64,000 nt of DNA. Source: Aurantiochytrium sp. KH105 (Eukaryota > Sar > Bigyra > Thraustochytrida > Thraustochytriidae). Both the position numbers and the translations under genes were made by a program. The notes below the pieces were generated by a model. That model ran no database searches. It was not told where the DNA came from and saw only the letters and a program-made list of their open reading frames with translations. Positions within the stretch are counted from its first letter, which is position 1. Each line of letters starts with the position of its first letter. The stretch is taken from assembly GCA_003116975.1 (NCBI GenBank), contig BGKB01000058.1, forward strand, positions 124,001 through 188,000, written 5' to 3'. Positions 1 to 64,000 of the stretch are shown in pieces.

Positions 1-794
1 GAGTCCCGGGACCTCGCGCGGAGACGAACATCGGACGCGGGACTGCCCGCCTGCCGCGAGGCGAGGCACGCGCGGCGCACGCGCAGCAGGCCGGGCCCTG
101 CAGCTGCGCCCCGCGCGCGGCGCCTGCGCCTCGGACCTACCTCGGCCCCCGCGCCCCAACGCCGGGGGACTCGACGCGACGCGCTCTGCCGTGTCGAAAG
201 TAAGAAAGAAAGAAAGAAAGCGAACCCACACAGGACTCGAGCGCAAGGAGGTCCCGTGCGCTGCAGCCTGCAGCAGCCTGCACGACCTGCTCTGAGGCCC
301 AGAGCAAACACGCAACGAGACCGCAGGAGACAGCGAGCGCATAGCACACCTGACAGCAGCCTGGCTGCGACCGGCTGACCGTTCACGGCGAGAATCCATT
401 TTGGCCTCAAAGAGCCTGACCTGCACGCGACCACATCGGCTGACTCTGCCTGTTCGCTTCCAGCGCACCACCCACCCAAGCAAGCAAGCAAGTAAGCAAG
501 CAAGCCAACCAGCAAGCGACCACCCGCTTGCTTGCTTGCCCTTGCTTTGTATTTTTCCTCTTGAACCGCTGCGCATGCCAAAAAAGACCCCCGAGAAATC
601 CGAACAAGTGCGACACCTCTTTACTTTTGGAACGAAACGTCCTAAGAAGTCAGTACAGCAGCAACGTCGTGCCAACGCCGCCGTCCCTGCTGCCTGCTCT
701 CGCCGCCAACGGGATTAAACGGTCTCAGCAAAACTAAAAGTCTCACGGCGAGCCGCGACCACGCTCGCTGCCCGCCCGCCCGCCCGCGACGGAT
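1..794. other. Upstream non-coding region
   Basis: I see no convincing gene here. The short open frames begin at non-ATG codons, are low in complexity and overlap on both strands. The stretch contains a GAAA-type run near 205-220 and an AAGC/CTTG inverted repeat near 478-540. Its right end, a GC-rich CCCGCC run at about 770-788, directly precedes the ATG at 795 and is the likely 5' leader and promoter of that gene. Confidence 0.5.
478..540. repeat. AAGC tetranucleotide run with inverted CTTG arm
   Basis: An (AAGC)n run at about 478-505 is followed after roughly 20 bases by its complement, (CTTG)n, at about 525-540. The two arms could pair into a hairpin in the leader region of the downstream gene. 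This is seen directly; any function is unknown. Confidence 0.7.
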
Positions 795-2540
795 ATGAGT
801 GTCGCCGCCCTTGAACAGACTCGTGAGCGTCTCGGCCATCCCATGAATTTCGACGCCGACGCTTACGCTCTTGCGCATCGCGCATCAGCGAGCCACGCCC
901 GCAACCCCTTTCTTGCTGCTCCACAGACCAACCCCGTAAACGCAGCAGCGGTCCCGACCGCCCCCGCCTCGGTCAACGCTCAGCAACAACAACGACAACA
1001 GCAACGCACCTCGACCTCGTCCTCCAACAGCGCCGCCACTACAACTACAAAATGGCAGAATCCAGCCAAAGATGTTGACATCCGCATCGCCGCCGCAAAG
1101 CGCATCGCTGCCATCTTTAGGCAGGGCGGCAAGAACCGCGACGAAAGACGCGAATACCGCGTTCTCGTCGCCCTCGAACACCTCTGCTACTACACTGCTG
1201 CCTCGCGCGAGGAATTCACCGAACCCCGTGCTTTCGAAATTCTTCTTCACCGCGTCGCTTCAGAAAAGGCCAAGCGCAGACGCGAGTCCGGGAACTCGAA
1301 ATCCGGCGCGAGCTTTCAAGAAATGCTACGCTTCTTTCTCGACGTAGGAAACCCACGCGTTGCCGCGGCTGCTGCCGCAGCCACTGGCTTCCCTTCTTCC
1401 TCTGTCTCTTCCGCCGGAGGTGGAGAACTCAGCGCCAAACAACGTCATATGCAACGCATGCAGGCCGCTGCAAACGCGACCAACCAAGCACGTGCCCGGG
1501 CAGCCGCCTCGTCTTCATCTTCGTCATCTTCATCGTCATCGTCTTCCTCTTCGTCTTCCTCTCCTGTGATCCGTCCCTCGCCATCGACAGCCTCCATGGC
1601 TATCGAGACGAGCGCCAAACACGTCATTGGAGCAGCAGCAGCAGCGGCGGCGGCGGCAGCTGCAGCAGACAAAGGCCTCGTCGACAGCGATGCCAAAACC
1701 AGCCCACGGTCTGCGCAAAGTCGCCATGGCCACGAGGGCCCACATCTCATTTCCCTTCACGAAGACCCCGCCTGCGAGGCCAATCCAGACCGCACCCGCT
1801 CCAGCGAACGTCGTTTCGATCTTGGCGTCTACCCTTCTTGGTTATCGCCCAGCTTCCAAGGAAGTCTCACTTCTCCCATCCCAGGCGTGTCAGTATCAAT
1901 ACAAGGGGGTCTCGGCGCCGCGACCTATCCAGAAAGAGCTGAATCCACCGCCAACGCTGCCAACTCCAGCTTCAAAAGCGTAGCCAGCGGGACCACGAAC
2001 AACAACAACAACAACAACAAAACCAGCGACTGGAATGCATCCGAGCAACAGCCATCCCCCGTCAGCGAGACGAGATTTCTGCTCAACCCCGCTTCCGCGT
2101 ACACCAGATTTCAGCCGCCTGCTCTACCTGTCCAGGACGCGCACACCACAAGCGAACGCACCTCTACCTCGAGCTCAGCCTTCGAGCCACCCTTCCCTTT
2201 AGGCCTCTCGCAAGCAGGCCAGCTCCCCCCTATGTGGCCCAATTACCCCGCCTTTGCCTCGGCCGCCGCGCAGCAGCAGTATGCCCAAAGTCAGCAACAT
2301 TTCGCAAACACATTCTCCTATGACCCAAATCAGCAGCGCTTTTTCCAGCAACAGCAGCACGAACAATACCAGCGCCAGCTCGCCGCCAACGCGGCTCAGC
2401 AGGGCGTCAAACGCAGTATCCAGGACGTTTTCGGCGCCAATGCTCACGACGACCCTGTTGCAACCAACCTCGCCATTCGACGCAAGTCCGCAGACGCCAT
2501 GCGCACAGAGTTTGATGCCCGAAGGTTTTACTCCACCTGA
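795..2540 (+). CDS. KIX-like domain, low-complexity putative transcription coactivator (581 aa)
   Basis: The frame starts at an ATG just after a GC-rich leader and runs 581 residues. Residues about 86-165 form a helical block. The pattern IAAIF, then charged loop, then Y-x-A-SREEF, then a helix ending in KAKRRRES closely follows the three-helix KIX domain of CBP/p300 and Med15, where the matching segment reads A-x-SRDEY/SREEY. KIX domains bind activation domains of transcription factors. The rest is disordered: Gln-rich at 63-70, a long poly-Ser run around 237-256, poly-Ala around 280-292, an Asn run, and a Gln-rich C-terminal third. This suits a coactivator or Mediator-tail subunit. No HAT, bromodomain or TAZ zinc finger is visible, so it is not a full CBP. 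A Med15-like role is the best guess. The assignment rests on pattern resemblance only. Confidence 0.7.
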   Translation: MSVAALEQTRERLGHPMNFDADAYALAHRASASHARNPFLAAPQTNPVNAAAVPTAPASVNAQQQQRQQQRTSTSSSNSAATTTTKWQNPAKDVDIRIAAAKRIAAIFRQGGKNRDERREYRVLVALEHLCYYTAASREEFTEPRAFEILLHRVASEKAKRRRESGNSKSGASFQEMLRFFLDVGNPRVAAAAAAATGFPSSSVSSAGGGELSAKQRHMQRMQAAANATNQARARAAASSSSSSSSSSSSSSSSSSPVIRPSPSTASMAIETSAKHVIGAAAAAAAAAAAADKGLVDSDAKTSPRSAQSRHGHEGPHLISLHEDPACEANPDRTRSSERRFDLGVYPSWLSPSFQGSLTSPIPGVSVSIQGGLGAATYPERAESTANAANSSFKSVASGTTNNNNNNNKTSDWNASEQQPSPVSETRFLLNPASAYTRFQPPALPVQDAHTTSERTSTSSSAFEPPFPLGLSQAGQLPPMWPNYPAFASAAAQQQYAQSQQHFANTFSYDPNQQRFFQQQQHEQYQRQLAANAAQQGVKRSIQDVFGANAHDDPVATNLAIRRKSADAMRTEFDARRFYST

Positions 2541-2741
2541 TTGATCACTGTCCCTCCCCTTCTGTATGTTTCCCTCTCTTCAAGAACCCGACGCTTTCTT
2601 TTTCTTTCTCTTTACATCCAAGAAAAATGATCACAATTCGCGGTATCAAATATTAGTATAGGCCCAACACCTACGTACACATGACGTAGTACTACCTCTC
2701 AAATTACAATTATCTTTATCGTGTCTCATCTCCTCGATATT

Positions 2742-5700
2742 TCATCGAACACGCACATGCAAGTCGTACTCTTCTCCTTCAGGGTCCTGAGCGCACACTT
2801 TCTGCCATGCACCGAAAGCCCTCGCCATGCGTCCGAACGACATGCACGAGACAACTGCACGAACATAGCTTTCCTCCTCGCGAAACATGCGCCACGCCCG
2901 CAAGTGAGATCGCAGCATCGAAGATCGCCAATGCACAACGGCCAAGACCGTTTGCGTGCGACGCAACTTTTGCAGACTTGTCGCTTCTTCCCATTGACGA
3001 AAAGCGCGCCAAATCAAACGAGCCTCACTCACGTCTTCGACCGCATCTTTGAGCGCACGCTGGGCCACCTCTTGCTTCCATGCTGAAAATGCACTACCCA
3101 ACAAGCTTGTCTCCAGTCTCGCAGCGAGAAAAAAAATAGCCTTGCGCTTCGCGCGACGCACGTACATAAATCGTCGCCAGCGCCATAGATAAACGCGCAG
3201 TCGTTCCTTTGCGAAGCGAGACTCCACGTGACGTCCTGTGCGGTGATACTCGCGCCACGCCGCCCAGTGCGCTCGCTTGTGCTTGAGGCCAAAGTGCTCG
3301 TCACCTCTCCTGCAAGCAGCCTGCCGCGTGGCGTTCAAGCGAAGCATCGATATCGCGCGACCTTTCACGCGTCGCTGCGCATACAGCTGTGCCACAGTTC
3401 CCACACCTCGGAGACGTCTCAAGATTGCAGCCTCTTGTCGCCACCCCGCCACGCATTCACGAAGTATGCGCTCGTTTCGCAATTTGATCATTGCAAAGAC
3501 ACGTTGTGACGTTCGCCCTTGCCACAACGCCCGAAAATGCAGCGCACCAACCGCTTCGCGCTGACGACGCGCCCGAGCAAATGCTTCAGCGCCATGAATC
3601 TGCGCTCGCGCCCTTATGCGCGACCCGGAATACCTCGCCAATCCTTGAAGCCCCTTTTGCATGAGTCGACGCGCATCTGCAACCTTGCACCTTGCATAGT
3701 TCTCACGAACTCGACGTCGGACCAAAGCATGCCGGCGAAATCGCCGCAAGGACTGTTGTGCACGGACAAGCTGCAATCTTGCATCCTGGGTCACTTGCAC
3801 TTGTCGTGCACGCACGACTTCTTGCAAACGCCGCAGACACCGTTTGCAACTCGACTTCCGAAACTGAGCATCCGCCGCATGATCAAGACCCCGCCGAAGG
3901 CGTCGCTGCGGAACATGACTTGCGAGTCGCCGCAAAGCGCGGCGTTCCCCTTGACGCGCCCATGCCCGTGCCGCAAATGCTTCTGCAAAACCTACATGCA
4001 CGGCCATTCGCCAAGCTCCGAGCATACGCTGCAACAAGCATCGTCGTCCGCGACGAATGCATATTGCATCCCGCCGTTGTAAGGCAACGCGGCCCTTTAA
4101 GCCCGCAAGACCCATGCGCAGTCGCACGATGCGCCACCACATTTGCGCTGCAGCCTCCTGCTGACGCTCTTTCATCGATTCGAGCACGAATCGCAGCCAT
4201 TGTCGCCAGCATCGTTTCATCGTCTGACCGTCCACCATCCCTTGATCCATTGCTGATTGCCGTGCGCTCAACGTGTGCGTCATCAAGCCCTGCAGCCCGG
4301 ACCGGAGTCCTTTTCGCCGTGCGTAGCGAGCTGCGCGCTCCCGCACGAGTCGCCCCTCTTTCTCCCGACGACAGCACCGTTCAAGGCGAGTCCATCCGCG
4401 CGCAAGGCGCTGCGCGTCCAGTGAAACCTGAATGCGACGCCATCGCATGCTTTCCACCGTTGCACTAGTCCACGTGACAAAGGACGCTCGTAAAATGCGT
4501 GCATTGCGACGCGCCAGGAGCTGCCCGTACGCCACGACACGAGCACCATTCTTCTCTCCAGCAAGTCGAGCCCATGCTCGCAACGCAAGCCCCAGCGTCC
4601 ATCGCGAACGAAACGCCCGTACGCGCTGCTCGCGTCGCAATTGCTGGCGAGTGACATGCGTTCGAAGGGCCGCGAGCCCCCGCTCGAGGCGCCCTCGACG
4701 CAATCGACTGCTCAGCATTCGAGACACACGCAAGAGCTGCGCGCCCTCAATCCATTTGACCCAATGTTGACGTAACGTCTGTCGTTCCCAAAACGCCATT
4801 GCTTTGGCTAAAATCATGCGTTTCTCTTGCGACGCTGATGCAAAGGTTTTCAAAGTTTGCAAGCTGTGGCCGCAAGCTCGTGCACGATAGAGACGATGAC
4901 CTCGTGCCAGCGATCGCCGTTCGTCAGCAGCGCGCACCACACCTCTACGCCACCGACGAAAGGTGGCCCGCAAGAGCCTCCCGCTTGCCCACAGCGACGC
5001 GCGGTCGAGACGATATCGAAGGACGCGCTTCACATGTCGGTTTTCTCCAAGTTTGCGCATGCCCTTTCGCAATCGAAGGTGGCCCCAAAACAATACAGCT
5101 CGAGCGAGCGCATTCTCTTTTTGTTTCTGGACAGCTGCAATCGATCGTATTGCCTCAAAGCTCAATGTCACGAGCTCCCGTCTCGTGCGCGCGCTCACAC
5201 TTGCCGTCAGGACCTTGAGCCGCAGTGTCCGTACCGTGTCTTGCCGCCAGGCTTGAAACGTCCGTGCTTGTGTTTGTCGCTCACGAAGAGCCTTGCCGCG
5301 TGCATCACCGCGTCGGAGACGTGCATGTAGCGCCCATTGCCTAAAAGCTGCGCCGAGAGATCCTAAATATGCATGGACAAGGGCACGATGCGTGCGCGCA
5401 GCCATGCGTAAACGGTCGAAACTAGTACGCAACAAACGCTTCTCATCATGCAAGACCGCAAGCTCTTGCTGCAGCAAGAGTCTTCGCGTCAATCGAGCCT
5501 GCTCACGAACTTTCTCAATGGCGGCTTGCTGAGCCTTGCGTCTATCGTCCATCGTGTCTGGTGGTGGTGGTGGTGGTCTCTGGAAATCGAGGCCGCCGTC
5601 ATTGTTGCCACGGAGAAGCTCTTCAATTTCGAGTAATTCGGACGCTACTTCACTTGTTACAGATGAAGACGCCACCGAGGCAGCCTTGTGCTCGAATGTG

Positions 5701-6002
5701 CTTGCAGGCCAAACGTATACGCCGCTACGATCGCCTCGAACAGAGCTGAGGTCTCTCGATGCACGGCTCGGCGAGTCGAGGCCTGCAGCAGCATTTTGGG
5801 CTGTATCCAAAGGCTCGAGAACGTACGAATCCTTGGACTCGCGGAACAGCCGGCTCGCGTGTCCTGGGGCCACGCGCGTTTGACGCTGCGCATCCCTCCA
5901 CTGCGCAAGCGCCGTCGCCACGCCGTCCTTCCCGGGAGCAACGTGCTCCAGTTCGAGCCCGCCGCGCCGATCAACGTGCACGCGCACCTCGCGCGGCAAC
6001 AT
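2742..6002 (-). CDS. Sfi1-like centrin-binding repeat protein (1086 aa)
   Basis: This single-exon gene starts at an ATG whose complement lies at 6000-6002. The first 200 residues are poorly structured and contain a run of eight prolines near 145-152 and a predicted coiled coil (KAQQAAIEKVREQARL). From about residue 200 to 1060 the protein is almost entirely Arg/Trp-rich helices. About 18 copies of a short motif recur, with forms such as AFRQW, TFQAWRQ, TFRRWRRG, HWAAWRE, LWRWRR, AFSAWKQE, HLRAWRMF and AFGAWQK. That is the L-x(2-3)-F/A-x-x-W signature of Sfi1 repeats, each of which binds one centrin on a long helix. Sfi1 family proteins act at spindle poles, centrosomes or basal bodies, which fits an organism that also encodes axonemal dynein. 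Very high Arg content is normal for the family. The large antisense open frames are shadows caused by codon bias. Confidence 0.8.
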   Translation of the reverse strand: MLPREVRVHVDRRGGLELEHVAPGKDGVATALAQWRDAQRQTRVAPGHASRLFRESKDSYVLEPLDTAQNAAAGLDSPSRASRDLSSVRGDRSGVYVWPASTFEHKAASVASSSVTSEVASELLEIEELLRGNNDGGLDFQRPPPPPPDTMDDRRKAQQAAIEKVREQARLTRRLLLQQELAVLHDEKRLLRTSFDRLRMAARTHRALVHAYLGSLGAAFRQWALHARLRRGDARGKALRERQTQARTFQAWRQDTVRTLRLKVLTASVSARTRRELVTLSFEAIRSIAAVQKQKENALARAVLFWGHLRLRKGMRKLGENRHVKRVLRYRLDRASLWASGRLLRATFRRWRRGVVRAADERRSLARGHRLYRARACGHSLQTLKTFASASQEKRMILAKAMAFWERQTLRQHWVKWIEGAQLLRVSRMLSSRLRRGRLERGLAALRTHVTRQQLRREQRVRAFRSRWTLGLALRAWARLAGEKNGARVVAYGQLLARRNARILRASFVTWTSATVESMRWRRIQVSLDAQRLARGWTRLERCCRREKEGRLVRERAARYARRKGLRSGLQGLMTHTLSARQSAMDQGMVDGQTMKRCWRQWLRFVLESMKERQQEAAAQMWWRIVRLRMGLAGLKGRVALQRRDAICIRRGRRCLLQRMLGAWRMAVHVGFAEAFAARAWARQGERRALRRLASHVPQRRLRRGLDHAADAQFRKSSCKRCLRRLQEVVRARQVQVTQDARLQLVRAQQSLRRFRRHALVRRRVRENYARCKVADARRLMQKGLQGLARYSGSRIRARAQIHGAEAFARARRQREAVGALHFRALWQGRTSQRVFAMIKLRNERILRECVAGWRQEAAILRRLRGVGTVAQLYAQRRVKGRAISMLRLNATRQAACRRGDEHFGLKHKRAHWAAWREYHRTGRHVESRFAKERLRVYLWRWRRFMYVRRAKRKAIFFLAARLETSLLGSAFSAWKQEVAQRALKDAVEDVSEARLIWRAFRQWEEATSLQKLRRTQTVLAVVHWRSSMLRSHLRAWRMFREEESYVRAVVSCMSFGRMARAFGAWQKVCAQDPEGEEYDLHVRVR

Positions 6003-7160
6003 CTATGTCTTGCTGTCGCAGCGGCCGCGATGGCCGCAAAGGCCCACGCCGTGCGCGACGTGCCGTCCCTCCTCGACGCTCGCGTCGACGTCGAGGAACT
6101 GGATAGACGCCCGCGCCCCGGTGTGACGACTCAGCGCTAGCTGCTAACCGTCACAGGGGACAGCAGACACCATGATCTATCTATACACGGTACGAGCAGA
6201 GGCTGTTCCCTTTCTTGTCAAGGATAACTGAGCAATAGTCGTGGGTGAGACGTGCGGTGGGGCCCATGGTATAGTAGTACATTACGACTCCAAGGAAGGA
6301 AAGTGCTTCTCGCACGAGAGACACTTTGTATGGTTGGTATGAAAAGGATAATCAGCGATAGGTGCGCCGAGAGGAAGTCAAAATCGCTGGCATAGCTAAT
6401 TTTGGGGAATGAAGAGATGGTATTGTTGCTCTTTGCGTGGCGGCAGCAGCAACAGACAGATTTCGACGTTCCATTTGCACACAACTGTCGTTTTCGCAAA
6501 GAAATGGTCCCAATGGAGACATCGATCAATGACCTTCTTCGACTGTAGCAAACGTAATACAAACGAGGTAGATCGTCTGCTTTGATTCTGCTTTGTTCGT
6601 CGTAAGATATTGAAATTCTTCAGAAGAAAGTTAGATATGAGCACTCTCATTCAGCAGCAGACTGTTCATATCTCTTCGTCCAAGCAAAAGCTTCATTTCA
6701 AGCATGGCATTTTGAAGCTCTAGTTCCCTTGCCAACTCGGTGTTTGGAAGGCGAAGGCAAAGTCTTCTCCTCTTCTCTCTCTCTCTCTATACGTGTGTGT
6801 GCCTTGTCCCTAGTTTTATCCCAGACACCTAACTCTCGGCGCCCTCGCGGCGTCCTCGCGGCGCGCGACCGCGCGCGACCGCGCGGTAGGCAGACTGGCT
6901 GGGTGGCCCGCCGGGCACACGCCAGCAGCCCTCTCCACCTCCTTCTCGCTCGCGCGCGCGCCGGCGCGGCACGCCAAGCACGCCAAGCACGCCAAGCACG
7001 CCGGAGCTGTCGGCCAGCCCATCTTTATCATCTTTTCCTCTGGTCGCCCGAGTCTCTCTCTCCTCTTTCTCGTCGCTTCTTCGCGTCGCCAGCCCAGACA
7101 CGCTCGCTCCCTCGCTTCCTCGCTCCCCGCGCCGCCGCCGCCGCCGCCGCTGCCGCCGCC
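6003..7160. other. Divergent intergenic and promoter region
   Basis: This 1.16-kb gap separates two divergent genes. The left two-thirds are relatively AT-rich. The right part is GC-rich and holds a CT-rich tract at about 6765-6790 and a 9-bp CACGCCAAG repeat at about 6969-7000. An open frame runs through the right part in frame with the ROCO gene, but it begins at TTG, is Arg-rich and lacks domains. I treat it as a 5' leader. Confidence 0.6.
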
Positions 7161-9977
7161 ATGGGCCGCATCCGAGGCAACGTGTACGGCGTCGCGCAGT
7201 CCGCCGACCTCGTGCTGGCCGCCAGCTGGGACGGCTTCCTGCGTGCGTGGAGCAAGAAGGACGGCGCGCTCGTCTTGGAGATGAAGACGCCCAACGACAA
7301 GCCGGCCACGAGAGTGGCCGTGCAGGGCAAGCTGGCCGCCGTTGGGACCGACTACGGCGGCCTCTTTCTCGTCGACCTGGCCACCGCCTCCGTGGTGCAC
7401 GCCCTGGAGGGCCACACCGACCATGTCGAGAGCGTCATCTTCGATGGCAACGAGATCATCTCCGGGTCCGACGACGACACCATCCGCGTCTGGGACAAGG
7501 CTAGCGGCCAGACCCGCTTGAGGATCGACACCGGGGCGACGGTCTTCGGCCTCGCCGCCCATGGCGACTTGCTCGTGGCCGGGCTCAAGGACAACACCGT
7601 GCGCGTCTTCGATCGGGTCAGCGGCGACCCACGCCGCGTTCTCAGGGAGGCGACGGGTTACGCCAGAGCGGTCGCGATTGACGCGCAGCGCATGGTCAGC
7701 GGGTCCCGCGACAAGAAGGTGAGGGTCTACGCCGCGCCCTCCTTGGAGCTCGTCCGCGTGCTCGAGGGCCACACCCGCTCGGTGTACTCCGTCGCGCTCG
7801 AGGGAGACCGCATTGTGAGCGGGTCCTGGGACAACACTGTCCGAGTCTGGGACGCGTGCAGCGGAGATGCGCTGCACGTCTTGCAAGGGCACGCGGACTG
7901 GGTGTCTTCGGTCGCTCTCATGGGCGCCGAGATCGTGAGCGGAGCTGGCGACAAGAGCGTGCGAGTCTGGGACGCGAAGACGGGCGCCTCAACGCGCGTG
8001 CTGGACGGCTCGGAGGGCAAGAGACCCATGGCAGAGGCGCTTGGTGCGGCGGCGGCGGCGGCGCTCAAGGCGGCACTAGCGAACGGGGACCCCGCAGAAC
8101 TGGGCCGCTGCAAGCTCATGCTCATCGGCCAGGCCGCCGCAGGCAAAACATCCACGGTGCGCTCGCTGCTGGGCATGGCGCCGGAAAAGGAGCACATCTC
8201 AACGGTGGGTGTCGAGCTTACGTGCACCGATGCAGAGTCCTGGAAAGTGAGCAAGGACTTTGACAGCGGATTTGAACGCCAGGCGTGCCGCGTGGCGGCC
8301 CTGCGCATGGCTGTGGAAGAGCCTTCGCGGTGGCAGACGAGCATAGCAGGCATGTGGATGCGCATCACGCGTTTCGTGACAAGCATGATAGGAGGCACAG
8401 GAACGTTAGCAACAGCATCATCTGGATCTGGAACCGAGGAGCAAGTGGAGCTGGTGCCCGAGGCCGAGGTGGCGCAACAGTTCGACTATGACGAGATTGA
8501 GAACATGGCTGGTGAGACGCAGTCAGGCAACAAGATCTACTTTAGAATCTGGGACTATGCGGGTCAAGAGGTCTTTTACGCGCTACGTCACATTTTCCTT
8601 ACGCGTGAAGGCGGTGTCTACATGCTCGTTTTTGACATGAAGCAACTTCTCGACGAGCGAGAAAAAGCACTAGAGTACCTGACGTTTTGGCTCAACTCGG
8701 TCAAGCTGCACGCTCCCGAAGCACCCATTTTGCTGGTCGGAACTCACTACGATGAGGCTTCTTTCGACCTTCAAATGGTCGAAAAGATTCTGATCGACAA
8801 CATGTCTGTTCACAAAAACGAACAGATCATTCCAAACTCTACATCGAGCCTGAGCTTTTTCCCAATCGACAACATGAGTGACGACCCAGATCGCGCGTGG
8901 CACTTGAGAACTGCTGTGGAAAAAACAGCGTCTAGGCTTGAGCCCATCTCACGCAAGATCTCACTGCGCTGGCTCAAGGTGTTGGACGACCTGTTGAAGC
9001 TCGATTGCAATTACGTACCGTTTGCTACCGCCCAAGAAATTGCGACAAAGTATCACGCTGGTGATCAGACCGACGAGCTTTTGAGCTTTTTCCATGAGCT
9101 CGGCATGCTTGTTCATCTTCGCGCAACAGACACATTGTATGACAAGATCGTCTTGAAGCCGCAGTGGCTATTGGACAAGCTCTCCAAGGTGATTGCCGAC
9201 GAGATCCATGTCAAGCATTATTATCGTGATCTCCCGAATGCACGGCTCCCGAATGCACGGCTCAAAACGGACTTTGGGGAGCTACGGAACCGAGGCATCG
9301 CTACGCGGAGCCTTTTAGAACATTTATGGGAGAATGAGCAAGTCGCGTATCTGCGCGACTTTATGAGCGGTACGATGCTGATGTCGAATTGGTTGTTTCC
9401 AGAGAAGGCCCTCACAAGGAACCGCCAAGACGAGCCTCTCTTTTTGGTGAGCAGCCTTTTGAAGAATTCGACCAATGATAGTCTTGCGGCAGAGATTGCT
9501 GGCATGGACTCTGGTTTGACCTGTGTCTTAGACTTTTCAGAGTTCTTTCTTCCAGATGGCGTCTTTGCGCGCCTGCTCTCACTCTGCGCCAAGCATAGTG
9601 GAGACGCAGTGTCTCGAAAGCACCCGCCTCGGCTGGCAGGAAATAAGGCCATCATCCGCTTCGGTCTTTCCGAGTTTGCGCTCGAGCAGATTGGCGACAA
9701 GATCTGGATTCGCGTGAAGCGTGACTCGGGCAAGCCTGCGAGCACGTTAAAGACACTACTGAGTATGTTTCAGGGTGCTCGCGACGCGGTCTTTGCAGAC
9801 TTGCCCTGGGAACTTTTGCTGCAATCGCCGACAAATGCGTCTGTTCTGGTCCCACACGATGATCTAGAGGAGGCGCGTGCATTAGATGTCGAGTACGTCG
9901 ACTCTGCGGACGGTTTTTCTCGTGCACGAGAGCGATCCGAGTCGTGTGGGTTTTGCCAACTTCTCCACGTACATTGA
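7161..9977 (+). CDS. WD40-Roc-COR (ROCO family) GTPase, C-terminus frame-broken (938 aa as read)
   Basis: I place the start at the ATG at 7161, in a GCCGCCGCCATGG context; the longer frame upstream begins at TTG. Residues 1-283 form about seven WD40 blades with repeated SGSxD and VRVWD motifs. Residues about 315-560 are a Roc GTPase domain: P-loop GQAAAGKTS at 323-331, switch II WDYAGQE at 464-470 and THYD at 528-531, the NKxD equivalent. Residues about 600-870 are the COR dimerisation region (SLRWLKVLDDL, PQWLLDKLSKVI). No kinase domain is visible, so this is a kinase-less ROCO protein with an N-terminal propeller. ROCO proteins cycle GTP as COR dimers and signal in the cytoplasm. An exact 15-bp duplication at 9231-9260 doubles LPNAR. 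The frame ends at 9977 with an unlikely tail; good coding continues in the +1 frame from about 9919 to 10098. Confidence 0.85.
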   Translation: MGRIRGNVYGVAQSADLVLAASWDGFLRAWSKKDGALVLEMKTPNDKPATRVAVQGKLAAVGTDYGGLFLVDLATASVVHALEGHTDHVESVIFDGNEIISGSDDDTIRVWDKASGQTRLRIDTGATVFGLAAHGDLLVAGLKDNTVRVFDRVSGDPRRVLREATGYARAVAIDAQRMVSGSRDKKVRVYAAPSLELVRVLEGHTRSVYSVALEGDRIVSGSWDNTVRVWDACSGDALHVLQGHADWVSSVALMGAEIVSGAGDKSVRVWDAKTGASTRVLDGSEGKRPMAEALGAAAAAALKAALANGDPAELGRCKLMLIGQAAAGKTSTVRSLLGMAPEKEHISTVGVELTCTDAESWKVSKDFDSGFERQACRVAALRMAVEEPSRWQTSIAGMWMRITRFVTSMIGGTGTLATASSGSGTEEQVELVPEAEVAQQFDYDEIENMAGETQSGNKIYFRIWDYAGQEVFYALRHIFLTREGGVYMLVFDMKQLLDEREKALEYLTFWLNSVKLHAPEAPILLVGTHYDEASFDLQMVEKILIDNMSVHKNEQIIPNSTSSLSFFPIDNMSDDPDRAWHLRTAVEKTASRLEPISRKISLRWLKVLDDLLKLDCNYVPFATAQEIATKYHAGDQTDELLSFFHELGMLVHLRATDTLYDKIVLKPQWLLDKLSKVIADEIHVKHYYRDLPNARLPNARLKTDFGELRNRGIATRSLLEHLWENEQVAYLRDFMSGTMLMSNWLFPEKALTRNRQDEPLFLVSSLLKNSTNDSLAAEIAGMDSGLTCVLDFSEFFLPDGVFARLLSLCAKHSGDAVSRKHPPRLAGNKAIIRFGLSEFALEQIGDKIWIRVKRDSGKPASTLKTLLSMFQGARDAVFADLPWELLLQSPTNASVLVPHDDLEEARALDVEYVDSADGFSRARERSESCGFCQLLHVH
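9231..9260 (+). repeat. Exact 15-bp tandem duplication in the COR coding region
   Basis: The unit ctcccgaatgcacgg occurs twice head to tail, at 9231-9245 and 9246-9260, adding five residues (LPNAR) without disturbing the frame. Because the copies are identical, the event is probably recent. Confidence 0.9.
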
Positions 9978-10098
9978 CACGGTGCCAAAGATGGCAAAGC
10001 ACATCTTTGATGACCGCGAGTCGATGCCCTTTCAGCGTCGTCTGTACCTGGCCGAGGGCTTTTACGATGAGCTTATCAGGCGCATTGATTCTAGCTGA
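9919..10098 (+). CDS. Out-of-frame C-terminal continuation of the ROCO protein
   Basis: This +1-frame segment encodes a plausible folded tail (LVHESDPSR, then FANFSTYIDTVPKMAKHIF, ending RRIDSS) that stops at TGA 10096-10098. The upstream frame reads DSADGF and then becomes Arg/Ser-rich filler. Skipping one T in the T5 run at 9914-9918 joins the two frames smoothly. The cause may be a one-base insertion in this allele, a base-calling error, or programmed +1 frameshifting. I see no good intron with GT-AG ends that would do the same job. Confidence 0.55.
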   Translation, partial: LVHESDPSRVGFANFSTYIDTVPKMAKHIFDDRESMPFQRRLYLAEGFYDELIRRIDSS

Positions 10099-10511
10099 TT
10101 CTGAAATTATTGATCGATTTTTAGATTTAACCAGCGGCTCTTACCCGACTTTACGGCTTGCATCCGCAAATTGTAGTCTGTGAGTTTCTTGATCTTTTTC
10201 TTCGGCGCTCACTGTCAGGCCGAACCACAACTGTGGTATCGTGAAGCACCCTTGCGTCCCTCTCTCGGCCGTATCGCGTGCTCGTATATCCCCCCACTCC
10301 ATCCACACAACCCTGCGACCTCGCGCAGCCCCTTCCCTCGCGCCAGTCGGACCTGTCCGCGCCTCATCGTTTCCCAAGCCAGACCCCGCCAGGATGCCGA
10401 CCCAGAGCGCGACGGCGAGCCTCGTCGCGCGGCTCTGACGATGATGGCTCTCACTAGGCCTAGGCCTAGCTCTCACATGTGCCTGTTAGTGCTTGCTTAC
10501 TTCTGCTCGCC
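10099..10511. other. Intergenic region between the ROCO and RCC1 genes
   Basis: These 413 bases hold no convincing gene. They must contain the 3' end of the ROCO gene and the promoter and leader of the RCC1 gene. The only notable element is the palindromic AGGCCTAGG cluster at 10453-10470, listed separately. Confidence 0.6.
10453..10470. repeat. 18-bp AGGCCT palindrome, left flank of the RCC1 gene
   Basis: The sequence actaggcctaggcctagc lies 41 bp upstream of the ATG at 10512. Its core CTAGGCCTAGGCCTAG equals its own reverse complement. A copy with one mismatch lies just after the stop codon of the same gene at 17830-17847, in the same orientation. Confidence 0.85.
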
Positions 10512-13500
10512 ATGCCGTCGATAACGAGGCCGGGCTCCTCGCGGTCCGTATCCAAACCCCGAACGAACCCCTGCGCGAGGCCGAGGCGACCCGAGACAGC
10601 CCCGCCCGCGCGCAGCCGACCCGCGCCGCCGCCGGAGCCCGCGCCCGCGCCGCCGCCGCGAGCCGCCGCGCAGCCGCCGCCGCCGCGGCCGCAGGGCTCG
10701 CGGGGCGCGGCGAGGCCTCGAGGCGCGGCGAGGCGCAGGCGAAAGCGCATCACGGAGCCGGCCGGCATGCCCAAGTCCGTGGCCTCGGCGTCGTCCTCGG
10801 CAGCGGCGTACGATGCGCGCATGCGCAAGGTGGAGGGCCATGTGATCGTGCGCGAGGGGATCATGTTCGAGAAGGAGTTCAGGGCCACGTCCTCGGCGTC
10901 CCGGAAAGCGCAGGAGGAGGCGCCCAGCAGCAATCTTCTTGGATCCGCGGATGACGAGTTTGGGGACTGGGAGGATATGAGTCAGCCCGACGCCTCGGGA
11001 AAGGGCGGCGGCGACGAGGACCCCAGCGACGACAGGGAGTTCGTGCGCTGGTCGAAAAAGGATGTCATCCTCTTTGCGAATGGAAACCTCGTCATCAAGG
11101 AGCATCAGACCAAGGGTTTCGCCATCTGGCCCTTTCGATCTTCGTCCTCGAGCTCAGGAGACAGCGCCGACGGCCGATCGCGCTCACGGTCCAGGTCAAA
11201 GGATTCTCAAAGCGGCGTTGCCGAGGAACATCGCAAAACCCGCGTCCTCGTGCTCGAAAATGCCGGCTTCAAGCAGGTCGAGCTCGACAAAAAGTCTCGT
11301 TTGTACACGTTCCGCGTCTACCCTACCAAGGAGGGACGGCCCATATGGCTAGCTCTTGCCTCGGAAAAGACGCTGCGTGGATGGTTCAAGGACATTCTTG
11401 GCGTTGCCGCTTCCACGCGACCTGCGGCTCTTCGCAATGGCATCGCCAAGCCTCTTTTGAAATCAGGCAACGCTAATGGCAAAGAGGGACAGAATGGCAA
11501 CCGCGCCAACGAGGAGCTCCGGCGCTCCGACATTGAACGAGCGCGCGACGCCTGGCACCAGGCGTTCTTCGAGGTCACTGCAGACCTTGATGATTTGCCC
11601 CTTCGCTACTGGAATGCCGAGTATTCGCCAGCGCACCTTCGTGGCGACGCCATGGCCGCCTATCGGCTGTGGCGCGATTTTTGCTCGTTCATCCTTGTGC
11701 ATGCCTTCGAGGTGCAGCAGGACGCGCGCCAGGCTGGTTCCAGTAGCTCGGGAGAAATGCAGTGCGTCGAACGCTTCACCGAGTCCTCGTTCGCCGCTCC
11801 AGATAGCATTCAGGAAACGCGTATTCACGATGCGATGCAGCACTTTTTCGACGCCAAAGGCGTGCTTCTCGTTCTCGACCAGGAACATATGGCAGCCAAT
11901 CGCTTCCAGCTGGCAACTTCCCTTATTCTGCAACAAGGCGTCAAGCTCTTTGCCACGCCGACACCCCCGGGTCCTTACGATCTTGAGCGCCTCGACACCC
12001 CACTCGGCCCTGAAGCAAGCCCCTTTGCGCGCTTCATGCACTTGCCTGTCCCCAGATCGGCCGCCACCCTGCTCATTACGCAACATGGATTTGTCTCGTC
12101 TGTCGAAATTCCGTCGCAGCGCGATCGTCGCAAGGCTATCATTCTCGCCATGCTCTGCGTCCCCCGCGAAAGCAGTGTCCTTCGCTTTACCCAAAACTCC
12201 ATCAAATGTCTCTGCCCAAGTCGCAGTGATGGCCATCGCCACCTCAATCGCATTGTGTCCACCATTCTTGGCCGGGACGTGTATGGAAATGCGCTGCTCA
12301 CCTTCAAACAGGACGAGATCTTTGAGCATCTCGCCTGGAAGGCAGATCTCTTGCGCCCCGAGTACCCTGTGGCACGGCTCGACCTTTTTCGCGAGTACTA
12401 TGTTCGCTTCAACAATCTTCGCTTCAACCCGGATGAGACACAACCGGCCCTGGACGCGGAGCTACTGATCACTCTTGACGCATACATCAACGGCACATAC
12501 GCTGCTGCCACTCACATTGCGCGCCACCGCCACCTCGTCAATCGTCCGCAGCAAATCATTACAATTCTTCACAATCATGGAACCTCGGCCACCGAGGAGT
12601 CGCTCTCCCTCATGTACGAGCTACTGGGGCCTTCGGGTGGCGACATTGTCCTCCCGGATCTCGTTCTCCACCGTTTTCGTGGAAACTTCAATGGTGCGGT
12701 TCTCTTTCTTCGCTTCTTCATGCAGCAGGCTTCCGAGTTCGCCTCGTCGGCCGCAAGTGGGGGTCACGGCTGGAACCGCTCGAGGCTTTCCCTCTTTGAC
12801 ACTGTTGAGCTCAAACGCATGCTCGTTCAAGCCTTTTTGCGCCTTTCCGGCCAAGTCCTCACCGTCAAGACACTACTGCACGATATGCAAGAAATTAACT
12901 CGCTCGCCACGCTCGGCGAGCAGGTTGATTTGGCCTATGAGGGCAACAATTCGTCCATTCTCGAGCATGGAGGACCTCACCTCTATGTCCAGCGGCTCTC
13001 GGGTGGCATGAACCGCTGCTCGATCCGTGATGATGCAGGCATATCGTACCCAGAGTATCCCATCGAGTCGCGCGACCCGCTGGAGATGGCTTCCACCGTC
13101 CTGAATCGTCTCAACTACTCTGTGCGTCACAATCTCGTTCGCTATGTGCCACGCGAGCAACAAGCCCCTGCAAGTGCCGTGTCCTTTTATGCAGACTTCG
13201 CCCGCAAAATCTTCCAACGCGACTATTCCTTTAGCGCAACGAGCGAAAAAAAATCGGTGCCTTCTTCGTCCATTGGCCGAAAGAAATCACATGTTCAAGA
13301 AACGGCGAAAACAAAGGAACGCGTCAAGCGCTGGTGGAATCCTTGGCGCCCGGCACAGCCCGAGGTCGCAGGAACAATTGCCTGGCTGACCATTATGCTT
13401 TCACGTGCCGCCGACCTCGTGCTCACGCCCAACATTGGCTCTGCGCGAGTCTGCGACACATCGAGCGTGCTTGATGCCCTGAATCGCGCCGAGGAAATGG

Positions 13501-16500
13501 TGCGTCACCACACGAGCCCTCTTCTCGTGCCAATTGCCCTTGTGCGCGCCGTTTTAACAGCACGTGAGTCAAGTGTCGTTTATGCCCTTCTCATTGCCCG
13601 GGCTCAGCACGCCGTTAATGTGTCGGCCTACATCACGCATCTGTGCAATTGGCTTCTCTTCTTACCAGGGACCGCGCACACGCCCGCGCGCTCGCTGCGC
13701 GTGCGCAAGCTCATGGAAAAGCTTCAACGCACTCCCCGGAAACAGCCTCTTTCACAAGCCAAGCTCATTGAGCGGACTTTTCTCCGTCGCGAACCTTTGC
13801 GAACGTACATGCACGAGCTCGACACCGTGTCTGTGAACAATGAGCTCGAAGGTCTCCTGCAGGCGCGCTTCACACTGACAGAGGAGGACTTCGATGGCGA
13901 ATTCACCCTTCAGCGCCTCGAGGCCAGCATTCTTCTCGAGATGCAAACCATGGGCAATGTGCGCAGGAGCATGCGCATCCGCTTCCAATCTCAGCAGCAA
14001 AATGTTGCAACGCCCGTAGCACAGACGCAGACACAGCAGCAGCAACAAGAATATCAGCAGCAACAGCAGCAACAGCAACAGCGCCGCGACGGACAAGATT
14101 ATGCCGGTGGGACGCATGATTCGATGGGCTCTCTCGGCGCGGACGGATCAGACTCGCACAACCATTCCGGAGGCGACCTTCACGCGGCCTCGGGCGCCAC
14201 GGACGAGGAGCGCTCGCGATCCGAAAGCAACGCCACGGACAGCTCCTTGCATACCACTGCAAGCGAGCGCGCTCTCGCTGATGCTTTGCCGTCCATGCAG
14301 GAATTGGTTGAAAATATGGACGTGACGACCTACGTTTCCGTTCAAGGACTAACTATGGGTCTGTCGCAGGAGCGCGAGCAGCTCATGATTCAAGATCTTG
14401 CCAACGGGTCGTCACGAATGCCCTCCGCCTCGAGGGATAGCTTTGGGCTCAATTCTCCGAATAATGAAAGCGATGAGGATGACGAAGAAAAGAATGCAGA
14501 CTATGGCCAGTCTCTTCTCGCGCGATCCATGGTCATTTCGTCAACCTTGCTCCCGCACGAGATTGAGATTTCTCATGTTTCGTGTGGCGCGCGCCATTCT
14601 GCGCTCGTCACGCGCGCTGGCGTTCTCCTGACGTTTGGCTATGGCGGCGCAGGTCGCCTCGGTCATGGCGATGAGGAGTCCGTGGCCGAACCGCGTGTTG
14701 TGCAGTTTTTTGTGGAAAACGACATCATGGTTACATCTGTCGACTGCGGTCGCGATCATACGGCTGCAGTTGGAATGACCTCTGGCGGCCTTGCGGGGAC
14801 CGTGTACGCCTGGGGCTGGGGCGAAGCTGGTCGTTTGGGCCAAGGCATCGAGGTTGGCGTGCAGAGCACACCTGCCAAGATCAATCGTTACGTCCTGGAC
14901 GAGGTCTTGCACGAGGAGGTCCCCGAGGCATGTGTGGAAATTGTCTCGGTCTCGTGTGGCCGCGAGCACACGCTCTTGCTTTCACGTTCGGGTATGGTCT
15001 TTAGCTGCGGCGTGGCAACGTGCGGAAGGCTTGGACTCGGCGATGCCGGGCGGGACCGTCTCATCCCTACGCGAATCAAGGGCAATCTCGAGGACGAGCA
15101 GGTTGTGGCTGTCAGTGCTGGCGACGCACACTCCTTGGCGGTCACATCAGACGGCGTGGTGTACTCCTGGGGTTTTGGCGAGTCTGGCGCGCTTGGGCAC
15201 GGAGACACGCAGAATCGCCTCGACCCGAAACGTGTTGCCTTGCTGCAAGACATGCGTCGCGTCATCCAGGTCGGCTGCGGTGCATACCACTCGGTGGCTC
15301 TCGATGACCAGGGCCGTGTCTGGACCTGGGGTGACGGCATCAATGGTCAGCTTGGCATTGAACAAGATGGCGCCATGGGTAATTCGAGCAGCGACGACGA
15401 AACGGGCGCAAGTACGATTCCTCGTATGGTTCGTTTTGCCCGCGTCGCTCCATCAGGCGCCAACATTAAGCAAATTGCATGCGGCACAAACACTGTCTGG
15501 GCTCTCGACGCCGAGAACAAGCTCTTTCATTGGGGCTTTCCCGAGATTGTGGACAATGGCCCGCGCACCCCGACTCTTTTCGAGAATGGACATTCGGAAA
15601 TCGACCAAGATCATGTCGTTTCTGTGTTTGCAGCCGGAAGCCTCCACCAAATCGTCTGCTTTAGCAACTCGTCTTCGTACGAGGGTCTGTCGCTTGTGCA
15701 GAGCGCTCCACCTGCCGTCATGCCGCCGCGCAAAGTTCGTCCGGCCGTGGACTCCCTCAAGACGGTCGTGAGCTACACGGAAAGCACACCTATAAACGAG
15801 CTCGCGCAGTCGCGTAGTACTCCTCATACGTCGAACGGTACCGGATCAGACACGAACAACGCGATACAGAGCCCCGCGGCGCCGCGATTTGATCTCGGCC
15901 GGTTCCGATCAAACGAGAACTCGCGCGGTCTTCGGGTTCTCTTTTGCGGGTCACTCGACAAGGATGCGAACACCATTTCGTACACGCGTGAACTCTTGGC
16001 ATTCCATCACGAGCAGCTCATGCTGCGTGCTGGCGATGTCCTTGGCACCGAGCGCAAGCTGGACGAGAGCGCAGACCGTATGTCATCGGGCCAGGGCGAA
16101 GCTTCGGCAGACGGAAGACCCACCAACCTGAACGCGCCCCCGATGCCGTGCATCTACGAGTCCAGGCCGACGGTAATTCGCGAGCTGTCTGGATCTGTCA
16201 TTACGAGCGCTGCAGGAAACCAGGCAACGTGGCGCTTCACGACCAAAACTGGCAAATTATATCAATGGAATTCGGATCACGTGCGACCTGTTGAGCAAAT
16301 TGAGCTGTCTCTTACCGGGGCGCGCTCCCTCAAGGTTTCGTGCAGTGCGGAGAACGAGTGGTTCGGGTGCATTGTTGATCGTGGTGCTCTCGAAGAGGCC
16401 CGCAAGCGGTCCGCTCGCGAGACAAATGGGTCTGGCGTCGCCTCGCCAAAGGGACCATCTCGCGCCCAGAGTGGACAGGGTTTGGGCCGCGATGGCTCGA

Positions 16501-17828
16501 GCTTTGGCGGCAAAACCTCCAAGTACGCCGCAACGACGTCACGCGAGCGGCCAGGTGGCGAAAGTAGTGGCGATGGTGCTGATTCTTCGGAAAGGGACAG
16601 CGGGTCGACTCATTTGTTGCTTTGGAACAAGAGCCACCGGCCCGCGTACTCGGGCTCGCGCAAGAGCCACGCAGGCTGGAAGACGATCCCAAGCCGCGAT
16701 GCGCGCTACTTTCCCTCGGTGCTTTGGCCACCGCACGACGAACTGCGCTTGCGCGACGCCGCTGTCGGCGCCCGCAATGTGGTGGCCCTCGATGTTGATG
16801 GCGTCGCGTACGAGATCGGGTCTGACACGCCAGTTGCCATCATGAGTCTCGAGAATTCGGGTGCCCATCCTCGACGCGGTCTCGACGAGGGCAGTAGCAC
16901 TACGCGCGGGCGGGGCCGCTCCGAAAGCCACGACAGCTTTGCCATGGCACAAGAAACCTCGCCAATGAATTTAGACTTCGCTGCGCGTATCCGCCGCTTC
17001 TATCTCAAGTACAACCCGAACAAGATCCGGTCCAATCCGGGCTTTCTCAGCACTATGTTGCGTCTCTATGGAAACCGCCAACAAGAACTCCTGGACCTTT
17101 TGCATTCAAAGTATGGCCCCGAGCCAAGCGAGCGGGAAGCCATTTGCCCCACGGGATTTGCACGCGATCATCCACGCATTGTACACCTTCCTGTCCGCAC
17201 ACGCATTGTTCAGGTTGCGTGTGGATCAGGCCACTCGTTGGTCCTCTCGGAAAAGGGAAAGCTCTTTTCTTGGGGCGAGGCGTGCCCGGCGCGCGGCACT
17301 GGCCCTTCGCGCACGGAGTATATCAAGTCGCCCGTCCCTGTACTTTGCAAGCTCCCGGCGCCATATCCAGGTGCGGACCGTACTCACATTGCGCGCATTG
17401 CGAGTTCCTCCTCGCACTGCATGGCCGTAACGCTGGGTGGCCTCGTTCTTAGTTGGGGTGCTGGCATTGCAGGTGAGCTTGGTCATGGTGACCGGACCTC
17501 CAAGTACGAGCCGACGCTCGTGCGATACTTTGTGCGGGAAGGCATTCGCGGAGGTCGCATTGCGTGCGGGCATCGGCACTCTGCGGTCGTCACCACGGAC
17601 GGTCGTGTGTATACGTTCGGACTCGCTACGAATGGGCAGCTTGGACTCGGCGTCCAGGATCCTCGGACGCTTGAGCTATGCCCAACGTACGTCGCCGAGC
17701 CGCGGCAGGTGACTCTTATTGATGACGACGACCCGGAGGCTCCTATGTACGCCACGAATGTTTTTGCCGGCAGGGCGTCGACGATCATTCTGGCCACGCA
17801 CGAGGCAAATGTGGCCCCGGAACAGTAG
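10512..17828 (+). CDS. Giant PH-like and RCC1-repeat protein (2438 aa)
   Basis: I use the ATG at 10512; the longer frame begins at GTG 10479. The N-terminus (1-90) is a Pro/Arg/Ala-rich disordered stretch. Residues about 183-297 resemble a PH domain (VLVLENAGFKQVELDKKSR, then LYTFRVYP, then a helix SEKTLRGWFKDIL). About 330-1150 is a large unrecognised helical region. Residues 1172-1193 are Gln-rich. Six RCC1 repeats occupy about 1351-1717 (repeated VSCGxxHS and YSWGxGxxGxLGHGD motifs), and about three more lie at 2230-2438. RCC1 blades form propellers that act as Ran-type exchange factors or as binding scaffolds; with two separated clusters this protein is more likely a scaffold or a HERC-like regulator. 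A helical motif YLKYNPNK-x(n)-KYGPEP lies at about 2158-2203. No HECT, FYVE or kinase domain is visible. The exact role is unknown. Confidence 0.85.
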   Translation: MPSITRPGSSRSVSKPRTNPCARPRRPETAPPARSRPAPPPEPAPAPPPRAAAQPPPPRPQGSRGAARPRGAARRRRKRITEPAGMPKSVASASSSAAAYDARMRKVEGHVIVREGIMFEKEFRATSSASRKAQEEAPSSNLLGSADDEFGDWEDMSQPDASGKGGGDEDPSDDREFVRWSKKDVILFANGNLVIKEHQTKGFAIWPFRSSSSSSGDSADGRSRSRSRSKDSQSGVAEEHRKTRVLVLENAGFKQVELDKKSRLYTFRVYPTKEGRPIWLALASEKTLRGWFKDILGVAASTRPAALRNGIAKPLLKSGNANGKEGQNGNRANEELRRSDIERARDAWHQAFFEVTADLDDLPLRYWNAEYSPAHLRGDAMAAYRLWRDFCSFILVHAFEVQQDARQAGSSSSGEMQCVERFTESSFAAPDSIQETRIHDAMQHFFDAKGVLLVLDQEHMAANRFQLATSLILQQGVKLFATPTPPGPYDLERLDTPLGPEASPFARFMHLPVPRSAATLLITQHGFVSSVEIPSQRDRRKAIILAMLCVPRESSVLRFTQNSIKCLCPSRSDGHRHLNRIVSTILGRDVYGNALLTFKQDEIFEHLAWKADLLRPEYPVARLDLFREYYVRFNNLRFNPDETQPALDAELLITLDAYINGTYAAATHIARHRHLVNRPQQIITILHNHGTSATEESLSLMYELLGPSGGDIVLPDLVLHRFRGNFNGAVLFLRFFMQQASEFASSAASGGHGWNRSRLSLFDTVELKRMLVQAFLRLSGQVLTVKTLLHDMQEINSLATLGEQVDLAYEGNNSSILEHGGPHLYVQRLSGGMNRCSIRDDAGISYPEYPIESRDPLEMASTVLNRLNYSVRHNLVRYVPREQQAPASAVSFYADFARKIFQRDYSFSATSEKKSVPSSSIGRKKSHVQETAKTKERVKRWWNPWRPAQPEVAGTIAWLTIMLSRAADLVLTPNIGSARVCDTSSVLDALNRAEEMVRHHTSPLLVPIALVRAVLTARESSVVYALLIARAQHAVNVSAYITHLCNWLLFLPGTAHTPARSLRVRKLMEKLQRTPRKQPLSQAKLIERTFLRREPLRTYMHELDTVSVNNELEGLLQARFTLTEEDFDGEFTLQRLEASILLEMQTMGNVRRSMRIRFQSQQQNVATPVAQTQTQQQQQEYQQQQQQQQQRRDGQDYAGGTHDSMGSLGADGSDSHNHSGGDLHAASGATDEERSRSESNATDSSLHTTASERALADALPSMQELVENMDVTTYVSVQGLTMGLSQEREQLMIQDLANGSSRMPSASRDSFGLNSPNNESDEDDEEKNADYGQSLLARSMVISSTLLPHEIEISHVSCGARHSALVTRAGVLLTFGYGGAGRLGHGDEESVAEPRVVQFFVENDIMVTSVDCGRDHTAAVGMTSGGLAGTVYAWGWGEAGRLGQGIEVGVQSTPAKINRYVLDEVLHEEVPEACVEIVSVSCGREHTLLLSRSGMVFSCGVATCGRLGLGDAGRDRLIPTRIKGNLEDEQVVAVSAGDAHSLAVTSDGVVYSWGFGESGALGHGDTQNRLDPKRVALLQDMRRVIQVGCGAYHSVALDDQGRVWTWGDGINGQLGIEQDGAMGNSSSDDETGASTIPRMVRFARVAPSGANIKQIACGTNTVWALDAENKLFHWGFPEIVDNGPRTPTLFENGHSEIDQDHVVSVFAAGSLHQIVCFSNSSSYEGLSLVQSAPPAVMPPRKVRPAVDSLKTVVSYTESTPINELAQSRSTPHTSNGTGSDTNNAIQSPAAPRFDLGRFRSNENSRGLRVLFCGSLDKDANTISYTRELLAFHHEQLMLRAGDVLGTERKLDESADRMSSGQGEASADGRPTNLNAPPMPCIYESRPTVIRELSGSVITSAAGNQATWRFTTKTGKLYQWNSDHVRPVEQIELSLTGARSLKVSCSAENEWFGCIVDRGALEEARKRSARETNGSGVASPKGPSRAQSGQGLGRDGSSFGGKTSKYAATTSRERPGGESSGDGADSSERDSGSTHLLLWNKSHRPAYSGSRKSHAGWKTIPSRDARYFPSVLWPPHDELRLRDAAVGARNVVALDVDGVAYEIGSDTPVAIMSLENSGAHPRRGLDEGSSTTRGRGRSESHDSFAMAQETSPMNLDFAARIRRFYLKYNPNKIRSNPGFLSTMLRLYGNRQQELLDLLHSKYGPEPSEREAICPTGFARDHPRIVHLPVRTRIVQVACGSGHSLVLSEKGKLFSWGEACPARGTGPSRTEYIKSPVPVLCKLPAPYPGADRTHIARIASSSSHCMAVTLGGLVLSWGAGIAGELGHGDRTSKYEPTLVRYFVREGIRGGRIACGHRHSAVVTTDGRVYTFGLATNGQLGLGVQDPRTLELCPTYVAEPRQVTLIDDDDPEAPMYATNVFAGRASTIILATHEANVAPEQ

Positions 17829-17829
17829 A

Positions 17830-17847
17830 ACTAGGCCTAAGCCTAGC
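17830..17847. repeat. 18-bp AGGCCT palindrome, right flank of the RCC1 gene
   Basis: The sequence actaggcctaagcctagc begins one base after the TAG stop at 17826-17828. It differs at one position from the copy at 10453-10470. Confidence 0.85.
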
Positions 17848-18082
17848 ATTTTGGGCAAAAGACAACTTTGACGATGACAATGGCGATGTCATTCGTCTCT
17901 TGTGTTCTTTTCTCCTCTCCTTGTTGCAAGCTTTAGGAAAAAAAAAAAAAAAAGAGAAAGAGAGAACGATAATTATTCATGGTTTTTACATGATGGAAAG
18001 CTAGCGGAGCGTGAGATTCTTTGGTGCGAAACTTTCTTAGTCTTGACAGTGAGGCCAAGTAGAAGACTTGTATGATTCTCCC

Positions 18083-19552
18083 TCAGCTAAAGATTTCGAG
18101 AAGCGGGGTGGGCGGCAGATCGCCACGCGTCTCCGGAAGCTTGAAATAGATAAAGGCAGAGCTGCAAATGCCCACGATGGAGAGCAACGTAAAGGTCATC
18201 GAGGTGCCGATGGCCTTGTCGACAATGGGAAAGCCAAAAGAGACGCAAATGTTAAAAACCCAATTGAAGACGTTGGCAAAGACAAGGGCCTTGGAACGCA
18301 CAACGCGCGGAAAGGTTTCCGAGGCCATGAGAAAAAAGAGGGACCCAGGTCCGAGCTCAAAAAAGAAAATGAATCCCATGAGGCCCGCTACGGTGGCGAC
18401 CGATTTGAGCGTGCTGTCGCCCAGGACAGCGTACGTGACGGCAAGAAGCATGGAGGAACTCGTCATGCCGAGCAGCGCCGAAAGCATGAGCGGGCGGCGA
18501 CCCAGCTTGTCGACGAGTCCAAGCGCGACAAAGACGCTTGCAAAGTTCCACATGCCCACCGCAAAGAGCGTGAGAACAAGTACGTTATGGAAACCAGCGT
18601 CCTTGAAGATCTGCGGGCTGTAAAAGATAAAAGCGTTAATGCCCGTGAGCTGCGCGGAGCAGGCGAGACCGATGCCAATTCCAGCCCAGCGAAGGCCATA
18701 CGCCGTGAAGAGGAGCTCACGCCAAGAAAAGGACGCGAGCTTGTTTCCGTCCGCCGAGGGTGCGCGAATGAGAAGGGGCGCTGGGAGTTCGCCAGCACCT
18801 TCGCCTGCATCCGCGCCATCGCGGCGCTCGCTTTCACCGTCGTCCATGCCAGCCATGCTGTGGTAGCTGTCGGAGCGGGCAAACTCTTCGTCGTCGAGGT
18901 CGATTTGCCCCGTGCGATACAGCCAGTCTCTGGACTCGGGCATGGCCAGGAGGCCGTGAAGAATGATGAAGAGGGCTGGCAAGGCGCCAAGAGCAAGCTG
19001 CAGCTTCCATTTCCACGTGGGCACGCACATCTTGTCGACGCTGTCGGCGGACAGGGTTGGGTCAAAGGCGTAGTTGAGCGCTTGCGCCATGAAGATGGAA
19101 AAGCAAATTGATACCTGGAAGAGAGTCCCGATGGAGCCGCGACGCTTCGGCGGGCAGCACTCGGTCACATACAGAGGCACGATGACGGACAGCGCACCGA
19201 CCGCCACGCCCATGACGGTGCGGAGAAGAATGAGAATTGCGAACACGTTGCAAATACCCTGTAGCAGGGCCAGCGACCCGACGACGCCGCAGGCCACGTA
19301 TGCATTGCGACGCCCGTACTTGTCGGCAAAGGGCACGCCGACAATGGCGCCAATGATGCCGCCGACGAGGATGCACGCCGTGAAGAGCCCACGGTACGTG
19401 GATTGGAGCGCTGTCTCGTCGACGGAGATGGGGTCTTGCGGGAAGAAGTCGCACTGCACGATGGTGCTTGTGAGCCCGCTCACGACGCCCGAGTTGTACC
19501 CGAAGTAGAACCCTCCCGCCAGGCTGCTCACGACCACGTGCAGCACGCCCAT
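18083..19552 (-). CDS. MFS sugar porter family transporter (489 aa)
   Basis: This is a complete single-exon gene of typical length for the sugar porter family, with about 12 hydrophobic segments. Diagnostic motifs are DKYGRR at 77-82 (loop 2-3), R-x-x-MGVAVGA followed by PLYVTE and RRGS at about 111-140, PESRDWL at 205-211 (a variant of PESPRWL), VDKLGRRPLML in the second half, and PETRGDLP near the C-terminus. The central loop at about 215-265 is acidic and disordered. The family moves hexoses, inositol or related polyols by proton symport or facilitated diffusion, usually at the plasma membrane. The substrate cannot be told from sequence. It converges with the RCC1 gene and is divergent from the anoctamin gene. 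Confidence 0.9.
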   Translation of the reverse strand: MGVLHVVVSSLAGGFYFGYNSGVVSGLTSTIVQCDFFPQDPISVDETALQSTYRGLFTACILVGGIIGAIVGVPFADKYGRRNAYVACGVVGSLALLQGICNVFAILILLRTVMGVAVGALSVIVPLYVTECCPPKRRGSIGTLFQVSICFSIFMAQALNYAFDPTLSADSVDKMCVPTWKWKLQLALGALPALFIILHGLLAMPESRDWLYRTGQIDLDDEEFARSDSYHSMAGMDDGESERRDGADAGEGAGELPAPLLIRAPSADGNKLASFSWRELLFTAYGLRWAGIGIGLACSAQLTGINAFIFYSPQIFKDAGFHNVLVLTLFAVGMWNFASVFVALGLVDKLGRRPLMLSALLGMTSSSMLLAVTYAVLGDSTLKSVATVAGLMGFIFFFELGPGSLFFLMASETFPRVVRSKALVFANVFNWVFNICVSFGFPIVDKAIGTSMTFTLLSIVGICSSAFIYFKLPETRGDLPPTPLLEIFS

Positions 19553-19776
19553 TCTCCTCTTCTCTCTCCCTCCCTCTTGCGTTTCTCCTCTCGCCCGGCC
19601 TCAGGCTGCAGATCTGCGAGATCTGCGCGAGCTGCGCCTCGCCTCCGCGCCCGCTCCGCTCGCGCGACGCGCGTCCGTCGCCCGCCGCCGCTGCAGAAGA
19701 CAAGCGCTCGCGCGGCACGAAACTGTCCTACCGCCTCTTCTCCCTCGAGCTCGAGCTCGACCTCGTGCTCAAGCCC

Positions 19777-19926
19777 AAGCTGTTCAAGCCCAAGCTGCTC
19801 AAGCTCAAGCTGCTCGAGCCCAAGCTGCTCGAGCCCAAGCTGCTCGAGCTCAAGCTGCTCAAGCTCAAGCTGCTCGAGCCCAAGCTGCTCGAGCCCAAGC
19901 TGCTCGAGCTCAAGCTGCTCAAGCTC
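19777..19926. repeat. 15-bp minisatellite with 60-bp higher-order pattern
   Basis: Ten consecutive 15-bp units of the type aagctgctcgagccc fill 150 bp. Three variants alternate: A ends gagccc, B ends gagctc and C ends caagctc. After a first degenerate unit the order is C-A-A-B-C-A-A-B-C, so the real period is 60 bp. The units carry XhoI-like CTCGAG and AGCT palindromes. Confidence 0.9.
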
Positions 19927-21360
19927 GTGCGCAAGCCGCCCAGCCGCGCTCTGAGACTCGACGCCGGACCAGCCCTGGCTGCGTCTGCGAGTCTGTCTGT
20001 CGCTGCTGCGGCTGCCGAGGCTCGAGTGCGAGGTCCGTTGGCCGCCGCTCGAGCGCCCCTCCGCCTCGACTCGACTTGAGGCGGGAGAAGAGGCCCTGGA
20101 GAGCGGGGCGCGGCGCGGCGGAGAGCGGCCCGCGTGCGGATAGCGGCCGGCGAGAGAAGGAGGCGAAAGCGCCGGCCTGCGGCGCATGTGTCAGGTTTCA
20201 CGGAAGGACGAAGCGCTGTGAAATGGACCTGGACTTGAGTTCTCTTCTCTTCTTCGGAGAACGCTTCGAGCTCGACATCCCGGCAAGTCAAGTCGGCGAC
20301 CGTGGAAATCACCGCAAAGGTGGGAGCCGTGCGTGCGTCTGCGTGCGTCTGCGTGCGAGATCGACGAACCGAAGTCCTCGAAGGCGTCTGCACGATTGCC
20401 GCACGTGGTGTGGCTGGCGCCGTGCGGCGCGTCCCAGCTACCTCACCTCAGACTCGGCTACCAAAGGCGTGCGTGCATGCACCCGCATGTCTCCGAAACT
20501 CCATCCTCGCTCGTGTCGCTCTCGCGCCGTCGCGATCCTGCTTTCCACCCTCGCAGTCGCCTCGCCCGCGTGCGTCCAAGACCGCGCCCGAGAAGGTGAG
20601 GCTCGCAGCCGAGCCTCACGCGCGACATCCTCTCCTCTCCCTTGCGGCTGCTGCTGGTCGCGAAAGACCTCGCCTCTTCGCTCGCATCCGCTCGAGCTCG
20701 AGCCTGCCTCGCGAGATCGATTCGTCGCCCGGCCGGCCGCCTCCACGCTCCCTGCCTCGGTCGGAGCCGTCGCGCAAGATGCCGGAGCCCGTCCCCGCGT
20801 CCATTCGGCGCGGGCTGCAGCAGCAGGCTGCAGCGGGGACGGCATCGATCGGGCTCGCCATGCACGCACTGCGATGCGGAATCGGGTTCGCGCGAGCGGC
20901 AGCGTCGAGGATACAGACGCGCAACGGCAGGCCGCGGGACCGCGACCTCGGTGCGCCGCGCGACGGGAGCGAGGCGGGAGGGCGTGCGCGTGTGCCGCGC
21001 GAGAGGGGCGGCGCGCGGCCGCGGAGTCCGCGAGATCGGCGGGATCGGCGAGGTCGCAGCAGCAGCAGCAGCAGCTGCAGCGGCAGGATACGCGTCGAGG
21101 CGCAGCGGAACTCGAGGAAGCAAACCCCGCGCGACGCGGGAGGACGCCGGCCCGGAGGACGCGCGGCGGGGCTGCGCGGAGGGGAGAGCGTGTCGCCGCC
21201 GCGGCCGCTGCTCTTGCGGGCTCTCTTGGCCTCGGAGACGACGGCGAGGAGGACGCCACAGCGACAGCGAGCGAACTGCTGAGCTTCCCTGCTTGGCTGG
21301 CCTGCCGTAGCTTCGCTGCCGACGCGACGCAGAGCGCAAAGCCGGCCTGATCTGTTTTGA

Positions 21361-21405
21361 TCTGATCTGATCTGATCTGATCTGATCTGATCTGATCTGA
21401 TCTGA
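21361..21405. repeat. (TCTGA)9 pentanucleotide microsatellite
   Basis: Nine perfect copies of TCTGA end 39 bases before the anoctamin ATG. They are followed by an imperfect copy and TCCGATCTG. Every unit junction makes a GATC site. Confidence 0.95.
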
Positions 21406-21444
21406 TCAGATCCGATCTGTCGCGGCCTCGTGCACGCGGCCACG

Positions 21445-24123
21445 ATGAAGTCTGTGTTGGGCGTCGTGCGCAATAACGCGGAGCAACGCACCAATAGCGG
21501 GCGGTCGCTGACCGGCGCGTACGACTTCGTGCTCGAGTTCGCAGCCGGTGTCGAGCCCGAGCGGCGCGAGGCCAGAGGCTCCATCTCGTCCGAGAGCGAA
21601 AAGTCCGGCTCCGACCGCGGCAGCGCAGTCAACAAGCACCGCCTCGCAGCCAAGGTCCTCGACCGTCTTCAGCAAAATGGCCTCGAGTACCGCAAAGTCC
21701 AGTCGAGCAAAAAGGGCGCAGAAGCCTACGCGCTTCGAGGCAAATTCGAGACACTGCTCAAACGCGCCGAGAAACTGAAAATGCGCAAGCCTCTCATCGA
21801 TGGCCAAGAAAACGGCAAGACCGCTCTCTTTACGCTCGCCCGCGCAGGCGATTTTATCAACGCCGAGGATCCCAGCGCCTTCTTTTCCTCGGGCGAACGC
21901 CTCATTCTCCTCGAAGGACTCGTTACCGCGGACCCTCTCATTCGGAGTGCGCAGGGACTGCACACCTTCGCCAATGATTTCGACGGCCAGGACGAAGACC
22001 AACGCGATGAACAAGATGGCGAGGAGTCCGGCAACAACCAGGATGATAGCGATGCAAATAGTACCAAGTCCGGCACCGCTTCGTCCGGAAAGTCGGCCAA
22101 GCCTAGTCCCAGCAAACGCAAACGACGCGGGTCCGCCCTCGCGCACCTCGTCTTTGGAAACCACAAAAACAAGCCCATCCGCGTTGTACAGCATCTCGTG
22201 CCGCTGCACAACCCTGACGAGGTGGAGGACCTCATGAACACCTGGATCAAGTCACTGCGCCCGCAGCCTCTTGACAAAATCATGCACTACTTTGGCCATG
22301 CGCGCGGATTCTACTTCGCATTCTTGGGCTCCTACACGTTCTGGCTCGTGCCAGCCGCCATTCTCGGAGTCATTGTCTTTCAAGTCCAGAGCATCTCGGG
22401 TGGCTTTGACAACACCAGCACTCTTCTGTACCTTGGCTTCCTCTCGCTTTGGTCCACAGGGTTCACCGAATATTGGAAGCGACGCGAGGCCACGCTGGCT
22501 TTTCGTTGGGATTCACTCGACTACGAAGCACTCGACGAGGCCACGCGTCCCGCCTTTAAAGAAAAGGCCAAGCGCGTCTATCATCCTGCCGCAGACGCAT
22601 ACAGGTGGGTTTACCCGACATACAAGCACTCTTTGGCGCTCGTCCTTTCCTTTATAGCGTGTTCCACACTCTCGCTTCTGGCGTGCACCATCATGACAGG
22701 CTTCCTTTACCTCGATCACGAGGCCAAGGCCAGCGTTGGGCACTGGGGTGGCGTCTACCAGCTGGCACAGTACGTACCGCTTGGGTGCTACATGGCTGTG
22801 ATTCAAGTCTTCTCGGCCATCAATAATGTTCTCGCCGAATGGCTCACAAACCTGGAAATGCACCGCACAGAAACCGCGCACGAAAATGCACGCATCGTCA
22901 AGCTCGCGACTCTTCAGTTCTTCAACTACCATGTCTCGCCTCTCTACGTTGCCTTTTTCGAGCACGACATGGTCAAACTTTACAGTACAGTGGCCGGTCT
23001 GCTGGGTTTGCATCAGGTCCTTGGCCAGGTTCTCGAGGTTGGCAAACCTCTGGCAATGACCGTCGCAAGCGCCGTCGGGATCATTCGCACGGAAAACAAG
23101 CCCACGCAGGGGAGCGAAAATCAGGAAGACAGTCAACTTCCCGTCATTGGCCGCTCAGATCTTGTCCTTGCCCCTCAAGAAACTCTCTTTCCGGAATATC
23201 TGGAAATGTGGATCCAGTTTGGCCAAGTGACCCTCTTTTCGGCAGTCTTTCCCCTTGCCGCGCTCCTGGCGCTCCTAAATAATCTCGTCGAGATGAAGTC
23301 CGATGCCATGAAAATGCTGCGCTTTCAGCGTCGCAGCATCGGCTCACGAGTCTCGGGCATTGGCACCTGGGTTTTCGTATTTGAAGCTGTTGGCTATTTG
23401 GGTGTCATGACCAACGTTGCACTGGTCGGCCTCATCTTCAGCAGATCCTCCTATGGAAGTCATTTGCTCAAAGGCTGGATGCCCTGGCAAAAGGTCATCT
23501 TGCTTGTCTTTGTCGAGCACGTGGTCATTGGACTCAAGGCACTCGTATCCGTGGCGATTCCTGATCTTGACAGCGAGACCGCCTTTGTCGTACGCGCCCG
23601 CCGCGTGGCCACAGAGCAGGAGATCGCCAGCAACTTTGAGCTTCGCGCCCACTGTCAGGAACTCTTGCGCAAAGATCGCAAAGAATTTACCTTTCGCGAT
23701 TCCTCGGATCAGGGTCGGCAACTCTTGCGCAATACGCTTCATCCTCACCATTCCTCTTCCGCTGCCTCCTCTTCGTCGACATCTTCGACGCCCACGGAGC
23801 AGGAAGGCCCGCAACGACGTGCCTCGCGCCCCTCTTCATCCGGACTCAACGAGTCTGCAGACGACGCTTCCGCGGGGCTGGACGAGTCCATGCTCTTTCA
23901 GTGGATCATGGACCAGGAGGACCGTCGCCGACGGGCCGAGAAACTCAAGCGCTACTACCGCAAGAAGCTCGATCGGTCCAATGAGACGAGGGCTAGCGCC
24001 CACTTTAGCGAGTTTCCGCAGGCGCTCAATATTGTCGTCTCCCTCGGTGCAATTCTCTTACTCATCACACGCGAGGCTCGGGAGAGTCTCTTTGGCGCAG
24101 CGGGCGCTGCATCTTCTTCGTAA
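21445..24123 (+). CDS. Anoctamin/TMEM16 family membrane protein (892 aa)
   Basis: I start at the ATG at 21445; the longer frame uses GTG. The cytosolic N-terminus (1-250) carries an acidic stretch at about 190-215. The membrane domain begins with the family entry motif LDKIMHYFGHARGFYFAFLG and continues with LWSTGFTEYWKRREATLAFRW, typical of anoctamins. The segment PEYLEMWIQFGQVTLFSAVFP and NNLVEMKSDAMK corresponds to TM7-TM8. In it the calcium-site acids equivalent to TMEM16A E702, E705, E734 and D738 are present as E584, E587, E616 and D620. About ten membrane segments are visible. Family members are calcium-activated chloride channels or lipid scramblases in the plasma membrane or ER; which one cannot be decided here. 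The C-terminus has a Ser-rich linker, a basic helix and a last hydrophobic stretch. Confidence 0.92.
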   Translation: MKSVLGVVRNNAEQRTNSGRSLTGAYDFVLEFAAGVEPERREARGSISSESEKSGSDRGSAVNKHRLAAKVLDRLQQNGLEYRKVQSSKKGAEAYALRGKFETLLKRAEKLKMRKPLIDGQENGKTALFTLARAGDFINAEDPSAFFSSGERLILLEGLVTADPLIRSAQGLHTFANDFDGQDEDQRDEQDGEESGNNQDDSDANSTKSGTASSGKSAKPSPSKRKRRGSALAHLVFGNHKNKPIRVVQHLVPLHNPDEVEDLMNTWIKSLRPQPLDKIMHYFGHARGFYFAFLGSYTFWLVPAAILGVIVFQVQSISGGFDNTSTLLYLGFLSLWSTGFTEYWKRREATLAFRWDSLDYEALDEATRPAFKEKAKRVYHPAADAYRWVYPTYKHSLALVLSFIACSTLSLLACTIMTGFLYLDHEAKASVGHWGGVYQLAQYVPLGCYMAVIQVFSAINNVLAEWLTNLEMHRTETAHENARIVKLATLQFFNYHVSPLYVAFFEHDMVKLYSTVAGLLGLHQVLGQVLEVGKPLAMTVASAVGIIRTENKPTQGSENQEDSQLPVIGRSDLVLAPQETLFPEYLEMWIQFGQVTLFSAVFPLAALLALLNNLVEMKSDAMKMLRFQRRSIGSRVSGIGTWVFVFEAVGYLGVMTNVALVGLIFSRSSYGSHLLKGWMPWQKVILLVFVEHVVIGLKALVSVAIPDLDSETAFVVRARRVATEQEIASNFELRAHCQELLRKDRKEFTFRDSSDQGRQLLRNTLHPHHSSSAASSSSTSSTPTEQEGPQRRASRPSSSGLNESADDASAGLDESMLFQWIMDQEDRRRRAEKLKRYYRKKLDRSNETRASAHFSEFPQALNIVVSLGAILLLITREARESLFGAAGAASSS

Positions 24124-24291
24124 AGACACTGTGATAGAACTTTGCTCCAAGCTTCGAATCGGAAACATCACGAGTACACCTTGAAAACGTCAAAGAAGAT
24201 GAAGGCAAACGTGTAAAAAAAAGAAGAGAAGAAAGATAAAGAAGAAGAAAGAGAACAATTAGGATCGTTTTCTGTATATATACATGTACTG

Positions 24292-26688
24292 CTACGCGCT
24301 CGAACTTGTTGCGCACCGCGCTCGTTTGCGCGTTCCTTCAGGACCTTCTGTGCTTCCCGCGACACGCTTCGATGTGCTTTCGCCTGTTTGTGTGGTACTG
24401 TTGGTGACTTGCTCACTGCGATTCTCGAAAAGCAATTTGAGCGGCAAGCACTCCTTGATGACAGGCTCTCTGCATTCTGGACAACGAGGCGAAGAACTTT
24501 CTAAGGACGATGTCCGAAGCTGCTTGACGCACGGCATGCAGCCAAGGTGACCTTTTTGACACATGACAGTGCAAACCTCAAGACGGTTTTTCTCCAAGCA
24601 GATGGAGCAGATTTCGGTTGTGTTGCCACCGTCCAGGAATTGGCTCTTTTTGCCTAGGAGACGCTGGTACGCTTGCTCGTCAAGGAGTTTGTCTCTCAGC
24701 GTTGCAAAACTTGAGCCTTTTGCAGAGTACTCCTTGTCCACACCGTCGCAATTGAAAAGATTTTTGGGGGTGAGAAAAGTCTCGGCGCGTTCTCTGGCAG
24801 ACTCCTTTGAAACTCGGCAATCACTCTCAACTTCATCGAATTTGGCCTTCAGGTCTGCGTTTTCCTTGAAGCCAAGATGCTGCGCCACCTTTTCCAAGGC
24901 ACTTCGAAGATTCAGGGCTTGGCTTGCAAGGGCCTTGTCCACTCGCTGAAAGACTCCGTATCTTGAAAGAAGGGATTGATTGAGCACCACATCCATTGTC
25001 TCGCTTTCTTGGATGTTTGCGCGAACGTGAGCAAGATAGATGCTTTCTGGAAACTGATGCGCAAACGCTCCTACTGACTGAGTTTGGTCCTCGAAAAAAC
25101 TTGAGGCCCTGGAGCTGCTTGCAAGAATCCCACCCAGCTCGTTCAAGGCCAGCGAGCCTCTACCAAGAAGGATTCCGGACGGAGACATGATGACCGAAGC
25201 GTTGACCCTTTCATCGCTTCTTCGAAAGATCTGCGTGTTTCCAAAGATCTGCGTGCTGGATATACTTGTCTTGAATTTCTGGAAGAAACGCTTAAGCCCA
25301 TCGACGAGAACAATTTGGCGAGTCCAGTTCTTGACCAACTTTTCTTTCCTTGTCGCGATCGCTTGTAATGGACGACGTTGACAGAAGCGAAGAAAGGCCC
25401 TGCATTGGGCCTTAACGAGAGGTGAATGGCTTTTCTGGAAGAAGCGAAAGAGCGCGTCTCGAGGGATATGATCCGTGTCTATCTCCTCGAAGGCTTGCCA
25501 GATTGGTGCTAGGTGATGAAAGTTCTTTCCAACCTTGCAGCGAAGAATGCCGGCTTCGATTTTAGAGAAGAAGCATCTTTCGCTGATTATGCGATGGATC
25601 TTTCCAATGCCTCGAGAAATGCCTCTGTAGGGTCGAAACGGCTCCGTCTTGAGTACCTTGGGCAATGAAGCACGGGAAAGGGTGGCGAGATACGCTTCCA
25701 GGTGCAGCTCCGGCGATGCCAGCAGAATATTGACGCAAAGTTGCACGGCTGTTTTTTGCACATCATCTGGCCCCGTCCCCAAATGAGATGAGAAGCGGGC
25801 GCTTGCAGATCGTGTTAGAGCCTCGAGTTTCTTCATTTCGGATCTCAGCTCCTCAACGTTTGTAATCTCCAAACTTTTGTCTGGTAAGCCCCTGCCCTCA
25901 TCGCCAAAGCAGCCGGCAAGATACTCCCAGCAAGCTGAAAGCGCCTTCTCGCGCGTCGATTTCGTACAGTGGACAATCTTGGCATGCGCTACCAAAACAT
26001 GTCGATGAACGATCGCGCGATTACGAAATGTAGTGGTGCGCCCGTTAGGGTACTTCATGATGAAAAAATTGTCAAAGGACAGAGAGGCTTGGTCTTCACA
26101 AACCTGCAGAAACGCCTTAAGCTCAGGCACTGTCTCTAGCTTTTTAAGATGCTGTGTGAAATCAGCGAACCGCATTTTTTGAGGCAAGGTGATGGACGAA
26201 TTCGTGAGGCTCGTCTCTTCAGAGCCGACATGTTGGTCTTCGACGCTTATCACCAAGCGTGCGTGATGCAGAGCAATACGAGCGCGTTTGTTACAATCCC
26301 GAATGCGCTCGAGGACGCCATCCGCAGTCTCCAAAAAGGTCAAGACTGGAGTAAACACGCAGCTGTTGAGGTGCCTTTCTTCACAATCGATGAAAAGGTT
26401 AGAGCATTGGACCAACTGGATCACCTTTCCGATGTCCTCAACTTCCTCGAGGTACTGGCGAAGCTTGGACACCTTCCACAGTCGCTCTTTTTGTTCCGCG
26501 TTTTTGCCAACTCTGGCGCTGTCGCCGGGGTTCGACGGGATTTGGTCATTTATTCGAGTGCAAAGGGTACGTATTCTCTCTGGCCAATGCACACGACTCC
26601 ACTCTTCGGGCGTGGTGCCGCAAGGCACGGCATTCTTCAGAGCAGATAGCTTCTTTCTCGCTTCGGCGATGACGGAATTCACAGCCAT
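24292..26688 (-). CDS. RING-finger protein, tandem paralogue A (798 aa)
   Basis: The start is the ATG complementing 26686-26688; the frame upstream begins at TTG. The first 690 residues have no family I recognise. They are mostly helical with a conserved middle block (KVGKNFHHLAPIWQAFEEID and AQCRAFLRFCQ). A RING-type zinc finger lies at 694-742: CSIC, then MCQKGHLGCMPC, then RCPEC. The C-x3-GH-L-x-C-x2-C core resembles SIAH-type RINGs. A short basic tail (GTRKRARCATSSSA) follows. An E3 ubiquitin ligase role is inferred from the RING alone. The next gene upstream, at 27411-29807, is a diverged copy of exactly the same length, with matching RING, tail and LEKVAQHLGF segment. Confidence 0.8.
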   Translation of the reverse strand: MAVNSVIAEARKKLSALKNAVPCGTTPEEWSRVHWPERIRTLCTRINDQIPSNPGDSARVGKNAEQKERLWKVSKLRQYLEEVEDIGKVIQLVQCSNLFIDCEERHLNSCVFTPVLTFLETADGVLERIRDCNKRARIALHHARLVISVEDQHVGSEETSLTNSSITLPQKMRFADFTQHLKKLETVPELKAFLQVCEDQASLSFDNFFIMKYPNGRTTTFRNRAIVHRHVLVAHAKIVHCTKSTREKALSACWEYLAGCFGDEGRGLPDKSLEITNVEELRSEMKKLEALTRSASARFSSHLGTGPDDVQKTAVQLCVNILLASPELHLEAYLATLSRASLPKVLKTEPFRPYRGISRGIGKIHRIISERCFFSKIEAGILRCKVGKNFHHLAPIWQAFEEIDTDHIPRDALFRFFQKSHSPLVKAQCRAFLRFCQRRPLQAIATRKEKLVKNWTRQIVLVDGLKRFFQKFKTSISSTQIFGNTQIFRRSDERVNASVIMSPSGILLGRGSLALNELGGILASSSRASSFFEDQTQSVGAFAHQFPESIYLAHVRANIQESETMDVVLNQSLLSRYGVFQRVDKALASQALNLRSALEKVAQHLGFKENADLKAKFDEVESDCRVSKESARERAETFLTPKNLFNCDGVDKEYSAKGSSFATLRDKLLDEQAYQRLLGKKSQFLDGGNTTEICSICLEKNRLEVCTVMCQKGHLGCMPCVKQLRTSSLESSSPRCPECREPVIKECLPLKLLFENRSEQVTNSTTQTGESTSKRVAGSTEGPEGTRKRARCATSSSA

Positions 26689-27410
26689 TGTTGATTTCCT
26701 AGAGAGCAACACACGAGGGAAGGACGTGAGCAAGCGCTCGTACAGCTAGACTCTGTGACTTTGGCCAAGTGCAAGCACGGACGCGGGCGCGAACGCGAGC
26801 GCAAGCGCTGTCGCGGGCTTGGTGGTGCGCGAGTGACTTGCTGGGCGAGCTGATCGTCGTGCGTCGCTTTCGCAGGATGCGCCTCGTGTGCCTTGCGTAT
26901 GCTGTGTGGAGCTCCTGGTTCGCGTTCCGGGTTTGCCTGGCTGCTCGCGCGCTGCTCTGCTTCGCTTCGCTCGTCTCCTCTCATTCTCGGCGCCTGCAAT
27001 GAGGAGAGAGGCTTGGTTCGCGCCGCGCTCTCGAGAGCGCTCTCGAAAAGAGCACTCTCAAAAGAGAGCACTCCCAAAAAGGAGCACTCTCAAAAGGGAG
27101 CACTCTCAAGCCGCTCTCGAGCCACTCTCGAGTGCTCCCTCATATTTCCTTGATGGAAGGAAGACGCATTTCCAGATGGGCGACCGACACGAGGTGATCG
27201 CGGAGCTCGATGACATGAGAGGGACACGAGGGAACCCGAACGTGAAGCTGAGGACTTGGTGTGAGCCAGTGCTGATACGACAAGGCCTATAGCAGCAAAA
27301 ATCACAGAGTAGAGGAAAAGATAAATACGTACCAGGAAAAGAGGAGAAGAAGAAGAGGAGGAGGAAAGGAGAACAAATGGGATCGCTTTGGATTTTTTAC
27401 GCATATACTG
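26689..27410. other. Intergenic region between the RING paralogues
   Basis: About 720 bases without a supported gene. It should hold the promoter of paralogue A and the 3' end of paralogue B. Around 27036-27139 it carries a 16-bp repeat array with an inverted partner, described separately. Confidence 0.6.
27036..27139. repeat. AGCACTCTC 16-bp repeat array with terminal inverted copy
   Basis: Units of the form agcactctcaaaagRg occur at 27051-27066, 27067-27082 and 27083-27098, with degenerate units at 27036-27050 and 27099-27112. The 10-mer gggagcactc at 27096-27105 has an exact inverted partner, gagtgctccc, at 27130-27139, with CTCTCGAG between them. The array is about 350 bp upstream of the paralogue A start. 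Confidence 0.85.
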
Positions 27411-29807
27411 CTACGCGGTTGAGCTCGATGCGTACCGTGCTCGTTTACGCGCTCCATTTAAACCATTCGCGTTGCTCGTGGCACGCTTCGATGTCCGTGT
27501 GCTGCTGATGTCTCCCTCATTGGGCTTCTTGCAAAGCAATTTGAGCGGCAAGCACTCATTAAAGCAGGGCTCTCTGCATTCGAAGCAGGGCGGAGCTCCA
27601 TTGGAAGATGCTTGAACTTGCTGGAAACACCCATTGCAACAGGAATGGCCATTTCGACACACGACAACACGGACCTCGACGCGATTCTCCTCCAAGCAAA
27701 TGGGGCAGTTGTCTGGGCCGCTGTGCCCCCCGGATGCTTGGTCGTTCCTGCTGCGAAGACGCTCGATAGTTTGGGGTGGAAACAGCACGTCTGTCACCGA
27801 TGTAAGACTGCGGCCTAGCGGAATGTACTTGGGGTTACCATCACCCCCCCTTGCGAAAAAATTCGCAGCGGTGTGGTCTGCTTCAGCACTTTTTCGTGCT
27901 GCGATCATGAAATGCTTGCACTGTTCTTCAACATGATCAAAGGTATCCTCCAGTGCCGCGTTGTGCTCAAAGCCGAGATGCTGCGCAACCTTTTCCAGGA
28001 CACTGCGAAGACCTGAAATCTCATGCGCGACGTCCTTGTGCGCGAACTGAAGTGAGCCGCATCGTTCTAAAATAGATTCGCTCAGTACATTGCGTCTTGA
28101 CCTCATTGGTCGGAGACCGGCCTCAGCGCACTTAAGACCGTCAAGAGCAGGGAAGCGTTTCGTAAAGTCCGAAACAGAAAGAGCTCGGAAGCGAAACAAC
28201 TGTGAGAGTCCATAGCTGTTCTCCACTAGGTCGCCTAACATGTCCAGGAATGCCGAGCCACCACCGAGAAGGATCGCGGTCGGGGTTACGATGACAGAAG
28301 CATCGACCTCTACGTCCTTCCTCCTGCGAAAGATTTTAGCGTCCGAAGAAATTGACTTGCCGAAAATACTCGATTCCACTTGTCGAAAGAAGATTTCAAG
28401 CCCCTCAAACAACGCAACTTGCCGGACGTCATTCTCGACCATCTCCTTTCTCCCAATTGCGATCGCTTGTGAGGGACAGAGACGGCAAAAGCGTAGAACG
28501 ACTTTACACTGAGCTTTCGAAATCTCCTCATGAGATTGGCGGTGTTTGCGTGCCTTTAGAAAATCATGGAGCGCGTCTGCTGGGATCAGACCTGTGTCCA
28601 TCCTCTCGAAAGCTTGCCAGATTGCTATCATATAGTTGTACTTGCTTCCAACCTTGCGCTGGAGAAATTCCGCTTCAGCGGCAGAAAAGAACTCTTTGTG
28701 AGAAAGTACCCGGTGCACTTCCTCAAAATACTGGACAAAGGTCGTGTGAAAGTAAAGTCGGAAAGAATTCGCGGACGGATACTGATCGAGCGATGCACTT
28801 TCCAGAAAGTCTAGGTAGTCATGCAGATGCAGCGCCTCTGGTGCGTGTAGAATTTTCACGCAAATTTGTATGACACGAGATCGCAAGTCGTCGGGGCGAA
28901 CCCCGAGATAGGGTACGAAACGGCTGCTTGCATGGCGCGCCAGCTCTTTGAGATTTTCTTTTAGCACCTTCAGGCCAGCTATTGTCTCGCTGGGCTTTGG
29001 CAAATCAGTCAGCTGAGCACCAAAGCATTTGGTGAGGAGGCCCCGACACCGAGACAGTATCTTTGCAACAGTCCGCCTGTTGGTGTTGTCAAGCTTCGCG
29101 TACGCTTGCAACACGGCACGGTAAATACGTTGACGCATTTTTTCGTCGTTACGCCGAGAGGGAGTCTCTTTAAAGAAACCTTGGGAGAAATCGCGAAGAA
29201 CGTGCCTGGTCCAGTAGCGAAGAAAGGCGTCGAGCTCATGTACCGTCTCCAACTGCTCCAGATAATGACAAAAAGAGGAATACTTGATCTCTTTCCGGTG
29301 GGAGGGATAGGTCCACGTCTGCAGTGTACTGATTTCTCCATCGTGAATATCGTGAATCATCTCACGAACAGAGTACAAGGCAACGTAGACCTTTTCGCTG
29401 GACGTTCGAAGACGCTCGAGAGAGCAAATTGCAGCCTGCAAATATGCGCGAAAGGGAGCAAAAATTCGCTCCTCGTGCTCATCGCGGTCACAGAGGATGA
29501 AAAGGGTCTCAGAGAGCACGAGCTCAGTCACTTCATCGATGGAGACGCTCTTGAAGAGGGCGTCTCTGAGTCTTGTCTCCGTCCATTTATGTTCAGATTT
29601 TGCGAGGGAACACGCGTTGGACCGATCAACGGAGAGCTCATCAGAGACCTTTTGTTGTCTCAGAAGCACAACATGCAAGCAGAGCGCGACAATATTCTGA
29701 GGCCAGAGCACGTGCTCGAACCTTGTAAACGTGCGAGGGCTGATCCTCTCCAGCTTGTCCTTTGCTGCCTTACGCGCGCGATTGATAGTGCAAATTGCGT
29801 CCATCAT
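27411..29807 (-). CDS. RING-finger protein, tandem paralogue B (798 aa)
   Basis: The start is the first of two adjacent ATGs complementing 29802-29807; the longer frame begins at GTG. It is a diverged tandem copy of the gene at 24292-26688. It shares the layout: a helical N-terminal 690 residues (KVGSKYNYMIAIWQAFERMD, AQCKVVLRFCRLCPSQAIAI, LEKVAQHLGFEHNA), a C-terminal RING (CPIC, VCRNGHSCCNGC, CFEC) followed by NECLPLKLL, and a basic GARKRARYASSSTA tail. All eight presumptive zinc ligands are kept, although the last pair is CFEC rather than CPEC. An E3 ligase role is inferred. The N-terminal region is not recognisable to me and may define a lineage-specific family. Confidence 0.8.
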   Translation of the reverse strand: MMDAICTINRARKAAKDKLERISPRTFTRFEHVLWPQNIVALCLHVVLLRQQKVSDELSVDRSNACSLAKSEHKWTETRLRDALFKSVSIDEVTELVLSETLFILCDRDEHEERIFAPFRAYLQAAICSLERLRTSSEKVYVALYSVREMIHDIHDGEISTLQTWTYPSHRKEIKYSSFCHYLEQLETVHELDAFLRYWTRHVLRDFSQGFFKETPSRRNDEKMRQRIYRAVLQAYAKLDNTNRRTVAKILSRCRGLLTKCFGAQLTDLPKPSETIAGLKVLKENLKELARHASSRFVPYLGVRPDDLRSRVIQICVKILHAPEALHLHDYLDFLESASLDQYPSANSFRLYFHTTFVQYFEEVHRVLSHKEFFSAAEAEFLQRKVGSKYNYMIAIWQAFERMDTGLIPADALHDFLKARKHRQSHEEISKAQCKVVLRFCRLCPSQAIAIGRKEMVENDVRQVALFEGLEIFFRQVESSIFGKSISSDAKIFRRRKDVEVDASVIVTPTAILLGGGSAFLDMLGDLVENSYGLSQLFRFRALSVSDFTKRFPALDGLKCAEAGLRPMRSRRNVLSESILERCGSLQFAHKDVAHEISGLRSVLEKVAQHLGFEHNAALEDTFDHVEEQCKHFMIAARKSAEADHTAANFFARGGDGNPKYIPLGRSLTSVTDVLFPPQTIERLRSRNDQASGGHSGPDNCPICLEENRVEVRVVVCRNGHSCCNGCFQQVQASSNGAPPCFECREPCFNECLPLKLLCKKPNEGDISSTRTSKRATSNANGLNGARKRARYASSSTA

Positions 29808-30709
29808 GATCCGTACGAGAGAGTCGTACACGAAGACTGGAGATAGCACGAAAGAAAGGCCAGGACTTGGGGGGGCTTGAACGCAAGCACGAGAGGGAGA
29901 GGTTTCGCGTGCGATTCCGCTTGCACACGTGCGTGCGTGCGTGCGTGCTTACTCTTTACGCTTGCGCTTGCGATTTCTCCCTTACTGCCACTTGCTCCGC
30001 TGCGCTACGGTGTTGCGTGCTTGTCCTCGTGCTTGCTTGCTCTCGTGTGCGCAGACCAGGGCCTTCTCTTTGCGGGTTTGCCTCGACGACGATTTCCTCT
30101 GCCGGCTGCACGCCCGCTCTCAAGACACTCATCACCTTAACTTAGGGGACAAAAAGCTTGTGTCGCTACGTAATTTTTTTTTTCCTTTTCGTGCCACTAC
30201 CTGATGCGTTCGTGACACGATTCTCAGGAGGTCACTGTTGAAAGCGTAGTTTCTTTCCTGGTGCCAACGACTGGTCGAATCATAGACTGGTGTCTATTTT
30301 CATGTATGTGCTTGTACATTTCACTTCACACTGTTGCGTTTCTGTATGCTTTTCGCTCATTTTGTTTTCTTCAGTTCAGAAGCTGGACGTAAGCAGGGCG
30401 CTCTTGCATAATCATTCTTGCGCCCCGCTCCCTCCTCCTCCCTTTTCGCGTTAAATTATCGCCCAGCCCACTCCAAACAAGAGAAAGAAAATGAAAACTC
30501 ATGGGGATCCCAAACAAGAAGTTTATTCATCAGTAGCCAGCCAAGCTAGCCTTGGGTCTAGGTCGACAAAGTAAGTTAGCAGCAGGTGGATGGCATCATT
30601 TCGGCATACGCGCATTTAATAGAATGCTTTGCATACTCCGCGCGAAGCTCGGGCACACACGCGAGCGCAAGAAGCAGGGAGCTTGCTTCCCTACATGGCC
30701 AGGTAAACT
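29808..30709. other. Intergenic region upstream of RING paralogue B
   Basis: About 900 bases with no supported gene. It includes a GTGC repeat at about 29930-29950, a CT/TTT-rich part and AT-richer DNA near the reticulon 3' end. TTTATT at 30522-30527 could be the AATAAA of the minus-strand reticulon gene. Confidence 0.55.
30522..30527 (-). terminator. Candidate polyadenylation signal AATAAA of the reticulon gene
   Basis: The complement reads AATAAA about 180 bases past the stop codon of the reticulon gene. It is in an AT-rich context but unconfirmed; protists often do not need this hexamer. Confidence 0.35.
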
Positions 30710-31324
30710 TTAGTTGCCCTTTCTCTTCCTGCTCGCACGCCTGCCACCGAAAGCCATCTCGGTAACCTCCCTAGAACGAGACATAATTCCGTCAAGGGCA
30801 TCCTGGTTGTATACGTAAATGACCGGGAGAACAAAAGCTCCCACCCAGCAGACCAGCAACACCACGGAAAGGGAGAGAACGCGACCCACGGCCGAGAGAA
30901 AGAGTAAAAAGGAGAATCCCTGGGCAAGACGAAAATAATCACTCGTCAACGAGAGGTCCTTGATGGACTCTTCGACAATGCGTAGCAGGTCGCCAGCGAT
31001 TTCCACGGCCGTGGCGACGGCGCTGGGCTCCGGCGTGAGGACAATCTTTTCTGCAAGGTCGACATTCTCGAACGCGATGCCACGGTCCTGCAGAAACGCA
31101 GCAAATCTGTACACGAGCAGCTGCAGGATCAAGATGGACCCTACCACGATCATGATGCCAACCTGGAAGACCTCGGTCAGCACGAACAAGCACACGCCCG
31201 CCAGGAGGTACAGGAGCGACTGCCCAGGGTTGTTCCACAACAGCACGTCTTCCACATCCTCCCTGACCTGATGTTGCTCGAGAACCTCGACTGCCGTCTC
31301 GGTCCACGTTTCTGCCGTCGCCAT
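30710..31324 (-). CDS. Reticulon-domain ER membrane protein (204 aa)
   Basis: The true start is the ATG complementing 31322-31324, preceded by a GCC-rich leader; the longer frame is Arg-rich leader sequence. Residues about 20-190 form a reticulon homology domain. The opening VEDVLLWNNPGQSLLYLLAG matches the usual (D)LLxWRxPxxS entry. A first long hydrophobic hairpin (about 35-70) follows, then a hydrophilic loop of about 60 residues, then a second hairpin (about 135-170). The C-terminus ends in a basic SRKRKGN tail, typical for ER retention. Reticulons shape tubular ER by wedging hairpins into the outer leaflet. The length of about 200 residues is normal for protist reticulons. Confidence 0.88.
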   Translation of the reverse strand: MATAETWTETAVEVLEQHQVREDVEDVLLWNNPGQSLLYLLAGVCLFVLTEVFQVGIMIVVGSILILQLLVYRFAAFLQDRGIAFENVDLAEKIVLTPEPSAVATAVEIAGDLLRIVEESIKDLSLTSDYFRLAQGFSFLLFLSAVGRVLSLSVVLLVCWVGAFVLPVIYVYNQDALDGIMSRSREVTEMAFGGRRASRKRKGN

Positions 31325-32052
31325 CTCCCCTCTTCCCGCCGCCGCCGCTGCTGCTGCTGCTGCTGCGCGCCGTCTCCCGCGTAGCTCAAGCAGCCGCGCG
31401 CGCCGCCTTCGTCCCTCCCGCACGTGTGCGCCGATGAGCCGCTCTCGGCCGCTCGCCCCGCCTCGGCGGACGCACCGGCGAAGCGGCGCCGCGCCGGTCC
31501 CTCGCGCCGCGCCCCGCCTGCCCCTCGCGCGCGCTGCCTCCGCCCGCCGCTGCCCGCTCGCCGCGCCGCGGAAGGTAGTCTTGGTCTCGGCTCTGCCGCT
31601 CGCTCGGCACGTGCACACGCGCACGCGCTCTTCGTTCTTTCTTTCCTCCTTTCGTTCCACTTGCGCGCGGCGGCCGCAAGTGCGCTATAACCGGCCCGCA
31701 CTGTGTTTTGCGGGTTTGCTCCACTGGCCTCCGGACCGCCGAGAGCGCCGACCGCGGCGTGCGAAGGAGGACCAACATCGTCAAGGCCGCGGGCGGGACG
31801 GAGGCGCCGCTGCCGCATGCGCGGAAGGGGCGCGAGGATCAAGTCTGGAGGCGGGAGAACGACGACGGGCTTGAGCTCGGATTGTGCTGAGGAAAGATGA
31901 TGTATACGTACTGGCAGCTGCAGACGATGTGAGAAACGACCTTTGGCACGTCGCAGGGGCGGCAGCGGCCCGGGGCGTCGAGATCGACTCTTCTTGCCCT
32001 CGTTCGCGATCAACTTAGGAAGTCGTCAGAAGCTCTTACAAGGATGCAGCAG

Positions 32053-32120
<68 letters not shown>
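32053..32120. repeat. (TCAA)17 tetranucleotide microsatellite
   Basis: Seventeen uninterrupted TCAA copies. Degenerate islands (CAGTCAATCAACCAGTC) continue to about 32190, which suggests a longer decayed array. Confidence 0.95.
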
Positions 32121-32123
<3 letters not shown>

Positions 32124-32275
32124 TGGCAATCACCCACCACTGGCCAGTCACTGTCTGTCGCAGTGTGAGTGGCCAGTCAATCAACCAGTCATTCACAGTA
32201 GTATCACAATCAAGCTGGCCGTGGCAATCACAATGTGGATGGATGGGCCAATGCATGAAAGAAAGACTTGGCGTG

Positions 32276-32302
32276 GCGTGGCTTGGCTTGGCTTGGCTTG
32301 GC
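32276..32302. repeat. GGCTT pentanucleotide run
   Basis: About four to five copies of GGCTT in tandem, preceded by a GGCGT variant. It lies in intergenic DNA. Confidence 0.85.
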
Positions 32303-32566
32303 AAGTGAACTTTCCGCTACTGCGCCAAAGGTGGCGCCACTTTGCCGCCAAGCGCCGCTGCCGGAGTCGCCTGTTGCGAAACTTCGACTTGCACGGAAAA
32401 TACCGCCTCCCGAAGTAAGGAGAGCGAGTGTCGCCAGGTCGAGTAAGAGCGCAGTATAAAACCGGACTTTGTCTGTCGACGAGGCTACTATACAGCTTGA
32501 AACATGTTACGAACCGGAAAGATAAGGCATACAGATTGAAATTCCAGTAAAGTATTATGACATTAT

Positions 32567-35500
32567 TCAGGTGTGTGGGCCGATGATGCGCTTGCGCTTG
32601 GCGAACGAGGGCGAGTGTTTGGAGGAAGAAGAAGTAGAAGAAGAAGTGAGGTCAAAAGACGAGCGCTTCGCGCTCTTCTGCGACTTTGACGCCTTGGCTT
32701 CCTTCCTTCTCTTCTTTTTCCTCATCTTCTTTTCTGCGCGTTTCTGCTCCGCACGTTTCTGTTCCGCGCGGACCGTCTCCTCGTCCAATCCCTCGGAGTC
32801 GCTCTCCTCATCGCCTGATGAGACAATGACGATTGGGTCAATACTCGTCCCAAACTCACCGATCGCAGGACCGGGTTTGAGATAGCTCAGAGCAGGCATT
32901 GGCTCATATGTAGGGCGAAAAGCCTCGAGTGGGTCCGGAGCGTCCTGGGTCGACGCTATATCGCTATTATCTTCCTCGTCCTCACTGAGAATGCAAATAA
33001 CATTTTGATTCTCAATTTGCTTCGCCACGTTCTTCGCAAGGCGTTTCGTCCTCTCCTCCGCCTCTTTCGCCTTGGCCAAATCGTATGGAACAATGCGCTT
33101 CACGCTCATGACACCTGCATCCAGATGGAGCTTGCTGGACTTCTTTTGTTCCGCCCGCACGAGCTTTGCCCACGACGTCATGCTCTTGATAATAGGCTCG
33201 AGGAGAGCATGCAACTGACCTTGAGGTCCAGTGCTGCGCCCCAGGGCGTCTGCGATGTCCTTAGTCGACACAAGCAGAGAGTACGAGGTCGTCTCGCGAA
33301 GAGACTGACTAATCGACTCTGCGGCTGCCTTGGCCTTTTTCCGTTGCGGTCGAGCCTCGAGCCTGGTCTGACTTCGGTCTGCTTTCGCAGGGGAGCTCTT
33401 AACATTCGATGACGAGGAGGAGGACGACGACGAAGACGACGCTGCACTTGGATTGGCCGTCGAGACCCCAAGCTGGCCCGACGGATTCGAGAGAGCGTGC
33501 ATCACAGGGACAACTTCCTCAACCCGTGCCCAAACAGTCTTGATTGGATCCACGCGAAGACTTTCTCCGCCACGGTGCTTCAGGTCAAAGAGCATTGCAA
33601 GTGGGCTGTGGGTCAAAAGAATCGCGAAAGCTTTCCGCACAGCGTCGAGACTTTGGAGTGAATCGACAGAGGACTTGCCGAGGTCGTCCCTGTCCACCAT
33701 CCCTTCGTGTGCTGCAAAGTAAAGAGCGTTCCAGGCTGATTCAATAAAGCCGCCTTCGTCGCCACCGGACCAGCTAAACTCTGATTCCGCGAGGATCTTG
33801 CCCAGAAGCGGCAGGTTTTCCTCGTTGCACACGAGCAGGATGACGAAGTTGCACTGCTCGCAGTAGCTCTTCTTATTCAAGCTCGCCCTCCCACTACCGG
33901 CGCCATTGAAAAAGTGGTTCTCGCAAAACCATGCCTTGTTGCGACCGGTAATTTCACCCCGCGCAACATCCATGGCACAGCACATTTCGCAGCGATGCGT
34001 ACCCACCGCCTTGCAGCCCTTGTGCGCACATTGGCCATGCTTTTGGCAGAGCAAGGGCGGTCGCGGCTCTTCCACGTCGGCCCCAGACGTCCTGTCGCTC
34101 GCCATCGCCTGACCAGGATTGTCCACGAAGCAGGCAATCTGCGTCGGCGAAGACATGCACTCCTGGCAACTGTCGCATTTCAGACACTTGGGACAGCAAT
34201 CCAAGTTGAGGCCCAGCACTGGCGTCAATCGAAAGTATGTTTTCTTCGCGCACGTCAGGCAGACACCGTCCTGGCAATAGTCACATGAAACCACATTGTT
34301 CTCCCGACACTGTTCACCGCACATGCCGCACTTGTTGTGGAAACTGCAAAACACCTGGACCGAGCCATCAAAGTTGACATAGGTGCAAGGCCGGTTCTTG
34401 TCTCTATCCAAAATCTTGTTTGGACGTTTCTCCTCGACACAGTGCATGCAGACAGCATGACCTTGGCAAAGGTTCACGCGCCCGTCCCCGTTCCCTTGTT
34501 CAAAGTTCTGGTAAAGCCCAGAACACCGTTTCTCGGGATCATCCTGCATCACGCAGACACGAGAAACGGCCTCGGCGGCCGAGGACATTGATATCGCTGC
34601 AGATTTGACGACCATGCTTCCGTTTGCGTCAAGCGAGAGATCCCCAGACTTGATGAGGCCATGTGCTCCTAACTTGCCCGTGCGCCGCACGCTCGAAACT
34701 GCGCAGCTCAAGCACCTTGCTTGGCCCTTTCGGAGGACCTGCGCCTGAGAAAGAATTCTCTTGGCGTCCGGGGTCAGCTTCTCCTTGCACATGACCTCTG
34801 CGAGTCCTGCCAAGCCACCAGGGATAAACGAGCACGCTTGCGTACTGTCGTATGCGAGCATTTTCCGGCCACATTTGCACCGAATAATTTCGTCATCGTT
34901 CAGAGCAGAGGTGATGCCGCGCAACTTGATCATGTCCTCGAGTAAATTGGAGACTTCCGAGTCTGGGGCTCTCGCGAGTTTTTGAAAAAAGTTGCGGTAT
35001 AGGAACTTGGCGTTCTTCTTTGAGACGTTTACCATGCGAAACTCCGGCCGCAACTTGCCTCCTGGACGGTCCTCATCGGCGGTCGCTACCTGCTGCGAGC
35101 CTTGCGTTGGGTCGTACGCCTGTGTCACTGGCTGCTGCTCACTTTGCTGGTTCTGCTGACTGTTGATCGGCTGACCTTCGCCAACGATCGCCTCTTCGAG
35201 GTCGCCAATAAACTTGTCCACGTCGTGCCTCAAGGCCGCAACAACAACATCACTTTGCGAGACCGGGTCTTCGCCCAGCGCGCTATTCACACTTTCCTGC
35301 GTCGCGGGGCCCAAGTCTGAAAGCGAAGACTGCGACTGCGAGCTCTCTTGCGAGGCTCCTTTGCCGTCGCCAAGAACCGAGTCCGTCGGCTTTTGCGCGC
35401 GAGCCGGCACGACGTTGACGGCCTTGGTCTCTTTCTTCTGTTTCTGTGCTGCCGCTTCGGTGTCTCGCTTCGTCGCCTGCAATCCATTGGAGTGCGCCAT

Positions 35501-38500
35501 CTGCGGGTTGTGCGCTTTCTTTTGCGCGTGGGCTGCTTGCTGTTGCTTTTCTTTCTGACGCTGCATTTGCTGTTGTTGTTGCATCAGCTGTTGTTGTTGC
35601 ATCAGCTGTTGTTGTTGCATTAGCTGTTGTTGTTGCATTAGCTGTTGTTGTTGCATTAGCTGTTGTTGTTGCATTTGCTGCTGACGCTGCATTTGCTGTT
35701 GTTGCATTTGCTGTTGCATTTGTTGTTGCATTTGTTGTCGATTTTGTTGTCGTTTTTGTGGTCGCGGTGTTTCCGCTGGGGCCGTGTTTTGCACTTTTGG
35801 AAGCACCTGGCCAGGTGTTGCCTGCCCTGGAGCATTTGCTTCGGTCTCAGAATCCGAGCTTTGCGGAGCCTCGTAGTCTTCATCACTGTCGGCGCCAGGA
35901 GACGATGGCTGAGGAGGCAAGCTCAAGCGTGCGCTCCTGCGCCGTGTCGCCTTGCTGCCAAGTGCCTTCAAGAATGGATCACGCGATTTCTTCGTCCTGG
36001 TGGAAGGCCGCAAATCGTCCAGTGCTTCGCTGATGAGACTCGATCCAACCTGCTGTGCAGCTCGTGCAGCACGCGCAGACACAGATTCACGAGTGCTTGC
36101 ACTTTGAGGCTGAGCGTTTGAAGCCTCTGTGCGTCGCGACGGTTCACCTGGCTGTGCAGATTGCTTTGCTGGAGCAGTATTCGTCGAAGAACGAGACGAT
36201 CTTGAGACCCCTGCTTTAGCAGTCGTAGAAGAGGAGGAAGAGGATGACGACGCTGGAACCAATTCCGCTGTCGGTGATGCATTATCGACGGGCCCGCGAA
36301 CCTTTCCTGCGGTGGCGAGCTCTTGGTTGAGTCCTTCGAGCGCAGTGAGCGCGTCTTCCTCTTGCGTGCCAATGACAAGGTCTTCATCATCATCGGGCTC
36401 GGTTTGAGCAACGATTGCGGATGACCTGCGGGATTTTGAGGCTTTTTTCTGCGAATTAGCGACAGGTGCTGACGCAGCAGCTGATGTAGACGATGCTTTT
36501 TTTGAGACCGGCGCGGCGCGAGAGAGCTCAGGATTCTCGATTTCCTTCCCTCGTTTTGCGGGGACTGATCGCTTGGACAATTTCGGGCCCTTGGCGCCCT
36601 GGCCGCGCGCATGCGCATTGACAACCTCAGACGAAGTATGAGATGAGTTTTCGTCGTCAACCTCCATGTCGGCGGCCCCATCTTCTTCATGACTACCCAG
36701 TGTTTTATCGTCATGGACCTCATCGTCGCTGGAGTCTGCATTTTCGTCGTCTTGGCGACTCTTCTCTTCCTTGCCAGATGTAGCCGGCGTTGTTCGCGCG
36801 GCCATCCGAGCAGATGCGCGACGCGGAGTCTTCTTTTCTTCAGCGCCATCTTTCCCGTCGATGGTCTTTTGCGCGGTGGCATCACTGTTTGCACTCGTCG
36901 TCGCCACCGCCGCTGCTGTCGCCGCAGTCGTCGTCGCCGTCGCCGTCGTAGCAGTAGCAGCAGCAGTACGATCGACAGGCTCCGACTGAGCAGCCTGATC
37001 AAGACTCTCTGCGGCTGGCGGAGGCGGGCGACTTTGCGTCTTCTTGATGGCGAGAGCGAGGTCCGGCACTTTGAACTTTCTAGAACGCGAGTACGCTTGC
37101 TTGCTCGGCTCAAAGAACTCTTCGACAAGACCCTTTTTCAGACGCCAGCTCCGGGTGCGCTGCGTCCCAAAGATAAAGTCGGAACGTCGCTTAATCTTGT
37201 CAAACCGCTGGTGCGAGACAAGCGCCAACTTGGTGGACCAGAGCCGAGCATAACTATGAACGCGCTCGCGCTCGTTTTCAAGTTGTGAAAGAGGGATGTT
37301 CGGCTGCAGGCGATGCATCTCTTCGGCACTCAAGAGATACTCGTCCATGTCACGAGGAAAAGCGCGGCGCAGACGACCTTCGCGCTGCTCAGACTTGGCA
37401 TTTGTGGAGGTGTTGGTTTGCATACAGCTCACCGCGAGACCCGGGTCGCTGTAGGCGCGGTCGAGAAAGTTGACCACAAAAAGGACGTTGATTTTGGCCG
37501 ACTTGAAAAGCTCCAACATTTCCTCGTCAGACCCAACCTGCTTTCTCACGTAACGCTTCTCGCTCTTGCTCCACTTGAGCCAGAGCCGAATCTCGCCACC
37601 CGGCATGAGGGCGCCAAAGGACACCTTGACGCCGCCAAGACGTCGAGGCTTATCGTCTCTCGAGTCCTCGATCAGACGGATGATATACTCTATCTGCGTT
37701 TTTTCCCGCATGTGAAAGAGGGCACGCCGTTTGACCCACTTGAAGCAAAGTTGCTGCAATTGCGCGTTGCGATGGCCCTGATGCAGCGCCTTGATAGAGC
37801 TCTCCTCCTCGGGCCGCGGCGAGGCCGACGGCGTCGATTCTGTATTTTCCTTTGTCGGCCCAGACGGGGTGACTCGGTCATCGAGGGGGTTGCCCTCGAA
37901 TGCCAGATTGAGCACGGACATGCACAGGTGAAACCACGCATCGAGCTGTACATTTTCGTGGCCATCGGTGCGGAGGATCCAGAGACTCGAGACCGTGCCG
38001 TCCCGCACGGCATCGGACAGGGAAAATCCATTCGGATAATCGTCCCACTGAATTGTGCACATGGTGCATTCGTTTTGTGCGGGACAGTGGTTGCTAGGAT
38101 CATGATACGCCATGCGCTTGCAGTCCCGAAAGTCCACTGTCGAGAACACGTTGTTGTAGTAATGGTACAAATCAGTGGTGGCCGAGAACCAGAATTGGAA
38201 AGAAAAGCGACGAACACGCGCGAGAAAATTCTTGCTCTGCGACTTGTCTGCTTTGGTGTCAATACCCTGTTCCTCGTCATAATGCGACATGGACACCTCA
38301 AATCCAGGAAAATTGAGAATAGAGCCCTCCGACTTGAAGCCTTGAATCGTGCCAAAAGCCACCATCCAAAACAAAGCATCGTGTTCCGTCTCCTTTTGAG
38401 CTGTGTCGAGTTTGGTGCCTGGCTTTAAAAAGTGCACATACAAGTGATCGATACCGCTCATCGATCCCCCGTTGAAGGTAACTCTCGCCAACACGTTGGG

Positions 38501-39742
38501 TAACGTCGCGATGATACGACTCGTTTCATCGCGAAACCCGCGCGCCACCACCAGCTCTTTGGACAATTTCTCCTTGCCGCGCTCCCCATTTGCATATCTG
38601 ACGGGAACAGTCCAGTTATCATGGATCAAGTCTCCAATAATGATGTATTCAGGGGTGCATAGCACCGGCGCGCCCTTGCCCTTCCCTTTTAAGTCGCCCC
38701 ACGCGGTGTTTAAAATATTCTGCGCTTGTTCGGTGGACAAAAACTGTGACTGCAGGTCAAAACTGTTGCGAAAGTTATCAATTGACTTGGTAAAGGCGCT
38801 GGCGATGATGCTGCGCTCCGAGACAAGATTTCCATCGCGCAAAAAGGCTTTGTCAGGCCCCGGTCGCGGCTCGGCAAGCTTGCGCGAGGCGCGGACCAAG
38901 TCGGCGAGCGAGGCCCGCGAGTCAAGCTTGAGAGAGGCTATCGTGAGTAATTTCACAGGGACACGAATGTAATTCGCCGGCAAGAGCGACTGCAAGAGTG
39001 CAGCGCCCAGCTTACCAGCGCCCGTGCAAGCACGCATGCAGACACCGTAATTGTCCAAAAGAGCGAGTTCGCCGTTCTCCCAATCGCCAGAAAACAGTCT
39101 GTATAGGTAAAGAACCTGAACGTAGCGTAAAAGACCAGATGGGAACTGCGCTTTTTTCGCGTCGAGACGCAAGAAATTCTCGAGCGACATTTGTCGCTGT
39201 TCGTGCATCGTCTCGTCAAGGCGAGCGAAATCAGGATTACCTTCCGAGTCAAGAAAGGTGTCTTGCCGTCGGCTTCTGAGCTCTTCGCATGCAGCGTTTA
39301 GGCCCTTGACAAGATCGCGTCGAGGACCAGCCATGAAGAGTTTCATGAGGAGTAAGGACTCCTCCTTGAGCCACCACTGTTCGTATGTGAGACCCTCGAG
39401 CATCTTGCCGGAAGACGCCGGGAACTTGAAGTCGCTCGCGCCATCGACAAGGTGCCTTTGTGCAGACTGTGCCAAGCAGCTATCCAGGTCAAAGTGGGTT
39501 TCGTTGTTTTCGATTCTGGTGCACCTACGAATGAGCTTGAGCCGCTCGTTGAGCGCCGCCTCGGTCGACTCGCCCCTCACGCGGGATTGCTCAAAGTACG
39601 ACGCGCGTAGATTCTCCTTTTTACCTGACACAGAGACGAGTTCCATATCACGCAAGAAAGTGCCCGAGTTCGCGTCGCCGTTATTCACAGCAGGGATCTC
39701 CTCGCCACCCGCACCTTGATCGGTCCCAGACTGTTTGGCCAT
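32567..39742 (-). CDS. Very large Cys-rich, Gln-rich nuclear-type protein of unknown family (2391 aa)
   Basis: The gene starts at the ATG complementing 39740-39742. Residues about 80-880 form a folded region with no family I recognise (e.g. FWMVAFGTIQGFKSEGSILN and RRFSFQFWFSATTDLYHYYN). About 930-1560 is low complexity: acidic, Ser-rich and basic stretches and a QQQQLM repeat at about 1329-1394. Residues about 1610-1965 are Cys/His-rich. Visible pairs are CKCGRKM, CQGHAVCMHC, CSFHNKCGMCGEQC, CDYCQDGVCLTC, CCPKCLKCDSCQEC, HRCEMCC and YCEQC, which suggest several zinc-binding modules of PHD, ADD or RING type. The C-terminus is Ser-rich and ends with Lys/Arg clusters (KKMRKKKRRKEAKASK) that look like nuclear localisation signals. 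A chromatin role is plausible but inferred. No catalytic domain is recognisable. Confidence 0.75.
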   Translation of the reverse strand: MAKQSGTDQGAGGEEIPAVNNGDANSGTFLRDMELVSVSGKKENLRASYFEQSRVRGESTEAALNERLKLIRRCTRIENNETHFDLDSCLAQSAQRHLVDGASDFKFPASSGKMLEGLTYEQWWLKEESLLLMKLFMAGPRRDLVKGLNAACEELRSRRQDTFLDSEGNPDFARLDETMHEQRQMSLENFLRLDAKKAQFPSGLLRYVQVLYLYRLFSGDWENGELALLDNYGVCMRACTGAGKLGAALLQSLLPANYIRVPVKLLTIASLKLDSRASLADLVRASRKLAEPRPGPDKAFLRDGNLVSERSIIASAFTKSIDNFRNSFDLQSQFLSTEQAQNILNTAWGDLKGKGKGAPVLCTPEYIIIGDLIHDNWTVPVRYANGERGKEKLSKELVVARGFRDETSRIIATLPNVLARVTFNGGSMSGIDHLYVHFLKPGTKLDTAQKETEHDALFWMVAFGTIQGFKSEGSILNFPGFEVSMSHYDEEQGIDTKADKSQSKNFLARVRRFSFQFWFSATTDLYHYYNNVFSTVDFRDCKRMAYHDPSNHCPAQNECTMCTIQWDDYPNGFSLSDAVRDGTVSSLWILRTDGHENVQLDAWFHLCMSVLNLAFEGNPLDDRVTPSGPTKENTESTPSASPRPEEESSIKALHQGHRNAQLQQLCFKWVKRRALFHMREKTQIEYIIRLIEDSRDDKPRRLGGVKVSFGALMPGGEIRLWLKWSKSEKRYVRKQVGSDEEMLELFKSAKINVLFVVNFLDRAYSDPGLAVSCMQTNTSTNAKSEQREGRLRRAFPRDMDEYLLSAEEMHRLQPNIPLSQLENERERVHSYARLWSTKLALVSHQRFDKIKRRSDFIFGTQRTRSWRLKKGLVEEFFEPSKQAYSRSRKFKVPDLALAIKKTQSRPPPPAAESLDQAAQSEPVDRTAAATATTATATTTAATAAAVATTSANSDATAQKTIDGKDGAEEKKTPRRASARMAARTTPATSGKEEKSRQDDENADSSDDEVHDDKTLGSHEEDGAADMEVDDENSSHTSSEVVNAHARGQGAKGPKLSKRSVPAKRGKEIENPELSRAAPVSKKASSTSAAASAPVANSQKKASKSRRSSAIVAQTEPDDDEDLVIGTQEEDALTALEGLNQELATAGKVRGPVDNASPTAELVPASSSSSSSSTTAKAGVSRSSRSSTNTAPAKQSAQPGEPSRRTEASNAQPQSASTRESVSARAARAAQQVGSSLISEALDDLRPSTRTKKSRDPFLKALGSKATRRRSARLSLPPQPSSPGADSDEDYEAPQSSDSETEANAPGQATPGQVLPKVQNTAPAETPRPQKRQQNRQQMQQQMQQQMQQQQMQRQQQMQQQQLMQQQQLMQQQQLMQQQQLMQQQQLMQQQQQMQRQKEKQQQAAHAQKKAHNPQMAHSNGLQATKRDTEAAAQKQKKETKAVNVVPARAQKPTDSVLGDGKGASQESSQSQSSLSDLGPATQESVNSALGEDPVSQSDVVVAALRHDVDKFIGDLEEAIVGEGQPINSQQNQQSEQQPVTQAYDPTQGSQQVATADEDRPGGKLRPEFRMVNVSKKNAKFLYRNFFQKLARAPDSEVSNLLEDMIKLRGITSALNDDEIIRCKCGRKMLAYDSTQACSFIPGGLAGLAEVMCKEKLTPDAKRILSQAQVLRKGQARCLSCAVSSVRRTGKLGAHGLIKSGDLSLDANGSMVVKSAAISMSSAAEAVSRVCVMQDDPEKRCSGLYQNFEQGNGDGRVNLCQGHAVCMHCVEEKRPNKILDRDKNRPCTYVNFDGSVQVFCSFHNKCGMCGEQCRENNVVSCDYCQDGVCLTCAKKTYFRLTPVLGLNLDCCPKCLKCDSCQECMSSPTQIACFVDNPGQAMASDRTSGADVEEPRPPLLCQKHGQCAHKGCKAVGTHRCEMCCAMDVARGEITGRNKAWFCENHFFNGAGSGRASLNKKSYCEQCNFVILLVCNEENLPLLGKILAESEFSWSGGDEGGFIESAWNALYFAAHEGMVDRDDLGKSSVDSLQSLDAVRKAFAILLTHSPLAMLFDLKHRGGESLRVDPIKTVWARVEEVVPVMHALSNPSGQLGVSTANPSAASSSSSSSSSSSNVKSSPAKADRSQTRLEARPQRKKAKAAAESISQSLRETTSYSLLVSTKDIADALGRSTGPQGQLHALLEPIIKSMTSWAKLVRAEQKKSSKLHLDAGVMSVKRIVPYDLAKAKEAEERTKRLAKNVAKQIENQNVICILSEDEEDNSDIASTQDAPDPLEAFRPTYEPMPALSYLKPGPAIGEFGTSIDPIVIVSSGDEESDSEGLDEETVRAEQKRAEQKRAEKKMRKKKRRKEAKASKSQKSAKRSSFDLTSSSTSSSSKHSPSFAKRKRIIGPHT
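35571..35690 (-). repeat. 18-bp coding repeat (QQQQLM)n
   Basis: Five to six near-identical 18-bp units encode QQQQLM within the 2391-residue protein, embedded in a longer Gln/Met tract. CAA and CAG codons alternate and the repeats differ by single synonymous changes. Confidence 0.85.
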
Positions 39743-40746
39743 CGTGGACGCTCGCTTGCCGTGGGACGAATCCCGCGCAAAAGATGTTTGCTCTGCTCTA
39801 TATCCTCTCTCCTTTTCTTCTTCTTCTTCTCCTCCTCCTCCTCCGTACGCTCTAAGCGCCCTCTTCTCCGCGGGCGGCCGCGCGCACGCGCGTTCTCACG
39901 GCGAACTCGCGCAGACGCTCTCGATTTCTTTCAAGAAAGCGATGCCTGCTCGCTCACCGGGCAGGGCGGCGGCGGCGTGCGGGCGGGCCTGGGGCGGCGC
40001 GACCGTCGCGAGCGAGCGAACGCGCGGGCGAGCGGCCGGGCGTGCGGGCGAGCGGCCGGGACGCGCCCGTTGATCGGGGTCTGTCTCGGGCGCTCTTCTC
40101 AGAAGCCTGGCTCCGCAACCCAACCACCACGAGCGGGAAAGAGGCCTAACCTGGTTGGGCCAGATCACGCTCGCACGCGATCGATCGCCCCCCTCTGGCT
40201 GGGAGGGGCCGCGCCAGAGGCAGTGGGAAAGGGAAAAACCCGGCCACAGCCATGGCAGCTGACAGGGAGAGAGAGCCCACGGGCAGACGGACGATGGGAC
40301 AGACCCTCGATCCGAGTGGGACGGAGGCCCAGGATGGGAGCGCCGACTTCGAAGAGAATTTGTGGTAAAACTCCTTCTTCGAAAGAGCTACTTGGTCTAC
40401 TTTTTGAAAAAAGAGATGGGATAGAGATGAGGATGGAGATGGAGATGGAAATGGAGATGGAGATGGAGATGAAGACTTCCTGCTCAAGATTGGATGAACT
40501 GGCAGAAGCGACTTCCTTCTCGCATCCACGGCTAAAACGAGCAGTCTTTGCAAAAGTCGATACAAACGTAGATCTGTGCGTTAACTACAAGGACGCTGCC
40601 AGTGCTATGTTGTCCAAGAAATTTGATCAATTAACGCGAACTTGTGTTCGAAGAGACGCAGCTATACATACCAAGATACCAAAGTGTCAAAATCAACCAA
40701 CATTTTTACCTTTCATGCATTTCACTTTGTTCGATGACGGGCTTTA
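39743..40746. other. Intergenic region with GAGATG repeat
   Basis: One kilobase with no supported gene. A plus-strand open frame spans it, but it starts at a non-ATG codon inside the neighbouring gene, is Arg/Gly-rich, and runs into the antisense of the next gene. The left part is the presumed promoter of the large Cys-rich gene. A (GGAGAT)n hexanucleotide run lies at about 40433-40470. Confidence 0.55.
40433..40470. repeat. GGAGAT hexanucleotide repeat
   Basis: About six GGAGAT/GGAAAT units in tandem in the region between the two minus-strand genes. Confidence 0.85.
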
Positions 40747-43700
40747 TCATGATGATTTACGAGCCTTAGCTATGCATCGGTCAACGATTGACAGCGCCTC
40801 GAAGTCGGCTTCTAGCTGTGAAGCGCTCGCCAAGACCTTCGACGGTGACCTTTGACTCCGTGCGAGAGCAATACAATAGTCTACTAGTGAGACAGATAAC
40901 TGGGAGGCAACGCTCGAATCTTTTTTGTCATAAGTCTTGAGTTGAGCTTGCTTACGTGGCGAAATCTTGGAACTTATTGCTACAATGACCTCATTTGCGC
41001 CGACTCTTTCGTCTTTCGAATGATTCATCTGAATCAAATCTCTTGCGCCGCTCATGTCGCTTTTCTTGTCCGACAAATCATCGCGATGCAAGGAGACTGA
41101 CGTTTGGTCGTCACTCGAGTTCGCATTCTTTTCGCGACACTTTGCCTGGTCCAATTCTTGCTTTATATGATCGCCATTATCTTCCTTCGACGAATCATCT
41201 TGATGCAAAGAGACCGCGACTTCTTTGTCCTTTACCTTTGTCTTCTCTCCATGGGGACACTCATGATTCAAATCTTCCTCTGCTTCATCGTCATTCTCTT
41301 CCTCTGCTTCATCGTCATTCTCTTCCTCTGCGTCATCGTCGTTCTCTTCCTCGTCTTCATCGTCATTCTCTTCCTCTGCGTCATCGTCGTTCTCTTCCTC
41401 GTCTTCATCGTCATTCTCTTCCTCTGCGTCATCGTCGTTCTCTTCCTCTGCGTCATCGTCATTCTCTTCCTCTGCTTCATCATCATTCTCTTCCTCTGCG
41501 TCATCGTCGTTCTCTTCCTCTGCTTCATCGTCATTCTCTTCCTCTGCTTCATCGTTCACGAGTCCTCCAAATTTTTGCTCGAGTGATTTCAGGAAGTCCA
41601 GTGCAACACGCGCTGCAACCTCGTTTCCACAACGACCGCTTGCAAGCCATTTCAGCAAAAGTGCTGTCCTTGGGTTCTGACAAGAGTGTTGACGCTCGAG
41701 ATCATGCAAGCGATCACTGTAGTCTGCACAGCGCTCGCGATTGTCGCGGCTCGGTCCCAATTTTACAGCCTCGCAGATACTCTCGAACTTGCTTCGAGGC
41801 CAAGCTGATGACGTCTTGGAGGAAAATGCGCTGATGTTGAATGTTTCTGGCATGCTAACGAAAAGGTCTTCCGGGGGAAGGACTTTTTTCGCACGTTTCT
41901 TAAAAGCTGTTAAACTCAGGCCTCCATCAGGTTTGAATAAACGTGTAAGATCTAGGCACTCTGACACCGACCAAACGTCTTTGAATGGGCTCCCTCCTCG
42001 TGTCCTATCTGCGAGCTCATACGGATACAGCCGAAACAGGGAGAAGGCTTCAATAAGGTCCTCGAGGTGTTGTACAAAGAGGTCTTTCGCACTATGAAGG
42101 CCCCAAACCCTTTTTTGTTCTTTTGGATCGTCTGGAAAAGCGACGGTATGCGCCCTCCACATTCCAGCCTGGGATTCTAGCGCGTCCCTATGGTCCTCGC
42201 AATATTTAAGCTTTTCCGAGTATTTTTTTGCAGATAAGGCTTGATTCAAGGCTCTGTTGACCAAGACTATATTGCCCAAGCTATGAAGCCACCATTTTTC
42301 CTTCGGGTCTTTGCTTGCCTGCGGGTGAATATGCTCGAACCACAGGTCGCTGCTGATCATGGCTGGTATCGACTCTGGTGCGTTTTGCTTTTGAGTCCGC
42401 GCTGCAGCGTCACAGGCGACGAGAATATAGCGAAAGAGCGCCCTCTGATCCCTCAGATACTTGTAAAACTTGGGCACACTCATGCGCACAATAAAATCTA
42501 CGCGATCTTCGCTGGAGACTGCAAAATGCTGTGAAATCAAGCATAGTAGGTCCAAGGGGGTCTCTATCGGTTTTTCCTCGTCTGTCAGCTCATCGCACGC
42601 CTCTTTTGCAGCAAAAGCAAAGGCAGCCTCGCGCCACACTGTCCGGAGCGTAACGTTGACGACACAAAAACGCTCCACTATGCGAAATATATGCCAAATT
42701 GTCTGCCAGTACATACCCTGCCAGGGTTCGCTCGCGCAAAGGCGTCGCGTATGGACCCATGCCGCGACTAGAAAGTCTTCAAAGTAGACATAGTATTTTT
42801 GGAATAGCATTTTCCGCGCCAGCAGCCAGCGGAGCTGTACAAAGGCCGTATTCTCCGCTTGTCCGACGTCTTCAATTTCTGCGGCACCATGGTATGGTCG
42901 ATCTTTTGCGTTAAGGCCGTTCCGCAGATACAATATGCACTCACAGACAGTGATCAGCTCGAGAAAAACAGTCTGTACTTTGCCTTTATCCCTGTCCGCG
43001 ATGGCAGCATCAACAAAGTGCATGTAAAACGCCCTCTGGTCGCTCAAATATCCTTTGGCGACATCTTGCTTGAAGCAGCTTCGATAGACAGTACCAACCG
43101 CAGTTTCAAAAGCTTCTTCGCGGGATGCAGGTGAGAGGTGTGCGAGCTTCTCGGCAATCTTGGCAAAATGTGAGCGAAGATTGCGCAGGATCGGCAAGTC
43201 TTTGTTTTCTCTATTCTGGGCGCGCAATGAATCTTCAGTATACATGCGAAGGAACTCAAGTCCAGTGAATGGTTTCGCTTGAAACGTGTTTCTCATTTTG
43301 AAAACGTTGAGCGCGCGTCGTTTCTCATTTACAGTCAGCGTTGGAACTGCGATGCGCGAGAGAAAGCAGTCAACGAAGCGATCGATGGACGATTCACGAT
43401 CTTGAGACGGCCATGGCCATTGGCGCAGGACCCCAAGGATCTCGAGCAAGTTGTCCAGGATCGAACTGAGCTGAGCCGAGGTTGCACGAAAGTCACGCAT
43501 GCCGGAGCTCGACTCGGCAGCAGCCCAGAGCTGCTCAATGGTAATTCCTTGGAAAATATCGGTCTGTAAATTGGGATTTTCACCTGCGAAGAGCGCTTCG
43601 CAAAGTTTTTGAAGAATCTTGCCTTCGGTCTCATGCGCGACGGCTTCCCAGCGCAGGCGGGCTTGACAATCTCGCTTGGCGCCCAAGAACCGGGCAAGCT

Positions 43701-44067
43701 TTTTTTTAGTTGTGTTCTGCGACCCGTTTTGCTTCAAGAGAAAGAGGTAGCTCGCAAACCCAATAAGATGGAGGGTCATGAGTCGCTGTTGGCCGTCCGA
43801 GACTTCGACTGTTGCGCTTTCAGCATCTTGAGCAGATCTTTGAAGGGTCACGAGACCGAGCCAGTACGGAAGCGCCTGGTTTCCATAAGTGGCACCGATG
43901 ACGACGGGCTGGAAATGCCGCAAAAGGGTGCCAACGAACTCTCGCGCCCGCTTGACCTCCCAAACGTAGCCGCGCTGGTAGTCGGGGACGACAAAGTATT
44001 CACCTAGCTCATCCAAATCTTCGAGTGCAAACGCGGCGACCTCGCCGTCGTTCTCGAGGATTGGCAT
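40747..44067 (-). CDS. DUF262-DUF1524 (GmrSD-type) nuclease-like protein (1106 aa)
   Basis: I start at the ATG complementing 44065-44067; the longer frame uses TTG. The N-terminal domain matches DUF262 (GmrS/ParB-Srx fold): VPDYQRGYVWE at 27-37 and DGQQRLMTLH at 91-100, the two hallmark motifs for NTP binding and hydrolysis. A helical middle follows. The DUF1524 His-Me finger nuclease motif is at 577-615: FEHIHPQ (H579, H581), then LGN (N599), then N608 and SAKKY. In bacteria this pair forms GmrSD-type modification-dependent restriction enzymes and BrxU, which cut phage DNA carrying modified cytosine. Here the usual motifs are intact, but the protein is about 1.5 times longer and ends in a 24-bp-repeat acidic tract (about 836-934) and a Lys/Ser-rich tail. 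Bacterial origin by horizontal transfer with later eukaryotic extension is the natural inference. The present function is unknown. Confidence 0.85.
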   Translation of the reverse strand: MPILENDGEVAAFALEDLDELGEYFVVPDYQRGYVWEVKRAREFVGTLLRHFQPVVIGATYGNQALPYWLGLVTLQRSAQDAESATVEVSDGQQRLMTLHLIGFASYLFLLKQNGSQNTTKKKLARFLGAKRDCQARLRWEAVAHETEGKILQKLCEALFAGENPNLQTDIFQGITIEQLWAAAESSSGMRDFRATSAQLSSILDNLLEILGVLRQWPWPSQDRESSIDRFVDCFLSRIAVPTLTVNEKRRALNVFKMRNTFQAKPFTGLEFLRMYTEDSLRAQNRENKDLPILRNLRSHFAKIAEKLAHLSPASREEAFETAVGTVYRSCFKQDVAKGYLSDQRAFYMHFVDAAIADRDKGKVQTVFLELITVCECILYLRNGLNAKDRPYHGAAEIEDVGQAENTAFVQLRWLLARKMLFQKYYVYFEDFLVAAWVHTRRLCASEPWQGMYWQTIWHIFRIVERFCVVNVTLRTVWREAAFAFAAKEACDELTDEEKPIETPLDLLCLISQHFAVSSEDRVDFIVRMSVPKFYKYLRDQRALFRYILVACDAAARTQKQNAPESIPAMISSDLWFEHIHPQASKDPKEKWWLHSLGNIVLVNRALNQALSAKKYSEKLKYCEDHRDALESQAGMWRAHTVAFPDDPKEQKRVWGLHSAKDLFVQHLEDLIEAFSLFRLYPYELADRTRGGSPFKDVWSVSECLDLTRLFKPDGGLSLTAFKKRAKKVLPPEDLFVSMPETFNISAFSSKTSSAWPRSKFESICEAVKLGPSRDNRERCADYSDRLHDLERQHSCQNPRTALLLKWLASGRCGNEVAARVALDFLKSLEQKFGGLVNDEAEEENDDEAEEENDDDAEEENDDEAEEENDDDAEEENDDDAEEENDDEDEEENDDDAEEENDDEDEEENDDDAEEENDDEAEEENDDEAEEDLNHECPHGEKTKVKDKEVAVSLHQDDSSKEDNGDHIKQELDQAKCREKNANSSDDQTSVSLHRDDLSDKKSDMSGARDLIQMNHSKDERVGANEVIVAISSKISPRKQAQLKTYDKKDSSVASQLSVSLVDYCIALARSQRSPSKVLASASQLEADFEALSIVDRCIAKARKSS
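41268..41560 (-). repeat. 24-bp in-frame coding repeat (NDDEAEEE)n
   Basis: About twelve tandem 24-bp units encode NDDEAEEE or NDDDAEEE variants in the DUF262-DUF1524 protein. The units are nearly identical at DNA level, so copy number probably varies between alleles and assemblies may be compressed here. Confidence 0.92.
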
Positions 44068-44382
44068 CCCCCTCGCATACGCGCGCGAAGCGCGGACGCG
44101 GCACGCCAGCTCCCTTTGTATCTGCAAGCAGAGCTCTGCGGCGCTCTCGTCTCAATTTGCTCGCAGTCGCTTGATCGCGAGATCCGTCGCTAGCCACAGC
44201 CAAGCCCGAAAGAAAGAGAAGAAGATCGCAGCTGCAAACGTTCCAGAGGTGCTTTTGCACAACGCAAATACCTTGCGGGACCATCTGGCTGACTCGTAGC
44301 CTTCGAGGTCCCGGTCCCAGCGACGCCCTCGAGCAGGCATGCAGGTCTCGTCTCGCTTGCCAGAGGCCTCGCTCGGCAGGCG

Positions 44383-44422
44383 GTCATCGCAATCGCAGTC
44401 GCAGTCGCAGTCGCAGTCGCAG
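44383..44422. repeat. GCAGTC hexanucleotide repeat
   Basis: Four perfect GCAGTC copies at 44395-44418 with imperfect units on both sides. Confidence 0.85.
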
Positions 44423-45360
44423 CCACTCCTCCATCGCGAGCGCGCGGGGAAAGCACGCCCACCTCGGCTTCGGTGGCACCGCCTGTGCCTTGCTTGCGTC
44501 TTGCGTTCACTAGCCCGTACCAGCCTATGACTTGCTTGCAGTGGTCGCTGCACGCCGCGCCACGCCGCGCTGCGTCGCGAGCTCCCAGTAGGCGTTCATG
44601 TCCAAGCAAGGCCTTAAACTGGCGCTTCGAGGCCGCCTCGGGCGGAGCAAAGTGCCGGGCAAATCGCAGCGAGGACTCGGTTCGGCGGAGTGATGCTGCG
44701 CGCAGGAAGCTGCTTCCCGAGGTCGGCATCATTCATCCCAGTGATTGATGGATGCCGTCGCCGTCGCCGTCTACAGCTACTAGCCTGTTTGTAGGCCAGG
44801 CCCAACTCGGGTTGCTGCTGTAGGGCAGGTGCTTGCATCAAATCGAACCTGGCTGGTCCTCCGTGCCACCAAAGTTTTCGACCAGAGTTCGACGTTCACG
44901 TCCACGTCCGGCAAACAAACAAACCCCAATAACAAACCGAGGCGCGCGAGAAACCTCCCAGGCTGGCAAACTTCGGCTAGGCAGGCCCGCCGCGGTCTCC
45001 TTTCTTCGCAGCGCAACTGACATCAGAGTCTGCTTCTCGCAGCGCAGCTGCAGCTTGCAACGGTGCCGGCTGGAGCGGGCATTTCGACAATTTTGATGCG
45101 TTGTCTCGCTGCGAGTGTGCATTGATTCGACAGACACCTAGTACTATACACAGCATACATAGGAACGCACATACAACGCATCTTCGCGCGAGAAGCGCAA
45201 CTCCGTCTTCGTCGCGTCGCAGAACGTCGAGGAGAGCGACACTCCGCGCAGGCACGCCCCTTGCAGCCAAGCCCGCCGCCGAGTCCCTTTTCCCGTGGCA
45301 CGCGGACGGTCTTGGCCGTCGCGACCGGCGTCGCACTCGCGCAAAAGAGCTCGGCCAGGG

Positions 45361-45412
45361 AGCAAGAGCAAGAGCAAGAGCAAGAGCAAGAGCAAGAGCA
45401 GAGCAAGAGCAG
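45361..45412. repeat. AGCAAG hexanucleotide repeat in the SulP leader
   Basis: Six to seven AGCAAG units about 100 bases upstream of the SulP ATG. They are probably within the transcribed leader. Confidence 0.85.
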
Positions 45413-45502
45413 AACAGAACTCGGAGCCGCGACAGACCGCCAACCCAACGACACGAGCCGGACCCACGCCGGCGCGGCGCGGCAAGAGCGCGCACGCGGA
45501 GC

Positions 45503-48094
45503 ATGCTCCCGGGCGGCGACGCGAGCGGCGAGGCGGCGCGGGCGGACGCCCCGGGCGAAACGCGCGAGGTGGACGCGACGGCGGGCGCCGCAGAGGCGAA
45601 CTCGAGGTCGACTTCGACACCGACGAACGCGCAGAGCGCCAGCACCAGCACCAGTAGCAATATGCTTGCAAGGACGGGCCTCGTGGCGCGCGGGCGCGCA
45701 AGGAGCTCGGACGCCGACGAGACGCGCACCTCGCTTTTGCGGAATGTTGTCACCGAACAGGAGGTAGCCATGCTGTACCATGAGAACTCGCCCAACGACG
45801 CGCAGTCCCTCAGGGCACTACGACGATGGGCCAAGTGCTATTGCTGCTGCACGCCTCATGCAGAGGAAGATAGCTGCGAGGGAAGTCATCGCGGCGAATC
45901 CTTTGCGAACGACTCAAATGAGACACGCGGGCGCTCAGGAAGCCGCCCCCGGCGCCGCCGTCGCCAGCGCGATGAAGATAATTCTTGCTCCAAGAAGTCG
46001 CGCAAGGCCGTATCCAGGCGTCTCACTTTTCTCAATTGGATGCCCACCTACAGCGTCCGCAAAAACCTCAAGACGGACTTTCTCTCAGGTCTTACAGTCG
46101 GCATTCTGCTCATTCCTCAGGGTATCAGCTACGGCCTCCTGGCCGGCCTTCCCGCGCAGTATGGGCTGTACGCGTGTTTGGTGGCGCCCATCGTGTATGC
46201 GCTTCTCGGCACATGCACCCAGCTGCAAATCGGGCCCTTTGCGCTGATTTCCCTTCTCATCTCCAACACTGTTTCTTCCATTGTCGATCCCGATGAGGAA
46301 GAGGCCCGCTACATTGAGGCTGTCCTCACGTGTTCCATGCTGGTGGGCGCTTTTCTGACGGTTCTCAGCTTTCTCCGACTCGGGTCCTTGGTCAACTTTC
46401 TCGCCAACCCAGTCATTTCCGGGCTCACTACCGGGGGCGCTTTCCTCATCGTCACCTCGCAAATGAGTCATTTCTTTGGCATTTCCGTCTCGCGCGGCAA
46501 CTTTTTCCCGACTTGGGTTGCCATTTTCAAGTCGCTAAAGGATACCAACGTTGCGACTTTCCTCATTGGCCTCTTCAGCCTCATTCTTCTTCTTTCATTT
46601 CGGGAATTCAAGGCAACGGAACTCGCTCGCCGCACGCATCTTCGCAACTTGCCCATCGCTCTCATCGTGCTCGTCCTGGCGACGGCAATCACCTATGGAG
46701 CCGACCTCGGCGAGAAATATGGCGTGAAGACCTTGGGCTTGGTTCCCGGCGGCATCCCCGCACCGCACATCCCAAAAGCCTTTGACATTGCTGGCGAGCT
46801 CCTCGTCCCAACAATTGTCATTAGCATTGTGGGCTATGCGCTGTCCATGGCGACTTCCAAGACCTTTGCCACGAAAAACAATTATGACATTTCGTCAAAT
46901 CAAGAACTGCTCGCGCTTGGCATGGCCAACTTTATCGGAGGCATGTTCAACGGGCATCCGGCGTTCTCTTCGCTCTCGCGCACGGCACTCGTCCACGAGC
47001 TTGGCGCAAAGACGCCCTTGCATAATGCCATGTCCTCGCTCGTCATTGTCGTTGTCCTCCTCTGCCTCACCACATATCTGGAGGACCTTCCGTATTCGTG
47101 CCTTTCTGCCATCATCTTTGACTCGCTCAAGAGCCTGCTTATGCAGGTCAAGGAACCCGTAGCGCTTTGGGCTGTAGACAAGCGTGACCTTTCGGTTTGG
47201 CTCGTGACCTTTTTCGGCGTTCTTCTTTTTGACGTCGCATATGGCCTTGGCATTGGCGTCGGTTACTCCATCATCGTGCTTCTCTACACGGTGTCGCACC
47301 CTCACTTTGCTGTCTTGGGGCGTTTCGCCATGATTCCCAACCTCTTCAAGGACTTGAGTCGCTTCCATGACGCCGAGCCTGTCCCGGGAGTTCTCATTTT
47401 CCGTATCGACAGCGCGGTGCACTTTGCAAACCGCGAAGACTTTCGCAAATCCCTCATTGCTGCCGTGCACGATCGCATCGCAGAGGAGAAGGACAACGAA
47501 ACCGAGGACATCGAACAAAATGCGTCGAGTGGCGCAACAGTTGCGAGATCTGCGGATTCCGACGCCAATGATTTAGAGGCCGGGACCAGATCGCAAGGGG
47601 CAGCTGAGGCTAACGGCGGAGCTTCACCGCTGCTCTCGCAACAGCGCCAGTACGTACACTCGGTCGTTCTCGATGCTTCCTGCATCACCGACTGCGACAC
47701 TTCGGGGATATCGTCTTTTATTAAGATTGAAAAGGAACTGGCCAAAATGGGCATCGAACTCATCATGTGCAATTGCCGCGGCCACTTTCGCGATATTCTC
47801 AAGCGATCCGGGATTACTTTGCAAGAGTATGTGTCTCTGCAACACGCGGTGGCGTATGCCGAGGGCAAGAAAATCGTGTCTACGAATGCAGCACCCGTAG
47901 CTAAGGCAGTGATAACGACATTGTCACGGGCATCCGGCGACGCTGAGCGAGTCCAGCTTGAAGAAGAAAAAGAAGAGGAAGAGGGCGCGGATACAGATGC
48001 CGACGAGCGGCCTGGCGCCGCTGGGTCAACATCAACAACGGCATCCTCCACATCAAAGTCTGCCTCGTCAGCGGCCACGGCCAAGACGCAGTAA
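45503..48094 (+). CDS. SLC26/SulP family anion (sulfate) transporter with STAS domain (863 aa)
   Basis: I use the ATG at 45503 (context GCGGAGCATGC); the longer frame begins at TTG. A disordered N-terminus of about 175 residues includes a CYCCC cluster near 113. The membrane domain starts at about 180 with PTYSVRKNLKTDFLSGLTVG and IPQGISYGLLAGLPAQYGLY, the classic SulP entry. It continues through the conserved NFIGGMFNGHPAFSSLSRTA region to about 620. The STAS domain covers about 629-790 and has DASCITDCDTSGISSF, matching the STAS loop. An acidic, Ala/Ser-rich tail ends the protein. SulP proteins exchange or co-transport sulfate, oxalate, bicarbonate or halides at the plasma membrane or internal membranes. 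Sulfate uptake is the default guess. It is convergent with the SET gene downstream. Confidence 0.92.
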   Translation: MLPGGDASGEAARADAPGETREVDATAGAAEANSRSTSTPTNAQSASTSTSSNMLARTGLVARGRARSSDADETRTSLLRNVVTEQEVAMLYHENSPNDAQSLRALRRWAKCYCCCTPHAEEDSCEGSHRGESFANDSNETRGRSGSRPRRRRRQRDEDNSCSKKSRKAVSRRLTFLNWMPTYSVRKNLKTDFLSGLTVGILLIPQGISYGLLAGLPAQYGLYACLVAPIVYALLGTCTQLQIGPFALISLLISNTVSSIVDPDEEEARYIEAVLTCSMLVGAFLTVLSFLRLGSLVNFLANPVISGLTTGGAFLIVTSQMSHFFGISVSRGNFFPTWVAIFKSLKDTNVATFLIGLFSLILLLSFREFKATELARRTHLRNLPIALIVLVLATAITYGADLGEKYGVKTLGLVPGGIPAPHIPKAFDIAGELLVPTIVISIVGYALSMATSKTFATKNNYDISSNQELLALGMANFIGGMFNGHPAFSSLSRTALVHELGAKTPLHNAMSSLVIVVVLLCLTTYLEDLPYSCLSAIIFDSLKSLLMQVKEPVALWAVDKRDLSVWLVTFFGVLLFDVAYGLGIGVGYSIIVLLYTVSHPHFAVLGRFAMIPNLFKDLSRFHDAEPVPGVLIFRIDSAVHFANREDFRKSLIAAVHDRIAEEKDNETEDIEQNASSGATVARSADSDANDLEAGTRSQGAAEANGGASPLLSQQRQYVHSVVLDASCITDCDTSGISSFIKIEKELAKMGIELIMCNCRGHFRDILKRSGITLQEYVSLQHAVAYAEGKKIVSTNAAPVAKAVITTLSRASGDAERVQLEEEKEEEEGADTDADERPGAAGSTSTTASSTSKSASSAATAKTQ

Positions 48095-48806
48095 AGCTTT
48101 GGAGACAGTTATTTACGAGTTTTCACAAGTAGGAAACGTCGTGTGAAACCTTTTTTTTTTGCTCTTTTGGCACCTTTTCGCGAGGTATGGGCTCAAACTC
48201 GTGCTTGGTAGAGGCTGGAGATGAGTTGGCTACGTCCTTGGACACCTGGCTGCGGGAAACCACTCGGAGGCAGGTAGTGCTCCGCCTCCTCGGAGTCGAA
48301 AGGACCCCGGTCCACGAAAGCGAACATGACGGTAATATCCTGCTTCTTGCCGCCATTGTAGTCGATTTCGTGTTCTTATGCGGCGCTGGTCAAAGGTAAC
48401 AAACACATAGAGAGGGGACTTGCGACACGCGAATTTTGTAACAAAACGAAAATTGCGCAGGATTATCATACTTGCTTTCGAAACAAAGACAATATTCTGC
48501 TTTTTCGACACGCCCCTTTGTATGCACAAGAAAGTCGAAAGTGACACCGACGTTTTGACTGACGGGATAGATGGGTGAGGCGGCGATGCGATAAGAAGCG
48601 CGACAAGCACAATGAAGTCACCAGAACTTCATGTTCTCTTTCAGTATAGCATGGCGCGACGCTGCATGTAGGCGCCCAGCAAGACAATAATTCACAAAGA
48701 AAATGGGAGCAGCGCTCCTGGTGACGCGATGGAATGAATTTATAATGGAAAAAGTAGCAACGCAATGAGTCGACGAATGACGTGATATACTTTTTTTTTC
48801 TTGTTT
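48095..48806. other. Convergent 3' intergenic region
   Basis: About 710 bases between two convergent genes. I see no gene. It contains T-rich runs at about 48150-48160 and 48790-48800. Confidence 0.6.
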
Positions 48807-51800
48807 CTAGGTCATACTCCGTTTCAGTTCAGCTTGGCGCGCCTGCTTCCGCGCGTCAAGATCAAGCTTGGCGCGCCGCTGCATGTCGGCACCCATCCAG
48901 ACATTACGCTGGAGAAAAATCGGCGCTCCTGGTGGCGCAATGGCCTGACCCTCGCCATAGTCAGACTGCTGCGTCGTGACGCGCGTGACATCCTGCATTA
49001 CGCGCGAGGGTGGAAGTGCGCGTTTGACGCGCAAACTGACACGCCGTTCGTGCGCAGCTTGCTTCTCGCGCAACTCCTGCCAGTCGGCCTGGGCCTGCTT
49101 CACAAGGACACGCAATTGACGCGGAGGCAAAAGACCTCCGCGCAGATCGGCACGGAGGTTCTTGAGGCGACTGATATCCTGGCAGACCCGCTCGAGCTCG
49201 CTCTTGGCCTGACTCGACTTGGAAGACACGGCAGTCAGTGTGCCGCGGCAATTAGCCGCGCCGCAGAGACAGTGAAAGTGCAAATCGGAGCTCTGCTCAA
49301 AGGAGTAGTCGAAACTAAGCTCCTCGCCCGGCTCGATGCGGCGCTTGGCGATAATACCCACGCGCGTGACGCCGCGGACGTTCCACTTCTGCAGGGCGCA
49401 ATTCGGGTCGCACGAGTGATTGACAAAGCGAGCAATGTTACCCTTTTTCCGAGCGTCGATAATCTGCTCATTTCCCAGATCCAGCTGGAAGACGTGCGGC
49501 TCGTTCTTGGCCATCGCTTCTTCCATGCGCTTACGTGCCTCTGTCGCAGTAAGCACCTCGCCCACATACTCGACAATGAAATCGCCCTCATGCGCAGGCT
49601 CCGCCAGTTCGAGACCCCAGCCCCGCCCGGGTGTCTCGATTGGCTTCACCTTTTTGTTTTGGCCAAGCTGAAAGTGCTGATTGTTGCACGCGCGCGCCGT
49701 GCAATTAATGGGAATGTTCTTCGACCCGCGATCACCCTCGCGCACGCATTCAATGCGCAGCATGTGATTATCGCAATTGTCCCCGCACACATCCGTGCAC
49801 TTGCATGTCGACTCGAGGAGGTCCGTGTTGACGATGGGCTTGCACGGCGCCACGTAAAGATTGTGTTTCAAAGGGTTGTACTTTGGCATGCGCACCTTGC
49901 CACCGCTCTTGGTCTTGCCCTTCGCAGCTGCAGCTGCGGCAGCGGCGGCCGCCTGCTTGGCCTTGGCCTTGGCCTGTTTGGACAGACGAGCGCGCTTATT
50001 TGCCGGGCCTGCGCCCCGACCGCCCTTGCTCGACATTTCGTTGTGCCAATCCTGTAGCTCGGGCAGCCGCATTCGCGCAGTGAGCGGCGAGCTCATGTCC
50101 GTGTTCTTGTAAATATTCTGCAAATGACGGCACGGGTCAAACTTGGTCACGCCCGACCGCCGTCCCGTCTTTTGCGTCAAGAATACAGTATCCGAGGTCG
50201 CGCTGAGTGGCGCGTCGTACTCGCGCGCGCACGTGTTGCACACCAGTCCAAGCTCGTTTTGTAGGCCTCCGTGAGGAAGGCAGCGCTCATGGAAGGAGCT
50301 GTCGCACGTAATGCATGGCACGAGGTTACGCTGCCGCTTGAATGCAGCGTCCGATTCCGGGTTTCGGTCGTAGCACCCGCGGCAACAGTGTCGCGGACAA
50401 ATCATCCCATTCGGCAGAGAGGAGCCGGCGAGGTTGCGTCCATCTTCATCGGCCTTGTAAGGCTTTCCGTCGGGCCCGATCACCCTGCAGCGCGCGCCAA
50501 TCTCCCACACGCACGAAGGGTGGTAAAAGTGCGAACACCCTGCCATGCTGCACTTGACGGGGTTATCGTCATTTCCTTCTGCGTGTGGCTGATTTTCCTC
50601 GCGGACTTCCTCTGTTTCGGGGCGGAGGGCGAGCCCATTTGCTTCAGATTTCTCTTCCTTGGAACCATCCTCACCAGAAGACCTAGACACGCCGTTGGCA
50701 GTGCTCTCCGTTTTGGGACCATTACCGTTAGCAAGAGGCTGATCCTCCTCCATATCGTCCTTCTCCTCGTGGCCCTCTTCCTCCTCTGCGTCTTCCTCGT
50801 GGTTCTCGACCACGGTGCAATAAAAACAATCGTGCGAAGAGGTCCGGCACGTTTGGCATTCGAAAAAACCATGCGCCGAGGCCGCGGCAAGGCTTTCCCC
50901 CATAATGTCCTTGTAACACGGGGCATGAAACGCACGCCCACAGCCTAACTGGCACGTATGCAATTTCTCGTTGCTATCAAGATTACGCTCGTAGTATTTT
51001 TCGCCACAGACGCAGGTGAGGGGCGCCGGTACAGATGCGCGGCCATCAACGGTATTGTTGCTAACTTCGGCAGCGCGACGCCGAGACCGTCGCCCGCTCA
51101 CGATGTTGGTGAGGTCCACGGCCTGACTGATGCGACGTCCCCCACGGCGCCGCCGAACGCCCTCAATGGGCGTGGAGCCGTTCAAACCCCGGGTCCGGGC
51201 CCCGTATCCGCTGTCGTCGTCATCATCATCATCGTCATCATCATCGCCCTCGTCGTCGTCGCCCTCGCCATCTTTGTTTGCATCTTGTCTAGCCTGCTCA
51301 TCGAGGGCCTTTCGCTCAGCCATGGCCCGAAGACGCTCCTCGCGCCTCTCCTTGTTCTTTGCGCGGCGCCGAGATCCAAACTTGGCGCCACTCGTTTTGG
51401 TGGCGGGTGGCGCAAAAATCCCCTGTGCGCGCATCGCCTCGGGCTCGAGGTCTTCGCGGCGCACCTTGAGCCAGACACGGTACTTCTTGGCCCAGCCAAA
51501 AAAGTGAATATGCAACTTGAACTCGTCCGAGGGGGCGGCATCAAGAGGAATGCGGTCAATCTCTTTTTCTTTGCCATCCACGAGCGCCTTGATGGTCACA
51601 ATCTTGGACTCAAACCAGGACTTCCAGGTGCCCTGGTACACGTCGAGTTCAAGTTCTACCGAGAGGCCTTGGCGCGCAAAGGCGGCGTACCTTTCAACAA
51701 TTTCCTCTTCCGGGAGCTCATCTGCCTCTTCGTCGGCGTCGCTCTCTGCTTCATCCTCGGAGGGTGTCTTATTTTCGTCCTGCTGCGCGTCGAATTTGGC

Positions 51801-52343
51801 TCTGTCGCGATTAAGGCTCTCGAGGGCTGGTTCAATGTTCGTTTTCCAAATGTACCGGCGTGTTTCAATTGTGAGCAGTTCGTCGCGCTCAGCACGCCGT
51901 CTCCAGGTTTCCTGCATAATTTCCTCTTCGCTCTTGACAACTGCCTCGGAAGCCTCCATGTCATTTTCAATGCGGACGAGATTGTTCTGGATGTGCTGCT
52001 TATAGCCCCCTTGTGAGATGTAGGGATCACGTTTTTTGGGATGAGGCATGCGCAAGAGAAGTTCGTCACTCTTGTCATCATCATTGTTTCCCTTGCCGCC
52101 TTCTACCTTTGCGCTTTTGCGCCTGCCTTCCTCTTGTTTGGCTTGTGCCAGCGCCGTGCGCGCGGCAGCGCTCTGTCGTGCAGTACGTTTTTGCGGGCTC
52201 AGAGCTTGCGTGTTTTTGCGTTTGCGTCCGCGTTTCTTGGGCGCCTTATTTGTTGCGCTCTTTGGTCGGCCATTTTTAGCCGGCCCGCTGGTGTTGTTGA
52301 TTGTGCCGCTGGCTGCCCCGCGCTTGCCTGTTTGGCCTGCCAT
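48807..52343 (-). CDS. PHD-SET histone lysine methyltransferase, NSD/ASH1-like (1178 aa)
   Basis: The start is the ATG complementing 52341-52343. The N-terminus is basic (GRPKSATNKAPKKRGRKRKN, AT-hook-like). Residues about 228-310 resemble a Tudor-knot or chromo-barrel domain (LDVYQGTWKSWFESKIV, then HIHFFGWAKKYRVW). Cys/His clusters at about 444-495 and 594-711 look like PHD fingers (CGRAFHAPC, CSHFYHPSCVW, ICPRHCCRGC, CDSSFHERC). An AWS segment at about 843-895 (CKCTDVCGDNCDN) leads into a SET domain: GRGWGLELAE, EYVGEV, RFVNHSCDPNC at 972-982 and ELSFDY. A post-SET CLCGAANCRGTL follows. AWS-SET-postSET order is that of H3K36 methyltransferases (SETD2, NSD, ASH1L); PHD fingers favour the NSD/ASH1 side. 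It uses S-adenosylmethionine on nucleosomes in the nucleus. Catalytic residues look intact. Confidence 0.9.
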   Translation of the reverse strand: MAGQTGKRGAASGTINNTSGPAKNGRPKSATNKAPKKRGRKRKNTQALSPQKRTARQSAAARTALAQAKQEEGRRKSAKVEGGKGNNDDDKSDELLLRMPHPKKRDPYISQGGYKQHIQNNLVRIENDMEASEAVVKSEEEIMQETWRRRAERDELLTIETRRYIWKTNIEPALESLNRDRAKFDAQQDENKTPSEDEAESDADEEADELPEEEIVERYAAFARQGLSVELELDVYQGTWKSWFESKIVTIKALVDGKEKEIDRIPLDAAPSDEFKLHIHFFGWAKKYRVWLKVRREDLEPEAMRAQGIFAPPATKTSGAKFGSRRRAKNKERREERLRAMAERKALDEQARQDANKDGEGDDDEGDDDDDDDDDDDSGYGARTRGLNGSTPIEGVRRRRGGRRISQAVDLTNIVSGRRSRRRAAEVSNNTVDGRASVPAPLTCVCGEKYYERNLDSNEKLHTCQLGCGRAFHAPCYKDIMGESLAAASAHGFFECQTCRTSSHDCFYCTVVENHEEDAEEEEGHEEKDDMEEDQPLANGNGPKTESTANGVSRSSGEDGSKEEKSEANGLALRPETEEVREENQPHAEGNDDNPVKCSMAGCSHFYHPSCVWEIGARCRVIGPDGKPYKADEDGRNLAGSSLPNGMICPRHCCRGCYDRNPESDAAFKRQRNLVPCITCDSSFHERCLPHGGLQNELGLVCNTCAREYDAPLSATSDTVFLTQKTGRRSGVTKFDPCRHLQNIYKNTDMSSPLTARMRLPELQDWHNEMSSKGGRGAGPANKRARLSKQAKAKAKQAAAAAAAAAAKGKTKSGGKVRMPKYNPLKHNLYVAPCKPIVNTDLLESTCKCTDVCGDNCDNHMLRIECVREGDRGSKNIPINCTARACNNQHFQLGQNKKVKPIETPGRGWGLELAEPAHEGDFIVEYVGEVLTATEARKRMEEAMAKNEPHVFQLDLGNEQIIDARKKGNIARFVNHSCDPNCALQKWNVRGVTRVGIIAKRRIEPGEELSFDYSFEQSSDLHFHCLCGAANCRGTLTAVSSKSSQAKSELERVCQDISRLKNLRADLRGGLLPPRQLRVLVKQAQADWQELREKQAAHERRVSLRVKRALPPSRVMQDVTRVTTQQSDYGEGQAIAPPGAPIFLQRNVWMGADMQRRAKLDLDARKQARQAELKRSMT

Positions 52344-53021
52344 TTTTGGAGATCCACGTCACGTCCTTGGATACGCCACGCCAGTCTTGATGCAAATCTC
52401 CGCGGCTTGCCTTGCCTTGTGGCTTCTTGTGGCGCTGCGTCGCGTCCTCACGCACGTCCCGATGCGAACCTCCGTAGCTTTTCTTTGATCTTTGTGGTTT
52501 CGCAACGCGTCCTCGCGCACGCACGCAGGCTGCGCGCCTTGAGCTCGTACGTGCCGCCCTCCAAGCCGCAAGATAGGTAACACCAAGAGCTCACTCAGCA
52601 CAAAACCTCGCCTTCCGCCGGGCTTCGCGCTCGATCCCGCACGCGTCGGCGCGGCAACGCCGGACGCCTGCGCCCTCCCGCGCTGCGTTCGTCTCTCCCG
52701 CTGGACTCTCGCGCGGGAGAAGGGAAAGTAGTTCGCCAGTCTTCAAATGCCGCGCGAGATGGCGCCAAAGATGGTTGGATCCTCGCTGTGACGCCCCGAG
52801 GCGCCAAGCCGAGGTGGAGGAGCGCCCTGCGGCGCGGCCGGCGCGGACCGGGCGTTCTTCCCTCCTTCCTCGGGCCCTGCCTCGCGCCCCGCCCCGCCTC
52901 CCCGCCTCCCTCCCTGCCTCCCTCCCGCGCGTCGCCTCGCCGCGCCGCGCCGCGCTCGCTCGCCCGCCGCCGTTGCTTCTCTGCTGCCGCCCTTGCCCCG
53001 CGCGCCCGCCGCGCATTCCCG

Positions 53022-53075
53022 ACTTGCGCGCGCGCATTCCCCACTTGCGCGCGCGCCCATTCTCCACTTGCGAGG
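53022..53075. repeat. Tandem CTTGCGCGCGCGC unit
   Basis: Two near-exact copies of acttgcgcgcgcgcattccc, plus a partial third, lie in tandem with a period of about 22 bp. The alternating CG runs could adopt Z-DNA. Confidence 0.75.
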
Positions 53076-53143
53076 CGCCCCCGCGGCCCTCTTCTTTTGC
53101 CGCGCTTTCCGCAGCGAATTGAAATCCGCTCCCCGCGCGGACC

Positions 53144-53268
53144 AGGATATCCTGCAGTTCGCCCCGGCGCGGCTGACTCCCAGGATATCCTCGCCGAGGG
53201 GACGCCTCCGCGGCGTCCCGGTCCAGGGCGACCGCGGCGCGCGCGGCGGACTTGGAGCAGGATATCGA
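53144..53268. promoter_or_regulatory. Three AGGATATC elements upstream of the APH gene
   Basis: AGGATATCCT, a 10-bp palindrome, occurs at 53144-53153 and again at 53182-53191; a half-conserved copy, AGGATATCGA, is at 53259-53268. Spacing is 38 and 77 bp. They sit 230-360 bp upstream of the APH ATG in a GC-rich setting where AT-containing palindromes stand out. A transcription factor site is inferred, not known. Confidence 0.45.
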
Positions 53269-53499
53269 GCAGAAGTCCGACACCGGCCCCTGCACGGGGG
53301 GGGGGGCGAGGATGGGGCGCAGGCAGACATGCAGACTGGCAGCAAACCGCCTTCGCCAAGGACGCCCGCGTCGCGGAGTTGGAGGCCGAGCGCTTGTGCG
53401 AGAGAGAGAGAGAGAGCACGAGACGGACGGGCGGGCGGACGGACGGACGACCTCGCCGCGTGGAGAGGAGGTTGGTTTGGTTGATCTATCGGAGGGAGA

Positions 53500-55488
53500 A
53501 TGGCGAGCAACGAGGAAATCGCGGGGCAGGAGACGTACGAGGTGCCCGAATCGCTCAAGCTCGACCTCGATAAGCTCGACTCCTTCCTCAAGAAGGAGGT
53601 TGAGGGCTACGAGGGCCCCACGCAGGTGCGCAAGTTCGCGCTGGGCCAGTCGAACCCAACATATCTGATCAATGGTGTCTATGTCCTACGTAAACAGCCC
53701 CCGGGACAGCGGTCCAACAAAACCGCGCACCGCACGGATCGCGAGTACTGGGTGATGAAGTGCCTCGGGGACAACACCGATGTCCCTGTGCCGAAAATGT
53801 ACGCCTACTGCTCGGACGAGAGCGTGATCGGGTCCGAGTTCTATGTCATGGAGTTTGTCCGGGGCCGTATCTTCAAAAAGGCTTCGCTCGACGAAATGAC
53901 CCCGCAAGACCGCACCAAGGCCTACGAAAGCGCGATCGAGACGCTAGCTCGTATCCATTCGGTTGATTGGCGCAACGTCGGTCTTGAAGACTATGGCAAG
54001 TGCGGAGGCATGTATGACCGCCAGCTCTCGAGTCTCTCGTTTGTGAGCGAGCGCCAGGAAGCTGTCTCGGAAGAAGTGCCCCGCATCGCGGATCAAGCGT
54101 CGCTTGTGGCTCGCATGCGCAAGTACCTGCCGGACGACGAGGTCGGACTCTGCCACGGCGACTACAAATTCGACAACTTCATCCTACATGATACTGAGCC
54201 TCGTGTCATTGCGGTCCTTGACTGGGAGCTCTCCACCATTGGTCACCCGAGCTCAGACCTTGCCAACTTTACTGCGCTTTATGGAGCGCCCTGGATCCCG
54301 GACAAGGATCCCGCCACCTATGTCGGTGTCGACGGCATGCCCAATTTCGAGACGAGTGGTATTCCATCGATGGACACCATGTTGCGCACGTATGCCAAAC
54401 GCATGGGCCGCCCTTACCCGGACCCTTTCTGGCCCTTTTACCAGGCATTTCACAACTGGCGAGGCGCCATCATTTCGCAGGGCATTGCCGCGCGCAAGGC
54501 TGCTGGTCAAGCGAGCTCGAGCGTGGCTGGCGAATATGGTGCCATGACCATCTTTTTGTCCGGTCGCGCTCGGGAACTTCTCGATGAGCTCGAGCGCAGG
54601 GCCACGCCGCCGCCAAGCCCCGTGCTCGAGGGAAATGCGAAGCTCACCTACGCTGACGGCTTTTGCCACAAAGTCCCGGCAGGAATGGACGATTTCGTCG
54701 AGCTCGCGTCTGCGACGTTTTTCACGCCCAAGGGCGAGTCCGGCATTGTTCGTGTCGCAAACAAGGCTGGTCAGGGCCGCGCTGCTTGCGAGGTCTACCT
54801 TTTTGGCCCCGATGGCCGCGTCTCTGTGCGCAAGTCCTCGGAACTCAAGATCCTCACCAACAACGGCTGGGATTCAGACGGAGTGGCCATTCACGTGAAG
54901 CGTCCTTTTTACAAGGTCCGCATTTGCGCGCAGGGCGTCTTGGACGTCGAGCTGCTTGCTGTGAGCCCTTGCGTCACCGCCGCTGTACAAGAGGGCGCCA
55001 CGTCGGAGCAAGCAGCCGTTGTTACGGGCACCCTTGCCGGCACTCGCACCGCTGACGCTGACGGCCAGATCCTAGCCGTCCGCGCGCATGCCTGGGGCCT
55101 GGCCTCTTCCCTTGCCTCGGAGCGCAAGGCGCAAAACCTCTGTGGTCGTCTTGGTGCCTCGAACATTACCTTTTCTCTGCATCTTGATGCTTCTGGTTCA
55201 GGAACGGGCTCTCTCTTCCTTGATGCGAGCACTGCTGCGCCTATCAAGTCTGCAACCTTGTCGTCCTCGAACGCCCTGCATATCGAAACGGCTGCAGGTT
55301 CTTCGATCACTCTCGACCCCACAGGGTCTGCTTCTACCTTTGATGGACTTTTGGCATTACCGCTGTGCGTCAAGTCAGTTAAGCCCGCTGCTGGAGAAGC
55401 ATCGGTCCTCGGTGCCGTCAAATCTGGAGCCGCCGTGAACGCCATTCTCGTCCAAGAGCCATCCACGACGAACACCTCACGCATTTAG
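53500..55488 (+). CDS. APH-family phosphotransferase (ACAD10/11-type N-terminal domain) with novel C-terminus (662 aa)
   Basis: The frame starts at ATG 53500. Residues about 25-340 form an aminoglycoside phosphotransferase-like kinase fold of the kind fused to ACAD10/ACAD11: [21 protein letters not shown], the catalytic loop HGDYKFDN (H219, D221, N226) and [17 protein letters not shown] with the metal-binding D241. In human ACAD10/11 this domain phosphorylates 4-hydroxyacyl-CoA so that the ACAD domain can process it. Here no acyl-CoA dehydrogenase follows. Residues about 375-662 form a Ser/Ala-rich, beta-prone region with no family I recognise (e.g. [19 protein letters not shown]). No peroxisomal SKL ends the protein; it ends TSRI. 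A kinase acting on a hydroxyacyl-CoA is inferred. Plant and fungal ACAD-like proteins are alternatives. Confidence 0.85.
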
Positions 55489-56187
55489 ATCAACAAACTC
55501 ATTATCTATCTACACTTTGGTCAATCAGATCTTGCCTTAAACTTGTCTTCGGCAGCCTCACCCATCGATATGCCTATCAACCTTAGCTGACAGTGAGTGA
55601 GCTACTTGCAGTTGGTTTGTAGTTTTTGCATCTCGTTGATTTTTGACAAGTATGCATTGCTTGCATGCAGATTTCTGCACTTCACTCTCCATCATCTTTG
55701 TCGTCATGACGCAACTGCAGTACTCGAGAAAAACTCAGGCTAATCCTTTGCGTCGCTGTCGTTCGTAGATATTCATTCGTACTCGAGAAAAACTCAGGCT
55801 AATCCTTTGCGTTGCTGTCGTTCGTAGATATTCATTCGTACTCGAGAAAAACTCAGGCTAGTCCTTTGCGTTGCTGTCGTTCGTAGATATTCATTCGTAC
55901 TCGAGAAAAACTCAGGCTAATCCTTTGCGTTGCTGTCATTCGTAGATGTTCATCCGAAACAACAAAGGTTTTGTTGCCGCAGCCATGGCAGATGCTCTGG
56001 GCGACTCGTCACTCTCTCATTCACTCACTAATGCAAACCTGACCTAACCAGACCTGGCAGGGAAAACCCGTCCCTGTGACGCAAAGCCGCATCGACGCGC
56101 AACTCACGCGAGAGGCGAAGCGAAGTGCCCAGAGCGGCGGGCCGGTGGAGTTAAGGCGCTCGCGGAGAGCAGGCTGGTCGCCACGCG
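55489..56187. other. Intergenic region with a 59-bp minisatellite
   Basis: About 700 bases without a gene. Its main content is four 59-bp tandem units at 55720-55955. The remainder is ordinary mixed sequence, holding the 3' end of the APH gene and the ENT-like promoter. Confidence 0.65.
55720..55955. repeat. 59-bp tandem minisatellite, four copies
   Basis: Four head-to-tail 59-bp copies start at 55720, 55779, 55838 and 55897. Each opens gtactcgagaaaaactcagg and closes near tagatattcattc. Copies 1-3 differ by only one or two bases; copy 4 is slightly more diverged at its 3' end. Each carries a CTCGAG site. Confidence 0.95.
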
Positions 56188-57615
56188 ATGGACGCGGTTC
56201 ACGTTGTGGGCGTAGACGCCCTCGCGGCAGCTCTCGGCCTCGGGTTTGGGTCGTCCATTGGCCTCAATGCCGTGCTCTCGGCCGTCGGGTTCTTTTCCGT
56301 CCACTTTGGCAGGAGCTCCTTCATTTGGTTGACGTGCGCCTTGTATTTGCCCTCACTGCCTGCTGCGCTGGTTATTTTTGGGCTCAAATGGGTAAGCCAA
56401 AAGGACAATGTCACGAGTGCCGAAAGTCACAACGGTGTCGTCGATGCCCTGCAGGCGGGAGGGGAGTACGACGGCGCTATGAAGGATGTTGTCGGGCGGA
56501 GCAAAAAACTATGGAGCGATGCTTCGCTTGTCATGATAGCTTTTGTCGCTGAAGCGTTGGGCCTCCTGGTGATTCCTATCATTTATCAAAGTTTTGCCAG
56601 CCTCCTGCTCGTCTGCTTCGTCCTCGGCGTTTGTTCTACTGTCTCGTTGGAGTACGCTCTACAAATGATTCTGATGCTGTCTGCAAATGCCAGCGAGGAG
56701 AGCTGCTCAAAGCTCAAGGCAGCAGTCTTCTCCGGATACCAGGCTTCAAGTTTGCTCTGCCTCATTGCCAAGCTCATCTCTGGTTTGGATCCCATGTCTC
56801 ATGACAGCGTGGTTTCCGCCTTTTTCATCATGCTCGCTCTGATTGCGCTGAGCTTACTCTTGGCCGTCTTCTACTTCGCAAGATGCTGTGTAGCTCGACT
56901 TTCTGACTACGATGCTGTGCCTACTTCCATTCCTCTCGAGGACAACGAGGATTCACATTCTCCACTCATGCAGGGAGAGCCCGTTGAAAGCTTTGATGTC
57001 GACGATAGCGATACCTTCAGCCTCAACACAACCCCCACCACCACTACCACCATCACCACCGCAACTACCAGAACTGGAAGCCGAGCAGATTCTCGCTCAT
57101 CCTGGTATGAGGCTGCTCTTCTTACGCGAGAGTGCGCGCTGTCGCTTTTTTTTACCATCTTTGCTTCCATGCTCGTCTTTCCCTTTTATGCCTTTGTTCC
57201 TTCGAGCGAAGGTGGCGAGGCCGCCCAAGCGCGCCTTGCTTCTGTACTTTTTTATGCCAAGACCTTTTCCGACGCAGCGTCGAGGCCCGCGACAGTGGTC
57301 CTTCCGCAAATTATTTCCTCACGACAACAACTTCTGGGTATCAGTGCTTTGCGCTTTCTCGTGTCTCTCCCATTGTTCTTTGTTTACACTTTCGGACACG
57401 GGGTCATACCTTGCAACGACACCTTGCTCATCATCTACATTGTGCTCTTCTCCGCCTCTTCGGGCTATCTGAAAACGCTAAGTTTTCAGCTCTTACCGGA
57501 CGACAAGGGGCTTGCGCAACAAGTGGCGACGGTGATGAACATTGCATTTCAATGTAGCCTCTTCTCGCCGCTCATTCTTGCAGCTCTCGTGTGCGAGATC
57601 TTCAATTTGTATTGA
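56188..57615 (+). CDS. Polytopic membrane protein, probable equilibrative nucleoside transporter (ENT/SLC29)-like (475 aa)
   Basis: The ATG at 56188 opens a protein with about 10-11 hydrophobic segments and a large cytosolic loop at about 248-305 that is acidic with a Thr-rich run (TPTTTTTITTATT). The layout, two halves split by a hydrophilic loop, fits ENT proteins of about 450-480 residues with 11 membrane spans. The last part, FSASSGYLKTLSFQLLPDDKG followed by QQVATVMNIAFQCSLFSPLIL, aligns by eye with the ENT TM10-11 signature (SNGYLxxLxMxxAP). The N-terminal span lacks the typical PWN motif, so the assignment is tentative. ENTs carry nucleosides or bases down gradients. A generic MFS-like transporter is the alternative. 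Confidence 0.6.
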   Translation: MDAVHVVGVDALAAALGLGFGSSIGLNAVLSAVGFFSVHFGRSSFIWLTCALYLPSLPAALVIFGLKWVSQKDNVTSAESHNGVVDALQAGGEYDGAMKDVVGRSKKLWSDASLVMIAFVAEALGLLVIPIIYQSFASLLLVCFVLGVCSTVSLEYALQMILMLSANASEESCSKLKAAVFSGYQASSLLCLIAKLISGLDPMSHDSVVSAFFIMLALIALSLLLAVFYFARCCVARLSDYDAVPTSIPLEDNEDSHSPLMQGEPVESFDVDDSDTFSLNTTPTTTTTITTATTRTGSRADSRSSWYEAALLTRECALSLFFTIFASMLVFPFYAFVPSSEGGEAAQARLASVLFYAKTFSDAASRPATVVLPQIISSRQQLLGISALRFLVSLPLFFVYTFGHGVIPCNDTLLIIYIVLFSASSGYLKTLSFQLLPDDKGLAQQVATVMNIAFQCSLFSPLILAALVCEIFNLY

Positions 57616-57714
57616 CCGAATAAGCCACAAACGTGGTGACTCAACGTCGGACCAATTTGCCTGCGCACCTGTTTATTTTGCGTCGCATTTGCGACATTTG
57701 AACGAAACCTCTAC

Positions 57715-57720
57715 AATAAA
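57715..57720 (+). terminator. Candidate polyadenylation signal AATAAA
   Basis: AATAAA lies 100 bases after the stop of the ENT-like gene and is followed by an A run. It is plausible but unconfirmed. Confidence 0.4.
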
Positions 57721-57750
57721 AAAGCCCTGGATTGCTCTCTCTGTTCCTTT

Positions 57751-57768
57751 CTGTCTGTCTGTCTGTCT
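57751..57768. repeat. CTGT tetranucleotide run
   Basis: Four to five CTGT copies, continuing imperfectly to about 57778. Confidence 0.85.
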
Positions 57769-58079
57769 ATCAGTCTGTTGGCGCTTTTTCCTTTTCGGGT
57801 TGGAGGCACCTGGACAACCCCAATTTCCGCAACCCATTTTAGCGGCCGACCGTTGAGCAGCGTTGAAGACTCGGACCTGGACTCTGCCTCGAACTCTGCC
57901 ATTTCCAAGTCCAAGAAGTCTGCAGCGGCGTGCGCTCGGACGCTTGCGTCGGACGCTACGCGGCAAGCCTCCAAGCCAAACCGCAGCGTGAGGGGCACGG
58001 CCGCGTGGACCTTTGCTTGCAAGAGAGGAGGTAAACGCGCGTCGCGCAGGTCGTGGACAAAAGAAAGAAGAAGAAAACC

Positions 58080-60451
58080 ATGGGCAAGGGCAAGGACAAG
58101 GGCAAGAGAGCCAAGCACGACGACGACGGCGACCACGACGGCGACTATGGCGATGGCGGCGGCGGTGGCGGCGGAGACTGGGGTATGGGCTTTGAAGAGC
58201 CACGCGTAGAGTGGATCGCGCCCAGCGAGCAGCTGCAGCTGAGTGCAGAGGAGCTCGAAGCTCCGGCAGAGCCCATTGTCCTCCGAAACAAGAACCCCAA
58301 TGTGCCCACGAATTCGCAAAAGTACGACTACTCCCGCTCGCAGTTTGTCGAGGAGCCGCCGCTGCAATATCAAGAACTCATGGTGCACATGGATATGCGT
58401 GGCAGCAAGCTTCACAAGGAAAGTCAGCTTGCTCAGTCCCAAATAGCCTGGACGCGCGAGGTTACCGAGAAGCGCCGCGAGCAAGAGCGTAGGGCCGCAG
58501 ACGAAGACGAGGAGGAGGATTCCGCTGGCCTCGGCGCAACGAGCATGGGATCTGCTACCGGGGCCGAGACAGCGCCCTCTGGCGAAGAGGACCCCACCGC
58601 TCCCGAGCGGGTCGCCATCCCCAGTCTGCCTGCCACGACCGCGGCCACTCCCCTCGCTGCGCCCAAGGAGATCACCAAGAATCAGTTCAACTATAGCGAC
58701 CGCGCCGCGCAAACGTTCAACAATCCGAAAAAGACGCGGGGCGTGAGCACAAAGCCGCCTGAGTTGCGACATTACCAAGAGTCCGTTACGCAGTGGGAAA
58801 TTTACGATCTGTACGTGTCCAAGTTCTTGGAAAACATCAAGGACCAAGAAATCATGAATGCGGCCGCCAAAAAGAAAAAGAAGAAGAATGGACGCTCCGC
58901 GACGTCTTCGCTCTCGAGCTTGGACGGTGGCGAACCCGGGACCAGCGAAGAGAAAACGCGTACGACCAAGGAGGGCGACCTTGTTCATGGCGAGGAGATG
59001 GGCAAGTCGCTCAAGATTCTCGAGCGCATGGTTAACCAGAATGCTGAGCTCGAGATTTACGAGGATTACAAGTACTGGGAAGATCAGAGCGACCAGTTTC
59101 GGGACGGCGAGGGTAGCCTGCTTCCACTTTGGCGATTCTCGCATGATCGCGTCAAGCGCAAGCAAGTCACGTCGATTTGCTGGAATCCTGCTCTTCCAGA
59201 CCTCTTTGCCGTGGGTTATGGCAGCTATGACTTTATGCGCCAGGGTAGCGGCATGGTTTGCTGCTATTCGCTCAAGAACACCTCTGCGCCAGAATATTCG
59301 TTCACCACTGAATCAGGCGTCATGAGTGTTGACTTTCACCCTCAGTCGGCGCGATGCGCGCTTCTTTCCGTCGGTTGCTATGACGGTACGGTCATGGTTT
59401 TTGACGTACGGAGCAAGCTGAACAAGCCCATATACATTTCTACCATCAAGACTGGAAAACGTAAGTTGTCGCTGAAGCCATGGATGATCTCGTCTCATTC
59501 ACAACCGTCTTTTGGGATCAAAAGGAGAAAGGAAGGAAGGGAGGAGAGAACAGGGAGACAGGGGTAGGATCAGGAACAGGAGTGAAGCAGGAAAAAAAAA
59601 GAGGAGAGAGAACGAGTGTACTCACGAAACGAAAAATGCACATGCGCGAAATGATGACATCGCATCACACAGATTCGGACCCCGTGTACGGAGTCAAGTG
59701 GACCGAAGAGGAGGTTGCCAAAGAGCCGAGCTTTTATTCGATCAGCTCCGACGGCCAGGTCGCAAACTGGTCCATGTCCAAGTCCTCGCTCAAGATGGAA
59801 CCCATGATGCAGCTTAAGCTGATGCTCAACGATAAGGACGAGGCTGACGAAGATGCGACACTCGCCGGTCTGGCAGGAGGATGCTGCTTTGCATTCAATA
59901 CGAAATCAGAACATCTCTTTCTCATTGGTACTGAGGAAGGCATGGTTGCCAAGTGTAGCAAATCGTACAGTGGACAGTATCTGCAGACTTACGAGGGTCA
60001 TCACATGGCCGTCTACGCCGTGGCGTGGAACCCATTTCACCCTCGCGTTTTCCTGTCCTGTTCTGCGGATTGGACCGTCAAGCTGTGGGACCACAATTTG
60101 CCGCACCCTATCATGAGCTTCGATCTGGGCAACCCTGTCGGCGAGGTGGCTTGGGCACCGTATTCATCGACCGTTTTCGCTGCAGTGACAAGCGACGGCA
60201 AGATTCACGTTTTCGATCTCAACGAAAACAAGCACGAGCCTTTGTGCGAGCAAAAGGTTGTCAAGCGCGCAAAGCTCACCCACCTTGCCTTTTCAACAGT
60301 GGCTCCTGTGCTCTTGGTTGGCGATGATCGAGGAGGAGTCAACTCGCTCAAGCTTTCGCCAAACCTGCGCAAGCCAGTCCCTGATGACGAGCAGCTGCCA
60401 CGCATGGACCGCCTCCTTGCTGCCGCAGACACTTCGCAATCTTTCCAGTAG
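58080..60451 (+). CDS. DNAI1: Axonemal outer-arm dynein intermediate chain 1, DNAI1/IC-type (719 aa, two exons)
   Basis: Coding is join(58080..59460, 59673..60451). The start ATG is in a good context (AAACCATGG); the longer frame begins at GTG. The N-terminal half has the DNAI1 signatures KNQFNYSDRAAQTFNNP, RGVSTKPPE and VTQWEIYDLYVSKF. The Gly/Asp/Lys-rich first 40 residues and the Glu-rich 140-200 segment are disordered. Exon 1 ends in the start of a WD40 propeller (WNPALPDLFAVGYGSYDF), which continues in exon 2 (VAWNPFHPRVFLSCSADWTVKLWD). Splicing joins STIKTGK to HSDPVYGVKW, restoring a run conserved in DNAI1. The protein sits at the base of the outer dynein arm on doublet microtubules and anchors heavy chains. 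It shows that the organism builds motile flagella. Confidence 0.93.
59461..59672 (+). other. Spliceosomal intron in the dynein intermediate chain gene (212 bp)
   Basis: The donor is AAAAC|GTAAGT and the acceptor is CATCACACAG|ATTCGG. The intron is phase 1, splitting a His codon (C|AT). The two open frames on either side are in different registers, and removal of exactly these 212 bases joins them into conserved sequence. It is purine-rich in the middle (GGAAGGAAGGGAGGAG). It is the only intron I can support in this window. Confidence 0.93.
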
Positions 60452-60660
60452 GCCTCTTCCTCACTGTACGGAGAAATAGAGATTTCACAGTTACGAATGG
60501 ACGAATTCTAAAAATGAATTAAAATTTTGTTCTTCATGCATGCATGTACCACGCAGTCATACCGTAGAAATGTAGAAAATGTCTTTTCGCGGTTGCCGCA
60601 GCCACGCATCTTGATTTACAAGATTTTACAGAGGAAAAAAAGGAAACTCATGTCAACAAA

Positions 60661-60666
60661 TTTATT
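60661..60666 (-). terminator. Candidate polyadenylation signal AATAAA of the receptor gene
   Basis: The complement reads AATAAA about 60 bases past the stop codon of the gene ending at 60727. Position and AT-rich context are suitable. Confidence 0.45.
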
Positions 60667-60726
60667 GTTCATAGACTGCCGTTCTTTTTGTGCAAAATCT
60701 TGCTTGATGATACGGCTGTCGGCGAA

Positions 60727-63225
60727 TCAAGACAGCGCGAGATTTCCGTTGCGACGCTGTGGTGCCATTTCTACATGAATCTGAGCCGGGTCTTCCCGTG
60801 CGCTGAGCTGCGAGGCAAAAGACGGTGACTCGCTCTCACCCCCTTCCGGCCCGCCCTCCTCTTGTGTAAAAACATCGGAACTGTCGTCGTCGACATCTGC
60901 GCCGGCCACGAGGGCGACAATCGAATCATGGATTCGCATGCTGTGTCCCAAGGGAATGCGAAGACTGCGCACAGCCCCAAGGTCGAGTCTGTGCAAGACC
61001 GCACCATCAATTCTTTCTCCAAAGAAGGCATCTGCATACCGTTTACGATCAGCCTCTGTTGAGCTCGGCAAGTCGAGCATTTCGACCCAGGTTGCAACAT
61101 CTGCTGCAGACCATGCAACTACAGCAGTGGTCTGCACGTTTTGGAGAGGCGCGTAGAGGTGCTGCGTTTGCGATGCAGCTCGCTTGCAACACCATAAGAG
61201 TCCGCGGCGGAGCAAACCTTTGGGTCTTGATGGGGCTGCAGTGGGTGACGCGCAGGAGTTCATGCACGAATGCATCAGATACGTTGTGGACGCAATGAGA
61301 ACGAGAACAGTGAGCCACGCCGCCGCACTTCGGCTGTGACCAAGGGGGAAGACCAGGAACAGGAGCGGCGAGAGCAATCCAAAGGTGCGCAAGCCAGTGT
61401 TGAGTTTGTCTGCAAATACAGAGAGCCTCCGATGGTGCACAACGACAGAGACGAGGACAGTAGCGAGCATTGAGAGCAGAATGAGCGAATAGACAACAAG
61501 CATGGCGAGATCTGCGTGCGTGACAGCCGCACGCTCCGGAATGCGGCTTCGCAACGACGAATGTTGGACCACCGCGGCTAACAACGAGGTCGTGCACGTC
61601 GTGAGCCGTGATCGTAGCTCGCTGAGCGGCAAAAAGTACGAAATGAGAGCTGATGCTGCAACAAATAGTGCCGGAGCGAGCTCGAGCGCGCCAATGATAT
61701 AGGGTCGGTGCAAACTAACGACCCATGAGAGACGCGAGGAGGTGCGCATGGGCTGGCGCGCAATGCTCGCATCATGAGGAAAGCGATACGGGGGAATGAA
61801 ATTTCCTGATAGCGGCGGCCAACGTCGTTCTTCGGAAATCGTAAAGCGGCTCGTATACGTAGGATGTCCGGCGCGCATGTCTGCTTCGGAAAGCGCAAGC
61901 GAGGAAAGGTTCTGTGCGAATCCAGAAAAGGTCTCGAGCATGCAGAGAATGGCTGTGGGCTCACGTGTGACGGACTGGCCCGCAATCTCAAGTTGCACAG
62001 ACATGTCCTGGTCTTGGAACGGATAATTGGCGACCTTTGGGCTAAAGGTCCACGACGAACGTACACGAAAGTGATCAAAGACTTCCACGGCATCGTGTGC
62101 AAAAACAAGCTCAGGCACTGTCTTTGCAGCAGCGTTGATAAAGTTAAATGTGGACTCGAGCGATTTTGCGGCTTCCCCACGAATAAATTGGAAACGCTCG
62201 CCGTGAGCTACGTCCTTGCAGGTCCGATTGCTGTGCATTGCCTCGCGCCTTGCGGTCGCGACATCCTCAAAATCGAGATGGTACTTTAGCAAAAAGATCT
62301 GCAAGTCTGCATTGAATACACCCTTGCGCAAGTCAACGCCACCCACATCCAGAACAAAGATGCCAACACCATAGACAGCAATACGGTCAATTTGCACAAG
62401 GGTGTCAGCACCAAGGTTGTCTGGCTTGGGTTCGGTGACAAAGGTCCAGTCACTAAGGTCTAAGCCTGCAAGCCCCTTTTTCACATTGTCTGACAAGACG
62501 ACGCGATAAGTGTGCTCATAGGCGAGGCTGGAGATGTTGAGCTGCACATGTACCTTGATATCAGGCATGCTGCTATCAGCTTCTCCGTTCGAGTCGTCCT
62601 CATCCACGCTTTTTTCCTTGTTGTTTAACTTTCCATCGTCATCGTCGTCGAGCGAAAGCCAGAGATTCTGGAGATGAAAGTCATGCTCCGCGACAACTCG
62701 CGTCTGTGCCCTGTCACCTGCGCCAACAAGTCGTAGCCAAAACCCGTCATCCGAGTGTTCGACCTCAGAAACTTTGTTGTCTGAGTCGTCACCACTGCTC
62801 CCTGCAGCAGATGCTCTTTGGGCCTGGTCGACAAGGTGCTCAAAGATGGCCGGCAAGCCTTCACCCGTCGTCGTCTTGGTCTCTAGACTAACGTTGCGAA
62901 AAGTGAAGACGATCTCGCTGAGTTCGCTTCGCACGTTGGACTCGCCAGGACGTGGGGAGACCTTAACGAGGCGGAAATGCTCTGCGTGCCGGTCGACGCC
63001 CGCAATCCTCGCGAGCGCCTTGGTCTGCTCGAGCTTGACGTCGTCAACGGGATCTTGCGGCGAGATGGCGCCACCTGCTGCCGAACCGTCGCCTGTCTCG
63101 CCACTAGGGCGCGCGCCCGTGGCCGCCTCGCCGAGACCTCCGAGGAGGCCATAGGCCTCCGCTCGCGAGGGGGTCTGGGTGACGAGCGCGAGCAGCACGA
63201 GCACCGCGCTTCGACCAACCCGCAT
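60727..63225 (-). CDS. Pentameric ligand-gated ion channel-like receptor with N-terminal Ig-like and C-terminal SAM domains (832 aa)
   Basis: The ATG complements 63223-63225. Residues 1-24 look like a signal peptide (VLVLLALVTQTPSRAEA). About 85-265 resembles a bacterial Ig-like (Big_5) domain: VKVSPRPGESNVRSELSEIV at its start, and YEHTYRVVLSDNVKKGLAG and WTFVTEP at its end. About 268-445 fits a pLGIC extracellular domain: VDLRKGVFNADLQIFLLKYH and NYPFQDQDMSVQLEI, the latter the YPFDxQxC region without its Cys. Four membrane spans run from about 500 to 655, beginning LHRPYIIGALELAPALFVAA in the manner of R-x-x-x-YY-x-x-x-x-x-P. A SAM domain lies at about 698-773 (WSAADVATWVEML, YADAFFGERIDGAVLHRLDL). 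The Cys-loop pair is absent, as in prokaryotic-type channels. Ligand and ion are unknown. Confidence 0.82.
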   Translation of the reverse strand: MRVGRSAVLVLLALVTQTPSRAEAYGLLGGLGEAATGARPSGETGDGSAAGGAISPQDPVDDVKLEQTKALARIAGVDRHAEHFRLVKVSPRPGESNVRSELSEIVFTFRNVSLETKTTTGEGLPAIFEHLVDQAQRASAAGSSGDDSDNKVSEVEHSDDGFWLRLVGAGDRAQTRVVAEHDFHLQNLWLSLDDDDDGKLNNKEKSVDEDDSNGEADSSMPDIKVHVQLNISSLAYEHTYRVVLSDNVKKGLAGLDLSDWTFVTEPKPDNLGADTLVQIDRIAVYGVGIFVLDVGGVDLRKGVFNADLQIFLLKYHLDFEDVATARREAMHSNRTCKDVAHGERFQFIRGEAAKSLESTFNFINAAAKTVPELVFAHDAVEVFDHFRVRSSWTFSPKVANYPFQDQDMSVQLEIAGQSVTREPTAILCMLETFSGFAQNLSSLALSEADMRAGHPTYTSRFTISEERRWPPLSGNFIPPYRFPHDASIARQPMRTSSRLSWVVSLHRPYIIGALELAPALFVAASALISYFLPLSELRSRLTTCTTSLLAAVVQHSSLRSRIPERAAVTHADLAMLVVYSLILLSMLATVLVSVVVHHRRLSVFADKLNTGLRTFGLLSPLLFLVFPLGHSRSAAAWLTVLVLIASTTYLMHSCMNSCASPTAAPSRPKGLLRRGLLWCCKRAASQTQHLYAPLQNVQTTAVVAWSAADVATWVEMLDLPSSTEADRKRYADAFFGERIDGAVLHRLDLGAVRSLRIPLGHSMRIHDSIVALVAGADVDDDSSDVFTQEEGGPEGGESESPSFASQLSAREDPAQIHVEMAPQRRNGNLALS

Positions 63226-63473
63226 TTTCTCTTGAAGGCGATTATACCTTGATTGTCACAGAGCCGTCGCTTGGAGCCTTGCGGCGGCACTGCCGAGCAC
63301 AAGCAATTTTTCCTCAAAGCCTTTTCTTGGGAGGAAGAACTTTGATGATGTTGTAGAATTTGCAGCATTCGAACAATTGTTGTGGCCACAAAAGAGAAAT
63401 TTGCCTGGTTGATAAAAGCCATTGTCTGCGAGCGACTTGGGTAGATAAAGCATACATGATTTGATAATTCTCT

Positions 63474-64000
63474 TTAAAGGAAGTTGTTATTGCGCTGTGT
63501 GCGAACGTTTTCGCAGGAAGAGCCTTGCGGGGCGGATTCATCGGGTTTTTGAGCGGGGCTGAAGGCAGATCGCCCGCTGGATTGATCTGCAACCAGTGCG
63601 GATCTTTCAATGGGATTTCGGATGGTCTCGAGTTGCGACGAAGGTGGTGACTTGAGCCGAGCCACAGTGGGACGTGAATCGAAATTGGCAGCAAGGCTTT
63701 TCACGAAAGAAAGGTTTCCGGGAGAGCGGCTGAGATTCTTTTTTCCCCAGCCTTCTGAGATTTTGTTGCGGATCTCTTCAACCGTGTCACCCTCCAGGTC
63801 CACAGAGAGTGGTGTGGTGGCTGATCCCACGGAGCCAGCCAGCGACCCCGGAGAGATATAGCCCGAGGCAGACCTGTCGCACGAGCGAAACATTTTCACG
63901 TTCGGAGCGCGCGCGCCATCGGGGACCTCCACTGCGAAACCTTCCCCTTCTTCAAAATCCATGGTGCCTGGAACACAGGCATCATCCATGTCATCGAGGA
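63474..64000 (-). CDS. Hypothetical protein, 3' part only (runs off the window)
   Basis: A minus-strand frame of at least 171 codons stops at TAA complementing 63474-63476. An ATG lies at 63989, but the frame stays open to the window edge, so the real start may be upstream. The visible part is Ser/Pro-rich and disordered (SRSPGNLSFVKSLAANFDSR) with an acidic patch (DFEEGEGFAVEV). I recognise no domain. Coding is supported by length and by the lack of a better frame in this interval, but only weakly. Confidence 0.5.
   Translation of the reverse strand, partial: LDDMDDACVPGTMDFEEGEGFAVEVPDGARAPNVKMFRSCDRSASGYISPGSLAGSVGSATTPLSVDLEGDTVEEIRNKISEGWGKKNLSRSPGNLSFVKSLAANFDSRPTVARLKSPPSSQLETIRNPIERSALVADQSSGRSAFSPAQKPDESAPQGSSCENVRTQRNNNFL

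Follow-up and report, generated by a model that had tools for sequence, protein, structure and literature searches.

The 64,000-nucleotide window analysed here, from contig BGKB01000058.1 of the thraustochytrid Aurantiochytrium sp. KH105, carries a nuclear gene (A1) whose product joins a ParB/Srx NTPase fold to a His-Me nuclease fold, the combination that defines the GmrSD family. Judging from its sequence, the protein is most likely a catalytically competent GmrSD-class nuclease. The frame lies on the minus strand, with its ATG at 44067, its final codon ending at 40750 and its stop extending to 40747, and the ORF translation gives a product of 1106 amino acids with no internal stop. Of an earlier sequence-only reading of this DNA, the nuclear gene is upheld as genuine, with its two GmrSD halves and eukaryotic neighbours; the system is not of an undescribed kind, BrxU is not its nearest solved relative, and the suggested processing of modified nuclear DNA is weakened. 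The features of A1, in window positions, are as follows.

40747..44067, minus strand: GmrSD-like gene A1, 1106 codons plus stop in a single open frame, both Pfam domains over cut-off
43288..43995, minus strand: GmrS / DUF262 domain (ParB-Srx NTPase-sensor), aa 25-260
43960..43986, minus strand: P-x-Y-Q-R-x-Y-x-W motif, aa 28-36, kept in both alignments
43783..43797, minus strand: DGQQR, NTP-binding motif, aa 91-95, present in A1 and invariant in all 45 bacterial homologues used
42193..42471, minus strand: GmrD / DUF1524 His-Me nuclease domain, aa 533-625, PF07510 at 38.1 bits
42244..42339, minus strand: HNH core F-E-H-I-H-P-Q ... L-G-N ... N, aa 577-608, from alignment residues
41578..42150, minus strand: extension, aa 640-830, aligned collinearly with paralogue B and unmatched in 113 bacterial ORFs
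41273..41555, minus strand: 24-bp tandem repeat encoding an acidic EENDDEAE-type tail, 11.8 copies (Tandem Repeats Finder)
40750..41190, minus strand: C-terminal tail, aa 960-1106, Ser, Lys and Asp abundant by eye

Inspection of the Pfam results confirms that the two halves reside in one protein, where GmrSD_N (DUF262, PF03235) scores 54.5 bits against a cut-off of 33.2 over aa 25-260 and GmrSD_C (DUF1524, PF07510) scores 38.1 bits against a cut-off of 23 over aa 533-625. Pfam finds no other domain in A1, NCBIfam matches neither locus A nor its paralogue B, and in PHROGs A matches two weak families of unknown function and B none. The acidic repeat tail that had been noticed is also borne out by the 24-bp tandem repeat, beyond which Ser, Lys and Asp look abundant in the C-terminus. 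Model confidence is low across the extension.

The signature motifs are intact. The available text of PMC4619093 gives QR, DGQQR and FxxxN as GmrS motifs and E/D-H-N-N as the GmrD tetrad; in A1 these correspond to Q31-R32 (within YQRGYVW, aa 30-36), D91-R95, F256/N260, and E578, H579, N599 and N608 (within FEHIHPQ at 577-583, LGN at 597-599 and the second N at 608). The spacing of 9 between N599 and N608 is the same as that between GmrD N169 and N178, both named in that text. The predicted structure places strands at 575-579 and 600-604 and a helix at 605-611 in the GmrD domain. E578, H579, P582 and N599 fall in conserved columns of an alignment with 45 bacterial homologues, and Q583 and N608 are invariant in a 7-row alignment. 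A1 retains 23 of the 28 columns that are at least 90% conserved in those 45 homologues, including all sensor, NTP and nuclease motif positions among the 28, where the nuclease columns appear more conserved than they are family-wide because 31 of the 45 were chosen for carrying the [E/D]-H-x-x-P-Q motif. The departures are D47T, at a near-invariant aspartate, together with G264A, L267F, K274R and W301F, and these five count against the reading of A1 as a working nuclease.

Bacterial contamination, which the sequence-only reading had named among the findings that would undo it, was looked for and is ruled out, because a second contig (C17) carries a syntenic, intact copy of A1 at 89% identity. 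Over the ~27 kb set side by side, C17 has the same neighbourhood as the window; the five largest matching blocks are 93-95% identical and two shorter blocks 87-89%. Both haplotypes of A keep an open frame at ~10% synonymous divergence, and the two copies do not differ at any motif residue. The genes around A1 are ordinary eukaryotic ones: 8 of the 16 neighbouring ORFs match a Pfam family over cut-off (WD40/Roc-COR, RCC1, sugar transporter, anoctamin, sulfate permease, SET, APH-type kinase and WD40), 7 are unmatched at E 0.001 and 1 is matched below cut-off only. The neighbour at 32567-39742 is unmatched by Pfam even at E 5 and has no useful PDB match. Separately, the ORF at 2742-6002 has a sub-cut-off phage terminase match (E 0.016). 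Codon usage of A1 correlates at 0.74-0.77 with other genes of the window, the low end of their range of 0.73-0.96, and its GC3 of 0.53 is the lowest among the genes compared; both may be compatible with an old transfer.

Comparison of the haplotypes indicates that A1 is constrained yet faster-evolving than four neighbours, where whole-protein dN/dS of A is 0.56 (bootstrap 0.42-0.78) and that of the four ranges from 0.07 to 0.27. The C-terminal tail (aa 960-1106) gives 0.60 (0.30-1.73) and the GmrS domain 0.96 (0.49-2.22), and the YN00 method (Biopython, experimental) returns higher values, 0.74 for the whole A protein and 1.44 for GmrS. The GmrS value of 0.96 fits relaxed constraint as well as it fits an arms race. 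Together with D47T and the four further departures, the GmrS estimates are what a decaying former nuclease, inactive behind a frame still open, would predict. We consider such decay very unlikely, in that whole-protein dN/dS is below 1 by both methods and the open frame and identical motif residues persist in both haplotypes.

Paralogue B, a diverged pair on contigs C6 and C15 that is 22-25% identical to A, sits between a myosin gene and a RhoGAP gene. B is the best match of A (72 bits, collinear over aa 15-828), whereas the top-scoring of 113 bacterial ORFs reaches 36 bits; the extension of A used alone finds B at no better than E 0.14. B also has a long C-terminus. It no longer has the sensor residues P, Y and R but keeps the NTP motif; in the nuclease core E, H and the first N are kept and the proline of H-x-x-P is lost, and Pfam GmrSD_C is undetected in B. 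AlphaFold2 of its first 1113 aa has a mean pLDDT of 48 and is usable in the N-terminal part only. Because B persists, with dN/dS 0.43, despite its lost sensor residues, a GmrSD-like family can be retained to serve other roles. One such role would be genome maintenance, in repair, in recombination or at replication forks or chromatin, by a domesticated nuclease whose bacterial chemistry is turned to housekeeping DNA structures rather than to foreign modified DNA. The nuclear gene amid eukaryotic genes, the retention of both haplotypes and a paralogue at dN/dS below 1, the acidic repeat tail, and a B that keeps nuclease E, H and N while losing sensor P, Y and R are all consistent with this role. 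A1, however, retains the entire P-x-Y-Q-R motif and has no Pfam domain beyond the two of GmrSD, and a dN/dS of 0.56 against 0.07-0.27 in four neighbours is unusual for a core maintenance enzyme, such that we regard genome maintenance as unlikely.

Recent transfer from a known donor is unsupported, since no plasmid or phage record covers 80% of the A query in tblastn, where 1015 plasmid and 192 phage records matched and identity among the matches listed (30 plasmid, 30 phage) is 26-40% on short stretches. In a quick tree with 4 rows from protists and 76 from bacteria, one ORF per locus, A and B join (SH-aLRT 97) and enclose no bacterial row, a union that may be false because, as the program warns, long branches meet there. 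The bacterial rows come from 76 of 80 loci, themselves the best 80 of at least 194 confirmed, with ORFs that were cut or shorter than 450 aa left out. Four scans of viral contigs were also run: the P0001 query gave 5 loci, a mixed alignment 82 (80 kept), an A/B alignment 3 and paralogue B none. The matches are confined to query residues 1-174, in the N-terminal GmrS region, at 25-39% identity. The top match in a viral structure library is a phage protein, followed by DUF262 proteins of Harvfovirus (759 aa, E 1e-8) and Yasminevirus (806 aa, E 2e-7), and further matches, at E 0.02-0.09, are to proteins of Hokovirus, Indivirus and Catovirus that bear the name GmrSD N-terminal. These giant-virus matches would suit a gene derived from, or common to, giant viruses, with a virus-related role such as inter-virus competition or host-DNA recycling. 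We find that origin improbable: TM-scores to the Harvfovirus and Yasminevirus proteins are low (0.34 and 0.20), three of the four contig scans matched the GmrS region only and the fourth nothing, and none of the 16 neighbouring ORFs has a viral gene over the Pfam cut-off.

The host itself seems to be without modified cytosine in its DNA. The C5-methyltransferases found are DNMT2-like only, no DNMT1/3/5-type enzyme was found in the host, and the window shows no depletion of CpG; a Tet/JBP hydroxylase search gave no match, but its control was likewise unmatched, so that this negative carries no weight. Modifications other than cytosine C5 methylation may exist. The enzyme complement and the undepleted CpG weaken the suggestion that A processes modified nuclear DNA, and because of them a modified-cytosine-dependent nuclease might spare the host.

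Judged by homology, the N-terminal ParB/Srx-fold domain (P-x-Y-Q-R, DGQQR) would bind and hydrolyse NTP and sense DNA modification, and sensing by GmrS would let the C-terminal His-Me (E-H-N-N) nuclease nick or cleave modified DNA. Large DNA viruses, ingested bacterial DNA and mobile elements are the probable targets in the cell, and A would avoid self-damage because host DNA seems to lack modified cytosine. We infer for A catalytic activity, modification dependence, a target and a defence role, and defence against modified foreign DNA may reasonably be taken as its leading candidate role; that A is a modification-dependent nuclease of the nuclear genome that destroys such DNA strikes us as evenly balanced. 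The fuller proposal, a nuclear restriction defence in which A cuts modified DNA of large viruses or other foreign sources, the host is spared and B acts as regulator, partner or second effector, is tentative and rather unlikely. The defence-island or mobile neighbourhood typical of the GmrSD family, although not defining it, is not found at the A1 locus: Pfam recognises no defence or mobile genes among the 16 neighbouring ORFs, which counts against defence, and a defence library, on which A and B were also run, matches neither of the 2 neighbours searched. Methylation in surveyed giant viruses is N6-adenine or N4-cytosine (PMC7253447), unlike the 5-modified cytosines that BrxU cuts, and this too counts against defence.

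At locus A, a nuclear gene for a type IV-like nuclease is maintained under selection with its motifs intact, in a eukaryote where no sign of cytosine methylation was found. Should A prove to cut modified DNA, it would stand as a case of restriction-based innate immunity in a eukaryote and lend support to absent self-methylation as a condition permitting restriction in eukaryotes. If the defence reading is true, 5mC-free eukaryotic genomes could be a niche that repeatedly keeps bacterial type IV restriction.

Among solved structures, the predicted fold of A1 is nearest to SspE and DndI, and BrxU is not the closest match. SspE (PDB 7DRS, 6JIV), of the phosphorothioate-sensing SspABCD-SspE defence, is 15% identical to A1, with an overall rmsd of 23 Å and a different domain arrangement; A1 is eukaryotic and adds the aa 640-830 region, the acidic repeat tail and the long C-terminus. 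The DUF262 chain of PDB 9JFL (an entry titled DndBCDE-DndI), which we take to be DndI, is also 15% identical, has 596 aa versus 1106 in A1 and, unlike A1, belongs to a bacterial dnd system. A protein working as these do would respond to a mark on "self" DNA with increased NTP hydrolysis and would thereby be licensed to cleave foreign DNA lacking that mark. Such a mechanism is improbable here, since it requires a host DNA mark and a similar fold does not settle which ligand is bound; we know of no phosphorothioation of eukaryotic nuclear DNA. In its favour are the two best structural matches and the presence in the A1 motif of residues that form the phosphorothioate-sensing cavity of SspE (P61, Y63 and Q64 in the available text of PMC13251355), where A1 P28, Y30, Q31 and R95 are, by motif and without superposition, the counterparts of EcSspE P61, Y63, Q64 and R133.

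Eukaryotic GmrSD homologues are not a new kind, because the available text of PMC4619093 catalogued them in 2015 from Bacillariophyta, Chlorophyta and Heterolobosea; compared by description only, they are like A1 encoded in eukaryotic genomes, and the claim of an undescribed system therefore falls. For a protist A/B pair with an extra region, a tail and a sensor-altered paralogue, we found no published description. The literature matches listed, with subscription papers mostly outside coverage, include no functional study of any eukaryotic GmrSD, and the terms GmrSD and type IV, looked for in PMC11291487, are absent there. The type IV restriction enzymes BrxU and GmrSD (PDB 7P9K; E. coli GmrSD) have two Pfam families in common with A1, and both they and A1 carry the QR, DGQQR, FxxxN and E/D-H-N-N motifs. 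The HpaII-type restriction-modification system of a katablepharid mitochondrion, as described in the available text of PMC8099122, resembles A1 in being bacterial restriction machinery that a marine protist has taken up, but it is of another enzyme type, Type II, and resides in a mitochondrial genome with its own methyltransferase.

Inspection of the window (C58:124001-188000, from a 76-Mb genome assembly of 367 contigs) reveals the following features:

44067-40747, minus strand: gene A1, GmrSD-like, 1106 uninterrupted codons
32567-39742, minus strand: ORF of 2391 aa, directly downstream of A1 and on the same strand
24292-26733, minus strand: ORF of 813 aa
27411-29849, minus strand: ORF of 812 aa
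6729-9977, plus strand: ORF of Roco-type architecture (WD40 repeats plus Roc and COR-A domains)

The sequence-only reading had described A1 as a GmrSD-like protein with both halves and intact signature motifs, and Pfam searches agree: the sensor-NTPase domain GmrSD_N scores 54.5 bits (cut-off 33.2) and the His-Me nuclease domain GmrSD_C 38.1 bits (cut-off 23). Of the 28 columns that reach 90% conservation or more in 45 bacterial homologues, A1 retains 23; nuclease columns are enriched here by choice, because 31 of the 45 carry [E/D]-H-x-x-P-Q (31 of the 33 such ORFs, plus 14 others, from 113 ORFs on 80 fetched loci). The retained columns include the sensor residues P28, Y30, Q31, R32, Y34 and W36, the DGQQR motif (D91 to R95), F256 and N260, and, in the nuclease region, E578, H579, P582 and N599, as well as K619; departures are D47T, G264A, L267F, K274R and W301F. 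N608, invariant in a 7-row alignment, is the counterpart of the last Asn in the E/D-H-N-N tetrad described for GmrD (PMC4619093). Membership of A1 in the GmrSD family is well supported by domain, motif and fold.

A1 is a resident nuclear gene. Eight of 16 neighbouring ORFs match a Pfam family over cut-off (WD40/Roc-COR, RCC1-repeat, sugar transporter, anoctamin, sulfate permease, SET-domain, APH-family kinase and WD40), one matches solely below cut-off and seven have no Pfam match at E 0.001. The neighbourhood recurs on contig C17 throughout the ~27 kb compared, where the five largest blocks have 93-95% nucleotide identity and two smaller blocks 87-89%. There lies A2, a 1159-aa copy of A1 that is open throughout and 89% identical. 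Both haplotypes thus seem to be present in the assembly. This syntenic stretch with its intact A2, together with the Pfam-classified neighbours, leads us to reject bacterial contamination and bears out the placement of A1 among ordinary protist genes. Two such haplotype pairs are apparent (C58/C17 and C6/C15); in the regions compared, nucleotide identity is ~92-95% and gene order is conserved. Elsewhere in the window, the 2391-aa ORF matches no Pfam family, even with the threshold relaxed to E 5, and nothing informative in the PDB; its dN/dS between haplotypes is 0.27. The adjacent 813- and 812-aa ORFs are 36% identical over 794 columns and show weak, sub-cut-off RING-finger-like Pfam matches near the C-terminus and nothing else; by sequence, they are a tandem-duplicated, otherwise unclassified family.

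A search of the genome contigs with PF03235 also matched, below the Pfam cut-off, C6 and C15, which are ~92-95% identical in DNA; PF07510 had no match at this locus. The encoded paralogue, B (~1570 aa), is flanked by genes for a myosin-MyTH4 protein and a RhoGAP protein. A and B are reciprocal best matches at 72 bits, whereas the best of the 113 bacterial ORFs reaches A at 36 bits. They align collinearly from aa 15 to 828 and are 22% identical by BLASTP and 25% by MAFFT. The collinearity covers aa 640-830, a region of A that alone reaches B only at E 0.14 and has no match among the 113 bacterial ORFs. In a quick tree with 4 protist and 76 bacterial rows, A and B form one group (SH-aLRT 97) that contains no bacterial row, subject to a long-branch warning. 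B keeps D-G-Q-H-R, E592, H593 and N610, and N, D and I replace P, Y and R of the sensor motif; C stands in place of F in FxxxN, and the H-x-x-P proline is absent. The simplest reading is duplication within a eukaryotic lineage followed by sensor divergence.

The two apparent haplotypes allow dN/dS to be measured between them. With the acidic repeat left out, gene A gives dN 0.054, dS 0.097 and dN/dS 0.56 (bootstrap 0.42-0.78), as compared with dN 0.006-0.025, dS 0.074-0.095 and dN/dS 0.07-0.27 for four neighbours, indicating that A is constrained yet evolves faster than these neighbours. The listed motif residues are identical between A1 and A2. The GmrS domain alone gives 0.96 with a wide interval (0.49-2.22), a value compatible with an arms race and with relaxed constraint alike. 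Paralogue B also falls below 1, at 0.43 (0.32-0.58). Biopython's experimental YN00 returns higher values (0.74 for whole A, 1.44 for GmrS and 0.61 for B).

A1 has the same parts as EcSspE and BrxU. Phosphorothioate recognition by EcSspE uses a cavity that includes P61, Y63 and Q64; GTP hydrolysis requires the DGQQR arginine and is proposed as the step that licenses a flexible HNH domain (PMC13251355). BrxU with ATP is reported to cut 5mC, 5hmC and glc-5hmC DNA, not unmodified DNA (PMC8565348). From these shared parts we infer that A1 would sense a DNA modification and cleave DNA in an NTP-driven manner, activity and substrate both being predictions from homology. Defence is the leading hypothesis for its role, a putative one on which our judgement is evenly balanced.

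Such a nuclease may be tolerated by its host. A genome-wide PF00145 search by exon, whose counts are lower bounds, placed three of five scored candidates over cut-off (C10, C149 and C72; L024, L025 and L026); the C72 locus is the near-identical partner of C149, leaving two genes. For the C10 and C149 translations, the two searched, the top PDB matches are DNMT2/tRNA-methyltransferase entries; C10 has a weaker match to the bacterial HhaI methylase as well. This search found no C5-methyltransferase other than the two DNMT2-like genes, an unusual complement. The observed/expected CpG ratio is 1.15 for the window, 1.08-1.17 for eight further loci of 8-10 kb and 1.09-1.22 for five strips separating the large ORFs. 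With DNMT2-like enzymes only and CpG not depleted, nothing points to 5mC in the nuclear genome; if A1 depends on modified cytosine, host DNA may thus escape it.

Several giant-virus families are reported to carry N6-methyl-adenine or N4-methyl-cytosine, and some chloroviruses 5mC; DNA of Acanthamoeba Mimiviridae is described as not methylated by the viruses' own putative enzymes (PMC7253447). Aurantiochytrium, a thraustochytrid, is reported to host mirusviruses (PMC12911909). Together, methylated giant-virus DNA and, for a thraustochytrid genome, these mirusviruses would make a target for A1 plausible, but the BrxU substrates named above are 5-modified cytosines. Giant-virus proteins with a DUF262 or GmrSD N-terminal annotation in BFVD also match the predicted structure of A1:

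A0A3G5A262, Harvfovirus: E 1e-8
A0A5K0U9T2, Yasminevirus: E 2e-7
A0A1V0SF45 (Hokovirus), A0A1V0SDN5 (Indivirus) and A0A1V0S9I8 (Catovirus): E 0.02-0.09

The sequence-only reading stands in part: the resident nuclear gene and its family hold, and the proposal of an undescribed system does not, since GmrSD homologues in eukaryotes are already published. A survey counted three eukaryotes among 613 organisms with positive fully sequenced genomes, naming Bacillariophyta, Chlorophyta and Heterolobosea (PMC4619093), so that the presence of GmrSD in eukaryotes is not new. A type II restriction system in a katablepharid mitochondrion is likewise a published protist case (PMC8099122). Within the known GmrSD family we count this system as a variant, on account of the A/B pair, the additional region and tail of A, and the altered sensor of the paralogue.
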